Origin: a virus
IMG/VR virus record: IMGVR_UViG_3300023094_000017
Span: 1 to 43,037 of that record
Direction: 5' to 3' (one strand)
DNA: 43,037 nucleotides
Under the pieces are notes generated by a model. That model saw only the letters and a list, made by a program, of their open reading frames with translations, did no database searches and was not told where the DNA came from. The translations under genes and the position numbers were made by a program. Position 1 is the first letter of the stretch. Each line of letters starts with the position of its first letter. Of this stretch, positions 1 to 43,037 are shown in pieces.

Positions 1-172
1 CTTTAAACAACAGGTCGTTTTAGATATGAGTTATCAAAAAAAAAGTATTGATAGCTTGAAAGCGAGCAAAACAGCATACACCGGGCAGCAGGTGCAGAGG
101 TACTATACAGAGCGGAGGGTAAACGGCAAGCTTGTTTTAAAAGAGATAGCAAACCCGCAGGAAGCAAATTAA
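1..172 (+). CDS. C-terminal part of a membrane-anchored lysis-cassette protein (continues from 42729)
   Basis: This is the 3' end of the gene that begins at 42729 and crosses the circular junction. The reading frame starts at position 2 here and stops with TAA at 170-172. Joined through the 127-base overlap, the protein is 117 residues: a short N-terminus, one transmembrane helix and a polar, basic soluble tail. This part supplies the tail, which is rich in Q, K, S and R. It lies directly after the endolysin and ends just before a bidirectional terminator. The architecture fits an inner-membrane spanin (Rz-like), but I see no diagnostic motif, so that role is an inference. Confidence 0.8.
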   Translation, partial: FKQQVVLDMSYQKKSIDSLKASKTAYTGQQVQRYYTERRVNGKLVLKEIANPQEAN

Positions 173-173
173 A

Positions 174-209
174 AAAGGCCCGGAGTTAATACCGGGCCTT
201 TAGTTTTTT
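174..209. terminator. Bidirectional intrinsic terminator between convergent operons
   Basis: A perfect 10-bp stem (AAAGGCCCGG at 174-183 with CCGGGCCTTT at 192-201) has an 8-base loop and a T-rich flank. It lies between the rightward lysis operon ending at 172 and the leftward operon ending at 225. The A-run on the other side gives a U-tract for leftward transcripts too. Confidence 0.9.
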
Positions 210-224
210 ATAGGGTGTATGGTG

Positions 225-671
225 TTAATCGATAGCCAAAGAGCTAACAAGGGGTTTAATAACGGATCTGTATAGCCATTCCATAATAGCGCCGATAATT
301 CCGGGGTTTTCGTCGATACCAAATAATACCGCCAGCTTATTAGCAATGTCGTGTTTTACCTGATCGATCAGAGCGGTAACGGTGGTTTTCACATAGTCAA
401 CAATCGCGGAAATAGCTTCGCCCAGGGTTTCGGGATGGTAGCCGGTAATTTCAGATACCAGCAATATAAACGCTTTGGTGCCGATTTCAAAGCCTATCTT
501 TGAAAGCTGCAAGCCAATGTCAGGAATTGCCGCTTCAATATTTCCAGCTTTTACCACATTGGTAATAATTGCAACTATACACGAAGCAGAGGTATACTTT
601 TGTTTATCCTCTTCGCTTAGGTTGTTAAACGCGGCTTTGCCGAGCCTTTGGAGGGTTGATTTGCAAATCAT
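225..671 (-). CDS. Hypothetical protein, 148 aa, last gene of the leftward operon
   Basis: I do not recognise the family. The protein begins MICKSTLQRL and is mostly helical and alternately hydrophobic. It has apolar stretches around residues 30-45 and 65-105 (AFILLVSEITG, ISAIVDYVKTTVTALI), but no clean single transmembrane helix or signal peptide. Its ATG overlaps the stop of the upstream gene (ATGA at 668-671), so the two are translationally coupled. It ends next to a strong terminator. Amphipathic helices and coupling to a secreted protein suggest action at the envelope, but no function can be assigned. Confidence 0.65.
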   Translation of the reverse strand: MICKSTLQRLGKAAFNNLSEEDKQKYTSASCIVAIITNVVKAGNIEAAIPDIGLQLSKIGFEIGTKAFILLVSEITGYHPETLGEAISAIVDYVKTTVTALIDQVKHDIANKLAVLFGIDENPGIIGAIMEWLYRSVIKPLVSSLAID

Positions 672-1000
672 GGTTTAGCGGGTTTAGGTGAATGATACTT
701 ATTGTACCAGGTAGCGTATACCACCTGCAGGCTATCCGCTGTACGGATAATAGCCCTTACCTGATTGGGCGTTACATCGTTTTGCCCCTGCTTTAAAAGG
801 TAAAGCAGGTTGCTGGTAGAATTAACCATAAAGGCGAGATCTTTAGCAGGCATTATGTAGTTTGCCGTATCGTGGGATATAGTAATTCTACTAAGATTTG
901 GTTTCTTTACAGCGTCAGTATTTTTTACCTTTGTTTTTGATTGCGCGAAGCATGCCGATACTATAAAGGCAAGCGCGATGGTTAGAATTGTCTTTTTCAT
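668..1000 (-). CDS. Small secreted protein or lipoprotein with N-terminal signal peptide, 110 aa
   Basis: The N-terminus (MKKTILTIALAFIVSACFAQ) is a clear signal peptide. It can be read as a lipobox (VSA before Cys17) or as signal peptidase I cleavage near AQ, which is common in Bacteroidota. The mature part is polar, lysine-rich and about 90 residues long, ending in a Pro/Lys tail. It overlaps the next gene by four bases. Export from a phage gene next to lysis genes suggests superinfection exclusion, an outer-membrane spanin partner, or another envelope role. The sequence does not decide between these. Confidence 0.75.
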   Translation of the reverse strand: MKKTILTIALAFIVSACFAQSKTKVKNTDAVKKPNLSRITISHDTANYIMPAKDLAFMVNSTSNLLYLLKQGQNDVTPNQVRAIIRTADSLQVVYATWYNKYHSPKPAKP

Positions 1001-1040
1001 TATTTATTATTGTTTTAGTATATGGGCGAATGTAAATAAA

Positions 1041-1583
1041 TTATATTCTATTTTCAATTTCCTTAGCTAAATTATTAGCATTCTTAATTTTGGTCTGCAG
1101 CTTAATAAATAACTCTCCTTTATAATCGCCAATATAGCTATTAAGTAGTTGTATATATGAGTGAAGCATTAATGAACCTTTTTCTAAATTGCAAGCTCTG
1201 CAGCATGGGCGTGTAATCTTACCACCTCTCGAACGAGGTATAATATGATCGCGAGTAAAAGAGTTTGATAAATTAGGCTCTTTAATTAATGGTATTTCAC
1301 AATAAACGCAACGCGGCCCGCTGCTCTTTGCCTTTTTAATATCAGATTTAAATCCACTTGTACCCGTGCCTAAATATTCAGCATTGTGTGTTTTATTAAG
1401 TAAAGTTATATCCTGCTTAACTTTATAATACCATCGCTCACCATGTACAAAATAAATATGAAATTCATCTTCATTTAAAGGAGGTTCCTTTGTAAATAAC
1501 CGATCCCGTTTTTCCTTATCCCTTTCTGCTTTGGTTTTATAAAGACCTTTAAAACTCAAAGGCTCTTCTTTTATATCTTCCAA
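1041..1583 (-). CDS. HNH endonuclease (free-standing, homing-type)
   Basis: The 180-residue protein has an HNH zinc-finger core: CVYC at about 92-95, RDHIIPRSRGG at 111-121 with the catalytic DH pair, then CCRACN near 127-132. The first 80 residues are charged and unrecognised. It sits four bases from the ASCH-like gene in the leftward operon and is visibly more AT-rich than that neighbour, as expected of a mobile homing endonuclease. It could instead be a resident nicking HNH, but there are at least six similar solitary nucleases in this genome. Confidence 0.88.
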   Translation of the reverse strand: MEDIKEEPLSFKGLYKTKAERDKEKRDRLFTKEPPLNEDEFHIYFVHGERWYYKVKQDITLLNKTHNAEYLGTGTSGFKSDIKKAKSSGPRCVYCEIPLIKEPNLSNSFTRDHIIPRSRGGKITRPCCRACNLEKGSLMLHSYIQLLNSYIGDYKGELFIKLQTKIKNANNLAKEIENRI

Positions 1584-1587
1584 TGAA

Positions 1588-2073
1588 TTAGTATTTAAAT
1601 TGTGTGAACTGTATAAGGGCCGCGTCCTCTAATGGTTTCTTAAACCAGCCTTTAAAATCGGCGTAGCTTAAACCATCATGGGCGGCGAATAAGAACGGCC
1701 ATTTTAGGGGCACGATCTTAGTATCTACAAAAATGTTATACCGGCGGTTAAAATAACGCTTGTTTGTTTCCAGTGGGTATATATGCACTTTTTGAACGTG
1801 GATATAATACAGCCGGCCAAACTCTATTTGCTCACTTGCATAAGGTTTACCACTCCAATAGCGAAGCGATACGTAACCGAGGCCCGCGTTTACCACCTCA
1901 GCCCGCGCAACCCATAGCGCGTAATTTTCCCGAACCGTGTGCCGCTTATTCCCGGTGTTTATCTTATCGGGGAATAGTGTCGGGGTGCCCTTGTTTGGAT
2001 GCGTAGCCGGAAACTTGCGGGCCACCATTAAGACAAAGCACTTTTTTTTGATAAGCTTGATTTGCTTTGCCAT
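1588..2073 (-). CDS. ASCH/PUA-like domain protein, 161 aa
   Basis: The middle of the protein, with KRHTVREN around 43-50, then SLRYWSGKPY and a late DGLSYADFKGWF, resembles ASCH-type small proteins. Those have a PUA-like beta barrel and are thought to bind RNA or nucleic-acid ligands, and the 'K-x-T-x-R' start and the 'SYxDFxxWF' end are the parts I recognise. The ligand is unknown. It is the second gene of the leftward operon, two bases after its neighbour, so it is expressed with it. The family call is from memory of pattern and moderately sure. Confidence 0.6.
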   Translation of the reverse strand: MAKQIKLIKKKCFVLMVARKFPATHPNKGTPTLFPDKINTGNKRHTVRENYALWVARAEVVNAGLGYVSLRYWSGKPYASEQIEFGRLYYIHVQKVHIYPLETNKRYFNRRYNIFVDTKIVPLKWPFLFAAHDGLSYADFKGWFKKPLEDAALIQFTQFKY

Positions 2074-2075
2074 TA

Positions 2076-2378
2076 TTAATATTGCTCAATTGGTAATATA
2101 CAAACCTTATCGCCGGCAGCGTTCATAAATTGCAGGTTATTTTTTGCTCTGTTTGGCCAGGTTCCCGATATCTCAACCTGATTGAATATAATAAAGCAGC
2201 GTGTATCTATATGAAGATAGCAAACGTTTTTCCACCATGTAATTAAATACTGATTGCCGGAAACCTTAAATCTAAAATCGCGGTTAAATTCGCCGGTATC
2301 GGGTTGTTTATTTTCAACATCTTTAATGTTTTTATGCGATTTTAAAAGTGCCTCTAAAGCCTCAAATGTTATGTTCAT
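2076..2378 (-). CDS. Hypothetical protein, 100 aa, first gene of the leftward operon
   Basis: A small soluble protein (MNITFEALEALLKSHKN...) with aromatic beta-like segments in its second half (QYLITWWKNVCYLHID). I do not recognise it. It starts about 16 bases after the predicted transcription start of the leftward promoter at 2398-2429 and lies two bases from the ASCH-like gene. Being promoter-proximal it is probably the most strongly transcribed gene of the cassette. No signal peptide or membrane helix is visible. Confidence 0.65.
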   Translation of the reverse strand: MNITFEALEALLKSHKNIKDVENKQPDTGEFNRDFRFKVSGNQYLITWWKNVCYLHIDTRCFIIFNQVEISGTWPNRAKNNLQFMNAAGDKVCILPIEQY

Positions 2379-2397
2379 GATTGGTTTAATTATACCG

Positions 2398-2429
2398 CAA
2401 TACTACAGAACATAAATTTAAAAAGCAAA
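2398..2429 (-). promoter_or_regulatory. Leftward Bacteroidota-type promoter
   Basis: Read on the minus strand, TTTG (2426-2429) is followed after 20 bases by TAGTATTG (2398-2405). This is one mismatch from the Bacteroidota consensus TTTG-N19-21-TAnnTTTG. It would start transcription near 2394, 16 bases before the ATG at 2378. Confidence 0.65.
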
Positions 2430-2450
2430 TAAAAAATAAATAAAATAATA

Positions 2451-2481
2451 TTTGTTTATTAGTAATTAAGGTTTACATTTG
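2451..2481 (+). promoter_or_regulatory. Rightward early promoter, exact Bacteroidota consensus
   Basis: TTTG at 2451-2454, a 19-base spacer, then TACATTTG at 2474-2481. This is a perfect match to TTTG-N19-TAnnTTTG. The ATG at 2485 is only four bases beyond the box, so the predicted start of the RNA falls on or next to the start codon. It is divergent from the leftward promoter, the -33 boxes being about 21 bases apart. Confidence 0.8.
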
Positions 2482-2484
2482 CAT

Positions 2485-2643
2485 ATGTCAAAACCGAAAA
2501 TAAAACCAATAATGGTATATTTGCCCGAAGATAAGCACACCGCTTTAAAGGCGATATCCGACACAAAGCGCCAGCCTATAACCAGGTTAGTAGAAGCTGA
2601 GATCGATAAACTATTAAAAAGGGAGGCGGTAAACAATGGGTAA
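2485..2643 (+). CDS. Ribbon-helix-helix (CopG/Arc-like) regulator, 52 aa
   Basis: A short strand with KPIMVYLPED is followed by two helices (HTALKAISDTK and TRLVEAEIDKLL), the layout of a ribbon-helix-helix DNA-binding dimer. It is the first gene after the early promoter, so it is a natural candidate to regulate the divergent promoter pair at 2398-2485. Its last codons overlap the next gene (ATGGGTAA, start 2636). The start is fixed by the promoter: no other ATG lies between the promoter and the fold, and the message is probably leaderless. The fold is fairly sure, the target inferred. Confidence 0.75.
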   Translation: MSKPKIKPIMVYLPEDKHTALKAISDTKRQPITRLVEAEIDKLLKREAVNNG

Positions 2644-2890
2644 CTTTGAAGATGACTTTTTCCAGTGCCGGGACAAAGTTATAATTATTGAATATGAGGG
2701 GCCAACACAAGAAGAGTACACCGCCGTAGCAAAGCAGCAAGCGGAAAACTTTGAGCGCGAATTAACCGATCTGTATACCCGTTATTGCTACTCAACTGTA
2801 GGCGATATGGAAAAAAGCGGGATGCTCAGCGCGGGCGAACAAATGGCCGGCGCCATAGCTATTTTAAGAACCTTTAAACAAGCATTGTAA
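2636..2890 (+). CDS. Hypothetical acidic protein, 84 aa
   Basis: Unrecognised. The protein begins MGNFEDDFFQ and contains a long helix (TAVAKQQAENFERELTDLY) followed by a shorter one near the C-terminus. It overlaps the ribbon-helix-helix gene at its start and shares its stop with the ATG of the next gene (TAATG at 2888-2892), so it is part of the early operon. It has no membrane segment. Its composition fits a small early accessory protein, but nothing more can be said. Confidence 0.65.
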   Translation: MGNFEDDFFQCRDKVIIIEYEGPTQEEYTAVAKQQAENFERELTDLYTRYCYSTVGDMEKSGMLSAGEQMAGAIAILRTFKQAL

Positions 2891-3099
2891 TGAATAAATC
2901 AGCTAATGATATCGTTAAGTTGCTAAAAGCTAACAAAGATAGTTATATTGATGTTGGCTTTGGGTTGCACCGTGTTTGCACTTCGGACGGAGTAAAATTA
3001 AAAAAGTTCACCCGGAAAACAATGCGAATGCTAAGAGAGAATAATTTATTAACAGAGGTTAAATGGCCAAAATTTAGATTATCAGATGCTACCATGTGA
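2890..3099 (+). CDS. Hypothetical basic protein, 69 aa
   Basis: A lysine-rich small protein (MNKSANDIVKLLKANKDSY...). It contains a helix-turn-helix-like stretch near TRKTMRMLRENNLL and may bind nucleic acid, but I recognise no family. It is coupled at its start to the previous gene and overlaps the following HNH gene by 14 bases, so the three are co-translated in the early operon. Confidence 0.6.
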   Translation: MNKSANDIVKLLKANKDSYIDVGFGLHRVCTSDGVKLKKFTRKTMRMLRENNLLTEVKWPKFRLSDATM

Positions 3100-3481
3100 C
3101 AGGCCCGAGAAGCCCCGAAAAATATATACGATACCAAAGGTAAGTAAGAAGCGGGCGGCAGCTATTGCAGACGGTAGCTTTAAGCCTAAAGAGAAAAAGC
3201 CAATAAAGGTAAACCCGGATTATAAAATACCAAAGCGCAGCGAGCGCCGGGCAAAGCAGGAGCGGGAGTATAGTAAGCTAAGGGCCGAGCATTTGGAGAA
3301 AAACCCTAAATGTTTACTTTGTGATGCCCAGGCAACGGAGGTACACCACCCCGAGGGGCGAATTGGGTACCGATTGACGGATAGTAAAAACTTTAAAGGG
3401 CTTTGCCACGATCACCACGTATTTATTGAACTAAACCCGTTAGAGGCAAAAAGATTAAATATTTCTTACAATAGATTATAA
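3086..3481 (+). CDS. HNH-type nuclease, 131 aa
   Basis: The N-terminal half is a basic arm rich in Lys and Arg (about 10-70). The C-terminal half has a zinc-bound HNH fold: CLLC at 76-79, EVHHPEGR with the His pair at 87-88, then LCHDHH around 106-111. This spacing resembles small phage recombination or packaging HNH proteins rather than homing enzymes, and unlike the homing genes it is embedded with overlap in the early operon. Role in recombination next to ERF is plausible but inferred. Confidence 0.75.
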   Translation: MLPCDRPEKPRKIYTIPKVSKKRAAAIADGSFKPKEKKPIKVNPDYKIPKRSERRAKQEREYSKLRAEHLEKNPKCLLCDAQATEVHHPEGRIGYRLTDSKNFKGLCHDHHVFIELNPLEAKRLNISYNRL

Positions 3482-3499
3482 AATGTCATATATTTGAAA

Positions 3500-4045
3500 A
3501 TGGAAATATTAAATCATACGCATGGCATAAAAAACTCTGATTTGTTTAGGCATGGAGTTTACAAACTTTACCATATATCAAATATTGAATTAATATATGT
3601 TGGTAGTTGCTCAGATAAAAAAGGATTTCATAAAAGATTTGCAAAGCATATTTGGGAGCTTTCAAAAGGTAGTCACCATTGTAGGGAATTAATAAAAGTT
3701 ACTCAACAATATGGTATAGATGGATTTAGATTTGAAATACTTGAATTTACAAGTATTGATAATTCTAAATATATAGAGCAGAAATATCTTGATAAATTAA
3801 AGCCATTTTATAACACTGCAAAAGGTTCGAGAGGTAATTTAAAAGGTGAGGGATTGCCACAGCGGGTATATGACGAGAATATGAAAAAAATAGATAAGTA
3901 TACAATAGATGGTATTTTTATTGAAACTTATAAAAGTATACAAATTGCAGCAAATGAAAATAAAATTGATAGATCAAGCATAAGCACATGCGCCTCAGGT
4001 AAAAGAAAAACTGCGGGTGGTTTTATTTGGAAATTTACTAATTAA
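3500..4045 (+). CDS. GIY-YIG homing endonuclease with NUMOD1 domain
   Basis: Residues 19-21 (GVY) and 33-35 (YVG) form the GIY-YIG core, followed by the family's conserved Arg and helix (FHKRFAKHIWEL). The C-terminal third (DKYTIDGIFIETYKSIQ...) is a NUMOD1 DNA-recognition repeat ending GGFIWKF. Length is 181 residues from the ATG at 3500; a TTG six bases earlier is also possible. It is markedly AT-rich compared with the ERF gene downstream, which marks it as a recent mobile insertion between early genes. Confidence 0.88.
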   Translation: MEILNHTHGIKNSDLFRHGVYKLYHISNIELIYVGSCSDKKGFHKRFAKHIWELSKGSHHCRELIKVTQQYGIDGFRFEILEFTSIDNSKYIEQKYLDKLKPFYNTAKGSRGNLKGEGLPQRVYDENMKKIDKYTIDGIFIETYKSIQIAANENKIDRSSISTCASGKRKTAGGFIWKFTN

Positions 4046-4056
4046 CAAAAACTAAA

Positions 4057-4854
4057 ATGATAGAAACCAGCAACAGCACCGCAACGATAGACGCGGCAAT
4101 TTTGGCCATACAACAAAAGGCCCCGGTTATCCGTAAGAAAGCAGATAACCCATATTTTAAAAGCAAGTACGCGGAGTACCCCGAGATACAGGCCGAAATA
4201 CGCCCTTTATTGTTAGAGCAAAGCATTATTACTATGTTTTTCCCCGTAGCTAACAATCAGTTAATAATGAATGTAAAGCACACGGCAAGCAAAGAGTTTT
4301 ACCGGGTAACAATGGATTTAAAAACGATACAGGACAGCCCGCAGGCTCAGGGATCAGCTATTACATACGGCAAACGATACATGCTTACCGCTTTTTTTGA
4401 TTTGCAAATAGAAGATGCAAGCGATGACGATGGGAACGCGGGCAGTAATGCAAAGCCAAAGCAGCAGACCCAACAGCAAACAAACCAGGCGGCCGCGCTT
4501 ACACCGCCTGCAGAGGATAAAAGGACGTGGTTAAATCCTGATACTCAGCTTTGGTTTGATACAAAAAATTGGCTTTTTGAAAAGGACAGCCGAAACATAA
4601 CCGCAGTTAACAAAAAGTACAGGATAACCCAAAATAACGCCGAGATGCTGGCAAAGCAGGAGGTTTTAAAACCGGGCGCAAAGCTTTGGGATATAGCCGC
4701 TAAATTCCTTTCAAAAGAGGGTGCCAAAGCGGAAAATATCAAAAAAATGTTTATCATTACCGAAGATGATTTAACCGACTTGCAAATTGATGCAACCAAC
4801 ATCGAAACCGCACCACCGGCTGAGCCATTAACAGAAACTAACACCACAAAATAA
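4057..4854 (+). CDS. erf: ERF-family single-strand annealing recombinase
   Basis: ERF proteins anneal complementary single strands during phage recombination. Here the core is at residues 8-135: DNPYFKSKYA at 30-39, the helix IQAEIRPLLLEQ, and GSAITYGKRYMLTAFF near 105-120. A Gln-rich linker (about 146-160) leads to a C-terminal domain that is variable in this family. The total of 265 residues is usual. It precedes a DnaQ-type exonuclease by six bases, forming an exonuclease plus annealing-protein pair, and RusA and NinB-like genes follow in the same block. Confidence 0.88.
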   Translation: MIETSNSTATIDAAILAIQQKAPVIRKKADNPYFKSKYAEYPEIQAEIRPLLLEQSIITMFFPVANNQLIMNVKHTASKEFYRVTMDLKTIQDSPQAQGSAITYGKRYMLTAFFDLQIEDASDDDGNAGSNAKPKQQTQQQTNQAAALTPPAEDKRTWLNPDTQLWFDTKNWLFEKDSRNITAVNKKYRITQNNAEMLAKQEVLKPGAKLWDIAAKFLSKEGAKAENIKKMFIITEDDLTDLQIDATNIETAPPAEPLTETNTTK

Positions 4855-4860
4855 AAAACG

Positions 4861-5709
4861 ATGAAATTACAATTAACGCGCCCGATTGCTTTTTTTGATA
4901 TAGAAAGCACTAATAAAGACCCGTTAAAGGCCCGGATAATCGAATTAGGTATTATTACCTTATACCCGGATGGGCATACCAATAGCATAAGATTTCTATG
5001 CAACCCGGAGGAAAACATAACCGACGAAAACGCGGCAATACACGGCTTAACAAACGATATTGTAAAAGATTATCCAACGTTTAAAGAGCAGGCTCAGGCG
5101 GTAGCCGATAAGCTTAAAGGCTTTGATTTAGGCACCTTTAACGGGAATAGCTACGATATACCATTGCTTAACGCTGAGTTTGGCCGGGCTGGTATACCCT
5201 TTAGTTTTGAGGGGGTTGAGTTTGTAGACGCCGGCAACCTGTTTAAGATATTAGCACCGCGCACGCTTACCGCCGCCGTATTGATGTACTTAGGTAAAGA
5301 TCATTCCGGCGCACATGGTGCCATAGCCGACACTCAGGCAACTATTGAGGTATTAAACGCAATGATAGACAGGCACCCGGAAGATGTGCCCGTAACGGTG
5401 CCGGAATTGGCCTTAAAATCAAACTTTGATAAAAAGCGCCTTGATCTTGCCGGAAAATTCGCGTACAACGAAAAAAACGAGGTGATTTTAACATTTGGCA
5501 AGCATAAGGACGTAGTAGCGCAAACGCAGCCGGATTATTTAAAATGGATGCTTGCAGCTAAGCAGCCGGACGGTAAAACGCCAAGCTTTACCGAAGATAC
5601 CCAAAATGTAATTATGCGCCTCTTAAACCGGGATAGAGACGCACCAGGCCCGGCAGTACTACCAAAGTTTGCCGGTAGCTCAGCGGGAGCGCAATTTAAA
5701 AGAGTATAA
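4861..5709 (+). CDS. DnaQ-like 3'-5' exonuclease (DEDDh) with ExoX-like C-terminal domain
   Basis: Exo I motif FFDIEST carries D13 and E15, Exo II is NGNSYDIPLL with D99, and Exo III has H152 and D157 (AHGAIADTQA). This is a complete DEDDh active site. After residue 205 comes a second small domain (TFGKHKDVV...PDYLKWML) like the C-terminus of exodeoxyribonuclease X. It probably trims 3' ends for the ERF protein encoded immediately upstream, or proofreads. It is followed by a GC-rich palindrome rather than another close gene, which may mark the end of a sub-operon. Confidence 0.9.
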   Translation: MKLQLTRPIAFFDIESTNKDPLKARIIELGIITLYPDGHTNSIRFLCNPEENITDENAAIHGLTNDIVKDYPTFKEQAQAVADKLKGFDLGTFNGNSYDIPLLNAEFGRAGIPFSFEGVEFVDAGNLFKILAPRTLTAAVLMYLGKDHSGAHGAIADTQATIEVLNAMIDRHPEDVPVTVPELALKSNFDKKRLDLAGKFAYNEKNEVILTFGKHKDVVAQTQPDYLKWMLAAKQPDGKTPSFTEDTQNVIMRLLNRDRDAPGPAVLPKFAGSSAGAQFKRV

Positions 5710-5720
5710 AAAACATATAG

Positions 5721-5754
5721 CCGCTTTAAAGCCCCTTTGATGGGGCTTTGGCGG
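5721..5754 (+). repeat. GC-rich hairpin of the dispersed repeat family
   Basis: AAAGCCCC (5728-5735) pairs with GGGGCTTT (5742-5749) around the loop TTTGAT, and CCGC/GCGG extends the stem. There is no U-tract, so it is not a canonical terminator. It is nearly the same as the hairpin at 32344-32367 and may stabilise the 3' end of the upstream message. Confidence 0.7.
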
Positions 5755-5793
5755 TAAAAGTAACTAACTTCTTAAACAGGTAAAAAACAGGAT

Positions 5794-5988
5794 ATGAAAA
5801 AGATATTTAAAGAACTTAAAAGATTACAGAAATTAGGATACTACTATAGATTAGTTGCATGCCCCGAAACAATCGACATAAAACTGTATATGGACAAAAG
5901 CCTAACATCACCCGAAACAAATTTTTTATCGAAAAACACCGAAGATGGGCTTTACGAAATATTTTTTAACCTGCAAAAAACCCTTTAA
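5794..5988 (+). CDS. Hypothetical protein, 64 aa
   Basis: A small basic-to-neutral protein (MKKIFKELKRLQKLGYYYRL...) with an amphipathic N-terminal helix. No family is recognised. It starts a run of four tightly spaced small genes (5794-7156) that follow the exonuclease, and ends two bases before the next start. The ATG is the only one that gives the full reading frame. Confidence 0.6.
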   Translation: MKKIFKELKRLQKLGYYYRLVACPETIDIKLYMDKSLTSPETNFLSKNTEDGLYEIFFNLQKTL

Positions 5989-5990
5989 CC

Positions 5991-6302
5991 ATGCCACAAG
6001 AAAACACCGAGAAAGGGAAGCGGGTAGATATAAAACTATCGTACCAAACTAAAATAGTAGTCATAAACAAAAGCCCTATAATGGATGACCATATAGCAGG
6101 GCAATTACTACTCGCTAAGCATCAATTAGAAACTGGCAAAATAGAGGGGATTTGGGTAAATGAATACTACTTTACAGCCAAATCATTTCTTACAAAAACA
6201 GGGCGCTTTAACCAAAGCCTTTATTGCGACATTATGCCGTGGGCTTACGAAAGCGAGTTTATGCACAAGATGGCAAACTTCTCTAACATCTTTAATTCAT
6301 AA
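5991..6302 (+). CDS. Hypothetical protein, 103 aa
   Basis: Unrecognised soluble protein beginning MPQENTEKGK, with a mixed alpha/beta pattern and aromatic residues in its second half (YYFTAKSFL, SLYCDIMPWAYESEF). It is in the small-gene run of the early operon, two bases after the previous gene and four before the next ATG (6307). No signal peptide or transmembrane helix is seen. Confidence 0.6.
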   Translation: MPQENTEKGKRVDIKLSYQTKIVVINKSPIMDDHIAGQLLLAKHQLETGKIEGIWVNEYYFTAKSFLTKTGRFNQSLYCDIMPWAYESEFMHKMANFSNIFNS

Positions 6303-6306
6303 CACC

Positions 6307-6534
6307 ATGTCAAACACACAAGAGCAAGAAAAATCGGTCAAGGCATTTGTTGTGCGCGTATCGTGGGATAAATACCTCCCAGATTATGCATTCTTTACAG
6401 TATTAAATATTGAAGCAGCCAATAGTTCAGACGCCGAGTTAGAGGCAAAGGAAGAGTTCTTACGAATACACCCTACAATAGATATTAAAGACCCATTATC
6501 CACTTACGTAATAAATAAATATCAATATGAATAA
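6307..6534 (+). CDS. Hypothetical protein, 75 aa
   Basis: I chose the ATG at 6307 (MSNTQEQEKS) because an upstream in-frame ATG at 6160 would overlap the previous gene by more than 140 bases. The protein looks like a compact beta-alpha domain (KAFVVRVSWDKY...FFTVLNIEA, then an acidic helix). It overlaps the next gene by eight bases. Family unknown. Confidence 0.6.
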   Translation: MSNTQEQEKSVKAFVVRVSWDKYLPDYAFFTVLNIEAANSSDAELEAKEEFLRIHPTIDIKDPLSTYVINKYQYE

Positions 6535-7156
6535 GTTAGAATTTGCCTATCAAACCATTGCGAAATTGGAGGCTAAAATAAAAGACCTTAAACATCCCAC
6601 CCCACAAGGCGGTAAAGAGGGGATAAAAACAGCGGATGTTGATAAACTGATAACCAAGCATGCATGTAGGGAATATCTGCATGAAGCAAATGAACCGCAA
6701 TTCGATTGCGATATGGTGGAATTTATAAAAGATGATCTGTACTTATTGCTAAAAGAGTACTCAGATTTTGCCGCCCAATTCACCCCGAAGATGGGGGAGG
6801 ATGTGGAGCAGGCAGCAGACATTGCAGGAGCCGCATACTACAGAAAAGAAAAACCTGCCAACACTTACACATTCCATGAGGGTTTTAAACAAGGTGTTCA
6901 ATGGTTAAAAGATCAATGGCAAGCCTCACAACAAAGCGCCAAGTCATTAATAAAAGAGCTTGATGATGAAAATATTAGGTTGCTATTAGAACTTAAAAAA
7001 GCGGGTCAGGAAATTATTTCCTTACAAAGCGCCCATCTACAGGATAAAGAGGTAACCGCGCTACGGGATGCTTTAAGGCAAATACGCCGGGTAGAAGTAT
7101 TAACCCCCGAAAGCGAAGCGTTAATAAACCGTGCCTTAACTCAGCCCAAACAATAA
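6527..7156 (+). CDS. Hypothetical helical protein, 209 aa
   Basis: Probably a mostly alpha-helical, partly coiled-coil protein. It has a heptad-like N-terminal helix (YQTIAKLEAKIKDL), a middle segment with acidic and aromatic residues, and a C-terminal coiled coil from about 135 to 195. It overlaps its upstream neighbour by eight bases. Nothing catalytic is visible. Proteins of this shape in early phage operons are usually unassigned, and I cannot name a family. Confidence 0.6.
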   Translation: MNKLEFAYQTIAKLEAKIKDLKHPTPQGGKEGIKTADVDKLITKHACREYLHEANEPQFDCDMVEFIKDDLYLLLKEYSDFAAQFTPKMGEDVEQAADIAGAAYYRKEKPANTYTFHEGFKQGVQWLKDQWQASQQSAKSLIKELDDENIRLLLELKKAGQEIISLQSAHLQDKEVTALRDALRQIRRVEVLTPESEALINRALTQPKQ

Positions 7157-7160
7157 CAAA

Positions 7161-7358
7161 ATGGATCAGGAAACAAAGGTTTGCATAAAATGCGGGAAAG
7201 ATCACCCGATAAGCAATTACTATAAACACCCGGCTAATAAAACAGGGATTAGTAATACTTGTAAGGATTGTGTTAAGATATACCAGGATAAATACTATGA
7301 GAAAAAGGCGCAAAGAAAGCCTGATCCGTGGTTTATATTTGATGTATGCCCCCGTTAA
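7161..7358 (+). CDS. Small zinc-ribbon protein, 65 aa
   Basis: Two CxxC pairs (CIKC at about 8-11 and CKDC at about 34-37) separated by 22 residues make a zinc ribbon of the kind found in small phage proteins and in HNH N-termini. The C-terminal tail is basic and lacks an H-N-H core, so it is not a nuclease on its own. It overlaps the NinB-like gene by 13 bases. Binding to DNA or to a replication protein is a guess from fold. Confidence 0.65.
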   Translation: MDQETKVCIKCGKDHPISNYYKHPANKTGISNTCKDCVKIYQDKYYEKKAQRKPDPWFIFDVCPR

Positions 7359-7900
7359 GGCCGCTACCTGTTACCTTAAAATCAAAGGTAACGGCCGGTA
7401 AGTTGCCGGATCTTGATAAGGGATTATTTGCACACTTGCTTGAATTAAGTGAGGGTAAAACCGTAACTTTAACGTTGGATTACTACGTAAACAAGCGCAC
7501 CAATGCCCAAAACGGCTATTACTGGCCGGTTATTATAGAATATGTTTTAGAGGGCCTTATAGATGTGGGTTACAGGCGCGAGGCATTGGATCCCGACACG
7601 GTGCACGATTATCTAAAAAACAAGTTTTTGCGGCACATGCGAAAGCGAATTGTAAACCCGGTAACCAAACAGTACTTAACTAAAATCCCTACAACTACAG
7701 AGCTTAATACGTGGGAATTTATGGACTATATGGAGGGTATATGTATTTGGGCATCTGAATTTTTATCAATCTCTATTCCAGCACCAAATAAAGAATGGAA
7801 AGAACAAGCAGAAATTGATTATAAAAATGCCCTTTCTAAAGGTTTGATAACTGTAGAAGAGAGAAATAGAACAAGAATAGCATTATTACTACAGAGGTGA
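7346..7900 (+). CDS. NinB-like recombination protein
   Basis: The segment [18 protein letters not shown] (about 46-63) and the following helices ([10 protein letters not shown]...) match the pattern of NinB-type proteins. These bind single-stranded DNA and help phage recombination in lambda-like systems. A second motif, [21 protein letters not shown] followed by 'IPAP', is typical of phage relatives. The last 60 residues are more AT-rich than the rest and end in an overlap (GTGA) with the HNH gene, which may have replaced the native 3' end. Confidence 0.6.
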
Positions 7901-8526
7901 AAAAAGAAATTGTTTTATGTTTAAATTGCAGTAAAGAGATTACGGTATTTAAATGCCACATAAAAAGAGGTAGAGGTAAATTCTGCTCAAAAAATTGCTC
8001 TACCAGCTACAATCATTCATATATAAATTCGTTTGCTATCTCTGCTAAGATAAAGATGAAGTCTAATGGTTGTAATATAGGCGGCAGGCCATTAAATAGG
8101 ATTATAAAAAAATGTAAAATATGCAATGCCGAAATGTCCTTAACATTAAGTAATGAAAAAAAGAAATTCTGCTCAATAAAATGTAGGGATACTATAAAAA
8201 GGCCGTATAAAAAACAAACTAATCCGTCTAAAAACTCAGGAGAAAAACACTATAACTGGAAAGGTGGAGTTACAAAAAAAGCCGAACTAATTAGGGGTTC
8301 TTGTGAGTATAAAAATTGGCGAAAATCTGTTTTTGAGCGTGATAATTATACTTGTGTTATTTGCGGGGATCGTTCATGTACAGATAATAGGATTAGACTT
8401 AATGCAGATCACATAAAGCCATTTTCAATTTATATCGAACTTCGGTTCGATATAAATAATGGGCGAACGCTTTGTGAGCCTTGCCATAGGAATACGCCAA
8501 CATACGGAATAAATATTAAACCATAA
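7897..8526 (+). CDS. HNH homing endonuclease with zinc-finger N-terminus
   Basis: It starts with GTG overlapping the previous stop. The N-terminal 110 residues hold paired cysteine knuckles (CLNC...CSKNC and CKIC...CSIKC). After EKHYNWKGG, a motif common in homing HNH proteins, comes the nuclease core: CVICG at about 152-156, NADHIKPFS and a final CEPCHRNT. The gene is strongly AT-rich and is sandwiched between the NinB-like and DnaA-like genes, consistent with a mobile insertion. Its 209 residues are complete for the class. Confidence 0.88.
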
Positions 8527-8537
8527 TTAAATAAACT

Positions 8538-8951
8538 ATGTATTGTAACCCTACTGTATGGGGAATTACGGCCATATCGTGCCGTTTTGATCCCGTTATA
8601 CTACCCCAAAAAAAATTAACAGACGCAGAGAAAGTTAACGCAATAATAGCGTTAACCTGCAATTACTTCAATGTATCAAAATTAGACATTGAAAGCCAAA
8701 GCCGCGAACGGGAGGTAGTAACCCCCAGGCAAATAGCAATGTATTTAATTCATTCACATTGTGAAATAACATTAAAAAAAATTGGTAAAATGTTCGGCGG
8801 CCGGGATCACTCAACCGTTATTTATGCCAAAAATACCGTGTTAGATCTTTCTGATACCGACAAGGTTTACAAAAAAAATGTCGCAAACATTAATACGCAG
8901 TTAATTAATATACAAAACTGTACACAAATACCTAAAATTGTACGGTTTTAA
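8538..8951 (+). CDS. DnaA domain IV-like DNA-binding protein, 137 aa
   Basis: Residues 60-100 carry the signature of the DnaA C-terminal DNA-binding domain: TPRQIAMYL, then KKIGKMFGGRD and HSTVIYAKN, with the GGRDHSTV core at 87-94. Host DnaA uses this domain to read DnaA boxes, but here the ATPase and helicase-loading domains are absent. The protein could mark a phage origin, compete with host DnaA, or repress. It is the last gene before the RNA unit at 9000-9140 and lies about 1 kb before an origin-like region at 9908-9951. Confidence 0.85.
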   Translation: MYCNPTVWGITAISCRFDPVILPQKKLTDAEKVNAIIALTCNYFNVSKLDIESQSREREVVTPRQIAMYLIHSHCEITLKKIGKMFGGRDHSTVIYAKNTVLDLSDTDKVYKKNVANINTQLINIQNCTQIPKIVRF

Positions 8952-8999
8952 AAACAGTAAAGTTAACCAATAGTTATTTATAAAAATAATGCCAAAATG

Positions 9000-9030
9000 T
9001 TTGTATTAACGTAAACTTTACATAGATTTA
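9000..9030 (+). promoter_or_regulatory. Bacteroidota-type promoter for a short leader RNA
   Basis: TTTG at 9000-9003, 19 bases, then TAGATTTA at 9023-9030 (one mismatch to TAnnTTTG). Transcription would start near 9034. The unit reads into the hairpins ending at 9140 and then the HNH/replication genes. Confidence 0.65.
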
Positions 9031-9033
9031 CAA

Positions 9034-9140
9034 CCGTATTAACGGTTAAGCTATTGCGAGTAGAGAACGCAGCAGCCTAATTAATCTAAAAGGATAACCC
9101 TTTTGTAGCCCGGATCTTCTCTACAGGTTCGGGCTTTTTA
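9034..9140 (+). ncRNA. Candidate leader RNA or small RNA with competing hairpins
   Basis: Between promoter and terminator, about 105 bases contain four potential helices: AACCG/CGGTT (9032-9047 region), AAAAGG/CCTTTT (9088-9104), the long-range GTAGAGAA (9060-9067) with TTCTCTAC (9117-9124), and the terminator stem. The long-range helix and the terminator cross each other, so they form a pseudoknot or exclude one another. No reading frame of useful size is present. It may be an attenuator for the replication genes or a free small RNA. Confidence 0.55.
9107..9140 (+). terminator. Intrinsic terminator upstream of the replication block
   Basis: AGCCCG (9107-9112) pairs with CGGGCT (9130-9135), followed by TTTTTA. 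It lies 23 bases before the HNH gene at 9163 and would end or attenuate the transcript from the 9000 promoter. Confidence 0.7.
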
Positions 9141-9162
9141 GTACCCTAATTTTTAAAAAAAA

Positions 9163-9543
9163 ATGGCTTATCATAAATTATCTGATCCCCAAATAAGAAA
9201 GTTTGTTTTGCAAAAATTTAATAATCGATGTGCTTATTGTGGCTGCAAACTAACAATGTGTAATCTGCAAATAGACCATATAGAGGCTTTAGATCGATCT
9301 GAGCCTCGACACCTGCGCGGGCCGAGTGTAGTTGATAATTATAATCCATCGTGCCCCGAATGCAACCAAAGTAAATCAAATAAATCATTAGAGTATTGGC
9401 GTGAGGATATGCAGTTGAAAACTATGAGAATGGCCCGCGATAGCTCATCTTATAGAACATTATTAAGAATGGGTTTAATAAAAGAGCAAAAAAAACCAAT
9501 CATTTTTTATTTTGAAAAATTTAATAATAAAAACAATGGCTAA
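9163..9543 (+). CDS. HNH endonuclease, 126 aa (paralogue of 14505-14924)
   Basis: The core is CAYCGCKL at 23-30, QIDHIEALD with DH at 38-39, then NYNPSCPECNQSKSNKS at 59-75, a full HNH with four zinc cysteines. The N-terminal FVLQKFNNRCAYCGC and the C-terminal KPIIFYFE recur in the protein at 14505, so the two are duplicates. Its stop region overlaps the start of the replication gene (ATGGCTAA at 9536-9543). It is AT-rich. It may be a homing enzyme linked to the replication gene. Confidence 0.85.
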   Translation: MAYHKLSDPQIRKFVLQKFNNRCAYCGCKLTMCNLQIDHIEALDRSEPRHLRGPSVVDNYNPSCPECNQSKSNKSLEYWREDMQLKTMRMARDSSSYRTLLRMGLIKEQKKPIIFYFEKFNNKNNG

Positions 9544-10348
9544 GAGATTTCAAGATACAGAAGAGTGTAAAAGCCACTTTGTTAGAAATATGCCCGGGCA
9601 ATATAGGGCTTTTTGGTTTTGGCTAAAGGTTGCTTGCGATCACGCTGGATTATGGGAGATAGATTTAGACGAAGCGAGAATGCGAACGGGATTTTTAGAC
9701 TTGAATAAAGAAGATGCTGAGCGATATTTTGCACCAAAAATATTAACTTTACCATGTGGTGAAAAGTGGTTTTTATTGGATTTCTGCGAAGATCAGTATA
9801 AAACAAACACCCTTGATCCATACAGAAATACGGCACATAGAGGGGTAGTTAAATTGCTTCATAAGGCCAGGTTAATAGATAATGAATACAATGTTTTGAG
9901 GGAGCCATTTGTAGGGCTTTTAAAGCCCCTACAAAGCAACTTTAAAGTTGCTAAGGATATGGATAAGGTTTTGGATTTGAATATAGACAGCTTTAATAAA
10001 AAAGAGGAAAATTCGGAAAAAAAAGAAACAAAATCTATGACAAAAGAACCAGCTAAAACATTTAATACACCACTTGCAATTGCCTTTAAGGAATTTAGGG
10101 AGATGCGGGCTAAGATTAAAAAGCCTTTGACAGAGCGTGCAACATCAATGATACACACCGAGTTAAATAAATTGGCGGGCGATAATGAAGAGCTAAAAAT
10201 AGCAATATTAAATCAATCTGTATTGCATTGCTATCAAGATGTTTACCCGCTAAAGGACAAAAAACCATTTACTCAGGCAGGCAAAGCCGGTAAGCTGGAA
10301 GTACTTAGCGATATTGTAGGATCTGCAGAATACAGGGAGCAAGCGTAA
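9536..10348 (+). CDS. Phage replication initiator/organiser-like protein, 270 aa
   Basis: I chose the ATG at 9536 (MAKRFQDTEECK) that overlaps the HNH stop. The N-terminal ~110 residues, with GQYRAFWFWLKVACDHAGLW followed by EIDLD, resemble the winged-helix domain of phage replisome organisers. A charged low-complexity linker (about 145-175) leads to a C-terminal helical domain (KEFREMRAKIKKPLTERA...) like DnaD/DnaT-type loaders. In lambda-like phages such proteins bind iterons within their own gene. Two adjacent dyads and an A-rich stretch lie in this linker region at 9908-10060. Confidence 0.7.
   Translation: MAKRFQDTEECKSHFVRNMPGQYRAFWFWLKVACDHAGLWEIDLDEARMRTGFLDLNKEDAERYFAPKILTLPCGEKWFLLDFCEDQYKTNTLDPYRNTAHRGVVKLLHKARLIDNEYNVLREPFVGLLKPLQSNFKVAKDMDKVLDLNIDSFNKKEENSEKKETKSMTKEPAKTFNTPLAIAFKEFREMRAKIKKPLTERATSMIHTELNKLAGDNEELKIAILNQSVLHCYQDVYPLKDKKPFTQAGKAGKLEVLSDIVGSAEYREQA
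9908..9951. other. Candidate replication origin: two adjacent dyads within the initiator gene
   Basis: A near-perfect inverted repeat (TTTGTAGGG... with CCCCTACAAA, 9908-9934) is followed at once by a perfect 16-base palindrome, GCAACTTTAAAGTTGC (9936-9951). The next ~110 bases are very A-rich. Dyads plus an A-rich flank inside the initiator gene recall the lambda O gene layout. There are no clear tandem iterons, so this remains a candidate. Confidence 0.4.
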
Positions 10349-10350
10349 TT

Positions 10351-11238
10351 ATGAGTACAGAATTACAAACAACATCTTCCGGGCTATCTGCCTTATACGT
10401 GGTGCCCGCGCAAAACAATGCGATAGTAAAAGCCTTACAAAGCCCTTTAGTTAACCAGGTAGAGCCAAAAGAAGTTTTTGCAGCACTTAATTTAGCAATT
10501 GGCAAGGCGTATGCCGATACGGGTTTTAAGATCGTGCCGGATGGTGCCAGCAGCGAAGAGGGCAAAGCCGCAAAGGTTCTGTATGGCAACATGATTAACG
10601 AGCTTGTTACCTACGTAAAAACCTACGCGGCAACCTACCGGGTAAATGAGATAGGGATAGCCATAGAACGCGGCACACAAAAAGAGTACGGCGATTACTA
10701 CGGGCTTAACAAAGTATCATTTGTTCAATTCATAAAAGGCTACAAGGCAAGCGAGGCCAGGGCCACAGCATTAGCCGCACACATAGCAAACCAGGATAAA
10801 CCAAAAATGCCACCAACAATAGAAGAGCAGTTTAACACCGCCAAAGAAAACACCCTGCAGGCATTTGAAAGCCATAAAAGCAGAAAGCCCATAGAGCGCC
10901 TATTTGCGCCGGCGTATGACTTTTTAAAAGAATTACAACTTTGTATTTACGATAAAGAAGTAAGGGCCGAGATATTTAAAACAGCAACCGCCAGGGTAAT
11001 AGACGAGGCCCGGAGTAAAAAGGCCGGAGGTGATTATTTTGCAAGGCAGGCAATAAGCCAGCTAATCGAAAAATTCGAGTTACAGCCGGATCCGGGCACC
11101 AAAGAATTTAACATCATAGTAGCAAAGGGAAAGGCTATCACGTGCGCCCGGTACTTTGATGATGTGCTTTTAGTAGGCGAAGATTTGGCCGGGTTGATAG
11201 ATGGGAAAAAAGAATTTTATTTAAAACTTAAAGCATAA
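10351..11238 (+). CDS. Hypothetical replication-associated protein, 295 aa
   Basis: The N-terminal third contains a globular helical domain with the pattern NEIGIAIERGTQKEYGDYYG then FVQFIKGY (about 100-130), which I have seen in proteins encoded beside replication genes of Bacteroidota phages. The family has no function known to me. There is no Walker motif, so it is not a helicase or ATPase loader of the DnaC kind. It begins two bases after the initiator gene and shares its last base with the start of the methyltransferase, consistent with a single replication operon. Confidence 0.65.
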   Translation: MSTELQTTSSGLSALYVVPAQNNAIVKALQSPLVNQVEPKEVFAALNLAIGKAYADTGFKIVPDGASSEEGKAAKVLYGNMINELVTYVKTYAATYRVNEIGIAIERGTQKEYGDYYGLNKVSFVQFIKGYKASEARATALAAHIANQDKPKMPPTIEEQFNTAKENTLQAFESHKSRKPIERLFAPAYDFLKELQLCIYDKEVRAEIFKTATARVIDEARSKKAGGDYFARQAISQLIEKFELQPDPGTKEFNIIVAKGKAITCARYFDDVLLVGEDLAGLIDGKKEFYLKLKA

Positions 11239-12239
11239 TGCAGGAATTACTACTATCAACCGATTTTAGCGGATTAGGCAGCCCGGAAGAGGCTTTAAAG
11301 CGTTTGGGTGTACCACACCGCGTAGTATTTGCATGTGAGCGAGATAAATACGCCCGCCTGAGTTATGAAGCAAACCATAGCCCCGAAATATTTTATAATG
11401 ATGTAACCACAAGGGATAACGATACCGTGCCTTATAGCGATTGTTATGTTTTCGGTTTCCCCTGCCAGGCATTCAGTATTGCGGGCAAACAGTTAGGGTT
11501 TGAAGATATGCGCGGCACTTTGGTGTTTAATTCAGCTGATTATATCCGTAAGAAACGGCCGCGCACATTTATAGGAGAAAATGTAAAGGGATTGCTAAGC
11601 CATGACGGCGGCCGCACATTCAGGACAATTATAGACACCTTTGCTATAAGCGAAAACGGATCACATAATATGTTCCATAAAATTGACTGTTTAGGCTATC
11701 ATGTGTTTTATAAGGTGCACAACACTAAAAATTACGGCATACCTCAAAACCGTGAGCGTATTTTTATTATCGGTTTCCGGGATGAAGCGGACGCACTAAA
11801 TTTTCGCCACCCGGAAAAATTAAAGGGGTTTAAATCAACAATTGATATACTTTTAAATACAAAAAAAGATTATAAGGTTGTTAAAACGGATATTCAAATA
11901 ATGGCAAATGGTATAAGACTTAACACCATTAAAAAATTAGCGCAATTACCCGGAGGTTTTGAAAGCGCAAACCGAGTTTACTGCCCACACGGCATACTGC
12001 CCACACTTACATTAAAATGGGATCGTGTAAAAATTTTTGTAAATGGTAAAGTTAGGCACATGCACCCTATAGAATATTTTAGGGCGCAAGGATATTCAGA
12101 TAGATTTTTTTACAATTGTGCCAGGGTAAATAAATCAACTCAGCTTTACAAACAGGCGGGAAACTCGATCACGGTAGACACCATAATGCACATAATGAAA
12201 CGGGTATTAATTGCCATAGGTTACAAGTTTGATGCATAA
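11238..12239 (+). CDS. dcm: DNA (cytosine-5-)-methyltransferase
   Basis: All main C5-methylase motifs are visible: SAM-binding DFSGLGS (9-15), catalytic PCQ with C76 (GFPCQAFSIAG), ENV at 114-116, QNRER at 170-174, and the closing GNS near 308-310. The target-recognition region is about residues 190-290. No restriction partner is adjacent, so it is a solitary methylase that probably shields phage DNA from host restriction. The 333-residue length is normal. Its end overlaps the RusA gene by eight bases. Specificity cannot be read from sequence. Confidence 0.93.
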   Translation: MQELLLSTDFSGLGSPEEALKRLGVPHRVVFACERDKYARLSYEANHSPEIFYNDVTTRDNDTVPYSDCYVFGFPCQAFSIAGKQLGFEDMRGTLVFNSADYIRKKRPRTFIGENVKGLLSHDGGRTFRTIIDTFAISENGSHNMFHKIDCLGYHVFYKVHNTKNYGIPQNRERIFIIGFRDEADALNFRHPEKLKGFKSTIDILLNTKKDYKVVKTDIQIMANGIRLNTIKKLAQLPGGFESANRVYCPHGILPTLTLKWDRVKIFVNGKVRHMHPIEYFRAQGYSDRFFYNCARVNKSTQLYKQAGNSITVDTIMHIMKRVLIAIGYKFDA

Positions 12240-12588
12240 AATCAACTTTAAGCCGCTATCAATTAACGAAGCATATACCGGGGAACGTTATAAAACCCAG
12301 GATTACCGTAACTACAAAAAGGCTGTAACCCTAATGTTAAAACGGTACCCATTGCCTCCACCTCCGTTTTTTATTACAATCATTTGCGGGCAGTCAAATA
12401 TGGGCGCAGATTTTGATAACCCGGTAAAGCCATTTTGTGATGTACTGGCAAAGAAGTTTGGTTTTAATGATAAAATTATACACGCCGGTTATATCGCAAA
12501 AGTAGAAGTTCCGAAAGGAGAAGAGTTTATAATGTACAAGTTAGAGCACCACGAGCCAATAAAATTAAGTGATTTAATTATACAATAA
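12232..12588 (+). CDS. rusA: RusA-like Holliday junction resolvase
   Basis: RusA enzymes cut four-way junctions using a cluster of aspartates. Here D60, D62, N63 and K66 form the core motif GADFDNPVKPF, followed by D70 and then GFND at 77-80. The N-terminal 'SINEAYTGERYKT' is also typical. Length (118 residues) matches the family. I took the ATG at 12232 rather than a TTG one codon upstream. It ends the replication and recombination operon, supplying junction resolution for ERF-made intermediates. Confidence 0.88.
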   Translation: MHKINFKPLSINEAYTGERYKTQDYRNYKKAVTLMLKRYPLPPPPFFITIICGQSNMGADFDNPVKPFCDVLAKKFGFNDKIIHAGYIAKVEVPKGEEFIMYKLEHHEPIKLSDLIIQ

Positions 12589-12589
12589 A

Positions 12590-12621
12590 GTTGTACAATT
12601 AAAATATAATTATTACCTTAC
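12590..12621 (+). promoter_or_regulatory. Weak Bacteroidota-type promoter candidate
   Basis: GTTG (12590-12593), 20 bases, TACCTTAC (12614-12621). Both boxes have mismatches. It would serve the small membrane-protein genes from 12645 on. Confidence 0.4.
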
Positions 12622-12644
12622 AGGCATATTAAAAAACCCTAATT

Positions 12645-12776
12645 ATGAGCCACAGAGAATTAATAATTACTATTGCAGTTTCGTGTTGGTTTTTACTAAT
12701 GTTCGGGATATGTGTTTTGAATTACCATATAAGCCCAAAGGACGTTCCCCCGCTTATGGATGACGAATTAATTTAA
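12645..12776 (+). CDS. Small single-pass membrane protein, 43 aa
   Basis: A 43-residue frame (MSHRELIITI...) with one hydrophobic helix of about 20 residues (LIITIAVSCWFLLMFGICVL) and an acidic C-terminal tail. It starts 24 bases after a promoter-like sequence and is followed by another tiny membrane gene. It is too short for family assignment. Its spacing and clear helix support a real gene. Confidence 0.5.
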   Translation: MSHRELIITIAVSCWFLLMFGICVLNYHISPKDVPPLMDDELI

Positions 12777-12804
12777 CCTATTTATAAACCCTAATTTAAA
12801 AAAG

Positions 12805-12918
12805 ATGAAAGTCAAAACAGTGTACCCGGAGCCAGCCTTAGAGGTGAGCTTTAAAACCGTGCTAATAACCGCAGCTTTATTGGTTGCTATTGTATTACCG
12901 TTTATTAAAACGATTTAG
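12805..12918 (+). CDS. Small single-pass membrane protein, 37 aa
   Basis: A 37-residue frame with a polar N-terminus and a C-terminal hydrophobic helix (TVLITAALLVAIVLPFI). The stop is at 12916-12918, one base before the ATG of the next gene at 12920, which supports its being translated. No family is recognised. Confidence 0.5.
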   Translation: MKVKTVYPEPALEVSFKTVLITAALLVAIVLPFIKTI

Positions 12919-12919
12919 C

Positions 12920-13423
12920 ATGTGGAAATTAAGATTAAGAAAAAAAAGCACCGAGGCAAAAGTAGTATCAATTACAAATGATTTGGTACACCAATTACGG
13001 GAGAGTATAAAGGGCCTGGAAGCTGAAAACAAAACACTGCTTTACCAAAACGAGCAGTTACACAAGATTGGAGAGGCACAGGACGCGGATTTTGAAAGGT
13101 ATGAATTAAAGTTTGCTGAATGGCAACTAAGAGTAAGCCAGGCAAACGATTTATGTTTAAAGTACGAAGATAATATAACGGCTTTAAAATCAATAGTTGC
13201 AAACCTGCGCAGGCAAAAGGTATACGCCGGGCAAAAGTTTTATAACCCTGCAAACCACAATGCGCCGACTGTTTACGTATGTGCCCGCTGGAATGAGTGG
13301 TATATAGTAAGGCAGCAAAACGAGGCCACGCCGCGGCTAATTACCGCAGATGTTTTTAAAGAGCAATACCCAGGCTACGAAGTATTGCCAGCTATGAACC
13401 TTAACCGTAAAAACTTAGCATAA
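12920..13423 (+). CDS. Hypothetical coiled-coil protein, 167 aa
   Basis: The start at 12920 (MWKLRLRKKS) is chosen over an upstream in-frame ATG that overlaps the tiny membrane gene. A long coiled coil covers about residues 20-100 (LVHQLRESIKGLEAENKTLL...), followed by a compact beta-like C-terminal domain (GQKFYNPANHNAPTVYVC..., WNEWYIVRQ). It overlaps the next gene by one base. It could be a scaffold or an adaptor for small neighbours, but its function is unknown. Confidence 0.65.
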   Translation: MWKLRLRKKSTEAKVVSITNDLVHQLRESIKGLEAENKTLLYQNEQLHKIGEAQDADFERYELKFAEWQLRVSQANDLCLKYEDNITALKSIVANLRRQKVYAGQKFYNPANHNAPTVYVCARWNEWYIVRQQNEATPRLITADVFKEQYPGYEVLPAMNLNRKNLA

Positions 13424-13695
13424 TGGAAGATCAAAATAGCTGGAAAGACCAAAGCCGTAAAAATTGGCGCAGCATAGAAACGGATGAAAGTAGCATACGA
13501 GAACAGGCAACCGTAGGGGCGCTTATGCGTATCGCAGATGCTACGGAGATAATGGCCGGCAACTTCATACAGTTGCAAAAGGATCGCGATTACTGGAAAG
13601 AACAGTATAACCGGGCGAATGCTGAGCGCCTGAGCTTAAAAGCCACCGTAAAAAGCTTACGGGGATGGAATACACGATATAAAAACCGGGTTTAA
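13423..13695 (+). CDS. Hypothetical helical protein, 90 aa
   Basis: Mostly helical and highly charged (MEDQNSWKDQ...). The C-terminal half is a probable coiled coil (FIQLQKDRDYWKEQYNRANA), a layout that also occurs in its upstream neighbour, so the two may interact. Both ends overlap neighbours by one base (TAATG), so it is in a translationally coupled string. Confidence 0.6.
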   Translation: MEDQNSWKDQSRKNWRSIETDESSIREQATVGALMRIADATEIMAGNFIQLQKDRDYWKEQYNRANAERLSLKATVKSLRGWNTRYKNRV

Positions 13696-13913
13696 TGAAA
13701 AAATTTATAACAGTAATATTTAGGGTATTATGCTTGCCTTTTTGGATGTGTATAACCGCAATAGCTTTGTTTTACCAATGGCTTTTACTTGGGTATAACT
13801 ACCTGATTTACGGCGGCGAAAGCGTGGCATATACAAAGAAAACGCAAAAGCCAATGATTGCGGACGTATTCTTTTACGCTCAAAAACAAATGCAAAATGA
13901 GCGAAAAGATTAA
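13695..13913 (+). CDS. Small membrane protein, 72 aa
   Basis: One or two closely spaced hydrophobic helices cover residues 3-40 (FITVIFRVLCLPFWMCITA, then IALFYQWLLLGYNYLIY), followed by a polar tail. The gene sits in the coupled string 12920-14385 and overlaps the next start (13897). A role in the host inner membrane is likely, perhaps takeover or exclusion, but nothing specific is visible. Confidence 0.6.
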   Translation: MKKFITVIFRVLCLPFWMCITAIALFYQWLLLGYNYLIYGGESVAYTKKTQKPMIADVFFYAQKQMQNERKD

Positions 13914-14094
13914 GCACCCATACAAGCGCGGCAACCGTTGGGCTACCTCAATGGCCGGCAAGGATTTAAAGGTAATGGCTGTAGCAGATAACTACCTAAT
14001 GGTACGTTATGTAGATTGCGGCAAGCCATTTACCCAACACGTTAAACAATTCCCGAGGTTCTTACAGGGCATAGGGGCTAAACAAATAAAGTAA
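13897..14094 (+). CDS. Hypothetical basic protein, 65 aa
   Basis: I use the ATG at 13897 (MSEKIKHPYKRG), which overlaps the end of the membrane gene by 17 bases. An earlier in-frame ATG at 13858 overlaps more and looks less likely. The protein seems to be a small beta-barrel-like domain (KVMAVADNYLMVRYVDCGKPF) rich in Lys and Arg. The stop is followed directly by the next ATG. Family unknown; nucleic-acid binding is possible. Confidence 0.6.
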   Translation: MSEKIKHPYKRGNRWATSMAGKDLKVMAVADNYLMVRYVDCGKPFTQHVKQFPRFLQGIGAKQIK

Positions 14095-14385
14095 ATGGTA
14101 AATTTAGATAAGCCTTTCCGTACCGGCACGCTTTACGGGATACCTATAATTGTAAAAGTTGTAGAAGATGAAGTAAAGGAGTTTTTAGAGATAATGGAAG
14201 CGGTGCCCGATAGCTACGTGCAGCAGGATAGCGGAGTTTATTATCTCTACCTACCAGGGCAAAGCCGGTTTGAGATCAATAAAAAGTTTTTGGCCCGTAT
14301 ACTGGAATGCCTTAGCGAAGATGCTTTAACCGATAAGCTTTATCTTTGTAAGATATCGCTAAAAACAATACGGATGTATCAATAA
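14095..14385 (+). CDS. Hypothetical protein, 96 aa
   Basis: Unrecognised alpha/beta protein (MVNLDKPFRT...), acidic in its middle, with a closing helix and strand (ARILECLSEDAL...YLCKISLK). It starts immediately after the preceding stop and overlaps the next tiny gene by one base, so it is coupled in the same string. Confidence 0.6.
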   Translation: MVNLDKPFRTGTLYGIPIIVKVVEDEVKEFLEIMEAVPDSYVQQDSGVYYLYLPGQSRFEINKKFLARILECLSEDALTDKLYLCKISLKTIRMYQ

Positions 14386-14501
14386 TGCGCCGGCTTAAAA
14401 GAGCAATATACAGGCAGCGAGTAAGCAAGGCGCCAAAGTGGATAAGCCACAAAATGTACTGCCAATGTTGGGGCTGTAAATTTATAAGATCAATAATCTA
14501 A
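14385..14501 (+). CDS. Tiny Cys-rich basic protein, 38 aa
   Basis: A 38-residue frame starting at the TAATG overlap (MRRLKRAIYRQR...) with a CQCWGC cluster near the C-terminus that could hold a metal. It is very basic. The overlap with the previous stop and the three-base gap to the HNH gene suggest it is a real gene, though it is too short for certainty. Confidence 0.45.
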   Translation: MRRLKRAIYRQRVSKAPKWISHKMYCQCWGCKFIRSII

Positions 14502-14504
14502 ACA

Positions 14505-14924
14505 ATGGCAGTATCTAAAAAGGATAGGCAAATAGTATTTGATAAGTTCGGCGGGCGGTGTGCTTACTGCGGTTGTGAATTACTTAAAGGCTGGCATGTA
14601 GATCACGCGGATCCAGTTTTGAGGGTAACCAGGTATTTAACAGACGAAAATAATAGGCGCGTTTGGTGCCATGTTAAGGGAGGCTATAAGACAGAGCAGT
14701 ATTTAGAGCACCCGGAAAATGACGTTTTAGAGAACTATATGCCCGCTTGTGCATCCTGTAATATACTTAAAAGCGGCGGCACAATTGAGCATTTAAGGAC
14801 CTCAATAACCAACTTTATAAAATCGCTGAACGCCTACACAAATCAATATAAATTTGCAAAGCGTTATGGGTTGGTTGTTGAAACTGATAAACCCGTAACC
14901 TTTTACTTTGAGAGTATCAGTTAA
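14505..14924 (+). CDS. HNH endonuclease, 139 aa (paralogue of 9163-9543)
   Basis: CAYCGCELL (19-27), HVDHADP with D33-H34, and a later NYMPACASCNILKSGG form the HNH core. Compared with its paralogue at 9163 it carries an insertion of about 25 residues between the DH and the second cysteine pair. N-terminal 'KFGGRCAYCGC' and C-terminal 'KPVTFYFE' match the paralogue. It is 680 bases upstream of the terminase small subunit. In HK97-like phages an HNH near the terminase takes part in packaging, so either that or homing is possible. Confidence 0.85.
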   Translation: MAVSKKDRQIVFDKFGGRCAYCGCELLKGWHVDHADPVLRVTRYLTDENNRRVWCHVKGGYKTEQYLEHPENDVLENYMPACASCNILKSGGTIEHLRTSITNFIKSLNAYTNQYKFAKRYGLVVETDKPVTFYFESIS

Positions 14925-14942
14925 TTTAATTATATTTAACCA

Positions 14943-15107
14943 ATGAAAAAATACTTACATATAACAGCCAGGCCGCAAAGTGATCTTTTTAAAACGATAT
15001 GTTATTATTGTAATAATGATTATATAGGTCAATCGTGGGTAAGGGAGCATGGAGGTTGGCAAAAAAGCCCCAGACTTATTGAGTGGTGTAAAAAAAATAA
15101 CATATAA
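14943..15107 (+). CDS. Small hypothetical protein, 54 aa
   Basis: MKKYLHITAR... with a CYYC pair around 20-23 and a C-terminal tryptophan-rich basic tail (SWVREHGGWQ). It may be a zinc knuckle. It starts 18 bases after the HNH gene. An alternative in-frame start of the next gene at 15049 would overlap it by 59 bases. Confidence 0.5.
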   Translation: MKKYLHITARPQSDLFKTICYYCNNDYIGQSWVREHGGWQKSPRLIEWCKKNNI

Positions 15108-15122
15108 AAGCAAGCCCCTTAA

Positions 15123-15144
15123 ATGCCCCTACAAAGGGGCTTTG
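15123..15144 (+). repeat. GC-rich hairpin of the dispersed repeat family
   Basis: Sequence around GCCCCTACAAAGGGGC folds into a GCCCC-type stem with a short ACAAA loop. It contains the 11-mer CCCCTACAAAG also found at about 9927, 17530 and 28120. It lies where the peptidase reading frame is ambiguous and may mark the true gene boundary. Confidence 0.6.
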
Positions 15145-15150
15145 CTGGTA

Positions 15151-15597
15151 GTGGGAATACGGATTAAGGAAATAAAGCAAAACGCTTACCTGCAGCCAAA
15201 AGACAGCGGCATGTGTGGTAACTACGCGGTTGCTAATCTACTTAACATAATGCCAGAGGCGGCAATAATAGCTTTTAAGTGTACGGGCACCAATAACCGC
15301 AAAGGCGGCACAACAACAAAGCAGGTAGCTAAAGCCTTAAAGTGGTTAGGTTATCAATGTGATGAACGAATGAAGATAGTAAAGCCGGGCACTATTTACC
15401 CGGATTACTGCTTAATAGCTATTGGGTGGTTTGGCCCGGCGATCAGCAGCGGGCTAAGAAGAGAAACCGCCGCCCATTGGATAGCATATAAAAAAGGCAT
15501 GGTTATATGTTCGGGAGCCGGGATATATACCAGCCTAAAAGAATATACAGAAACAAACAGGGGTTACGCTTATGGGTACCTCGAAGTAAAAAAATAG
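15151..15597 (+). CDS. Papain-like (C39-type) cysteine peptidase candidate
   Basis: MCGNYAVANLL places a cysteine at the start of a helix, as in papain-fold enzymes, and AAHWIAYKKG supplies a His in the expected strand 87 residues later. With the GTG start at 15151 these are C22 and H109; with the earlier ATG at 15049 the protein would have 182 residues. I favour the later start because the upstream stretch overlaps a small gene and a repeat hairpin. Whether it processes phage proteins, acts on the host, or is a C39-like fold without activity is unknown. It immediately precedes the terminase genes. Confidence 0.6.
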   Translation: MGIRIKEIKQNAYLQPKDSGMCGNYAVANLLNIMPEAAIIAFKCTGTNNRKGGTTTKQVAKALKWLGYQCDERMKIVKPGTIYPDYCLIAIGWFGPAISSGLRRETAAHWIAYKKGMVICSGAGIYTSLKEYTETNRGYAYGYLEVKK

Positions 15598-15601
15598 ATC
15601 A

Positions 15602-16102
15602 ATGGGAGCGCCTATAGGAAATCAGTTTTGGAAAATGAGAAGTAAGCACGGCAGGGATAAAATATTTACTGATCCTGCGGTAATGCTTGATGCTTGTTAC
15701 GATTATTTTAGGTATCAGTCTGAAAAGTTTCACAATAAAAAAGAGGCTGTAAAAGGTGGCGAATTTACCGGACAAATAATAGATGTTCCAACAATTACCC
15801 CTTTTAGCTTTCGTCTTATGTGCTCATATTTACACGTTCATTCACATTATTTCAATGAGTTTGAAAAGGCGTTAAACCCAAAAGAAAATGCAATAGATAA
15901 AGATTTTTCGGACGTCATCATACACGTGCGAGAGATAATCGAAGAGCAGCAATTTGAGGGGGCGGCCGTTGGAGCATTCTCAACAAACCTAATAGCCCGC
16001 CGTTTGGGAATGGCAGACAAAGTAAATTCAGAGGTTACCGGCAAAGATGGGGGAGCAATTAAGCACCAGGTAGAGCAGATAACGGGAATAATTGTTGAAT
16101 GA
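15602..16102 (+). CDS. terS: Terminase small subunit
   Basis: Terminase small subunits recognise phage DNA and hand it to the packaging motor. GNQFWKMRSKHGRDKIF at the N-terminus, a helical DNA-binding region, YFNEFEKAL, and the C-terminal GAFSTNLIARRLGMADKV are features of a TerS family common in Bacteroidota phages. The final 'LIARRLGMADKV' is highly recognisable. Length 166 is usual. The end overlaps the large-subunit gene by four bases, matching their joint function. Confidence 0.85.
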   Translation: MGAPIGNQFWKMRSKHGRDKIFTDPAVMLDACYDYFRYQSEKFHNKKEAVKGGEFTGQIIDVPTITPFSFRLMCSYLHVHSHYFNEFEKALNPKENAIDKDFSDVIIHVREIIEEQQFEGAAVGAFSTNLIARRLGMADKVNSEVTGKDGGAIKHQVEQITGIIVE

Positions 16103-17529
16103 TACTTAGCTTTAAAAGCCACGGTAATGATAAGCAAAAACAGGCTTATAGATATTGGGCTGATACTACAACCAGCGATATAGCTTACGGAGGTTCTAAG
16201 GGATCCGGTAAATCATATTTGGGAGCATCCCTTATTTTTGGGGATGCTTTGATGTATCCGGGCACCAGCTATTTTATAGCACGTAAAAAGCTAAACGATT
16301 TAAGAAAGTTTACGGTGCCGACAATATTCGAGGTGCTTACAAACTTTGGTATTGGGCCGGATTACTACCACTACAACCAGCAGGATAGTATTTTTACCCT
16401 GTACAATGGCAGTAAGGTTTATTTGTTAGAAGCTAAATGGATGCCGAGCGATCCCCTTTATATGCGTTTGGGATCAATGCAGTTTACCAGGGGCTTTATC
16501 GAAGAGGCGGGGGAGTTTAGCGAAGCGGCAAAGAATAATTTACATGCCTCTATAGGGCGTTGGAAAAATGACGAATACAATTTGCCGGGTAAGTTACTAC
16601 AGACCTGTAACCCCTCTAAAAACTACCTGTACAAGGATTATTACAAAGCGAATAAGGAAAATAAATTACCTGAATGGCGTAAGTTCATACAGGCTTTACC
16701 GCAGGACAATAAAAAGCTGGCAGCCGGTTACCTTGAAAACCTTGAAAGGATCTTAGATACAAATCAAAAGGAGCGACTATTAAAAGGTAATTGGGAATAT
16801 GATGACGATCCGGCCACCCTGATAGAGTATAATGCCATAGTTGATGCATTTAGCAATAGTCATATTTTAGCAACTGGAAAGCGTTATATTACTTGTGATG
16901 CTGCCCGCTTCGGTACTGATAAAACAATTATAATTGTTTGGGATGGATGGAAAGCCATTAAAATACAGGTTTATCCGCGTACTAAAGTAACTGAGATAGC
17001 GCAATATATCAAAGAGGCTAAAGCTCAGTATAGCGTACCAATGAGTAACATTATTGTTGACGAGGACGGCGTAGGCGGCGGGGTTGTAGATATATTGGGG
17101 TGCCGTGGCTTTGTGGCGAATAGCCGGGCGATAGTGAATAAGGACGCGGATAAGATAGACAGGAACGATAAAAACGTAGCTGGTATAGATGCCCCGGAAA
17201 ACTTTGATAATTTAAAGTCACAATGTTATTTCAAGCTGGCAGATAAGATAAACGCCGGCCAAATGGACATATCAGCATTAAAGAGGTACGAAGAGGAAAT
17301 AACGGAAGAGTTAGAGCAGGTAAAGCAAAAGAGCGTTGATAGCGATCTAAAAAATGGCGTAGTGCCAAAGGATAAAGTAAAAGAGTTAATAGGGCGTAGC
17401 CCGGATTACAGCGATACAATAATGATGCGTATTTGGTTTAGCTTATTCAAAGAATTTAAGACACCTCAAAGCTCATTGCCAAAACCACAACCCAGGGCAA
17501 TGACAGACTTACCGGATGGTTTCTTATAG
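16099..17529 (+). CDS. terL: Terminase large subunit
   Basis: The packaging ATPase and nuclease. Walker A is GGSKGSGKS at 31-39, Walker B ends in the FIEEAGE stretch at 133-139, and LLQTCNPSK near 166-174 is the coupling motif. The RNase H-like nuclease domain starts at YITCDAARFG with D267, continues with VDEDG (D321, D323) and finishes with SPDYSDT near 435-440. The 476-residue length is complete. It overlaps TerS and is followed by paired hairpins and a promoter at 17579. Confidence 0.95.
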   Translation: MILSFKSHGNDKQKQAYRYWADTTTSDIAYGGSKGSGKSYLGASLIFGDALMYPGTSYFIARKKLNDLRKFTVPTIFEVLTNFGIGPDYYHYNQQDSIFTLYNGSKVYLLEAKWMPSDPLYMRLGSMQFTRGFIEEAGEFSEAAKNNLHASIGRWKNDEYNLPGKLLQTCNPSKNYLYKDYYKANKENKLPEWRKFIQALPQDNKKLAAGYLENLERILDTNQKERLLKGNWEYDDDPATLIEYNAIVDAFSNSHILATGKRYITCDAARFGTDKTIIIVWDGWKAIKIQVYPRTKVTEIAQYIKEAKAQYSVPMSNIIVDEDGVGGGVVDILGCRGFVANSRAIVNKDADKIDRNDKNVAGIDAPENFDNLKSQCYFKLADKINAGQMDISALKRYEEEITEELEQVKQKSVDSDLKNGVVPKDKVKELIGRSPDYSDTIMMRIWFSLFKEFKTPQSSLPKPQPRAMTDLPDGFL

Positions 17530-17560
17530 CCCCTACAAAGGGCTATCAAAGCCCCTTTGA
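17526..17560 (+). repeat. Paired hairpins of the dispersed repeat family after terL
   Basis: ATAGCCC (17526-17532) pairs with GGGCTAT (17540-17546), overlapping the terL stop. TCAAA and TTTGA (17546-17560) form a second small hairpin around GCCCC. There is no U-tract directly after, so termination would be weak or Rho-independent only in part. It shares CCCCTACAAAG and CAAAGCCCCTTTGA with other sites. Confidence 0.6.
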
Positions 17561-17578
17561 AACCCCTTTAATATTTGT

Positions 17579-17609
17579 TTTGTATAATTAAACTATAGTG
17601 CTATATTAG
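17579..17609 (+). promoter_or_regulatory. Bacteroidota-type promoter for the tail block
   Basis: TTTG (17579-17582), exactly 19 bases, then TATATTAG (17602-17609), one mismatch from TAnnTTTG. The first gene starts at 17630. The same -7 box, TATATTAG, is used at 29070-29077. Confidence 0.7.
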
Positions 17610-17629
17610 CGCAACTAAAATTTAAACTA

Positions 17630-17851
17630 ATGGATAACGAAGAGCAAAAAAAAGAAGAGCAGCGGGCCGCGTTTGATGCGTGGTTTAACCGGGTGTTAGA
17701 AATTGCGGAGGCGTCCGGCGTATTGGTGGTAGAGGGTTTCGATCAAACATTTGAATATCTGTTTATATCGAATGTAACCCCAGGTAACGTGGTTAAACGC
17801 TACGTAGATACCAGGGTAAGGCTTTATTGTATTAAAAATAACTGCGAGTAA
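17630..17851 (+). CDS. Hypothetical acidic protein, 73 aa
   Basis: A Glu-rich N-terminal helix (MDNEEQKKEEQRAAFDAWFN) is followed by a small alpha/beta domain. It is the first gene after the 17579 promoter. No family is recognised, and its position between terminase and tail genes suggests either a small structural or a regulatory protein. Confidence 0.6.
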   Translation: MDNEEQKKEEQRAAFDAWFNRVLEIAEASGVLVVEGFDQTFEYLFISNVTPGNVVKRYVDTRVRLYCIKNNCE

Positions 17852-17857
17852 ACCACT

Positions 17858-18151
17858 ATGCTAAACACTTTTAAAATAGGAGGTAACTCGACAAATGTTA
17901 GTTTCAACACTCCATCAACCGGCATAATTCAAAAGAGCCACCCCAAAAGTAAATTTACCAGGTTTCACAGTGGTAGCCCAATGGCTAAGCACATGTTAGA
18001 TACCGATGGTAATAAATTGCCAGTAAAGAGAAAGGGGTATAGTGAAAGTTATGATTACCTACCTATCGTTGTATTGCAATTAATGATATTTAGCGATGGT
18101 GATTTAATTTGTGAATTTATATTACAATCAGATTTAGAAGAGAATGTGTAA
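17858..18151 (+). CDS. Hypothetical protein, 97 aa
   Basis: Begins MLNTFKIGGNSTNVSFNTPS. The N-terminal half is Ser/Thr/Lys-rich and probably extended, and the C-terminal half has hydrophobic strands (YLPIVVLQLMIFSDGDLICEF). It overlaps the next gene by eight bases. Unrecognised; possibly a small virion component. Confidence 0.55.
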   Translation: MLNTFKIGGNSTNVSFNTPSTGIIQKSHPKSKFTRFHSGSPMAKHMLDTDGNKLPVKRKGYSESYDYLPIVVLQLMIFSDGDLICEFILQSDLEENV

Positions 18152-18794
18152 CACAACCAAATTAAAATTAAAAACGCTTTTTATTGAAGTGTTTGAGAAC
18201 GGCAAAATAAGCCTGCCCGCATTTGTAACCCCGGAAGATCAAACCCTAAGCATTGAAGAGCTAAAGAGGTGCCGCGAGTATTTGGATTTGATAATAGCAA
18301 ACCCTGATAACTTTCATGTGGTAAAGCCAGTTAAAAAAAGATCGAGCGAAGAGCTTGCAAGGCTTTTAAGCCCCTGTAAATTATATCAATCGGGCCAGCC
18401 TGAAAACCTGTCACCGGGCACCCCGTTTTGCAAGGTGTGTAAAAACGCTTTGGTATTCTCAACCAAAACCGAGCAGGATAACGGACTTTGTTTTGACTGC
18501 GAGAAAAAGCAAATACTTAACCAGGTAAACCGGCAGGTAGGTAATTACGTTGAGCAATTAAAATCAACATTAACCCCGGAGCAACAGGAGTTGGTAAGCG
18601 GTAGCCCAAAACATATTGTTGAAGTTAAAATATCTGAGCGCCTAAATGAGATAGAGGCCGCGCAGCCGGTAGATATGAAGCCCGTAGAAAATGGGCCGCC
18701 GTATAATAATTGTGTAGGTTGCGATAAGGTATTAGCACCCAGGAATAAACAGGACGGGTTCTGTAATATGTGTAAATCAAGAGCGGGTAAATAA
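18144..18794 (+). CDS. Protein with two zinc-ribbon-like cysteine clusters, 216 aa
   Basis: Two separate pairs of CxxC motifs, CKVC...CFDC in the centre (about 95-120) and CVGC...CNMC at the extreme C-terminus, suggest two zinc ribbons. They are linked by a helical stretch (QVGNYVEQLKSTLTPEQQEL). The last base overlaps the start of the tail-assembly-chaperone candidate. The family is not known to me. Such cysteine pairs often join proteins or bind nucleic acid. Confidence 0.65.
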   Translation: MCNTTKLKLKTLFIEVFENGKISLPAFVTPEDQTLSIEELKRCREYLDLIIANPDNFHVVKPVKKRSSEELARLLSPCKLYQSGQPENLSPGTPFCKVCKNALVFSTKTEQDNGLCFDCEKKQILNQVNRQVGNYVEQLKSTLTPEQQELVSGSPKHIVEVKISERLNEIEAAQPVDMKPVENGPPYNNCVGCDKVLAPRNKQDGFCNMCKSRAGK

Positions 18795-19537
18795 TGTTTA
18801 GCAAGTCAATTAAAACAACTTCGGGGCCGTTAAAGATAACGATACCCGAGGATATAAAGGAGTTAACCATAGGCCAATTAATGGCCATGACGCCGGAGCC
18901 GGGGCATAGCTTTAGCGATTTGGAATTACTTAGCAAGTTGAGCGGTATACCAACGGGAGAAAATAATTACGATACTGATAAGGTTTGTTTATACGACACA
19001 TGTAATACTGATGACCTGCAGCCGTTTTACGATGTGATGCAAACCATAGCATACCAGCTAAAGGCATTTATAACCGTCCAGGAGATACCGGAAGAGGTAA
19101 CGCTAATTATGCCACATGATGCCCAGGCAAGCGGCAGGTTTAAGCGCTGGTTTAACAGAGATGTTAAGGGTAAGGTAGTGCCGGTTATATCAAACTTAGG
19201 CATAGCACCAGCCGGCGCATACTACGAGGCAAAAGAATTGATCCGGGCAGAGTATGAGCTTTGGGAGCGAGTAAAGGCAGAGTATGGCGAACACATAGAG
19301 TTTAACCCCTCTATAGAATGCCAGGCTAAACTATTGGCCATTTACTTTTATTGCCCTGCCACCGGCAACAAATACAGCACTAAAACGGATGCCTTTTTAG
19401 ATGTGGTAAAGCAATTGCCGGTTACCCAGGGCCTGCCCATCGCGCGTTATTTTTTTTTGAGGTTTCCAAACTTATCGAAACCGAAAGTAAGGCCCTCGCT
19501 GGAAAGTCTGAGGACATTGAGACGCGGGCAGGCATAG
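18794..19537 (+). CDS. Tail assembly chaperone candidate, zero-frame product (247 aa)
   Basis: Tail assembly chaperones coat the tape measure while the tail tube forms, and many are made in short and frameshifted long forms. The N-terminus (PLKITIPEDIKELTIGQLMAM...SDLELLSKLSGIP) matches the pattern of such proteins in Bacteroidota phages. The zero frame leaves the conserved-looking sequence after the T9 run at 19450-19458 and ends with about 25 basic, shadow-like residues. The -1 frame continues to 19719. It lies in the tail block, but the tape measure is 10 kb downstream, which is unusual. Confidence 0.65.
   Translation: MFSKSIKTTSGPLKITIPEDIKELTIGQLMAMTPEPGHSFSDLELLSKLSGIPTGENNYDTDKVCLYDTCNTDDLQPFYDVMQTIAYQLKAFITVQEIPEEVTLIMPHDAQASGRFKRWFNRDVKGKVVPVISNLGIAPAGAYYEAKELIRAEYELWERVKAEYGEHIEFNPSIECQAKLLAIYFYCPATGNKYSTKTDAFLDVVKQLPVTQGLPIARYFFLRFPNLSKPKVRPSLESLRTLRRGQA
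19450..19482 (+). promoter_or_regulatory. Programmed -1 frameshift signal: slippery heptamer plus stem-loop
   Basis: T TTT TTT (19450-19456) is in the correct phase for -1 slippage. Four bases later GGTTTC (19461-19466) can pair with GAAACC (19477-19482) across a 10-base loop, a stimulatory hairpin at standard distance. Confidence 0.7.
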
Positions 19538-19719
19538 CCCGTTTTGATGTATTCGGCTACCTAAACACCGTTAACAGCTTAGCCGGTGGCGATGTAACAA
19601 AGTGGGATGCAATTTTAAATGAGCCGTATACAAAGATTTTTGTTAAATTAGTAATGAATAAAACAGAGGCCGAGTATCAAAAGCGTTACGCTAAGATCAG
19701 GCAAGAGGAAAATAATTAA
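19456..19719 (+). CDS. -1 frameshift extension of the tail assembly chaperone candidate
   Basis: After slipping at T TTT TTT (19450-19456) the ribosome would read 87 further residues in the -1 frame (FEVSKLIETESK...FDVFGYLNTVNSL...YQKRYAKIRQEENN), giving a 308-residue fusion. This frame is open, with sensible composition and codon use. It ends in TAATG, overlapping the next gene. It has no start codon of its own near its beginning, so it must be expressed as a fusion, unless a one-base homopolymer error has split one gene. Confidence 0.7.
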   Translation, partial: FEVSKLIETESKALAGKSEDIETRAGIARFDVFGYLNTVNSLAGGDVTKWDAILNEPYTKIFVKLVMNKTEAEYQKRYAKIRQEENN

Positions 19720-19838
19720 TGAGTAGAAAACATACACTTGTAAACGCATCTGATTTATGCCTAATAGCGGCAGTCGTTTTAGCTGTTTTAGGGCGCGATG
19801 GTTGGGGGTGGTTTTTATTTGCCGCAATAATTTTATAA
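19719..19838 (+). CDS. Small membrane protein, 39 aa
   Basis: Starts in the TAATG overlap with the frameshift product. A polar N-terminus is followed by two short hydrophobic stretches (LCLIAAVVLAVLG and WGWFLFAAIIL). It ends three bases before the next ATG. It is probably real given the tight packing, but no function is evident. Confidence 0.5.
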   Translation: MSRKHTLVNASDLCLIAAVVLAVLGRDGWGWFLFAAIIL

Positions 19839-19841
19839 ACA

Positions 19842-20336
19842 ATGCTTAAAACCAAAATACAGGCAGTTGTAGCCAGCATGTTAGTAATACCGCCAGTAGC
19901 CCCGGAAACGGATTACACGGCGCCAGGCTTTTTATATGGCACCGCCAACGAGATAAATTTAAAAGGGGATAACCAAACGGTATTCCCTGTTATTTGCTTT
20001 TTTCCTATCCAGCCGGTAACCGTTGGTTTAACACATAGCGGATCCGCGGATAATTGGTATAATATGTACTTTGAGATTTTGTATAAAACAAAATTCGAGA
20101 AAGACAGCAACGATAATGAACCGCTGCAAAATTCAGCTTTGGCCATTGCAAACCGTTTTCTATTTGCTTTAAGGGAGTACAGGGAGACACAAATAAGCCC
20201 GCGTTTTTTCAAGTGGGATGATAAAGAGCAGGCCAGGGCGCAGCCGATCTATAACGCCTACGATGTAAACACCACAGGCATAAGCCTAACATTTAGGATA
20301 AAGACAAGGCTAAATGATTATATACTACCTTGCTAA
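19842..20336 (+). CDS. Putative neck/tail structural protein, 164 aa
   Basis: An alpha/beta protein (MLKTKIQAVVASMLVIPPVAP...) with beta strands carrying paired aromatics (NWYNMYFEILYKTKF), then a helix (ALAIANRFLFALREY). The shape and position between the chaperone and the gp10-like gene resemble small head-tail joining or tail-terminator proteins of siphophages. I do not recognise a specific family. Its last codons form part of a long bidirectional terminator stem (20325-20373). Confidence 0.5.
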   Translation: MLKTKIQAVVASMLVIPPVAPETDYTAPGFLYGTANEINLKGDNQTVFPVICFFPIQPVTVGLTHSGSADNWYNMYFEILYKTKFEKDSNDNEPLQNSALAIANRFLFALREYRETQISPRFFKWDDKEQARAQPIYNAYDVNTTGISLTFRIKTRLNDYILPC

Positions 20337-20373
20337 ACCTTTTAATTATTTAGGTTAAAATTTAGCAAGGTAG
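20325..20373. terminator. Bidirectional terminator bounding a leftward cassette
   Basis: A perfect 13-bp stem (CTACCTTGCTAAA at 20325-20337 with TTTAGCAAGGTAG at 20361-20373) with an inner ACCT/AGGT extension. It overlaps the stop codon of the rightward gene and lies 11 bases from the end of the leftward gene at 20384. Confidence 0.8.
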
Positions 20374-20383
20374 ATTTTATATA

Positions 20384-20671
20384 TTAGCTATATATATCAT
20401 AAGTTAACTTAAATATATCAGGTTTACATGCATAAATTTCACCTTTTACACCTTTGATTATGTAGTCTCCGTAATCTCCTTTCATTTTACCCTCTAATGT
20501 ATTAATAATGCAGTATTGGGGTTTATGTTGAGACTGCGTTTCGTCTTGTCTGTCATAAATAGCATGAATGGTTATTTCATTTGCTATTACTTTTAACTGA
20601 AACCAATCCGGTGAGGTATCAATACCCATCCTAAAAGCTTCTATTACTACTGGTTTTTTTATGAACTTCAT
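20384..20671 (-). CDS. Conserved phage protein of unknown function, 95 aa
   Basis: [16 protein letters not shown] at the start and [20 protein letters not shown] at the end are hallmarks of a small protein family seen across many unrelated phages. No biochemical role is known to me. It is on the opposite strand to all surrounding tail genes. With the small membrane gene upstream of it and its own promoter and terminator it forms an autonomous cassette, like a moron. Confidence 0.8.
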
Positions 20672-20722
20672 GATTTATAAGATTTTATTTATTATTATGT
20701 ATGTTAAAAATAGTTTTGTTAT

Positions 20723-20857
20723 TTAGTATGCAGATGTAGCATGTAGGCCACCGCTGGCAACGTTGCCGATAAACAAAGCGATAGCCAATATTGCCACCGC
20801 TGCAATCAGATAAACTATAACATCTACTAAGGTTAAGGATTTGATAAACTTTTTCAT
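20723..20857 (-). CDS. Small single-pass membrane protein, 44 aa
   Basis: MKKFIKSLTLVDV is followed by one strong hydrophobic helix of about 20 residues (IVYLIAAVAILAIALFIGNV). It is the first gene after the leftward promoter at 20894-20924 and is co-oriented with the conserved gene at 20384. The positive-inside N-terminus suggests insertion in the host inner membrane. Confidence 0.6.
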   Translation of the reverse strand: MKKFIKSLTLVDVIVYLIAAVAILAIALFIGNVASGGLHATSAY

Positions 20858-20893
20858 TTTGTGTTGATTTTAAATTGTTATTGTTTGATGATG

Positions 20894-20924
20894 TAAAGGT
20901 AATACAATAATTTAATTATACAAA
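20894..20924 (-). promoter_or_regulatory. Leftward promoter of the cassette
   Basis: On the minus strand, TTTG (20921-20924), 19 bases, TACCTTTA (20894-20901). The sequence TTTGTATAATTAAATTATTGT here is shared almost wholly with the rightward promoter at 32394, so the spacer too is conserved between two promoters. Confidence 0.7.
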
Positions 20925-20955
20925 CTTTTTTATAAATAATTATATAATTATTTTA

Positions 20956-20963
20956 TATCTTTG
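20956..20963 (+). promoter_or_regulatory. -7 box TATCTTTG directly before a small regulator gene
   Basis: TATCTTTG matches TAnnTTTG exactly and ends four bases before the ATG at 20968, as at 2485. No good TTTG is present 19-21 bases upstream, so the promoter is incomplete or activator-dependent. Confidence 0.5.
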
Positions 20964-20967
20964 AATT

Positions 20968-21138
20968 ATGGATGAAGAGCAAAAGAAAAAAGTAGGCAGG
21001 CCACCGTTTAAGGATCTGCCCGAGAATAAGGCCGCGCAGCATAGTGTAAGTTTAAAGCCTACCGATAAAAAGCGGATAGAGGATAAATTTGGGAGCTTAA
21101 CGCTGGCCTTAAAAAGTTTATTACATAAGTGTAAATAA
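20968..21138 (+). CDS. Small AT-hook/ribbon-helix-helix-like regulator, 56 aa
   Basis: An N-terminal KKVGRPPF resembles an AT-hook arm, followed by HSVSLKPTDKKRIEDKFGS and a closing helix (TLALKSLLHK), a ribbon-helix-helix-like layout. It is divergent from the leftward cassette and could repress the shared 110-bp region. The -7 box ends only four bases before its ATG, so the message may be leaderless. The fold call is moderately sure, the target inferred. Confidence 0.6.
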   Translation: MDEEQKKKVGRPPFKDLPENKAAQHSVSLKPTDKKRIEDKFGSLTLALKSLLHKCK

Positions 21139-21148
21139 TCGTATATTT

Positions 21149-21301
21149 ATGAACGTACAGGAATTAATTAACGAGCTTTTAAAGATAGAGGATAAAACAC
21201 AAAAAGTTACTCACGATTGTGATTATTCATGGTTTGAGGTAATTAAGGTTGAGCAGATCCACGCAACTGAATTAGATGAAGCAATGATATTATTATCATA
21301 A
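21149..21301 (+). CDS. Hypothetical acidic protein, 50 aa
   Basis: MNVQELINELLKIEDK... is an acidic, largely helical small protein. Its stop is immediately followed by the ATG of the gp10-like gene, suggesting cotranslation. Family unknown. Confidence 0.5.
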   Translation: MNVQELINELLKIEDKTQKVTHDCDYSWFEVIKVEQIHATELDEAMILLS

Positions 21302-21754
21302 ATGGAAAGCCCATTACAGAATTTAGGAGATGCAATTAAAGCTAATTTGGTTAACAGCCTAAATAGTAAGAACGCCGTAGCCACCGGGCGCACAATCCGC
21401 AATATTGAGGTTGTAACCGAGGGCGTAACGCGAATGTATATCTTAGGCCCGGAAACCCTTTTAGCTTTGGAGAAAGGCAGACGGCCGACAGGTGCGGCCG
21501 GGCCGGTTAATCGCATACAGTACGGGCCTTATAGCTTTAAGCAAAGCCTTTACCTTTGGATGATAGCCAGGAACATAGATAAGAAAGCATTTTACCCTAT
21601 CTATAAAAAGATAAACGAAAAAGGGTATGAGGGTAGGCCGGGGGTAGTTAGTGAGCCGTTGAGCGATCAAGCAATAAATAAGGCAATGGATGAAAGCTTA
21701 GGCCCATTATCCGAGATATACACACAGCAAGTACTTAAAGAGTTATTTAAATAA
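21302..21754 (+). CDS. HK97 gp10-like tail-component protein, 150 aa
   Basis: The pattern AVATGRTIRNIEV (about 24-36), a YILGPETLLALEKGRRPTG segment, and a following helix that carries the Trp of LWMIARN is the HK97 gp10-like fold used at the head-tail joint or as tail terminator. Length is in the family range. It overlaps the next gene by one base. I am fairly sure of the family but not of which joint position it occupies. Confidence 0.7.
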   Translation: MESPLQNLGDAIKANLVNSLNSKNAVATGRTIRNIEVVTEGVTRMYILGPETLLALEKGRRPTGAAGPVNRIQYGPYSFKQSLYLWMIARNIDKKAFYPIYKKINEKGYEGRPGVVSEPLSDQAINKAMDESLGPLSEIYTQQVLKELFK

Positions 21755-21981
21755 TGGCAACAACCTATGTAACTATTGATAAGGATAGAATGCCTTATTT
21801 TGCAACCCCTAAACCCGTAAAGATCTTTGACGTTGACAAAAAGGAAATGATAGCCAATTTTGAAACGGTAAAGGATGCGGCTAAATATTTAGGTTTATGC
21901 CATTCCGTAGTTTTGCAAATCATAAAGTACAAGCGCCGTAACACAACCAATAAATTAGGCTTAACAATAACCTGTAGATAA
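21754..21981 (+). CDS. Stand-alone NUMOD1-like DNA-binding protein, 75 aa
   Basis: VKIFDVDKKEMIANFETVKD then AAKYLGLCHSVVLQIIKYKR follows the NUMOD1 pattern: a short beta pair with 'x-F-x-S/T-x-x-x-A-A' and a helix-turn-helix. In homing endonucleases this module reads DNA, but here no nuclease domain is attached. It is coupled at both ends (TAATG) to structural genes. It may be a remnant of a homing gene or a small regulator. Confidence 0.6.
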   Translation: MATTYVTIDKDRMPYFATPKPVKIFDVDKKEMIANFETVKDAAKYLGLCHSVVLQIIKYKRRNTTNKLGLTITCR

Positions 21982-22154
21982 TGGATAAAATAAGAACAGC
22001 ATTTAATTTGATAATTATATCAATACTCTTATGCTTTATCAAGTCAGTTGTTTTCGGGTTGCACATATTCCCACATAGCCCAGGCGAGTTTTTTGTATGC
22101 CTTGTAATAACCCTTATCAATGCTTCGGCACTATGCATTTTATTTAAATTATAA
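21981..22154 (+). CDS. Small two-helix membrane protein, 57 aa
   Basis: Starts in a TAATG overlap (MDKIRTAFNL...). It has two hydrophobic helices (LIIISILLCFIKSVVFGL and FFVCLVITLINASALCILF) separated by a short polar turn. It ends one base before the next ATG. No family; a holin-like or exclusion role is conceivable, although the lysis cassette is elsewhere. Confidence 0.5.
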   Translation: MDKIRTAFNLIIISILLCFIKSVVFGLHIFPHSPGEFFVCLVITLINASALCILFKL

Positions 22155-22155
22155 C

Positions 22156-22437
22156 ATGATAAAAAACCTAATAAATGCTATCCGTATTTATAAACTGATA
22201 GTAAAGTACCCGGCAATATTTAAAGTAACTGAGCAGATATTTGCAACGCTTAACCAGGTTGCAACAGATCAAAGGCCGCGCACTCAAAATATAATAATTG
22301 ACTTTAAATCTGATTTGGTAGATAATGCCCGTTTAGATTTATGGGTTTGCCACGGCGAGGGTAACCCGGTGCAAAGGATAGCAGAATTAAGAAAAGAAGT
22401 TGATATTTTAAAAGCCGAGCAATGCAACCAAATTTAG
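22156..22437 (+). CDS. Hypothetical protein, 93 aa
   Basis: I use the ATG at 22156 (MIKNLINAIRIYKLIVKYP) rather than an upstream in-frame one that overlaps the membrane gene. An amphipathic N-terminal helix is followed by a beta region and a C-terminal helix (IAELRKEVDILKAEQ). It overlaps the large tail gene by 16 bases. Unrecognised. Confidence 0.55.
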   Translation: MIKNLINAIRIYKLIVKYPAIFKVTEQIFATLNQVATDQRPRTQNIIIDFKSDLVDNARLDLWVCHGEGNPVQRIAELRKEVDILKAEQCNQI

Positions 22438-24467
22438 TTTTAGTACCCGGTAAAGTTCTTTACCCCGATACGCCGCCGGGCCGCGATGCCTACGGCGCAT
22501 GGTTTATAAATATTACCGATGATAACGGTAACCCGGTAAACGGTGATAACATAATCGTTGCTTACGCTGAGAACACTGGTGGAGTGTCGGGAGTTATTCA
22601 GTACGCCACCATCCCCGGCCAGTCATACAAGATTTACGAGGGCATTATACAGCATAACGCCGAGCCTCCGAAGAGCTATATTTTAACAGGAACCAGCACG
22701 CCGGGCACACCATCCCCGCCAATTATACCCGATACGGCAATACAAAGCGTTGATATCATCCAAAAAGCCGACAGCGCCGGGTTAAACGGTACGGTAATGA
22801 TTAATGCAACAACCAGCTACGGGCCTATAGCTTATTACATTGATGATGTTTTAGGTACAGCCAATAGATCGGGGATCACCGCAGGGCCACACACGGCAAA
22901 GGTTATAGATGCTAACGATAACGAGGTAGAGATTGCCTTTACAATGGTTAGTGTTGATAGCATTTTAACAAAGGATCCATCTTTAACCGTAGGCGAAAAA
23001 ACAAGCCGATGGAACGCGGTATTTAACCCGATAGTATTTGAGTATGCCCGCAGGGATTTTGAAGTAACAGCGATAAGCCAGGATGATACCACGCAGAAAG
23101 CAAAGTTTGTTGTAAATACCAATTTGGCCGGCGTTGTAGTTGGCGATTTAGTTTTAATTGATGCAGGTATAACTAACGGGTTAAGCACCTACAAAGGGGC
23201 TTTAAAGGTGCTATCTATTGCGTTGCCCTCTACTTTGGTACTGGATGCCGATTATATAGAGCCGGACACCGTAAGCGGGTTTGTAAATATTGACAGGCTG
23301 CGGCCGTATTACAAGGTGATAACAAATATTAAGTTTGTGGATCCTGCGACAGGTAGATTTAAAACCATTGTGAGCACTAACCGCCCTATCAATGGCGTAA
23401 CAAAGGCCAATATATCAAGCCTATTGCAAAGCATAGTAAAGCCGGGGCCTGATTTGAGCGATTACACCGCGATTAATTACCGGGATATGGGTTTAGCGGC
23501 CAGCTATCAAATAAGCTACGCCGAAACATGGGAGGGTAACACGCCGGAGTATACGGATATCGAAACCCCGTACTATTGTGTTTACTCAGCAAAGCAAATA
23601 CAGGAATACGGAGGAGGCAATTTATTTAAGCAAGTGCCGGCACCAGGTGCAACGCCGGCCGCTAAGTGGTTAACTGATTTTGTAGAACCATCGTACACAA
23701 CCGGGTTTCCTTTTGATTTGCCATTTATCTACAGCGAGATAATGGCGGGGTATGATATTTATTACAAAATAACATTGTTGGATATCAACCGACAGCCGTT
23801 GCCGGATGATGCAATAACCGGATTTTTACTAAACGAGGACAGCAGCTACATTTTAAATAACGATGGTAGTAAGCTAATCATAGCTAAACAGCAGTTGGTA
23901 AACACCCCGATAGTTGAGCGCGTAGGATTAAACCGCCTGCTTATTGATACGGACTTTGGTGATACGTGTTGTTATCTGCAGGTACAACTATTTTATGATG
24001 ATGCAATAACCGGCAATCCCGTACAGGTAACCGAGGCAATTACGGTAAGGGTTGATAAAACATGTACTATCAACCCGGTTTACCTGCGTTGGATTGGCTT
24101 AAATGGTAGCTGGAATTACTTTAGGTTCAACTATAACCAAACGCTTACGCTGGATATCCAAAACCCTACAATCATAAAGGATTATGTAGACGATTGGGAA
24201 AATGCCGAGGGTATAGAGCGCGTTATTAGCAAGGATGCCAGCGAAAAGGTACAGGTTTACGCCGATGCGCTGGACAAAAACGATATGGCGGGGCTAAAAT
24301 CAATCAAATTTAGCCCGTATGTGCAGGTAATGACGCAAAGAAACCCTTTGAAATGGCAAACAATTATTGTAAATTCGAGCACATTTACAGAGGGGGAAAC
24401 CATAAACGAGCAGTCGGAATTTGGAATAACCTATAATTTACCATCTCGCAACGTGCAAAGCCAATGA
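22422..24467 (+). CDS. Large tail/baseplate protein, 681 aa
   Basis: A mostly beta-rich protein with Pro/Gly linkers. Residues about 100-175 look like an Ig/SprB-type repeat (TVMINATTSYGPIAYYIDDV then TAGPHTAKVIDANDNEVEI), common in Bacteroidota surface proteins. The C-terminal part has a conserved-looking region around YLRWIGLNGSWNYFRF. No enzyme motif is visible. Size, position in the tail block and the sibling-sized protein at 25515 suggest a distal tail or baseplate subunit. The specific role is an inference. Confidence 0.6.
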   Translation: MQPNLVLVPGKVLYPDTPPGRDAYGAWFINITDDNGNPVNGDNIIVAYAENTGGVSGVIQYATIPGQSYKIYEGIIQHNAEPPKSYILTGTSTPGTPSPPIIPDTAIQSVDIIQKADSAGLNGTVMINATTSYGPIAYYIDDVLGTANRSGITAGPHTAKVIDANDNEVEIAFTMVSVDSILTKDPSLTVGEKTSRWNAVFNPIVFEYARRDFEVTAISQDDTTQKAKFVVNTNLAGVVVGDLVLIDAGITNGLSTYKGALKVLSIALPSTLVLDADYIEPDTVSGFVNIDRLRPYYKVITNIKFVDPATGRFKTIVSTNRPINGVTKANISSLLQSIVKPGPDLSDYTAINYRDMGLAASYQISYAETWEGNTPEYTDIETPYYCVYSAKQIQEYGGGNLFKQVPAPGATPAAKWLTDFVEPSYTTGFPFDLPFIYSEIMAGYDIYYKITLLDINRQPLPDDAITGFLLNEDSSYILNNDGSKLIIAKQQLVNTPIVERVGLNRLLIDTDFGDTCCYLQVQLFYDDAITGNPVQVTEAITVRVDKTCTINPVYLRWIGLNGSWNYFRFNYNQTLTLDIQNPTIIKDYVDDWENAEGIERVISKDASEKVQVYADALDKNDMAGLKSIKFSPYVQVMTQRNPLKWQTIIVNSSTFTEGETINEQSEFGITYNLPSRNVQSQ

Positions 24468-24994
24468 TAGAGTTATTTTTAGATATTGCAGGACTTGAAA
24501 ACCTATTTCAAATTTCAAATTTTGGAAATTTAAAGAGATTAAAAAGAATATCTCCGCACCCGAGGGGAAATTTAACAATATCTGAAAAGATAGTTAAACC
24601 GCACTTAATGAGCAATGGGTATTTAGCTGTTAATTTATTTTCAAACGGCTCATATTCGCCTATCCTAATTCATAGGTTAGTTGCTGCTGCTTTTATCAAA
24701 AACAATTTGTTATTACCAATTGTAAACCACAAGGATAGCAACAGATTAAACAACCATGTTAATAATTTAGAGTGGTGTACACAAAAAGAAAACATAAGGC
24801 ATTGTATTGATGCTGGCAGGAGGCCAAAGCAGCAAGGATCTACCGCTCCGCGTGTTAAATTAACAGAAAAACAAGTTTTAGAAATAAGGGAACTTGTTAA
24901 GACTGTAAAGCAGGCAGATATTGCAAGATCCTACGGAATGGACACAGGCACTATTTGTAATATTGTAAATAGAAAATCATGGACACATATATGA
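24464..24994 (+). CDS. NUMOD4-HNH homing endonuclease, 176 aa
   Basis: N-terminal NUMOD4-like segment (IAGLENLFQISNFGNLKRL), then an HNH core (ILIHRLVAAAF, IVNHKDSNRLNNHVNNLEW, CTQKENIRH), then a C-terminal helix-turn-helix (LTEKQVLEIREL...) ending WTHI. It is inserted exactly between two tail genes with four-base overlaps (ATGA) at both ends, and is AT-rich compared with both. A close relative with the same domain order and the same flanking arrangement lies at 27572. Confidence 0.92.
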   Translation: MIELFLDIAGLENLFQISNFGNLKRLKRISPHPRGNLTISEKIVKPHLMSNGYLAVNLFSNGSYSPILIHRLVAAAFIKNNLLLPIVNHKDSNRLNNHVNNLEWCTQKENIRHCIDAGRRPKQQGSTAPRVKLTEKQVLEIRELVKTVKQADIARSYGMDTGTICNIVNRKSWTHI

Positions 24995-25377
24995 GTAAAG
25001 AATTTACCACAGGGCCAGGCAAAGAGCTTGCCGGTATACTGGATGCCAACGGTATCACAACCCAGGCAAAGCCGAGTGTTACAGCTATCCCGGTTGAGTT
25101 AGCTAATTTGTTAGCCGATGTAACCGCCCGCGAAGAGGATTGTTTAAAACGCATACACGCCCGCTATTGCATACCCAGGGCTTTAGGTATTGACGTAGGG
25201 GACATTAGTCGCTATGTGCCAGGCCCGGAGCAAAAGCCTAACTATTGGGAATATTGGTTTAAATGGGGTACGCCTCAGCAGTTCTTTTTAATGAGCCGCA
25301 ATTTTTATATCAATGACGCTGGCCTGCCTGTACTGGATATTGTTTTCCATAAAGATTTAATGAGGGAGGGGGATTAA
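24991..25377 (+). CDS. Hypothetical tail-associated protein, 128 aa
   Basis: I use the second ATG (24991, MSKEFTTGPG) because it forms the ATGA overlap with the HNH stop; the first ATG at 24979 lies within the HNH gene. The protein has a helical N-terminus and a beta-rich end with aromatic residues (NYWEYWFKWGTPQQFF). It sits between the two large tail proteins and is likely a small baseplate partner. Confidence 0.55.
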   Translation: MSKEFTTGPGKELAGILDANGITTQAKPSVTAIPVELANLLADVTAREEDCLKRIHARYCIPRALGIDVGDISRYVPGPEQKPNYWEYWFKWGTPQQFFLMSRNFYINDAGLPVLDIVFHKDLMREGD

Positions 25378-25515
25378 ATGGAGGCGGTTACAATTCTTTA
25401 TTTAGCTTATGGATATTATCTAAAAAAAGGCGATGATAAAATGCGTGAAATGGTAGGCTTAAAATGGAATGAACTTTCCGAGGTGCAGCCATTTGAGTAT
25501 AACTTTAACAGATAA
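25378..25515 (+). CDS. Hypothetical small protein, 45 aa
   Basis: MEAVTILYLA... starts directly after the previous stop and its own stop overlaps the ATG of the next large gene (TAATG). It contains a short apolar N-terminal helix and a charged remainder. The tight packing supports a real gene. Confidence 0.5.
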   Translation: MEAVTILYLAYGYYLKKGDDKMREMVGLKWNELSEVQPFEYNFNR

Positions 25516-27575
25516 TGCAGAGCTTACAATTATACCTAAACGATCAGCTTGCCGACCTTGCCGACGATAGCCCGATAGCGTTAACCTTTCAGATCAACAA
25601 CCTTGCCGATGTAAAGAACCAGGCAGGAAATACAAGCGATTTGTTTAAGCTACCATTAACCCAAAACAACCGGCGTATATTGGGTTTCCCGGATGATATA
25701 TCAGTAACCACAGAGGTACCGTATACGCAGCTACGGGCGCGGTTAATACAGGACGGTGTAGAGGTTATCCCCGAGGGCTTAGGTATCATTAACAGCACCG
25801 ACGAAAACAACGCCAGCGTTACCATATTAAGCGGCAACGTTGATTTTTTTGATAGTATTGATAACCCTATCTATGAGATGGGGGATAGTACAAAGGTTGC
25901 CGGCGCAAAGCAGCCATTTGCCCCGTATAATCACATTTGGAATTTAGCCAACGTTGTAGCAAGCCGAAAGGTAACAAATGGTTACATATACCCGGTGATA
26001 GATTACGGCGGCCTGAGCCCTTTAAAACCGTTTATTGTTGATGTTAGAAAGCTACGGCCGGGTTTCTTTTTGAAAACGATTATCGATCTTATTGTAAGCG
26101 GTACCGGGTACACGGCAAAAGGATCTTTATTATCAAATCCCCTTTACGATAAGCTAATCGTACAGTTTGCAAATGATAACTTTGAGCACGGCACAGATTA
26201 CCAGGTGCAGCCGGACACAATAGGCATGAACGCCACAAGTACAGAAGATCAAGAGGGCGCGGCGGTGTTTGTTGGTTTCAATACAGCCGGCCGCAGGGGT
26301 GTTATAAACTTTGGCCGTACCGATAGCGACCCGCAAACACAATTTACAGGCGGTACAACCTTTACCGCTGAGCAGATAATGACAGCTACCGTATTGGTAA
26401 CTATCCCAAAGCTTGATTTACGCGGGCGTATGGGTTCTGATCCCTGCAACCTTAATATTAATATTCACCTGCACACGCCGGGCGGCGATTTGGATTATAC
26501 TTTAAATTACGATCTCGCAAATTATACACGCGTGCCGGGCACCAGCGGCGGCAGCTTACAGGGCTATATAAATTATGGCAACAAAACGCTATCCGCTGAT
26601 ATTGATTTACAGGTAGGCGATCAGATAACCATAACATACGAATTTTTAGGCGGCGCACCGGGTTACTTCAAAATGTACAGCGGCGCTACACTTTACATAA
26701 AGTCCAAAAATGATAATATGCTGTTTGGCCAGCAAGTGCAATGTGAAAGGATATTCCCGGATATAACCCAAAAGGATCTATTAAAAGACACCCTGCAGCG
26801 CTTCGCCATTATCTGCCAAACTGATAACACAAATCGGGAGGTAACATTTGCAAGCTTTAAGGATATTGTATCAAACATACCAATTGCAAAGAACTGGACA
26901 AACAAGGTAGTTAACCAGGGCAAAACGGTTGCCTTTCAGTTGGGTAATTACGGCCAGGTAAACAACCTAAAGTATAAACAGGATGACGCTATACCCGAGG
27001 GCTACGCGGATGACGTAATAAACATAGCAGATAAGACGCTGCAGGCAACGCAGGATCTTTTTACAGGCCAGTTTGCCCCGAGCCTAAACAGTCCGTTTGT
27101 AGGCGGCCCAACGGCCCAAATATTAAAGCTGGATTACATTAACGATCCCGGATCCTTTGAGTTTAGCATAGGCACGCAGCCGCGCATATTGGTAGAGGAA
27201 AAACGCGCGCTGTATATAGGTAATTCGAGCGATACGGTGCAATTTACAGACGGTAGTAGTACCACATACGTAAACGATGTAATAAGCACCGCGTATTTTT
27301 ACAAGGATAACGGCGAGTTTAGTTTAATGTGGAAAGACAAAAACGGGCAACCAGGTTTGCGGACGCTTTATTACAAAGAGTTGGAGCGCATATTAAAGCA
27401 AACCAAAAAGATAACCCGGTACATAATGCTAAACGCCCGGGATATACAGGAGCTTGATTTGCTTGTGCCGGTGTACTTAGAGCAGGATAGCGCGTATTTT
27501 TACATTAACAAAATAGATCAGTGGATTAAAGGCCGGCCGACAAAATTAGAATTAATAAAACTTGGTGAAATATGA
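25515..27575 (+). CDS. Large tail/baseplate protein, 686 aa
   Basis: The N-terminus (LQLYLNDQLADL...SPIALTFQINNLADVKNQAG then SDLFKLPLTQNNRRILGFP) is a pattern I know from structural proteins of Bacteroidota phages. Beta-rich throughout, with a region resembling a carbohydrate-binding or lectin-like fold around 230-300. No catalytic motif is recognised. It is followed by a homing HNH gene in a four-base overlap. Baseplate or tail-fibre anchor is the most likely role. Confidence 0.65.
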   Translation: MQSLQLYLNDQLADLADDSPIALTFQINNLADVKNQAGNTSDLFKLPLTQNNRRILGFPDDISVTTEVPYTQLRARLIQDGVEVIPEGLGIINSTDENNASVTILSGNVDFFDSIDNPIYEMGDSTKVAGAKQPFAPYNHIWNLANVVASRKVTNGYIYPVIDYGGLSPLKPFIVDVRKLRPGFFLKTIIDLIVSGTGYTAKGSLLSNPLYDKLIVQFANDNFEHGTDYQVQPDTIGMNATSTEDQEGAAVFVGFNTAGRRGVINFGRTDSDPQTQFTGGTTFTAEQIMTATVLVTIPKLDLRGRMGSDPCNLNINIHLHTPGGDLDYTLNYDLANYTRVPGTSGGSLQGYINYGNKTLSADIDLQVGDQITITYEFLGGAPGYFKMYSGATLYIKSKNDNMLFGQQVQCERIFPDITQKDLLKDTLQRFAIICQTDNTNREVTFASFKDIVSNIPIAKNWTNKVVNQGKTVAFQLGNYGQVNNLKYKQDDAIPEGYADDVINIADKTLQATQDLFTGQFAPSLNSPFVGGPTAQILKLDYINDPGSFEFSIGTQPRILVEEKRALYIGNSSDTVQFTDGSSTTYVNDVISTAYFYKDNGEFSLMWKDKNGQPGLRTLYYKELERILKQTKKITRYIMLNARDIQELDLLVPVYLEQDSAYFYINKIDQWIKGRPTKLELIKLGEI

Positions 27576-28105
27576 TAGAAGTTTGGAAAGATGTAATTGA
27601 TTACGAGGGGCTATATCAAGTATCAAATTTTGGCAGGATAAAAAGTCTTGATAAAGAAATATTCGGCATTCCTGGTAGTTTAAGAAAATCCAAGATATTA
27701 AAGCCGTGTTTAAATTCGGGAGGCTATCTTGGTTTATGCTTAAGAAAAGGGGGAAAAGTAAAAAGCCATAATGTTCATATATTGGTTGCTAAAGCATTCC
27801 ATGAAAATAATGAAGATAAAGCCGAAGTAAATCATATTGATGCCAATAAATTCAATAATAAAGCTGATAATTTAGAGTGGAATAGCAGATGTGAAAACAT
27901 GAGGCACGCATTTGATAATAATTTAATACATCGTAATTGCGGAGAAAAGCATCATAAATCTAAACTAACCGCAGAAGATGTTATTAAAATAAGAGAGCTT
28001 TATGAGAATAACGAGTATACTAAAAATGAATTATCTATAATGTACGGGGTTTCTGATACATCAATACATTATATCATAATAAAAAAGAATTGGGCACATA
28101 TATAA
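27572..28105 (+). CDS. NUMOD4-HNH homing endonuclease, 177 aa
   Basis: WKDVIDYEGLYQVSNFGRIK is a textbook NUMOD4 start. The HNH core follows (NVHILVAKAF, EVNHIDANKFNNKADNLEW, CENMRHAF) and a C-terminal helix-turn-helix ends NWAHI. It begins with ATGATAGAAG overlapping the previous stop, like its relative at 24464, and is AT-rich. It is followed by the long non-coding region. Complete and probably active as a homing enzyme. Confidence 0.93.
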   Translation: MIEVWKDVIDYEGLYQVSNFGRIKSLDKEIFGIPGSLRKSKILKPCLNSGGYLGLCLRKGGKVKSHNVHILVAKAFHENNEDKAEVNHIDANKFNNKADNLEWNSRCENMRHAFDNNLIHRNCGEKHHKSKLTAEDVIKIRELYENNEYTKNELSIMYGVSDTSIHYIIIKKNWAHI

Positions 28106-28153
28106 GCCACTTTGCAACCCCTACAAAGCCCCTTTGAAATAATTAAAATAATA

Positions 28154-28185
28154 TTTGTTTATATAATTAAATTGATATATAATTG
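28154..28185 (+). promoter_or_regulatory. Promoter of the structured RNA region
   Basis: TTTG (28154-28157), 20 bases, TATAATTG (28178-28185), one mismatch from TAnnTTTG. Transcription would begin near 28189. No start codon with a sensible frame follows. Confidence 0.65.
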
Positions 28186-28188
28186 TAC

Positions 28189-28598
28189 TCAACAACCATA
28201 GAGCGGGGCATTAAAGCAATGGAGTGTAACAGGGATTAGCAGCCGTCAATATAACCCTGTTCGATGCGCGTGTAGCGATGGAAAACAAAAACGGTATTGC
28301 GCCCCATGATTAACAAAGTGAGTATAGCCCCGGTGTAATGTGCCGGGGCTTTGTTAAAGAGATTTAAGAAAGTGGCTTCGTGCGGCCATATAAACAATGC
28401 CGATAGATCCCCTTATCTATGAGTAAGGCCCGCGCCGATTGTGGGGTTACACAAACGGGTTAAAAGGTTGCTAACCTTGACACCGGGAAAGACTGTTTGT
28501 CATACGTTGGGGTAGCTGTTAAGTGTTTTCACCTCCCAACTTAGTAGACAGCGTAAACACACAAAGCGGGAAGCGCTACACCAGCCGCCCGCTTTTTT
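28189..28598 (+). ncRNA. Large structured non-coding RNA candidate (~410 nt)
   Basis: From promoter to a canonical terminator there is no convincing reading frame but many helices: GGGGC/GCCCC (28205/28301) with GCAAT/ATTGC, AACAGGG/CCCTGTT (28228/28255), TTAACAA...AGCCCCGG with CCGGGGCT...TTGTTAA (28310-28357), ATAGAT/ATCTAT (28403/28415), ACAAAC/GTTTGT (28451/28495) enclosing AAGGTT/AACCTT, GTTGGG/CCCAAC (28506/28535), then the terminator. The density and nesting suggest a functional RNA such as the large phage-borne RNAs (GOLLD, ROOL). I recognise no known family core. Confidence 0.6.
28563..28598 (+). terminator. Canonical intrinsic terminator of the RNA region
   Basis: AAAGCGGG (28563-28570) pairs with CCCGCTTT (28588-28595), then TTT. 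It is a perfect 8-bp stem with a 17-base loop. Confidence 0.85.
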
Positions 28599-28633
28599 AA
28601 TGCACTTCACACAATAGGTTTATAATTGGTAAG

Positions 28634-28663
28634 ATCCCGAGGCGCGAGGCACCGGGATTTTTT
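28634..28663 (+). terminator. Second intrinsic terminator downstream of the RNA region
   Basis: ATCCCG (28634-28639) pairs with CGGGAT (28653-28658) and is followed by TTTTT. With the terminator at 28563 it makes a tandem stop that insulates the following gene. Confidence 0.8.
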
Positions 28664-28676
28664 ATTTTACAATGCT

Positions 28677-28707
28677 ATTGTTTTTAGTAATTATATAACT
28701 ATATTGC
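28677..28707 (+). promoter_or_regulatory. Promoter candidate for the 28730 gene
   Basis: ATTG (28677-28680), 19 bases, TATATTGC (28700-28707). Both boxes are imperfect, but the position after a double terminator and 23 bases before an ATG supports it. Confidence 0.45.
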
Positions 28708-28729
28708 AGCCACTTAATTAAAACAAACT

Positions 28730-29053
28730 ATGAAATACAGATCATTACGAAACATGGGTATAGCTTTAGCGGCTATTTTGGGATTAGGTTCGGCAAGTTC
28801 AACCAGCGCACCAATTTACAGCGGGCCGGGCACGGTTAAAACACAGGGAGATTTTAAGGCACCGAGTACCAGGGTAAACACAAGACACAAAGTAGTTAAA
28901 GAAGTTGGCGGGCTAAACCTTATGGATATGGGCGGTAACTTCGGGATGACACCCAAAGAGTACGGGCAGATTTACGGCAATGGTGGCAGTAAGCGAAGTA
29001 ACCGGCTGAGATACGGGCACAATGCAAAATTAAAACGCCGTGGTGTTTGCTAA
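28730..29053 (+). CDS. Small basic protein with hydrophobic N-terminus, 107 aa
   Basis: The N-terminus (MKYRSLRNMGIALAAILGLGSASS) resembles a signal peptide or membrane anchor. The rest is basic and Gly/Asn-rich (GGNFGMTPKEYGQIYGNGGS, then many Arg and Lys), with one Cys at the end. It forms a separate transcription unit between the RNA region and the tape measure. It could be a virion protein or an exported factor. I recognise no family. Confidence 0.6.
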   Translation: MKYRSLRNMGIALAAILGLGSASSTSAPIYSGPGTVKTQGDFKAPSTRVNTRHKVVKEVGGLNLMDMGGNFGMTPKEYGQIYGNGGSKRSNRLRYGHNAKLKRRGVC

Positions 29054-29077
29054 TATCAAATAAGCTTTTTATATTAG
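29046..29077 (+). promoter_or_regulatory. Promoter for a short leader RNA ahead of the tape measure
   Basis: TTTG (29046-29049) within the end of the 107-aa gene, 20 bases, TATATTAG (29070-29077). Transcription would begin near 29081. Confidence 0.65.
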
Positions 29078-29080
29078 CAC

Positions 29081-29200
29081 CTCACAAGGGAGTACTATAA
29101 ACAACAAACTAAAACTAAAGCCTATGAAAAGATAAAAACACCTCGCTTAAAGATTTAACTAACTTATCGAAAAAGCTGTACAGAAATGTATGGCTTTTTT
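29081..29200 (+). ncRNA. Short leader or small RNA before the tape measure gene
   Basis: About 120 bases between promoter and terminator, A-rich, with a three-codon mini-frame (ATGAAAAGATAA at 29124). No larger gene fits. The layout promoter, short RNA, terminator, gene repeats what is seen at 9000-9140. Confidence 0.45.
29170..29200 (+). terminator. Intrinsic terminator/attenuator before the tape measure
   Basis: AAAAAGC (29170-29176) pairs with GCTTTTT (29193-29199), with a GTAC/GTAT inner pairing, then a U-rich end. It occupies the region of an upstream ATG at 29190, so that start is unlikely. Confidence 0.65.
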
Positions 29201-29249
29201 GTTATATAACTATTCCGTATATTTAGCCAATAAAATTAGCAAAAAGCCA

Positions 29250-32200
29250 ATGGCAGAGGACATAACACGTAAAATTTTAGTAGACGTTGAACTACGGGCC
29301 GAGCAGGTTAAAAAGGATCTACCGGCCTTAATTGGCGAGATAGACAGACTTACAGCGTCACAAAAGGATTTAGAGAAGCAAGGCAAAAAAAGTTCTAAGG
29401 AATGGGTAGACCAATCGCAGGTACTTCGCCAGCTAAAGGCCGAGGTAAGGGAAACCAATAAATATATTGATAACACCGCCAAAGCTATAAACGCGGAAAG
29501 CAATTCAATACAGCAAAACCGTGCTTTATTATCCCTGCTTACTGCAGAGCATATAAAGTTAGGCCAGTCAAACGGCAATACTAAAAAACAAGTTGATGCC
29601 AGCGCCAAAGCGATAAACGATCTAACCACCGTATTAAAAGCCCAGGAAAAGGCAATCGGGCAAACGTACCGTAATGTAGGTAATTACGCGGATGCTATCC
29701 GGGAGGTTGCCGGCGAGTTGGGTAATGCTATACCAGGCTTTCAACAATTTCAGTCAATCGTACAAGCATCTACTAAGATAGCCGGGTTTATGCCTACGGC
29801 AATGGCCGATATATCAAACTCATTTAAGAGCGCCGGTAAAAGTATAGCAAGCTTTACGGGCTTTAAGCAATTCAATACAGAGGCCAAAGAAACCGGTGAA
29901 ACCTCCGAAGAGGCGGCAGGTGCGGTACTTGAATTAGCAACAGCAGAGGGCGAGGCAGCGGCGGGTGCCGAGGGTGCAGCCGAAAGTATTGGCGGCTTAT
30001 CGGCGGCGGGTGGTATACTGGCCGGTGTATTTGCCGCTATTGGCCTGGCCGTTACTGGTGCCATAGCTTATTTAAAACGCCTTGATAGCGTTGGTGATGA
30101 TACGCAACAACTTTGGGAGGGTGTAAAGGCTGGTTTTTACGCCGTTGCCGAAAGTATAGCAAAAGGTGACTGGACAGGGCTAACAAACAAGATGATTGCT
30201 GCAGGTGGCGAGGCTGCGGCTTTAACGGCTCAGTTACAGGACTTACAGGACGTTATGATATCGCAGGAGGTCCACCAGGCCAGCGCGGAAAATCAAATAG
30301 CTGATTTAATGCTAAAGATGCGTAATAAACGGATAACACCCGAACAAGAGCAAAAATATTTTAATGAAATACAAAGCATATCAACTAAAAATTATGAAAC
30401 TCAAAAAGCCAACGCAGAAAAATTACTTGAAATAGAAATAAACAAAGCTATTGTAGGTAAGAAAATAAGTAAAGAAGATGTTGAGCGCCTTAAAAAAGGC
30501 GGCACCGATGTAGCTATACAGTTAGAAAATGAGAATAAAATTTGGGCCGGATCCTATAAGAAAATAGCGGATGCGCAAAAACAAAAGTTAGCTGCAGATC
30601 AGTTTTATAACAGCGTTCGGGATAGGGCACAAAACCGAATAGATGCCCAGGATTTAGCAAGGGAGCAAAAGCAAACCGCAGCAGCTACCAAAGCGGAGGC
30701 CGATGCACGCAGAGCAGAGCAACAACGCCAAAAGGAGCAGGAGGCTTTAATAGAGGCCGAGAACCTACGTAAATCAAGCGCGGCAAGAATATTAACAGGT
30801 ATTTATGAAGATTACGGCGACAGGGTATTAGCCTTACAGCAAAATTACGATAACCAAATTGCTCAGCTTGATAAGTTTTTAGCTAAAAAGCTAATTAGTC
30901 AGCGAGTTTATAGCGCCAATGCTGAGCAATACACCGCCGAGCATGAAGCGGCAACAGCTAAATTAATAAAGGATTTTCAAAAAAAGGATGCCGAGGCGCT
31001 CGAAAAATCACAGATCGAGCTTGCAAACCTACGTATTGCCAGTATTAAAAATGATACAAACCGGGGCGTAGCTGAATTAGAGCAACGTAACGCCGAGCAA
31101 ATGGCGGTTATCGATAAGTCAAACGATGATATTTTAGAAGCTCAGCGGGCTTTAAATATTGAGATAGCGGCACTAAAATGGGCAGAGCAGGACGAGGCTA
31201 AACAGAGATACGAAAACCTATCCGTACTATTCCAGCAAAACGAGATCAAGCGCGTAGGCATTCAAAAGGCAACTGATAGGGAAATACTAAGATTAAAACG
31301 CAAAGCCGCCAACGATCAGCAGGCGGTAGAGTTGGAAGCTGCGGTATTAAAGGCAAAAAAAGGTGCTAATTTATTTAGCAATGGCGGTGCTCAATCAGCA
31401 GAGGCGGCCGCAATCACTCAAAGGTATGATTTTGAAATAAGCGAGGCAAAGCGGGCAGGCAAAACTACCGTATTACTGGAAGAGCAGAAAGCCCAGGCAA
31501 TAAAGGAGATTAACGACCGGTACCGCAATGAGAAAATAGAGTATGCAGTACAGGCAGAGCAGCTAATACAAAGCACGGCGTTTGATATTATTACTCAGGG
31601 CGTACAGCAGGCGAGTGATGCAAAGCTAAGGTTATTGGATGCTCAAAAAAGCGCAGAGCTTGATAACGCCAGTTTAACGGCTACGCAAAAACGATTAATT
31701 GAAAACAAATACGCCAACCTCGAAAAGCAGGAAAAAATAAAGGCGTTCAAGGCAAACCAAAAGTTACAGGCCGCCAACGCATTTATAAACGGTGCCGTGG
31801 CAGTTTTAAAGAATAACGCCGAGTTGGGATTTTTACCGGCCATACCTATTAATGCGCTCACCATCGCAACAACGGTTGCCAGCATAGCAAAAATACTGAG
31901 CGCAAAGCCGGGGTTTGCTACGGGCGGTATGTTTGAGAGTGACGGTAAAGGCGCGATGTTACCCGGCTACAGCAAAAGCGATAACACCAACGCCCGGTTA
32001 AGATCCGGTGAGGCGGTAGTAGTAAGCGAGGCAATGCGGGTGCCGTGGGCGCGTAACCAGGTAAGCCGAATAAATGAAATGTTCGGCGGCCGCTCATTCT
32101 CTACACCATCCGGGCCAAAGCCTGCGTTTGCAACCGGGGGTATATTTACAGATGGTGGCAACGCAAACCGTTACTATAATCAGCCGGTAGTACAAACCGA

Positions 32201-32324
32201 GGGGCTGGCCAATAGTTTAGCTTACCAGCTTATAAATAATTTCCCTCCAATATTTACAGATGTTAAGGACGTTATAGATCAGATAGGAATTAAAAACCAA
32301 ACCCTCGACAGGGTAACTTTATAA
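29250..32324 (+). CDS. Tail tape measure protein, 1024 aa
   Basis: The tape measure sets tail length and fills the tail tube. I place the start at 29250 (MAEDITRKIL) because an ATG 20 codons upstream lies in a terminator loop. Residues 1-150 are a long coiled coil, 210-280 hold Gly/Ala-rich hydrophobic segments (GGILAGVFAAIGLAVTGAIA), 340-780 are again long charged helices, and the C-terminus has the FATGGMF...LRSGEAVVVSEAM pattern of Bacteroidota tape measures. The length predicts a tail of about 150 nm if the usual 1.5 Å per residue applies. Confidence 0.88.
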   Translation: MAEDITRKILVDVELRAEQVKKDLPALIGEIDRLTASQKDLEKQGKKSSKEWVDQSQVLRQLKAEVRETNKYIDNTAKAINAESNSIQQNRALLSLLTAEHIKLGQSNGNTKKQVDASAKAINDLTTVLKAQEKAIGQTYRNVGNYADAIREVAGELGNAIPGFQQFQSIVQASTKIAGFMPTAMADISNSFKSAGKSIASFTGFKQFNTEAKETGETSEEAAGAVLELATAEGEAAAGAEGAAESIGGLSAAGGILAGVFAAIGLAVTGAIAYLKRLDSVGDDTQQLWEGVKAGFYAVAESIAKGDWTGLTNKMIAAGGEAAALTAQLQDLQDVMISQEVHQASAENQIADLMLKMRNKRITPEQEQKYFNEIQSISTKNYETQKANAEKLLEIEINKAIVGKKISKEDVERLKKGGTDVAIQLENENKIWAGSYKKIADAQKQKLAADQFYNSVRDRAQNRIDAQDLAREQKQTAAATKAEADARRAEQQRQKEQEALIEAENLRKSSAARILTGIYEDYGDRVLALQQNYDNQIAQLDKFLAKKLISQRVYSANAEQYTAEHEAATAKLIKDFQKKDAEALEKSQIELANLRIASIKNDTNRGVAELEQRNAEQMAVIDKSNDDILEAQRALNIEIAALKWAEQDEAKQRYENLSVLFQQNEIKRVGIQKATDREILRLKRKAANDQQAVELEAAVLKAKKGANLFSNGGAQSAEAAAITQRYDFEISEAKRAGKTTVLLEEQKAQAIKEINDRYRNEKIEYAVQAEQLIQSTAFDIITQGVQQASDAKLRLLDAQKSAELDNASLTATQKRLIENKYANLEKQEKIKAFKANQKLQAANAFINGAVAVLKNNAELGFLPAIPINALTIATTVASIAKILSAKPGFATGGMFESDGKGAMLPGYSKSDNTNARLRSGEAVVVSEAMRVPWARNQVSRINEMFGGRSFSTPSGPKPAFATGGIFTDGGNANRYYNQPVVQTEGLANSLAYQLINNFPPIFTDVKDVIDQIGIKNQTLDRVTL

Positions 32325-32343
32325 AGCACCTTTAAAGCAGTTA

Positions 32344-32370
32344 CAAAGCCGCTTTGATGGGGCTTTGCTA
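32344..32370 (+). terminator. Hairpin terminator after the tape measure (dispersed repeat family)
   Basis: CAAAGCC (32344-32350) pairs with GGCTTTG (32361-32367), followed by a short T-rich run. CTTTGATGGGGCTTTG is shared with the hairpin after the exonuclease gene at 5735-5750. Confidence 0.65.
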
Positions 32371-32393
32371 TTTGTATATAATTATATAATTTA

Positions 32394-32425
32394 TTTGTAT
32401 AATTAAATTATTGTGATTAATATTG
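32394..32425 (+). promoter_or_regulatory. Promoter at the start of the head block
   Basis: TTTG (32394-32397), 20 bases, TAATATTG (32418-32425). The gene starts at 32448. The spacer matches the leftward promoter at 20894-20924 over about 17 bases. Confidence 0.7.
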
Positions 32426-32447
32426 TCAAAACAAAAACTATATCACA

Positions 32448-32642
32448 ATGAAAAGAACAAGGTTAACCAGGCGCTTAGGTAAATACCCGGAAGAGCGGGA
32501 GGTAATGGTAGAGGTTCACATATTTTGGTTTATATGGTGGCCGGTTGCATTTTGGCGGGGTGTAGATAAGTTTGACGAGCAGCTTGCCTTTGAGTGGATG
32601 AACGATAAGCACCAGCCGGACGAGATTAGGGATCTAAGGTAA
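32448..32642 (+). CDS. Hypothetical protein, 64 aa
   Basis: A basic N-terminus (MKRTRLTRRLGKYPEE) is followed by a Trp-rich apolar stretch (IFWFIWWPVAFWRG) and an acidic tail. The apolar stretch is short for a transmembrane helix but could insert at the membrane interface. The gene is monocistronic, bounded by promoter 32394 and terminator 32649. Function unknown. Confidence 0.6.
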   Translation: MKRTRLTRRLGKYPEEREVMVEVHIFWFIWWPVAFWRGVDKFDEQLAFEWMNDKHQPDEIRDLR

Positions 32643-32648
32643 AGAAGT

Positions 32649-32679
32649 AAAGGAGGTAGATAAAAACTACCTCCTTTTT
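32649..32679 (+). terminator. Strong intrinsic terminator
   Basis: A perfect 11-bp stem (AAAGGAGGTAG at 32649-32659 with CTACCTCCTTT at 32667-32677) followed by TTTTA. It isolates the 64-residue gene from the next unit. Confidence 0.92.
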
Positions 32680-32693
32680 ATTTATACAAACTT

Positions 32694-32741
32694 ATTGCAA
32701 TTACTAAAAATATTATTAATTTAGCTAACCTAATTAGCTAA
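32694..32741 (+). promoter_or_regulatory. Promoter with duplicated palindromic operator
   Basis: ATTG (32694-32697), 19 bases, TAATTTAG (32717-32724). Two copies of the self-complementary octamer TTAGCTAA lie at 32721-32728 and 32734-32741, 13 bases centre to centre. They cover the -7 box, the predicted RNA start and the base before the ATG, as an operator would. Confidence 0.6.
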
Positions 32742-32966
32742 ATGCAAGAACTATTAAACAGCCTGTTTGACACGGGCCTTTATGCAAAATTATTAAAGGT
32801 CGGTTTGGTATCGCCCAAAATATCAACCTACCGGGATTACTACCTGTATGTAGATGCTCAGATCACAGCCAGGGGGATAAGTAAAACCAAAGCCTTTAAA
32901 GAGGCGGCCGGTTTTTACAATGTCGATGAAAGCACCATCCGCAGGGCTTACAATTCTTTAGTATAG
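32742..32966 (+). CDS. Small helix-turn-helix protein, 74 aa
   Basis: The C-terminal half (SKTKAFKEAAGFYNVDESTIRRAYNSL) reads as a helix-turn-helix, with the recognition helix DESTIRRAY. The N-terminal half is helical. Duplicated palindromes sit directly before its start, so self-repression is plausible. It lies at the head of the capsid block and could control it. I do not recognise a named family. Confidence 0.6.
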   Translation: MQELLNSLFDTGLYAKLLKVGLVSPKISTYRDYYLYVDAQITARGISKTKAFKEAAGFYNVDESTIRRAYNSLV

Positions 32967-32993
32967 GGCAAAACCTCGCCCTATTCATGTTAT

Positions 32994-33020
32994 TTATTAG
33001 ATATACTTTTATACTAATAA
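32994..33020 (+). repeat. Inverted repeat before the prohead protease gene
   Basis: TTATTAG (32994-33000) and CTAATAA (33014-33020) form a 7-bp dyad just before the ATG at 33028. The preceding TAGGGC/GCCCTA hairpin (32964-32983) overlaps the previous stop. Operator or weak terminator; not decidable. Confidence 0.4.
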
Positions 33021-33027
33021 AAATAGC

Positions 33028-34314
33028 ATGGCCAAAAAATTCAAACTTCACGATTACGTAATAGGCGACAAACAGCAATGTATCGGCTCGCCTATGCTTA
33101 ACAGCGAGTTTGTAACTGCCTGCTTAAACGAAGCGAACGACCAGGAAAGCGAATTTGATATATCCAGCGTAGGCGGTGACGTATTCCAGGGGATTGCAAT
33201 GTACGATCTTATTAAGAGCAACGGCAAAGCAGATACCCGTATCGGGGCCTTAGCCGCGTCCTCTGCCTCTTTGGTAGCAATGGCCGGTCGCAGGGTTACA
33301 ATGAGCAAATACGGCTTATTGATGATACATAAGCCCATGACAATGAGCGGCGGCAATTCAGATCAGTTGCAGGCAGATGTAGACAGGCTAAACGCAGTAC
33401 AAGGCCGAATAGCTCAGATTTACATAGATAAGACAGGCTTAGACGCGGAAACCGTAAACAGCCTTATAAATGCAGTTACGTGGATGACGGCAGACCAGGC
33501 CCTGAGCTTAGGTTTTATTGATGCGATTGAGGACTATACCGCAGAGATCACAAACCACGCACAAATTAAACCATACGTAACCGCTACAGCCGGGGCAGTA
33601 TACCAAAGAGTATTTAACAAATTAGAAATAGCACCAATAAGCAACGAAATGAACGTAGAGGACAAAGCACTAATTGAGAAAAACAACGGTTTGTTTACTC
33701 AAATCTTAAACTTTTTCAAAGGGATTACCAACAGCGTAACCACAAATAAAGGCGTATTAAACCACGTTGGGCCGCTGGCAGTAGGTAATAAGGTTACCAA
33801 CGCAGAGGGCGGCGATATGGAGGACGGAGAATACGATTACGAAAACGCAGGCAAGCCGGTTAAAATGACGGTTAAGGGCGGTATTGTAACCAATATATCA
33901 GGAGATGAAGCCGAGCCAGCCGATAACGCAACCGAAGAGGAAAAAGAAGCGGTAAAAAATAACGTAGTGTTAAATACATTGGGTTTGAAAGTTACCAACG
34001 CAGTAGAGGCCGCAGGTATTGTAAAAGTTATCACTAACCAGGTAGCAACCATACAGGAACAAAACGCACTCATAGTTACCCTGCGAGATCAGTTGGCAGT
34101 AAGTAATACGGCCGTTGCCCGCGACGAAGCGGCAATACGTGCAACCATTAAAAGCGAGTTTGAAGTATCGGGATCTAAGCGATCGGACGGCAGCGTTGTA
34201 AACACGGCCCAAACCGAAGCGTTTAAGCCAACTACAAACGTAGCTCAGCAGGCAGTAAAACGCGCTTTGGCTGGTTCCGGTGGCGTAGTATTAAAAGAAC
34301 AAACACAAGCATAA
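33028..34314 (+). CDS. ClpP-like prohead protease fused to a scaffold-like C-terminus, 428 aa
   Basis: Residues 40-180 form a ClpP-type serine protease: SSVGGDVFQGIAMYD, the catalytic Ser in GALAASSAS (S78 most likely), and the His in LLMIHKP (H101). From about 200 to 410 the sequence is acidic and coiled, with a long KVITNQVATIQEQNALIVTL helix, as expected of a scaffold that the protease removes after head assembly. Self-cleavage and capsid maturation are the family roles. It precedes the major capsid gene by 21 bases. Confidence 0.85.
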   Translation: MAKKFKLHDYVIGDKQQCIGSPMLNSEFVTACLNEANDQESEFDISSVGGDVFQGIAMYDLIKSNGKADTRIGALAASSASLVAMAGRRVTMSKYGLLMIHKPMTMSGGNSDQLQADVDRLNAVQGRIAQIYIDKTGLDAETVNSLINAVTWMTADQALSLGFIDAIEDYTAEITNHAQIKPYVTATAGAVYQRVFNKLEIAPISNEMNVEDKALIEKNNGLFTQILNFFKGITNSVTTNKGVLNHVGPLAVGNKVTNAEGGDMEDGEYDYENAGKPVKMTVKGGIVTNISGDEAEPADNATEEEKEAVKNNVVLNTLGLKVTNAVEAAGIVKVITNQVATIQEQNALIVTLRDQLAVSNTAVARDEAAIRATIKSEFEVSGSKRSDGSVVNTAQTEAFKPTTNVAQQAVKRALAGSGGVVLKEQTQA

Positions 34315-34335
34315 TAAAACCCCTACTATAAAAAA

Positions 34336-35562
34336 ATGGCACAATTTACATTCACAAACAACACCTACGCCGGTGAAGCACTGGCCGGTTTCATGGCCAG
34401 CACCCTACTGGAAGCGGACAGCGTAAAAAGGGGTTTATTAACCGTAATTAATGACGTTAAGGCCCGCAAAATCATCTTAGATGTTGACGACGACGTAAAG
34501 TTGCAGGATCCATCGGGTATATTTAACGACCAGGGCACAACTGCAAGCCAAACGGAAACCTACTTAGATCCTGTTGTATTCGAGTTTATGAAGCAAGAGC
34601 AGTGGGATAAGCTTATACAATCATGGGAAAGCAGCGCGATTGGTGCCGGTTCCTTTAAGGATTACGAGGGCGTAGTAGATCTTTCGGATTTTATGGTACA
34701 GCGTTATTTAACCAAAATACAAATCGCAAATGAGCGCTTGTATTGGTTAGGTAAAGGCGCAACCAAAGAGGCGACATTTACCGCCGCTTTTACTGGCCTA
34801 TTGCCTACCATCTCAGCCGCAGCAGGTGTTTACAAAGTTTCTTTAACTGGCAACGCGGCCGCTACAATGGCAGCCACAGCAATAGCAAACACCGGGATTG
34901 TTACCGTGGCGTCTACCGCTAATTTAGCCGATGGTGATGTGGTTACCGTTCTTATGACTGCGGGCGGCACATTGGCCGAAAGCACAGTAGGGGGTACTTA
35001 TAACGGCGTATTGTTAAACGTTGAGCAATCGTATTTTATAACCGTACTTAGTGCAACTACCTTTAAATTGGTACGTAACTATAACGATATAAACACCCGC
35101 AAGCCGGCAACATTTACAGGTACCGCCGCAACCGCCGCAACCATTACCTTTATTAACGCTTCAAACGTGTTAAGTGTATTAGGTGGTGTTTATGGGACAT
35201 TGGATCCAGCCGACAGGATGCAGGAAGATTTTAACCTGCAAATACCGTTACACGTTGGTTATGCATACGCTCAGGCCCAGGCTAATAAAGCCGTTAACGT
35301 TCTTAACGCCTTTACAGATGTTAAGAAAATGGACTACTTAGGTATTCCGCTGCAGTTAATGAACCATTGGAAAGCTAACACAATCTTAGGTGCCCGTACT
35401 TCTAACCTGTTCTTAGGCGTGGATTTATTGGGTGATAGCTCAGAGCTTAGCACCGTGTACATGAAGCCATACACAAACGATAACGTTGTGCGTATGAAAG
35501 CACGTATGAAAGCGGCCGTTAACTACAAGTTTGCTAACGAATTATTTTACTTATCAGCATAA
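34336..35562 (+). CDS. Major capsid protein (HK97-fold candidate), 408 aa
   Basis: Starts MAQFTFTNNTYAGEALAGF, then a typical long-arm region and DLSDFMVQRYLTKIQIANERLYWLG. Residues about 160-285 look like an inserted Ig-like or beta domain (Ala/Thr/Val-rich strands: ATAIANTGIVTVASTANLADG). The C-terminal part (PLHVGYAYAQAQANKAVN...YMKPYTNDNVVRMKARMKAAV) resembles capsid termini in Bacteroidota phages. Its place directly after protease-scaffold is strong support. No delta domain is separate from the scaffold upstream. Confidence 0.82.
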   Translation: MAQFTFTNNTYAGEALAGFMASTLLEADSVKRGLLTVINDVKARKIILDVDDDVKLQDPSGIFNDQGTTASQTETYLDPVVFEFMKQEQWDKLIQSWESSAIGAGSFKDYEGVVDLSDFMVQRYLTKIQIANERLYWLGKGATKEATFTAAFTGLLPTISAAAGVYKVSLTGNAAATMAATAIANTGIVTVASTANLADGDVVTVLMTAGGTLAESTVGGTYNGVLLNVEQSYFITVLSATTFKLVRNYNDINTRKPATFTGTAATAATITFINASNVLSVLGGVYGTLDPADRMQEDFNLQIPLHVGYAYAQAQANKAVNVLNAFTDVKKMDYLGIPLQLMNHWKANTILGARTSNLFLGVDLLGDSSELSTVYMKPYTNDNVVRMKARMKAAVNYKFANELFYLSA

Positions 35563-35568
35563 GAATAT

Positions 35569-36168
35569 ATGTCAGTATTAACAGATTTTTGCGATAAAAT
35601 TGGCGCAGGGTTCGATCCCTGCGCCAAAGCGCCAGGCGTGGCGGGCATTGAGCCGGGAGTGTACGCATTTAATAAAGACGAGTTTACGCTTACATTAAGC
35701 CCAACAAACCCGCTTATTGTTACAGGTATTACCCGCGTAGGGGATGCTTTAATGTATAAAATTAAGGGTTTTGGTGATAGTTTTAATGCCATAAGCAAGC
35801 CTGCCAAAAAAATGGTTGGGCCGCGATATTCGGAAACCGTTACAGCTTATATAACCGATAATTCAAGTGTGACAAAACAATTTGTTGTTAACGCATTGAC
35901 AGGCAGAGTTTGTATTATCGTTGTGAATAACGAAAAATCAACAGATGGAGCGGTTGAATTATTTGGTGCGCAAAACGGATTGCAATTGAGTGATAATAGC
36001 CAAAGAGACGCAGCAGACGAGGATATGCAAGGGGGGTGGAAGCTCGAATTCATAAACCCGCCTAAATTACTTGAAGCTTGGCCGCCACGATGTGTAACTT
36101 TGGGCGTAACCCCTACATACGCTACCACTATAGCCGCGTTGGAATTACTTACAGAGCCAGCCGCATAA
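35569..36168 (+). CDS. Structural protein, possibly tail-tube-like, 199 aa
   Basis: A beta-rich protein (GIEPGVYAFNKDEFTLTLSP..., ALMYKIKGFGDSFNAISK...) with the pattern of a structural family that follows the capsid gene in Bacteroidota phages. Tail tube or head-stabilising protein is the likely role, but I cannot decide. Oddly, codons 11-20 contain a perfect 11-bp hairpin (35600-35627). The gene ends in a terminator, so it closes the protease-capsid operon. Confidence 0.55.
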   Translation: MSVLTDFCDKIGAGFDPCAKAPGVAGIEPGVYAFNKDEFTLTLSPTNPLIVTGITRVGDALMYKIKGFGDSFNAISKPAKKMVGPRYSETVTAYITDNSSVTKQFVVNALTGRVCIIVVNNEKSTDGAVELFGAQNGLQLSDNSQRDAADEDMQGGWKLEFINPPKLLEAWPPRCVTLGVTPTYATTIAALELLTEPAA

Positions 36169-36198
36169 GAGCGTTTTTTAGTTGATTAGTTTTAGTTG

Positions 36199-36228
36199 AG
36201 GCGGGTTTGCATAAGCCCGCCTTTTTTG
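36199..36228 (+). terminator. Intrinsic terminator after the capsid operon
   Basis: AGGCGGG (36199-36205) pairs with CCCGCCT (36216-36222), extended inwards by TT/AA, then TTTTTT. A possible TTG start at 36207 lies inside this stem, so the downstream gene must start at 36243. Confidence 0.88.
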
Positions 36229-36242
36229 TTAAATTTAAAGAA

Positions 36243-36584
36243 ATGAGAAAAAGATTTAATGACTTTCTGCTAACTGCTTTGGATCCTAAAAAGAGGGATT
36301 TAACCGAGCTTAAAGCACTTTACGAAATAGCTACCGGGCAACCGGCCGGCAAATGCAAAAGCGATACCTGTATATCTAAAATGATTAACGAGGTGCGCAA
36401 ATACGATCACTTGCACCATATTAAAAACGATGCTGCAGAGCCGCGTAAATATCAGCTTAAACCCGGCAATCATGCCTTTATCGGCGGCGGCCCGGCTGAG
36501 CATAACAACGATAATACAAGCGATGCAGATATAGAAAGGCTTTTGCCAATATTCCCCCACATCAAACATTTGCTAATAGACTAA
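36243..36584 (+). CDS. Hypothetical protein, 113 aa
   Basis: MRKRFNDFLLTALDPKKRDL...; helical N-terminus, a CKSDTC pair in the middle, and a Gly/Asn-rich loop (FIGGGPAEHNNDN) before an acidic end. It lies between the capsid terminator and the portal gene and may be a small head protein. No family is recognised. The start is set by the terminator upstream. Confidence 0.55.
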   Translation: MRKRFNDFLLTALDPKKRDLTELKALYEIATGQPAGKCKSDTCISKMINEVRKYDHLHHIKNDAAEPRKYQLKPGNHAFIGGGPAEHNNDNTSDADIERLLPIFPHIKHLLID

Positions 36585-36604
36585 AACAACCTATCAACTA
36601 AAAA

Positions 36605-37984
36605 ATGAAAACTTATTTACCACAGGTTGAGAAGCGTTTAATAGTACGGCCAAACACCACGTTTGGAATTATAAATTATGATGCTGATAACGCATACCCT
36701 CAGCGGGTTTTAGAGCTTGTAAGGCAATCGCCGACAGCAAAAAAATGTTGGGGTAAGCGTGCTAAATTCTTAGGGGGTAACGGCTTTGAGGATCCAGAGT
36801 TGGGCAAAGTAGTTGTTTATGAGCGCAACGGCAAAAGCATAACGCTTGCACAGCTATTAAAAGCAATATCCGTAGATAAAGCCATTTTCCCAGGCTTTGC
36901 GTTACACCTAAATTATAATGCCAATTACAAAATTGTTTCCTGCAGGCTGGTAAAGTTTGAGGACGTGCGCCAGGGTAATACCGATAGCGCGGATTATAAA
37001 GGCAAGTATGTAATTTACAAAGATTGGGGCCGCAAAACATGGCGGGCAATCTACAGTATGAAATTTGACGTTATAGATCCTTTTAACGCGGATCCCGAGA
37101 TCATAAAACAGCAGGTTATAAACGCCGGGGGATGGGATAAATACAAAGGGCAGCTATTTTATTTATCGCCGGAGGTTGACGATTACCCCGTATGCCATTT
37201 TGATGCAGCCTTAGAGGATATTGAAACGGAGGCTGGAATAAAGATCTTTAATAACCGACAGGTAACTACCGGGTTTATGCCCTCTGCTATGCTTTTTATG
37301 AAAGCCAGGCGTGAAGAGGCCGACAATGAGCCGGTACACGATGGAATGTTGAATGTTATTGATAATTCCGGCGCCTCACAAATGGAAAAGAATTTAGCCA
37401 CATTCCAGGGGGCTAAAGAGGCGCAGAAGATTATCGTAATTGAGTATGAGGACGAAACATGTAAGCCGGAGTTATCCCAATACCAAACGCAAAATAATGA
37501 TAAACTCTTTGAGGTTACCAGCAAAAACGTAGAGGGTAACATTATAAAGGCGTGGGAGGTTCCAAAAGAGCTAATCCAAACAAGCAATAGCACCGGGTTA
37601 AATGCCAGCGGTGCCGAGAAGCGGGAAGCAATACGCGAGTTTAACGACGATACAGCACCCGAGCGTAACGAGATCAGCGAAGTACTTTACACAATATTTC
37701 AAAACTGGCACCAGCCTTTAAACCCTAAAAGCTGGAATATACGGGAGGTAACAACCGAGGGCAGCGGGCCGGACGTGATAAAATACGCAGATAAAGTACA
37801 GGCTATTTTGGAAAGCTCAAAATTAACTTCGGAAAACAAAATTAATATTTTGGTTGATGTTTACGGCTTTAAGAACGACGAAGCTGTACGTATGGTGCCG
37901 GATGATGAATTTATAAAAGAGGCAAATAAATTGCCGGAGGCTAAAACAGTTAAACCAACAGTAGAAACGGAGGCCGCAGCATGA
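36605..37984 (+). CDS. Portal protein, 459 aa
   Basis: The dodecameric portal is the DNA gate of the head. The sequence begins with a clip-and-wing-like region (NYDADNAYPQRVLELVRQSPTAKKCWGKRAKFLGGNG), typical of a Bacteroidota portal family. It continues with a long stem with AWEVPKELIQTSNSTGLNASGAEKREAIREF (about 310-340), and a helical C-terminus. The length is in the usual range. It overlaps the connector gene by four bases and is found 20 kb from the terminase, which is unusual. Confidence 0.85.
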   Translation: MKTYLPQVEKRLIVRPNTTFGIINYDADNAYPQRVLELVRQSPTAKKCWGKRAKFLGGNGFEDPELGKVVVYERNGKSITLAQLLKAISVDKAIFPGFALHLNYNANYKIVSCRLVKFEDVRQGNTDSADYKGKYVIYKDWGRKTWRAIYSMKFDVIDPFNADPEIIKQQVINAGGWDKYKGQLFYLSPEVDDYPVCHFDAALEDIETEAGIKIFNNRQVTTGFMPSAMLFMKARREEADNEPVHDGMLNVIDNSGASQMEKNLATFQGAKEAQKIIVIEYEDETCKPELSQYQTQNNDKLFEVTSKNVEGNIIKAWEVPKELIQTSNSTGLNASGAEKREAIREFNDDTAPERNEISEVLYTIFQNWHQPLNPKSWNIREVTTEGSGPDVIKYADKVQAILESSKLTSENKINILVDVYGFKNDEAVRMVPDDEFIKEANKLPEAKTVKPTVETEAAA

Positions 37985-38625
37985 TCGAAAATCTGTTAAT
38001 AAACCTTGCAACATACGAGGAGTACGAGGATCTAAGCATAAACATTGAAGAGCAAAGGATAAACGTATTTATACAAAAAGCCCAGGAATTAGATTTGGAG
38101 CCTTTTTTAGGTGATGTATTTTATTTTGACTTTATAGAGGCTGTTAAATTTGATGGTTCAGGAAATGTTATTACAGATCAGACAGCAGATCCAACAACGC
38201 CGAAAATTTGGGTTGATCTTTTAGAGGGATGCATTTACCAGGGAAGAGACGGGAAAAGCCGCCGTTTTAAAGGCTTAAAGCCCGCTTTGGTATATTGGGC
38301 ATTTGCCCGGTATATTGAGGCAGACAGCGTACACTATACAGCCACCGGGCCGGTAATAAAGCATAGGGATCAAAGCGATAACCTTAAAATAAGCGATACC
38401 GTTAAGCTTGTGCAACAACAAAGATCGGTAGCCAATGCCTACGCAAATAAAGCTATAGCCTTTTTGGATAGCCGCCGCGATGTTTACCCGGATTGGAGAT
38501 ATAACGAGCGTAACACAAACAGCCGCCAGCCAGGGCCGCGCATACGTTCGGTTGATGCTACGCAAGTAAGGGCGCAAAACAGGTATTACGGAGGTTATTT
38601 AGGTACTTTGGAGGGCTTATTGTAA
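37981..38625 (+). CDS. Head-tail connector-like protein, 214 aa
   Basis: The helix-rich N-terminus (TYEEYEDLSINIEEQRINVFI...ELDLEPFLGDVFYFDF) and YWAFARYIEADSVHYTATG match a small connector family (resembling DUF6712) that follows the portal in Bacteroidota phages. It would sit beneath the portal and receive the tail. It overlaps the portal gene by four bases and is followed directly by the fibre genes. Confidence 0.7.
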   Translation: MIENLLINLATYEEYEDLSINIEEQRINVFIQKAQELDLEPFLGDVFYFDFIEAVKFDGSGNVITDQTADPTTPKIWVDLLEGCIYQGRDGKSRRFKGLKPALVYWAFARYIEADSVHYTATGPVIKHRDQSDNLKISDTVKLVQQQRSVANAYANKAIAFLDSRRDVYPDWRYNERNTNSRQPGPRIRSVDATQVRAQNRYYGGYLGTLEGLL

Positions 38626-38626
38626 A

Positions 38627-39556
38627 ATGGCAGTAGATAAAAAAATAACCGAATTAGCCGCCCTGCCCGGAGATGTACAGGCAACAGATGTAAGTATTTT
38701 AGTACGGGGCGGGGTAGATTATCAATACACATTTACCGATCTTTTAAACCTTATAAATTCTGCAATTCCTGTAGGATCTGTTATCACATTTAGCAATGAT
38801 ACGCCGGATAACTCAACAGGTAAAAACGGCGATGTTGTTATAAAGCCGGCAAGCGGTGAGTTTTGGCAGCGAGTAGCAGGCACATGGGTGTTACAATACA
38901 CTGCTGCAAGTGCTGAGCCAGGTAATACCATACGTTACGGTACAGGTGTGCCGAGTAACTCAATAGGAATTAACGGAGATACTTTTATCCGTACCGATGG
39001 GGGGATATTTTATAAAAAAGCTGCAGGTGTATACACTCAGGTTTTTAGCATGGCCACCGGGCCGGCAGGGGCTACAGGCGCAGCCGGAGCGGACGGGACA
39101 AACGGGACAAACGGGAATACGGTATTAACCGGCACAACGCCGCCGAGTAACGTAGACGATGGGGTAAACGGTGATTACTACATCAATAAAAATACGTTAT
39201 ACATTTATGGCCCAAAGGCGGGCGGTATATGGCCGGCAGGGGTTAGCATTATAGGTACCGGGCCAGCCTTTAAGCAGGCGTACAACTACGATGTTTTAGA
39301 TACCCGGTTTGTATACGATAGCCTAACAATGGAGTTGACATTTACATTAAATTCCGACGATCAATTGTTATTCCCGTACAGCGCAGAGTTTGGGGCTTTA
39401 AACGCAGTACTTCGCGAGAAAATTACCGGCACATCATTTAAAACGCGCAATAGCTTTGATCCTATAATTACGGATGATGGCACAAATTATTTAACAGTCC
39501 TTTTTGAGGGCGTAGACGATACACTAATTAACAATACGCAAATAGTACTAAGCTAA
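38627..39556 (+). CDS. Tail fibre protein with collagen-like segment, 309 aa
   Basis: An N-terminal attachment region (MAVDKKITELAALPGD...) is followed by three related repeats with the pattern 'P-x-N-S-x-G-x-NGD-x-x-I' at about 60, 109 and 172. A Gly-X-Y collagen-like stretch (about 145-163, GPAGATGAAGADG) lies between the second and third. The C-terminal domain is beta-rich. Such fibres form trimers that bind the host surface. It is the first of three fibre-type genes. Confidence 0.75.
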   Translation: MAVDKKITELAALPGDVQATDVSILVRGGVDYQYTFTDLLNLINSAIPVGSVITFSNDTPDNSTGKNGDVVIKPASGEFWQRVAGTWVLQYTAASAEPGNTIRYGTGVPSNSIGINGDTFIRTDGGIFYKKAAGVYTQVFSMATGPAGATGAAGADGTNGTNGNTVLTGTTPPSNVDDGVNGDYYINKNTLYIYGPKAGGIWPAGVSIIGTGPAFKQAYNYDVLDTRFVYDSLTMELTFTLNSDDQLLFPYSAEFGALNAVLREKITGTSFKTRNSFDPIITDDGTNYLTVLFEGVDDTLINNTQIVLS

Positions 39557-39557
39557 C

Positions 39558-41555
39558 ATGAAAAAAATACTTTACCTACTACTTTTAATTATCCCTTTTT
39601 CGGTACAATTAAAAGCCCAGGAAACGCCACCGGCTGGCCTGAGGGCAGTTAACGGGCAGTTTTATATTAACCTTGTGGATAGCGCTATTTGGCAAAACAA
39701 AGGCACGCCGTATGGCTGGCAACGTTTGGCAAGGTATAAAGATATTACCGGGCTATCTTCAATTTATTGGAAATTAACAGGGGGTAATACACCGAGTGGT
39801 ACCCAGGCGCTAAGTAGTGGAGATATAACTACAGCAAACGGTAAGTTTGGTACACAAAATGTATCAACCGGTAGGATTGGATATGTATCGGGAACAAAGC
39901 TTTACGACAGCGGTACGCCGGGTAACTTTATAGATGTTTATAACGCGGGCGCGGACGTATCGATAAAATCCGACGATGCGATTGTATTATCAAGCTATTT
40001 AAGCGGGATACAGAGAGATTTAACTTTTACAGGTAGTAGGATTACAAGCCATAGGGGGGATACGGTTATTTTCAGCAGCGATGGCGGTTACATTAAAAAC
40101 CAAGCATCATCCCCACAAACAGCTAATTTTTATATAAATGGCTCTGCAATAGCTGGTGGATTTGTATCTACAACCGATTTTTCGTCTGGAAACTATGCCA
40201 TATATGGCCAGAACTTTTTAGAACTTAAACAAGCCGATGGGGGGGATTTTAAGATATTAAGCTCTTTATCAGGTACTACAGTTACATCTTCAGGAAATGT
40301 AACTTATAATACAAAGCTGATATCATCGTTTACCCCGGTTGACACAACGGACGTGGTTAGACTAAAAGATTTAACTACAGGATATGTCCCTACTACCCGC
40401 ACCATATCCACAGGATACGGGATTTCTGGAGGTGGCGATTTATCGGCTGATAGAACGTTCATTGCAGACAGCACAGCATTAGTCAGCAAGCCAAATCTCG
40501 CCTCGCAGATGGCTTTGAAACTTGCTAAAACCGATACCACCGCCATGCTTGCTAGCGTAATGCATCTTGCAAAGGTAGAAACGGCTACCGGGTTAAAGAC
40601 GTTTCAACCAACCCTAACAGGCGGGGCGGCAGCGCAGGACTACGGGATTAAAATACAGCCCATAGGATCGCAAACAAGTACTGCGTTATTTACAGGATTA
40701 TACTACAATCAGACAGGGACTTTTGGAAGCGGGACACAGCGTCTTTTTGAGTTTAGAAGCAATGGTACAGGCGGCGCGGTGTTAGATGCCAATGGTAATT
40801 TCTCGCAGGCCGGTAGGTTAAACGTTGGTAGCACCGGAACACTTGCGTCGAGTTTAGCGATAGCATTTTCGACTATGAGTACAACTATTTCGTATGGCAC
40901 TACTCGTGGTTTAGGTATTGATGTTGCCAGCGCTACATATACATCAAGCGGAACAAGCGGAACCGTAACGAATACAGGCACAAGCATATTACATATACCT
41001 ACATTTGCATCTCAAACAAACGCGATTACACTAACTAATGCCGCAACTCTAACTATAGAGGGAGTGCCTGTGGCAGGTAGCAATACAACCATAACAAACG
41101 CATACCCACTTGACGTATTAGCAGGACAGGTTAACTTTAGGGCGGGTACTAAAACAAGTGCCGTAACATTGACTACATTGGCAAGCGGCACAGCGGGTAC
41201 GGATAGTTTATTAGTAAAAAACCCTACTACTAATTTAGTGGGTAAGATAGCGGCGAGTTATTATGTTGGGCCAGATGCTGTAAACACCGCTACAGATGCA
41301 AACTATACCATAACATCAGCTAACCAATTTGTTAAGCTACCAACGATAACAGCAAGCCGTACGGTATCTATACCAACAGCATCAAGTTATACAGGTAGAA
41401 TAATACGTATTTGGAACCAAAACGCAACAGCTTTTAATTGGTCATTCACCGGCGCCACGGTTAAGGATGCCGCAAATAACACATTAACAAACCTTGTTAG
41501 TTCATCCGTTTACATTTTGGAAAGTGACGGCACCAACTGGCTTAAACAAAACTAA
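39558..41555 (+). CDS. Tail fibre or adhesin-like protein with N-terminal signal peptide, 665 aa
   Basis: The first 21 residues (MKKILYLLLLIIPFSVQLKA, then Q) form a strong signal peptide, odd for a protein built into virions in the cytoplasm. The rest is Thr/Ser/Gly-rich and repetitive, with TISTGYGISGGGDLSADRTF near 285 and trimeric-fibre features. A closing domain (ITASRTVSIPTASSYTG...LESDGTNWLKQN) is common in phage and Bacteroidota surface proteins. Either the signal is retained from a cellular adhesin or this protein is exported. Confidence 0.75.
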   Translation: MKKILYLLLLIIPFSVQLKAQETPPAGLRAVNGQFYINLVDSAIWQNKGTPYGWQRLARYKDITGLSSIYWKLTGGNTPSGTQALSSGDITTANGKFGTQNVSTGRIGYVSGTKLYDSGTPGNFIDVYNAGADVSIKSDDAIVLSSYLSGIQRDLTFTGSRITSHRGDTVIFSSDGGYIKNQASSPQTANFYINGSAIAGGFVSTTDFSSGNYAIYGQNFLELKQADGGDFKILSSLSGTTVTSSGNVTYNTKLISSFTPVDTTDVVRLKDLTTGYVPTTRTISTGYGISGGGDLSADRTFIADSTALVSKPNLASQMALKLAKTDTTAMLASVMHLAKVETATGLKTFQPTLTGGAAAQDYGIKIQPIGSQTSTALFTGLYYNQTGTFGSGTQRLFEFRSNGTGGAVLDANGNFSQAGRLNVGSTGTLASSLAIAFSTMSTTISYGTTRGLGIDVASATYTSSGTSGTVTNTGTSILHIPTFASQTNAITLTNAATLTIEGVPVAGSNTTITNAYPLDVLAGQVNFRAGTKTSAVTLTTLASGTAGTDSLLVKNPTTNLVGKIAASYYVGPDAVNTATDANYTITSANQFVKLPTITASRTVSIPTASSYTGRIIRIWNQNATAFNWSFTGATVKDAANNTLTNLVSSSVYILESDGTNWLKQN

Positions 41556-41559
41556 AATT

Positions 41560-41859
41560 ATGATATTACGTCCCGAGGGATCGCAGCAGATCACAACAAC
41601 AGGCTCAACACAAATTAACAACGGCGTTGGTAAGGTAGTTGTAGGCACAGGCAGTTTACTTGCAAACGTTACGATACCATTTCCAACAAACCCGAGCGAC
41701 AGGGATAATTTATTATTATTCTTTAATGGCGGCGTAACCCTACTTACATTAACTTCCGTTTTGGGCTTATTGACTACGCCGCCAGCGGTTGCCGCTACCG
41801 GCCTTGCAATGGTTTGGGAATTTGAGTTAACAACAAACAAGTGGTATCGGTTAATATAA
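41560..41859 (+). CDS. Small beta-rich fibre-tip-like protein, 99 aa
   Basis: The start at 41560 (MILRPEGSQQ) follows the fibre stop by four bases; an upstream in-frame ATG lies inside the fibre gene. The sequence (TNPSDRDNLLLFFNGGVTLLTL...) is Gly/Thr/Leu-rich and beta-like, ending with LTTNKWYRLI, like the closing region of fibres. It may be a separate tip or a fibre chaperone. It ends the late operon. Confidence 0.6.
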   Translation: MILRPEGSQQITTTGSTQINNGVGKVVVGTGSLLANVTIPFPTNPSDRDNLLLFFNGGVTLLTLTSVLGLLTTPPAVAATGLAMVWEFELTTNKWYRLI

Positions 41860-41897
41860 TTATTTTTACTACTTGCTAAAATAAATAGTAAATTTCT

Positions 41898-41905
41898 TAT
41901 ATTTA
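41898..41905 (+). promoter_or_regulatory. -7 box before the lysis genes
   Basis: TATATTTA (41898-41905) is one mismatch from TAnnTTTG, 25 bases before the holin ATG. CTTG lies 22 bases upstream, which is a little too far, so this is a weak candidate. Confidence 0.35.
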
Positions 41906-41929
41906 CAATACCTTAATTAATAAAAGAAA

Positions 41930-42154
41930 ATGATTAAAACCTCAGACTTTCTAAGCGTAAATACGCGGGATATTATAAAGGGTTGTGCCGTTGCCGCAAT
42001 TGCGGCCGTAGCCCCCATTATAACCCAAAGCATAGCAAGCGGCGCGTTTGTTTTTAACCTTACCGATATTTGGCACGCAGCCGCCGCCGGCGCGTGGGGT
42101 TACATAGTGCTCAAATTTTTCACGCCCGCAAAGGTGGTTACACCAGCCGAATAA
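41930..42154 (+). CDS. Holin candidate, 74 aa
   Basis: Holins form holes in the inner membrane to release endolysin. Here two hydrophobic segments (CAVAAIAAVAPIITQSIASGAF, 19-40, and HAAAAGAWGYIVLKFF, about 49-64) flank a short loop with a polar N-terminus (MIKTSDFLSVNTRD). It is encoded two bases before the endolysin, the usual order. Exact holin class is not determinable. Confidence 0.75.
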   Translation: MIKTSDFLSVNTRDIIKGCAVAAIAAVAPIITQSIASGAFVFNLTDIWHAAAAGAWGYIVLKFFTPAKVVTPAE

Positions 42155-42156
42155 TT

Positions 42157-42729
42157 ATGAAGCTATCCCCCGAGGGCTATAACCACATTAGGCCATTATT
42201 TGGCGGCCACCTATCACAAAGCCAGGTAAACGGTATCGAACGTATGCTAAAAGAAATAGCCGCCCAGGGCATAGCAGACGAAAGGCACGCCGCGTATATT
42301 CTCGCTACTCAATTCCATGAAACGGGTAAAACAATGCAGCCGGTACAAGAGGGCGAGCGCGGGAAAGGCAGGCGATACGGGCAAAAGATCAAGCGTAATG
42401 GTACGCCATACGCAAAGCCTGATAAAATATATTATGGCCGTGGTGATGTTCAAATCACATGGTACGACAATTACCAATACATAGGCAAGTTGTTGGGACT
42501 TGATCTTTTAAATAACCCGGAGCTTTGTTTAGATCCTGCAATATCTGCTAAGATTGCGGTTTTCGGTATGATTAAGGGCGTATTTACCGGCGTAAAGCTA
42601 TCAACCTATTTTAATAAAGATCGCGACGATAGCGTAAACGCCCGTAAGATAATTAATGGCAATGACTGCGATATGCTGATATCAACCTATCACCATGCAT
42701 TTTTAAAGGCTTTGGAGGTGTCTAACTAA
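42157..42729 (+). CDS. Endolysin, GH19 chitinase-like, 190 aa
   Basis: GH19-type endolysins cleave the sugar backbone of peptidoglycan. The first catalytic Glu is in QFHETGKTM and the family signature YYGRGDVQITWYDNY follows at about 87-102 from the ATG at 42157. That ATG is preferred to an in-frame one at 42070 inside the holin gene. No signal peptide is present, so release depends on the holin. The stop overlaps the next start (TAATG). Confidence 0.9.
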   Translation: MKLSPEGYNHIRPLFGGHLSQSQVNGIERMLKEIAAQGIADERHAAYILATQFHETGKTMQPVQEGERGKGRRYGQKIKRNGTPYAKPDKIYYGRGDVQITWYDNYQYIGKLLGLDLLNNPELCLDPAISAKIAVFGMIKGVFTGVKLSTYFNKDRDDSVNARKIINGNDCDMLISTYHHAFLKALEVSN

Positions 42730-43037
42730 TGACCGTGCAGGTAGCGAGAACACAAATTAAATTAGGATGGGAGGCGGCCGCCGCAATCGTTTTGTTTTTA
42801 ATTACAACTACTTTCGGCGTTGGTTATGGGTTTTCAAAATTCATGGCCAGGCAAGACGAAATTTACAGGATAGTAACCAAGCTCGACAGGAACGACAGTT
42901 TAAACACCGTCTTTAAACAACAGGTCGTTTTAGATATGAGTTATCAAAAAAAAAGTATTGATAGCTTGAAAGCGAGCAAAACAGCATACACCGGGCAGCA
43001 GGTGCAGAGGTACTATACAGAGCGGAGGGTAAACGGC
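42729..43037 (+). CDS. N-terminal part of a membrane-anchored lysis-cassette protein (continues at 1-172)
   Basis: The reading frame begins in the TAATG overlap with the endolysin and runs off the window. A short cytoplasmic start (MTVQVARTQIKL) and a transmembrane helix at about 14-36 (AAAAIVLFLITTTFGVGYGF) lead to a charged, coiled tail. Because the last 127 bases equal the first 127, the frame resumes at position 2 and stops at 172, giving 117 residues. An inner-membrane spanin-like role is suggested by order (holin, endolysin, then this) but not proven. Confidence 0.8.
   Translation, partial: MTVQVARTQIKLGWEAAAAIVLFLITTTFGVGYGFSKFMARQDEIYRIVTKLDRNDSLNTVFKQQVVLDMSYQKKSIDSLKASKTAYTGQQVQRYYTERRVNG
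42911..43037 (+). repeat. Terminal repeat identical to bases 1-127
   Basis: Exactly 127 bases at the window's right end repeat its left end. That length equals a common assembler k-mer size, so it is most simply the overlap of a circular contig rather than a biological terminal repeat. Confidence 0.95.

Follow-up and report, generated by a model that had tools for sequence, protein, structure and literature searches.

What is carried by a stretch of phage DNA that lies between two tail genes, holds no plausible reading frame and yet has its own signals for starting and stopping transcription? The question is raised by positions 28106-28729 of a viral record of 43,037 bases, the whole of which is called the window here. 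The record has identical 127-bp direct terminal repeats at 1-127 and 42911-43037, and because of this repeat it is probably complete, with a genome of about 42.9 kb; the host of the phage is probably a member of Bacteroidota. Noncoding RNAs described from Bacteroidota phages are, as far as we are aware, few. Judging from the sequence, we consider it reasonably probable that an autonomous gene for a noncoding RNA sits here as moron-like cargo between the two tail genes, and quite likely that the region is real and a transcription unit.

A variable slot between two tail genes

The slot, its borders and its contents in the studied phage are as follows.

25515-27575, plus strand: tail gene, left border of the cargo slot, with about 50-56% identity to relatives
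27572-28105, plus strand: NUMOD4/HNH homing-endonuclease-like gene (Pfam NUMOD4 3e-15, HNH_3 4e-6)
28190-28598, plus strand: candidate noncoding RNA of about 409 nt, proposed from promoter, terminators, non-coding character, GC of 0.48 and lack of a family match
28730-29053, plus strand: 107-aa gene with a signal-peptide-like start
29190-32324, plus strand: tape-measure-like gene, right border of the slot, recognized by position, length and partial similarity

The NUMOD4/HNH gene upstream of the candidate RNA encodes 177 aa, and its start overlaps the stop of the tail gene. HNH-like endonuclease genes as a whole are unusually numerous for a 43-kb phage (1041-1583, 3086-3481, 7897-8526, 9163-9543, 14505-14924, 24464-24994 and 27572-28105; two confirmed by Pfam, the rest assigned by eye). 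In another part of the genome, the protein at 8538-8951 is for the most part a C-terminal DNA-binding domain of DnaA (Pfam Bac_DnaA_C, 6e-27) and lacks the ATPase part. As for the 107-aa gene downstream, it gave no Pfam or PHROG match, and no relative of it was found among phage records, viral contigs or the loci of relatives.

We compared 71 related loci, a set that includes some overlapping copies of one contig. Their slots vary in content and in length, from -9 nt, with the tail gene and the tape-measure gene touching, up to 4484 nt. The HNH gene and the 107-aa gene are both missing from all 71 slots, and the RNA is likewise unseen there. Since the related slots vary and lack the RNA together with both neighbouring genes, the candidate RNA is, by this comparison of sequences, lineage-specific cargo in a hypervariable slot.

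Relatives carry two to four tandem promoter modules downstream of the tape-measure gene, mostly before capsid or protease genes (L016 5729-6377, L071 14313-15000, L031 5736-6265, L087 12361-12724, L004 13037-13449 and other loci). The module consists of a palindrome, CTGACAAAACA.TGTCA, a fixed 20 nt and then a CCGAnnTTTG-like -7 box; at least three copies occur in 23 related loci, and the studied phage is entirely without it. The gaps of 400-690 nt behind the tape-measure gene in relatives, considered as places of a displaced RNA, were rejected as such, these gaps being tandem promoter arrays.

A probable transcription unit without a reading frame

There is no ORF of at least 60 aa in 28106-28729, the longest one with a common start codon being of 53 aa on the minus strand. 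Under a frame-specific coding model, which was trained on the phage's own genes and scored in bits per 100 nt, all six frames are negative across 28106-28705, and the true genes of the phage, scored by leave-one-out, have a mean of +8.5 and a 5th percentile of +0.7. Read-through translations of the region gave no convincing Pfam or PHROGs family match. The GC content of 28190-28598 is 0.48, versus 0.34 in the other gaps of the phage. A previous sequence-only reading of this DNA described the region as the longest gene-free stretch of the genome, with no plausible reading frame; the latter is what the ORF and coding scores indicate, and the former stands because the rival gap of about 630 nt, at 20672-21301, has small ORFs that look coding-like when scored in this way.

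The signals of the region and the sequences related to them are these.

28104-28134, plus strand: repeat array upstream of the promoter, made of 11-nt units with AAGCCACTTT and CAAAGCCCCTT half-sites
5716-5750, 9910-9955, 15110-15144, 17525-17581, 23183-23219 and 32322-32367: other clusters of the 11-nt units
28154-28185, plus strand: promoter, with a -33 TTTG at 28154-28157, a 20-nt spacer and a -7 box TATAATTG at 28178-28185
28564-28598, plus strand: intrinsic terminator 1, AAGCGGG...CCCGCTTTTTT, -15 kcal/mol, z -3.2
28631-28661, plus strand: intrinsic terminator 2, AAGATCCCG...CGGGATTTTTT, -16.4 kcal/mol, z -3.2
28678-28706, plus strand: promoter-like sequence of the 107-aa gene, TTG...TATATTG, a pattern match only

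The promoter consensus of Bacteroides is TTTG / TAnnTTTG (quoted in PMC7366714); the -7 box here is one base off this consensus and the remainder of the promoter agrees with it, the predicted transcription start being about 28190-28193. The pattern TTTG-N19/20-TA-N3-TTG has four plus-strand matches in the genome versus 0.9 expected, and when the AT-rich 87 nt around it are shuffled it arises in 0.3% of cases, so that the Bacteroidota promoter named in the previous reading is borne out by its motif at a local chance of about 0.003. Genes elsewhere in the phage have the block around the promoter upstream of them too (2434-2469, 17547-17592 and 32378-32409), and the putative promoter at 28154 is of the same kind as the other promoters of the phage. 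Regarding the array before it, the 11-nt units have the consensus TAAAGCCCCTT and form clusters across the phage, with 54 near-matches versus 22 expected. Three arrays directly precede promoters of the same type, namely the one at 28154 and those at 17549-17600 and 32394, and the units often form imperfect 22-bp palindromes, AAAGCCCC-N6-GGGGCTTT. A phage regulator may bind these dispersed arrays, which resemble operators and may belong to a single regulon. A special long-range helix was considered for the inverted 10-nt matches that 28104-28132 has with 28345-28378; the dispersed repeat family explains them better.

At the other end of the unit, the terminator at 28564-28598, previously called perfect, is real, and a second one at 28631-28661 had been missed; the 3'-end of the RNA could therefore be near 28598 or, alternatively, near 28662. 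Because the region is non-coding yet has start and stop signals of its own, it is probably a small RNA gene, and the sequence gives good support to the proposal of an RNA gene that has a promoter and a terminator to itself.

The same signals could be read at the level of DNA, with stacked terminators and operator repeats that part the cargo from the tail operon and a transcript that is a functionless by-product. In line with such an insulating region, 3 of the phage's 13 plus-strand terminator-like hairpins fall within 330 nt here, repeat half-sites stand upstream, and inverted matches to these half-sites (GGGGCTTTG/AAAGTGGCTT) lie inside the region. However, far less than 410 nt would suffice for insulation, which would also not explain why the hairpins are separated by GC-rich, non-repeat sequence, and we regard this reading as unlikely.

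Quite unlikely, in our view, is a 5' leader of about 540 nt belonging to the 107-aa gene at 28730, in which the tandem terminators would be an attenuator gating that gene. The gene shares the strand of the promoter at 28154 and has the terminators between itself and that promoter, and alternative pairings overlapping near 28201-28207 could compete with terminator 1; but a leader transcript would have two strong terminators in its path, no riboswitch family was matched, and 28678-28706 looks like a promoter, probably a separate one for this gene.

Predicted fold and searches for relatives

The main elements of the predicted fold are the following.

28230-28257, plus strand: 5' side of a predicted long-range helix, 14 + 6 bp with 28457-28479
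28310-28357, plus strand: central hairpin, a AGCCCCGGT/GCCGGGGCT stem with a TTAACAA/TTGTTAA extension, -20.7 kcal/mol, z -3.8 to -4.2
28457-28479, plus strand: 3' side of the long-range helix, predicted partner of 28230-28257

There are three strong hairpins, the central arm and the two terminators, with z from -3.2 to -4.2. The minimum free energy of the whole RNA has a z of -1.2 for 28190-28598 and of -1.9 for 28190-28665, and when the arm and the terminators are removed, the 5' part has -0.1, the 3' part +0.7 and both combined +0.19, which is the level of shuffled sequence. Helices of at least 7 bp number four versus 2.0 expected (P 0.13). The GC-rich arm at 28326-28350 with its flanking TTAACAA/TTGTTAA, pointed out in the sequence-only reading, is real by its hairpin z of -3.8; the eight or more helices reported along with it are not above chance, and the idea of a large, elaborately structured and possibly new class of RNA finds no support in a fold that is that of shuffled sequence outside the three hairpins.

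The pairing of the 5' part with the 3' part is mildly unusual in the model (P about 0.02-0.03). Two helices, one of 14 bp (28230-28244/28466-28479) and one of 6 bp (28252-28257/28457-28462), are predicted with pair probabilities of 0.95-0.99 and make up most of the 5'/3' complementarity, which was chosen post hoc and exceeds that of shuffles and of other phage DNA with P of 0.026, 0.015 and 0.020. The predicted pairing 28224-28257/28457-28483 encloses the central hairpin and for this reason mildly favours one long RNA, as had been argued from the arm being internal. It is only mildly favoured because the arm is a possible weak terminator too (GGGGCTTTGTTAA); the hairpin ends in CTTTGTTAA and could stop some transcripts near 28357.

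Turning to known families, a cmscan of the region against all of Rfam at gathering and permissive thresholds, the check suggested with the previous reading, gave chance matches only and no family. GOLLD (RF02032) has no match at E up to 10 in the phage's own record and none at the gathering score; ROOL (RF03087) has none at E up to 10, with cmscan likewise empty and the control genomes also without this family, so that the covariance models agree with the earlier statement that no core of either RNA is present. The group I intron model (RF00028) is unmatched here, though it matches in control genomes, and the genes flanking the candidate RNA are complete, not interrupted as for a group I intron. 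The model of HEARO, the IscB-associated RNA (RF02033), is also unmatched, and the neighbour is the NUMOD4/HNH protein, not IscB. ARAGORN found no tRNA in the whole 43-kb genome, and a tRNA-like reading was rejected. A replication origin was rejected as well, since DnaA-like boxes do not cluster in the region and the GC skew does not turn there.

With regard to homologues, blastn against phage and plasmid records detected no similar DNA, blastn and nhmmer over about 130 related loci did not find the candidate RNA, and a search of 50 whole related records yielded no homologue of it, in collections that may leave out the closest siblings of the phage. Scans of viral contigs and genome contigs with back-translated pseudo-peptides of the RNA gave nothing real, in pattern scans that require near-exact 24-base matches and would miss relatives below about 85-90% identity; the single genome-contig match (Endomicrobiales, L066) is spurious, with no DNA similarity.

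There is only a slim chance that the region is what remains of a decayed insertion or cargo gene, such as an intron-like segment that came with the adjoining HNH gene: the NUMOD4/HNH gene does lie directly upstream, this phage has several HNH genes, and the GC of the region is similar to that of coding DNA, but no residual codon signal is left in any frame, the read-through frames are without a protein-family match, neither group I intron nor HEARO is matched, and the promoter and terminators are intact.

A possible role and its parallels

Leader, insulator and decayed insert each leave more unexplained than a noncoding RNA gene does, and we lean towards a functional noncoding RNA. In the mechanism that we propose, the host-type promoter at 28154-28185, standing behind the shared repeat array, would start transcription near 28190. 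Terminator 1 (about 28598) would end the transcript of about 409 nt, which has no reading frame, and terminator 2 (about 28662) would serve as a backup. Since the promoter is one of a shared set, it may be active late in infection, jointly with the rest of the set. The RNA would fold into a domain in which the pairing 28224-28257/28457-28483 closes around the strong central hairpin, and it may act in trans, on a host factor or host RNA rather than on phage genes. When antisense pairing to phage translation starts was examined, the best z among 60 genes was -1.6 and none was above chance; because no phage translation start pairs unusually with the RNA, a host target or an RNA-intrinsic role appears more likely than control of phage genes.

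Morons are autonomous cargo units between structural genes, as in lambdoid phages, and they usually carry protein genes. The candidate is similar to them in having its own promoter and terminator, in lying between late genes and in being missing from relatives, in which the slot goes from empty to 4.5 kb; it differs in that the unit has no reading frame. With GOLLD and ROOL it shares being a phage-borne, long and apparently noncoding RNA of unknown function, but it is smaller, has no covariance-model match and does not fold elaborately beyond chance. tRNA islands are frequent neighbours of GOLLD and ROOL (PMC12286853), whereas the phage of the candidate has no tRNA genes.

Intergenic sRNAs of Bacteroidota, such as GibS of Bacteroides thetaiotaomicron, are like the candidate in their host-type promoter, intrinsic terminator and lack of a reading frame; the candidate differs in being phage-encoded and predicted from its sequence, the sequence comparison with these sRNAs being through Rfam only. 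In Bacteroides thetaiotaomicron, the high-confidence intergenic sRNAs have a promoter and a terminator, northern blots showed 9 of the 11 tested, long stretches of several sRNAs are unfolded, and strain-specific ones make up 27 of the 49 in the high-confidence set (PMC7366714).

It is a long shot that the candidate, at about 410 nt and with a long-range helix closing a domain around its strong central arm, stands for a new class of structured phage RNAs of medium size, which would act on the host late in infection and be passed among phages of Bacteroidota as cargo. If the noncoding RNA gene is true, tail-gene slots would trade RNA genes besides protein genes, and the candidate offers a concrete target for RNA-seq in a little-studied group of phages.
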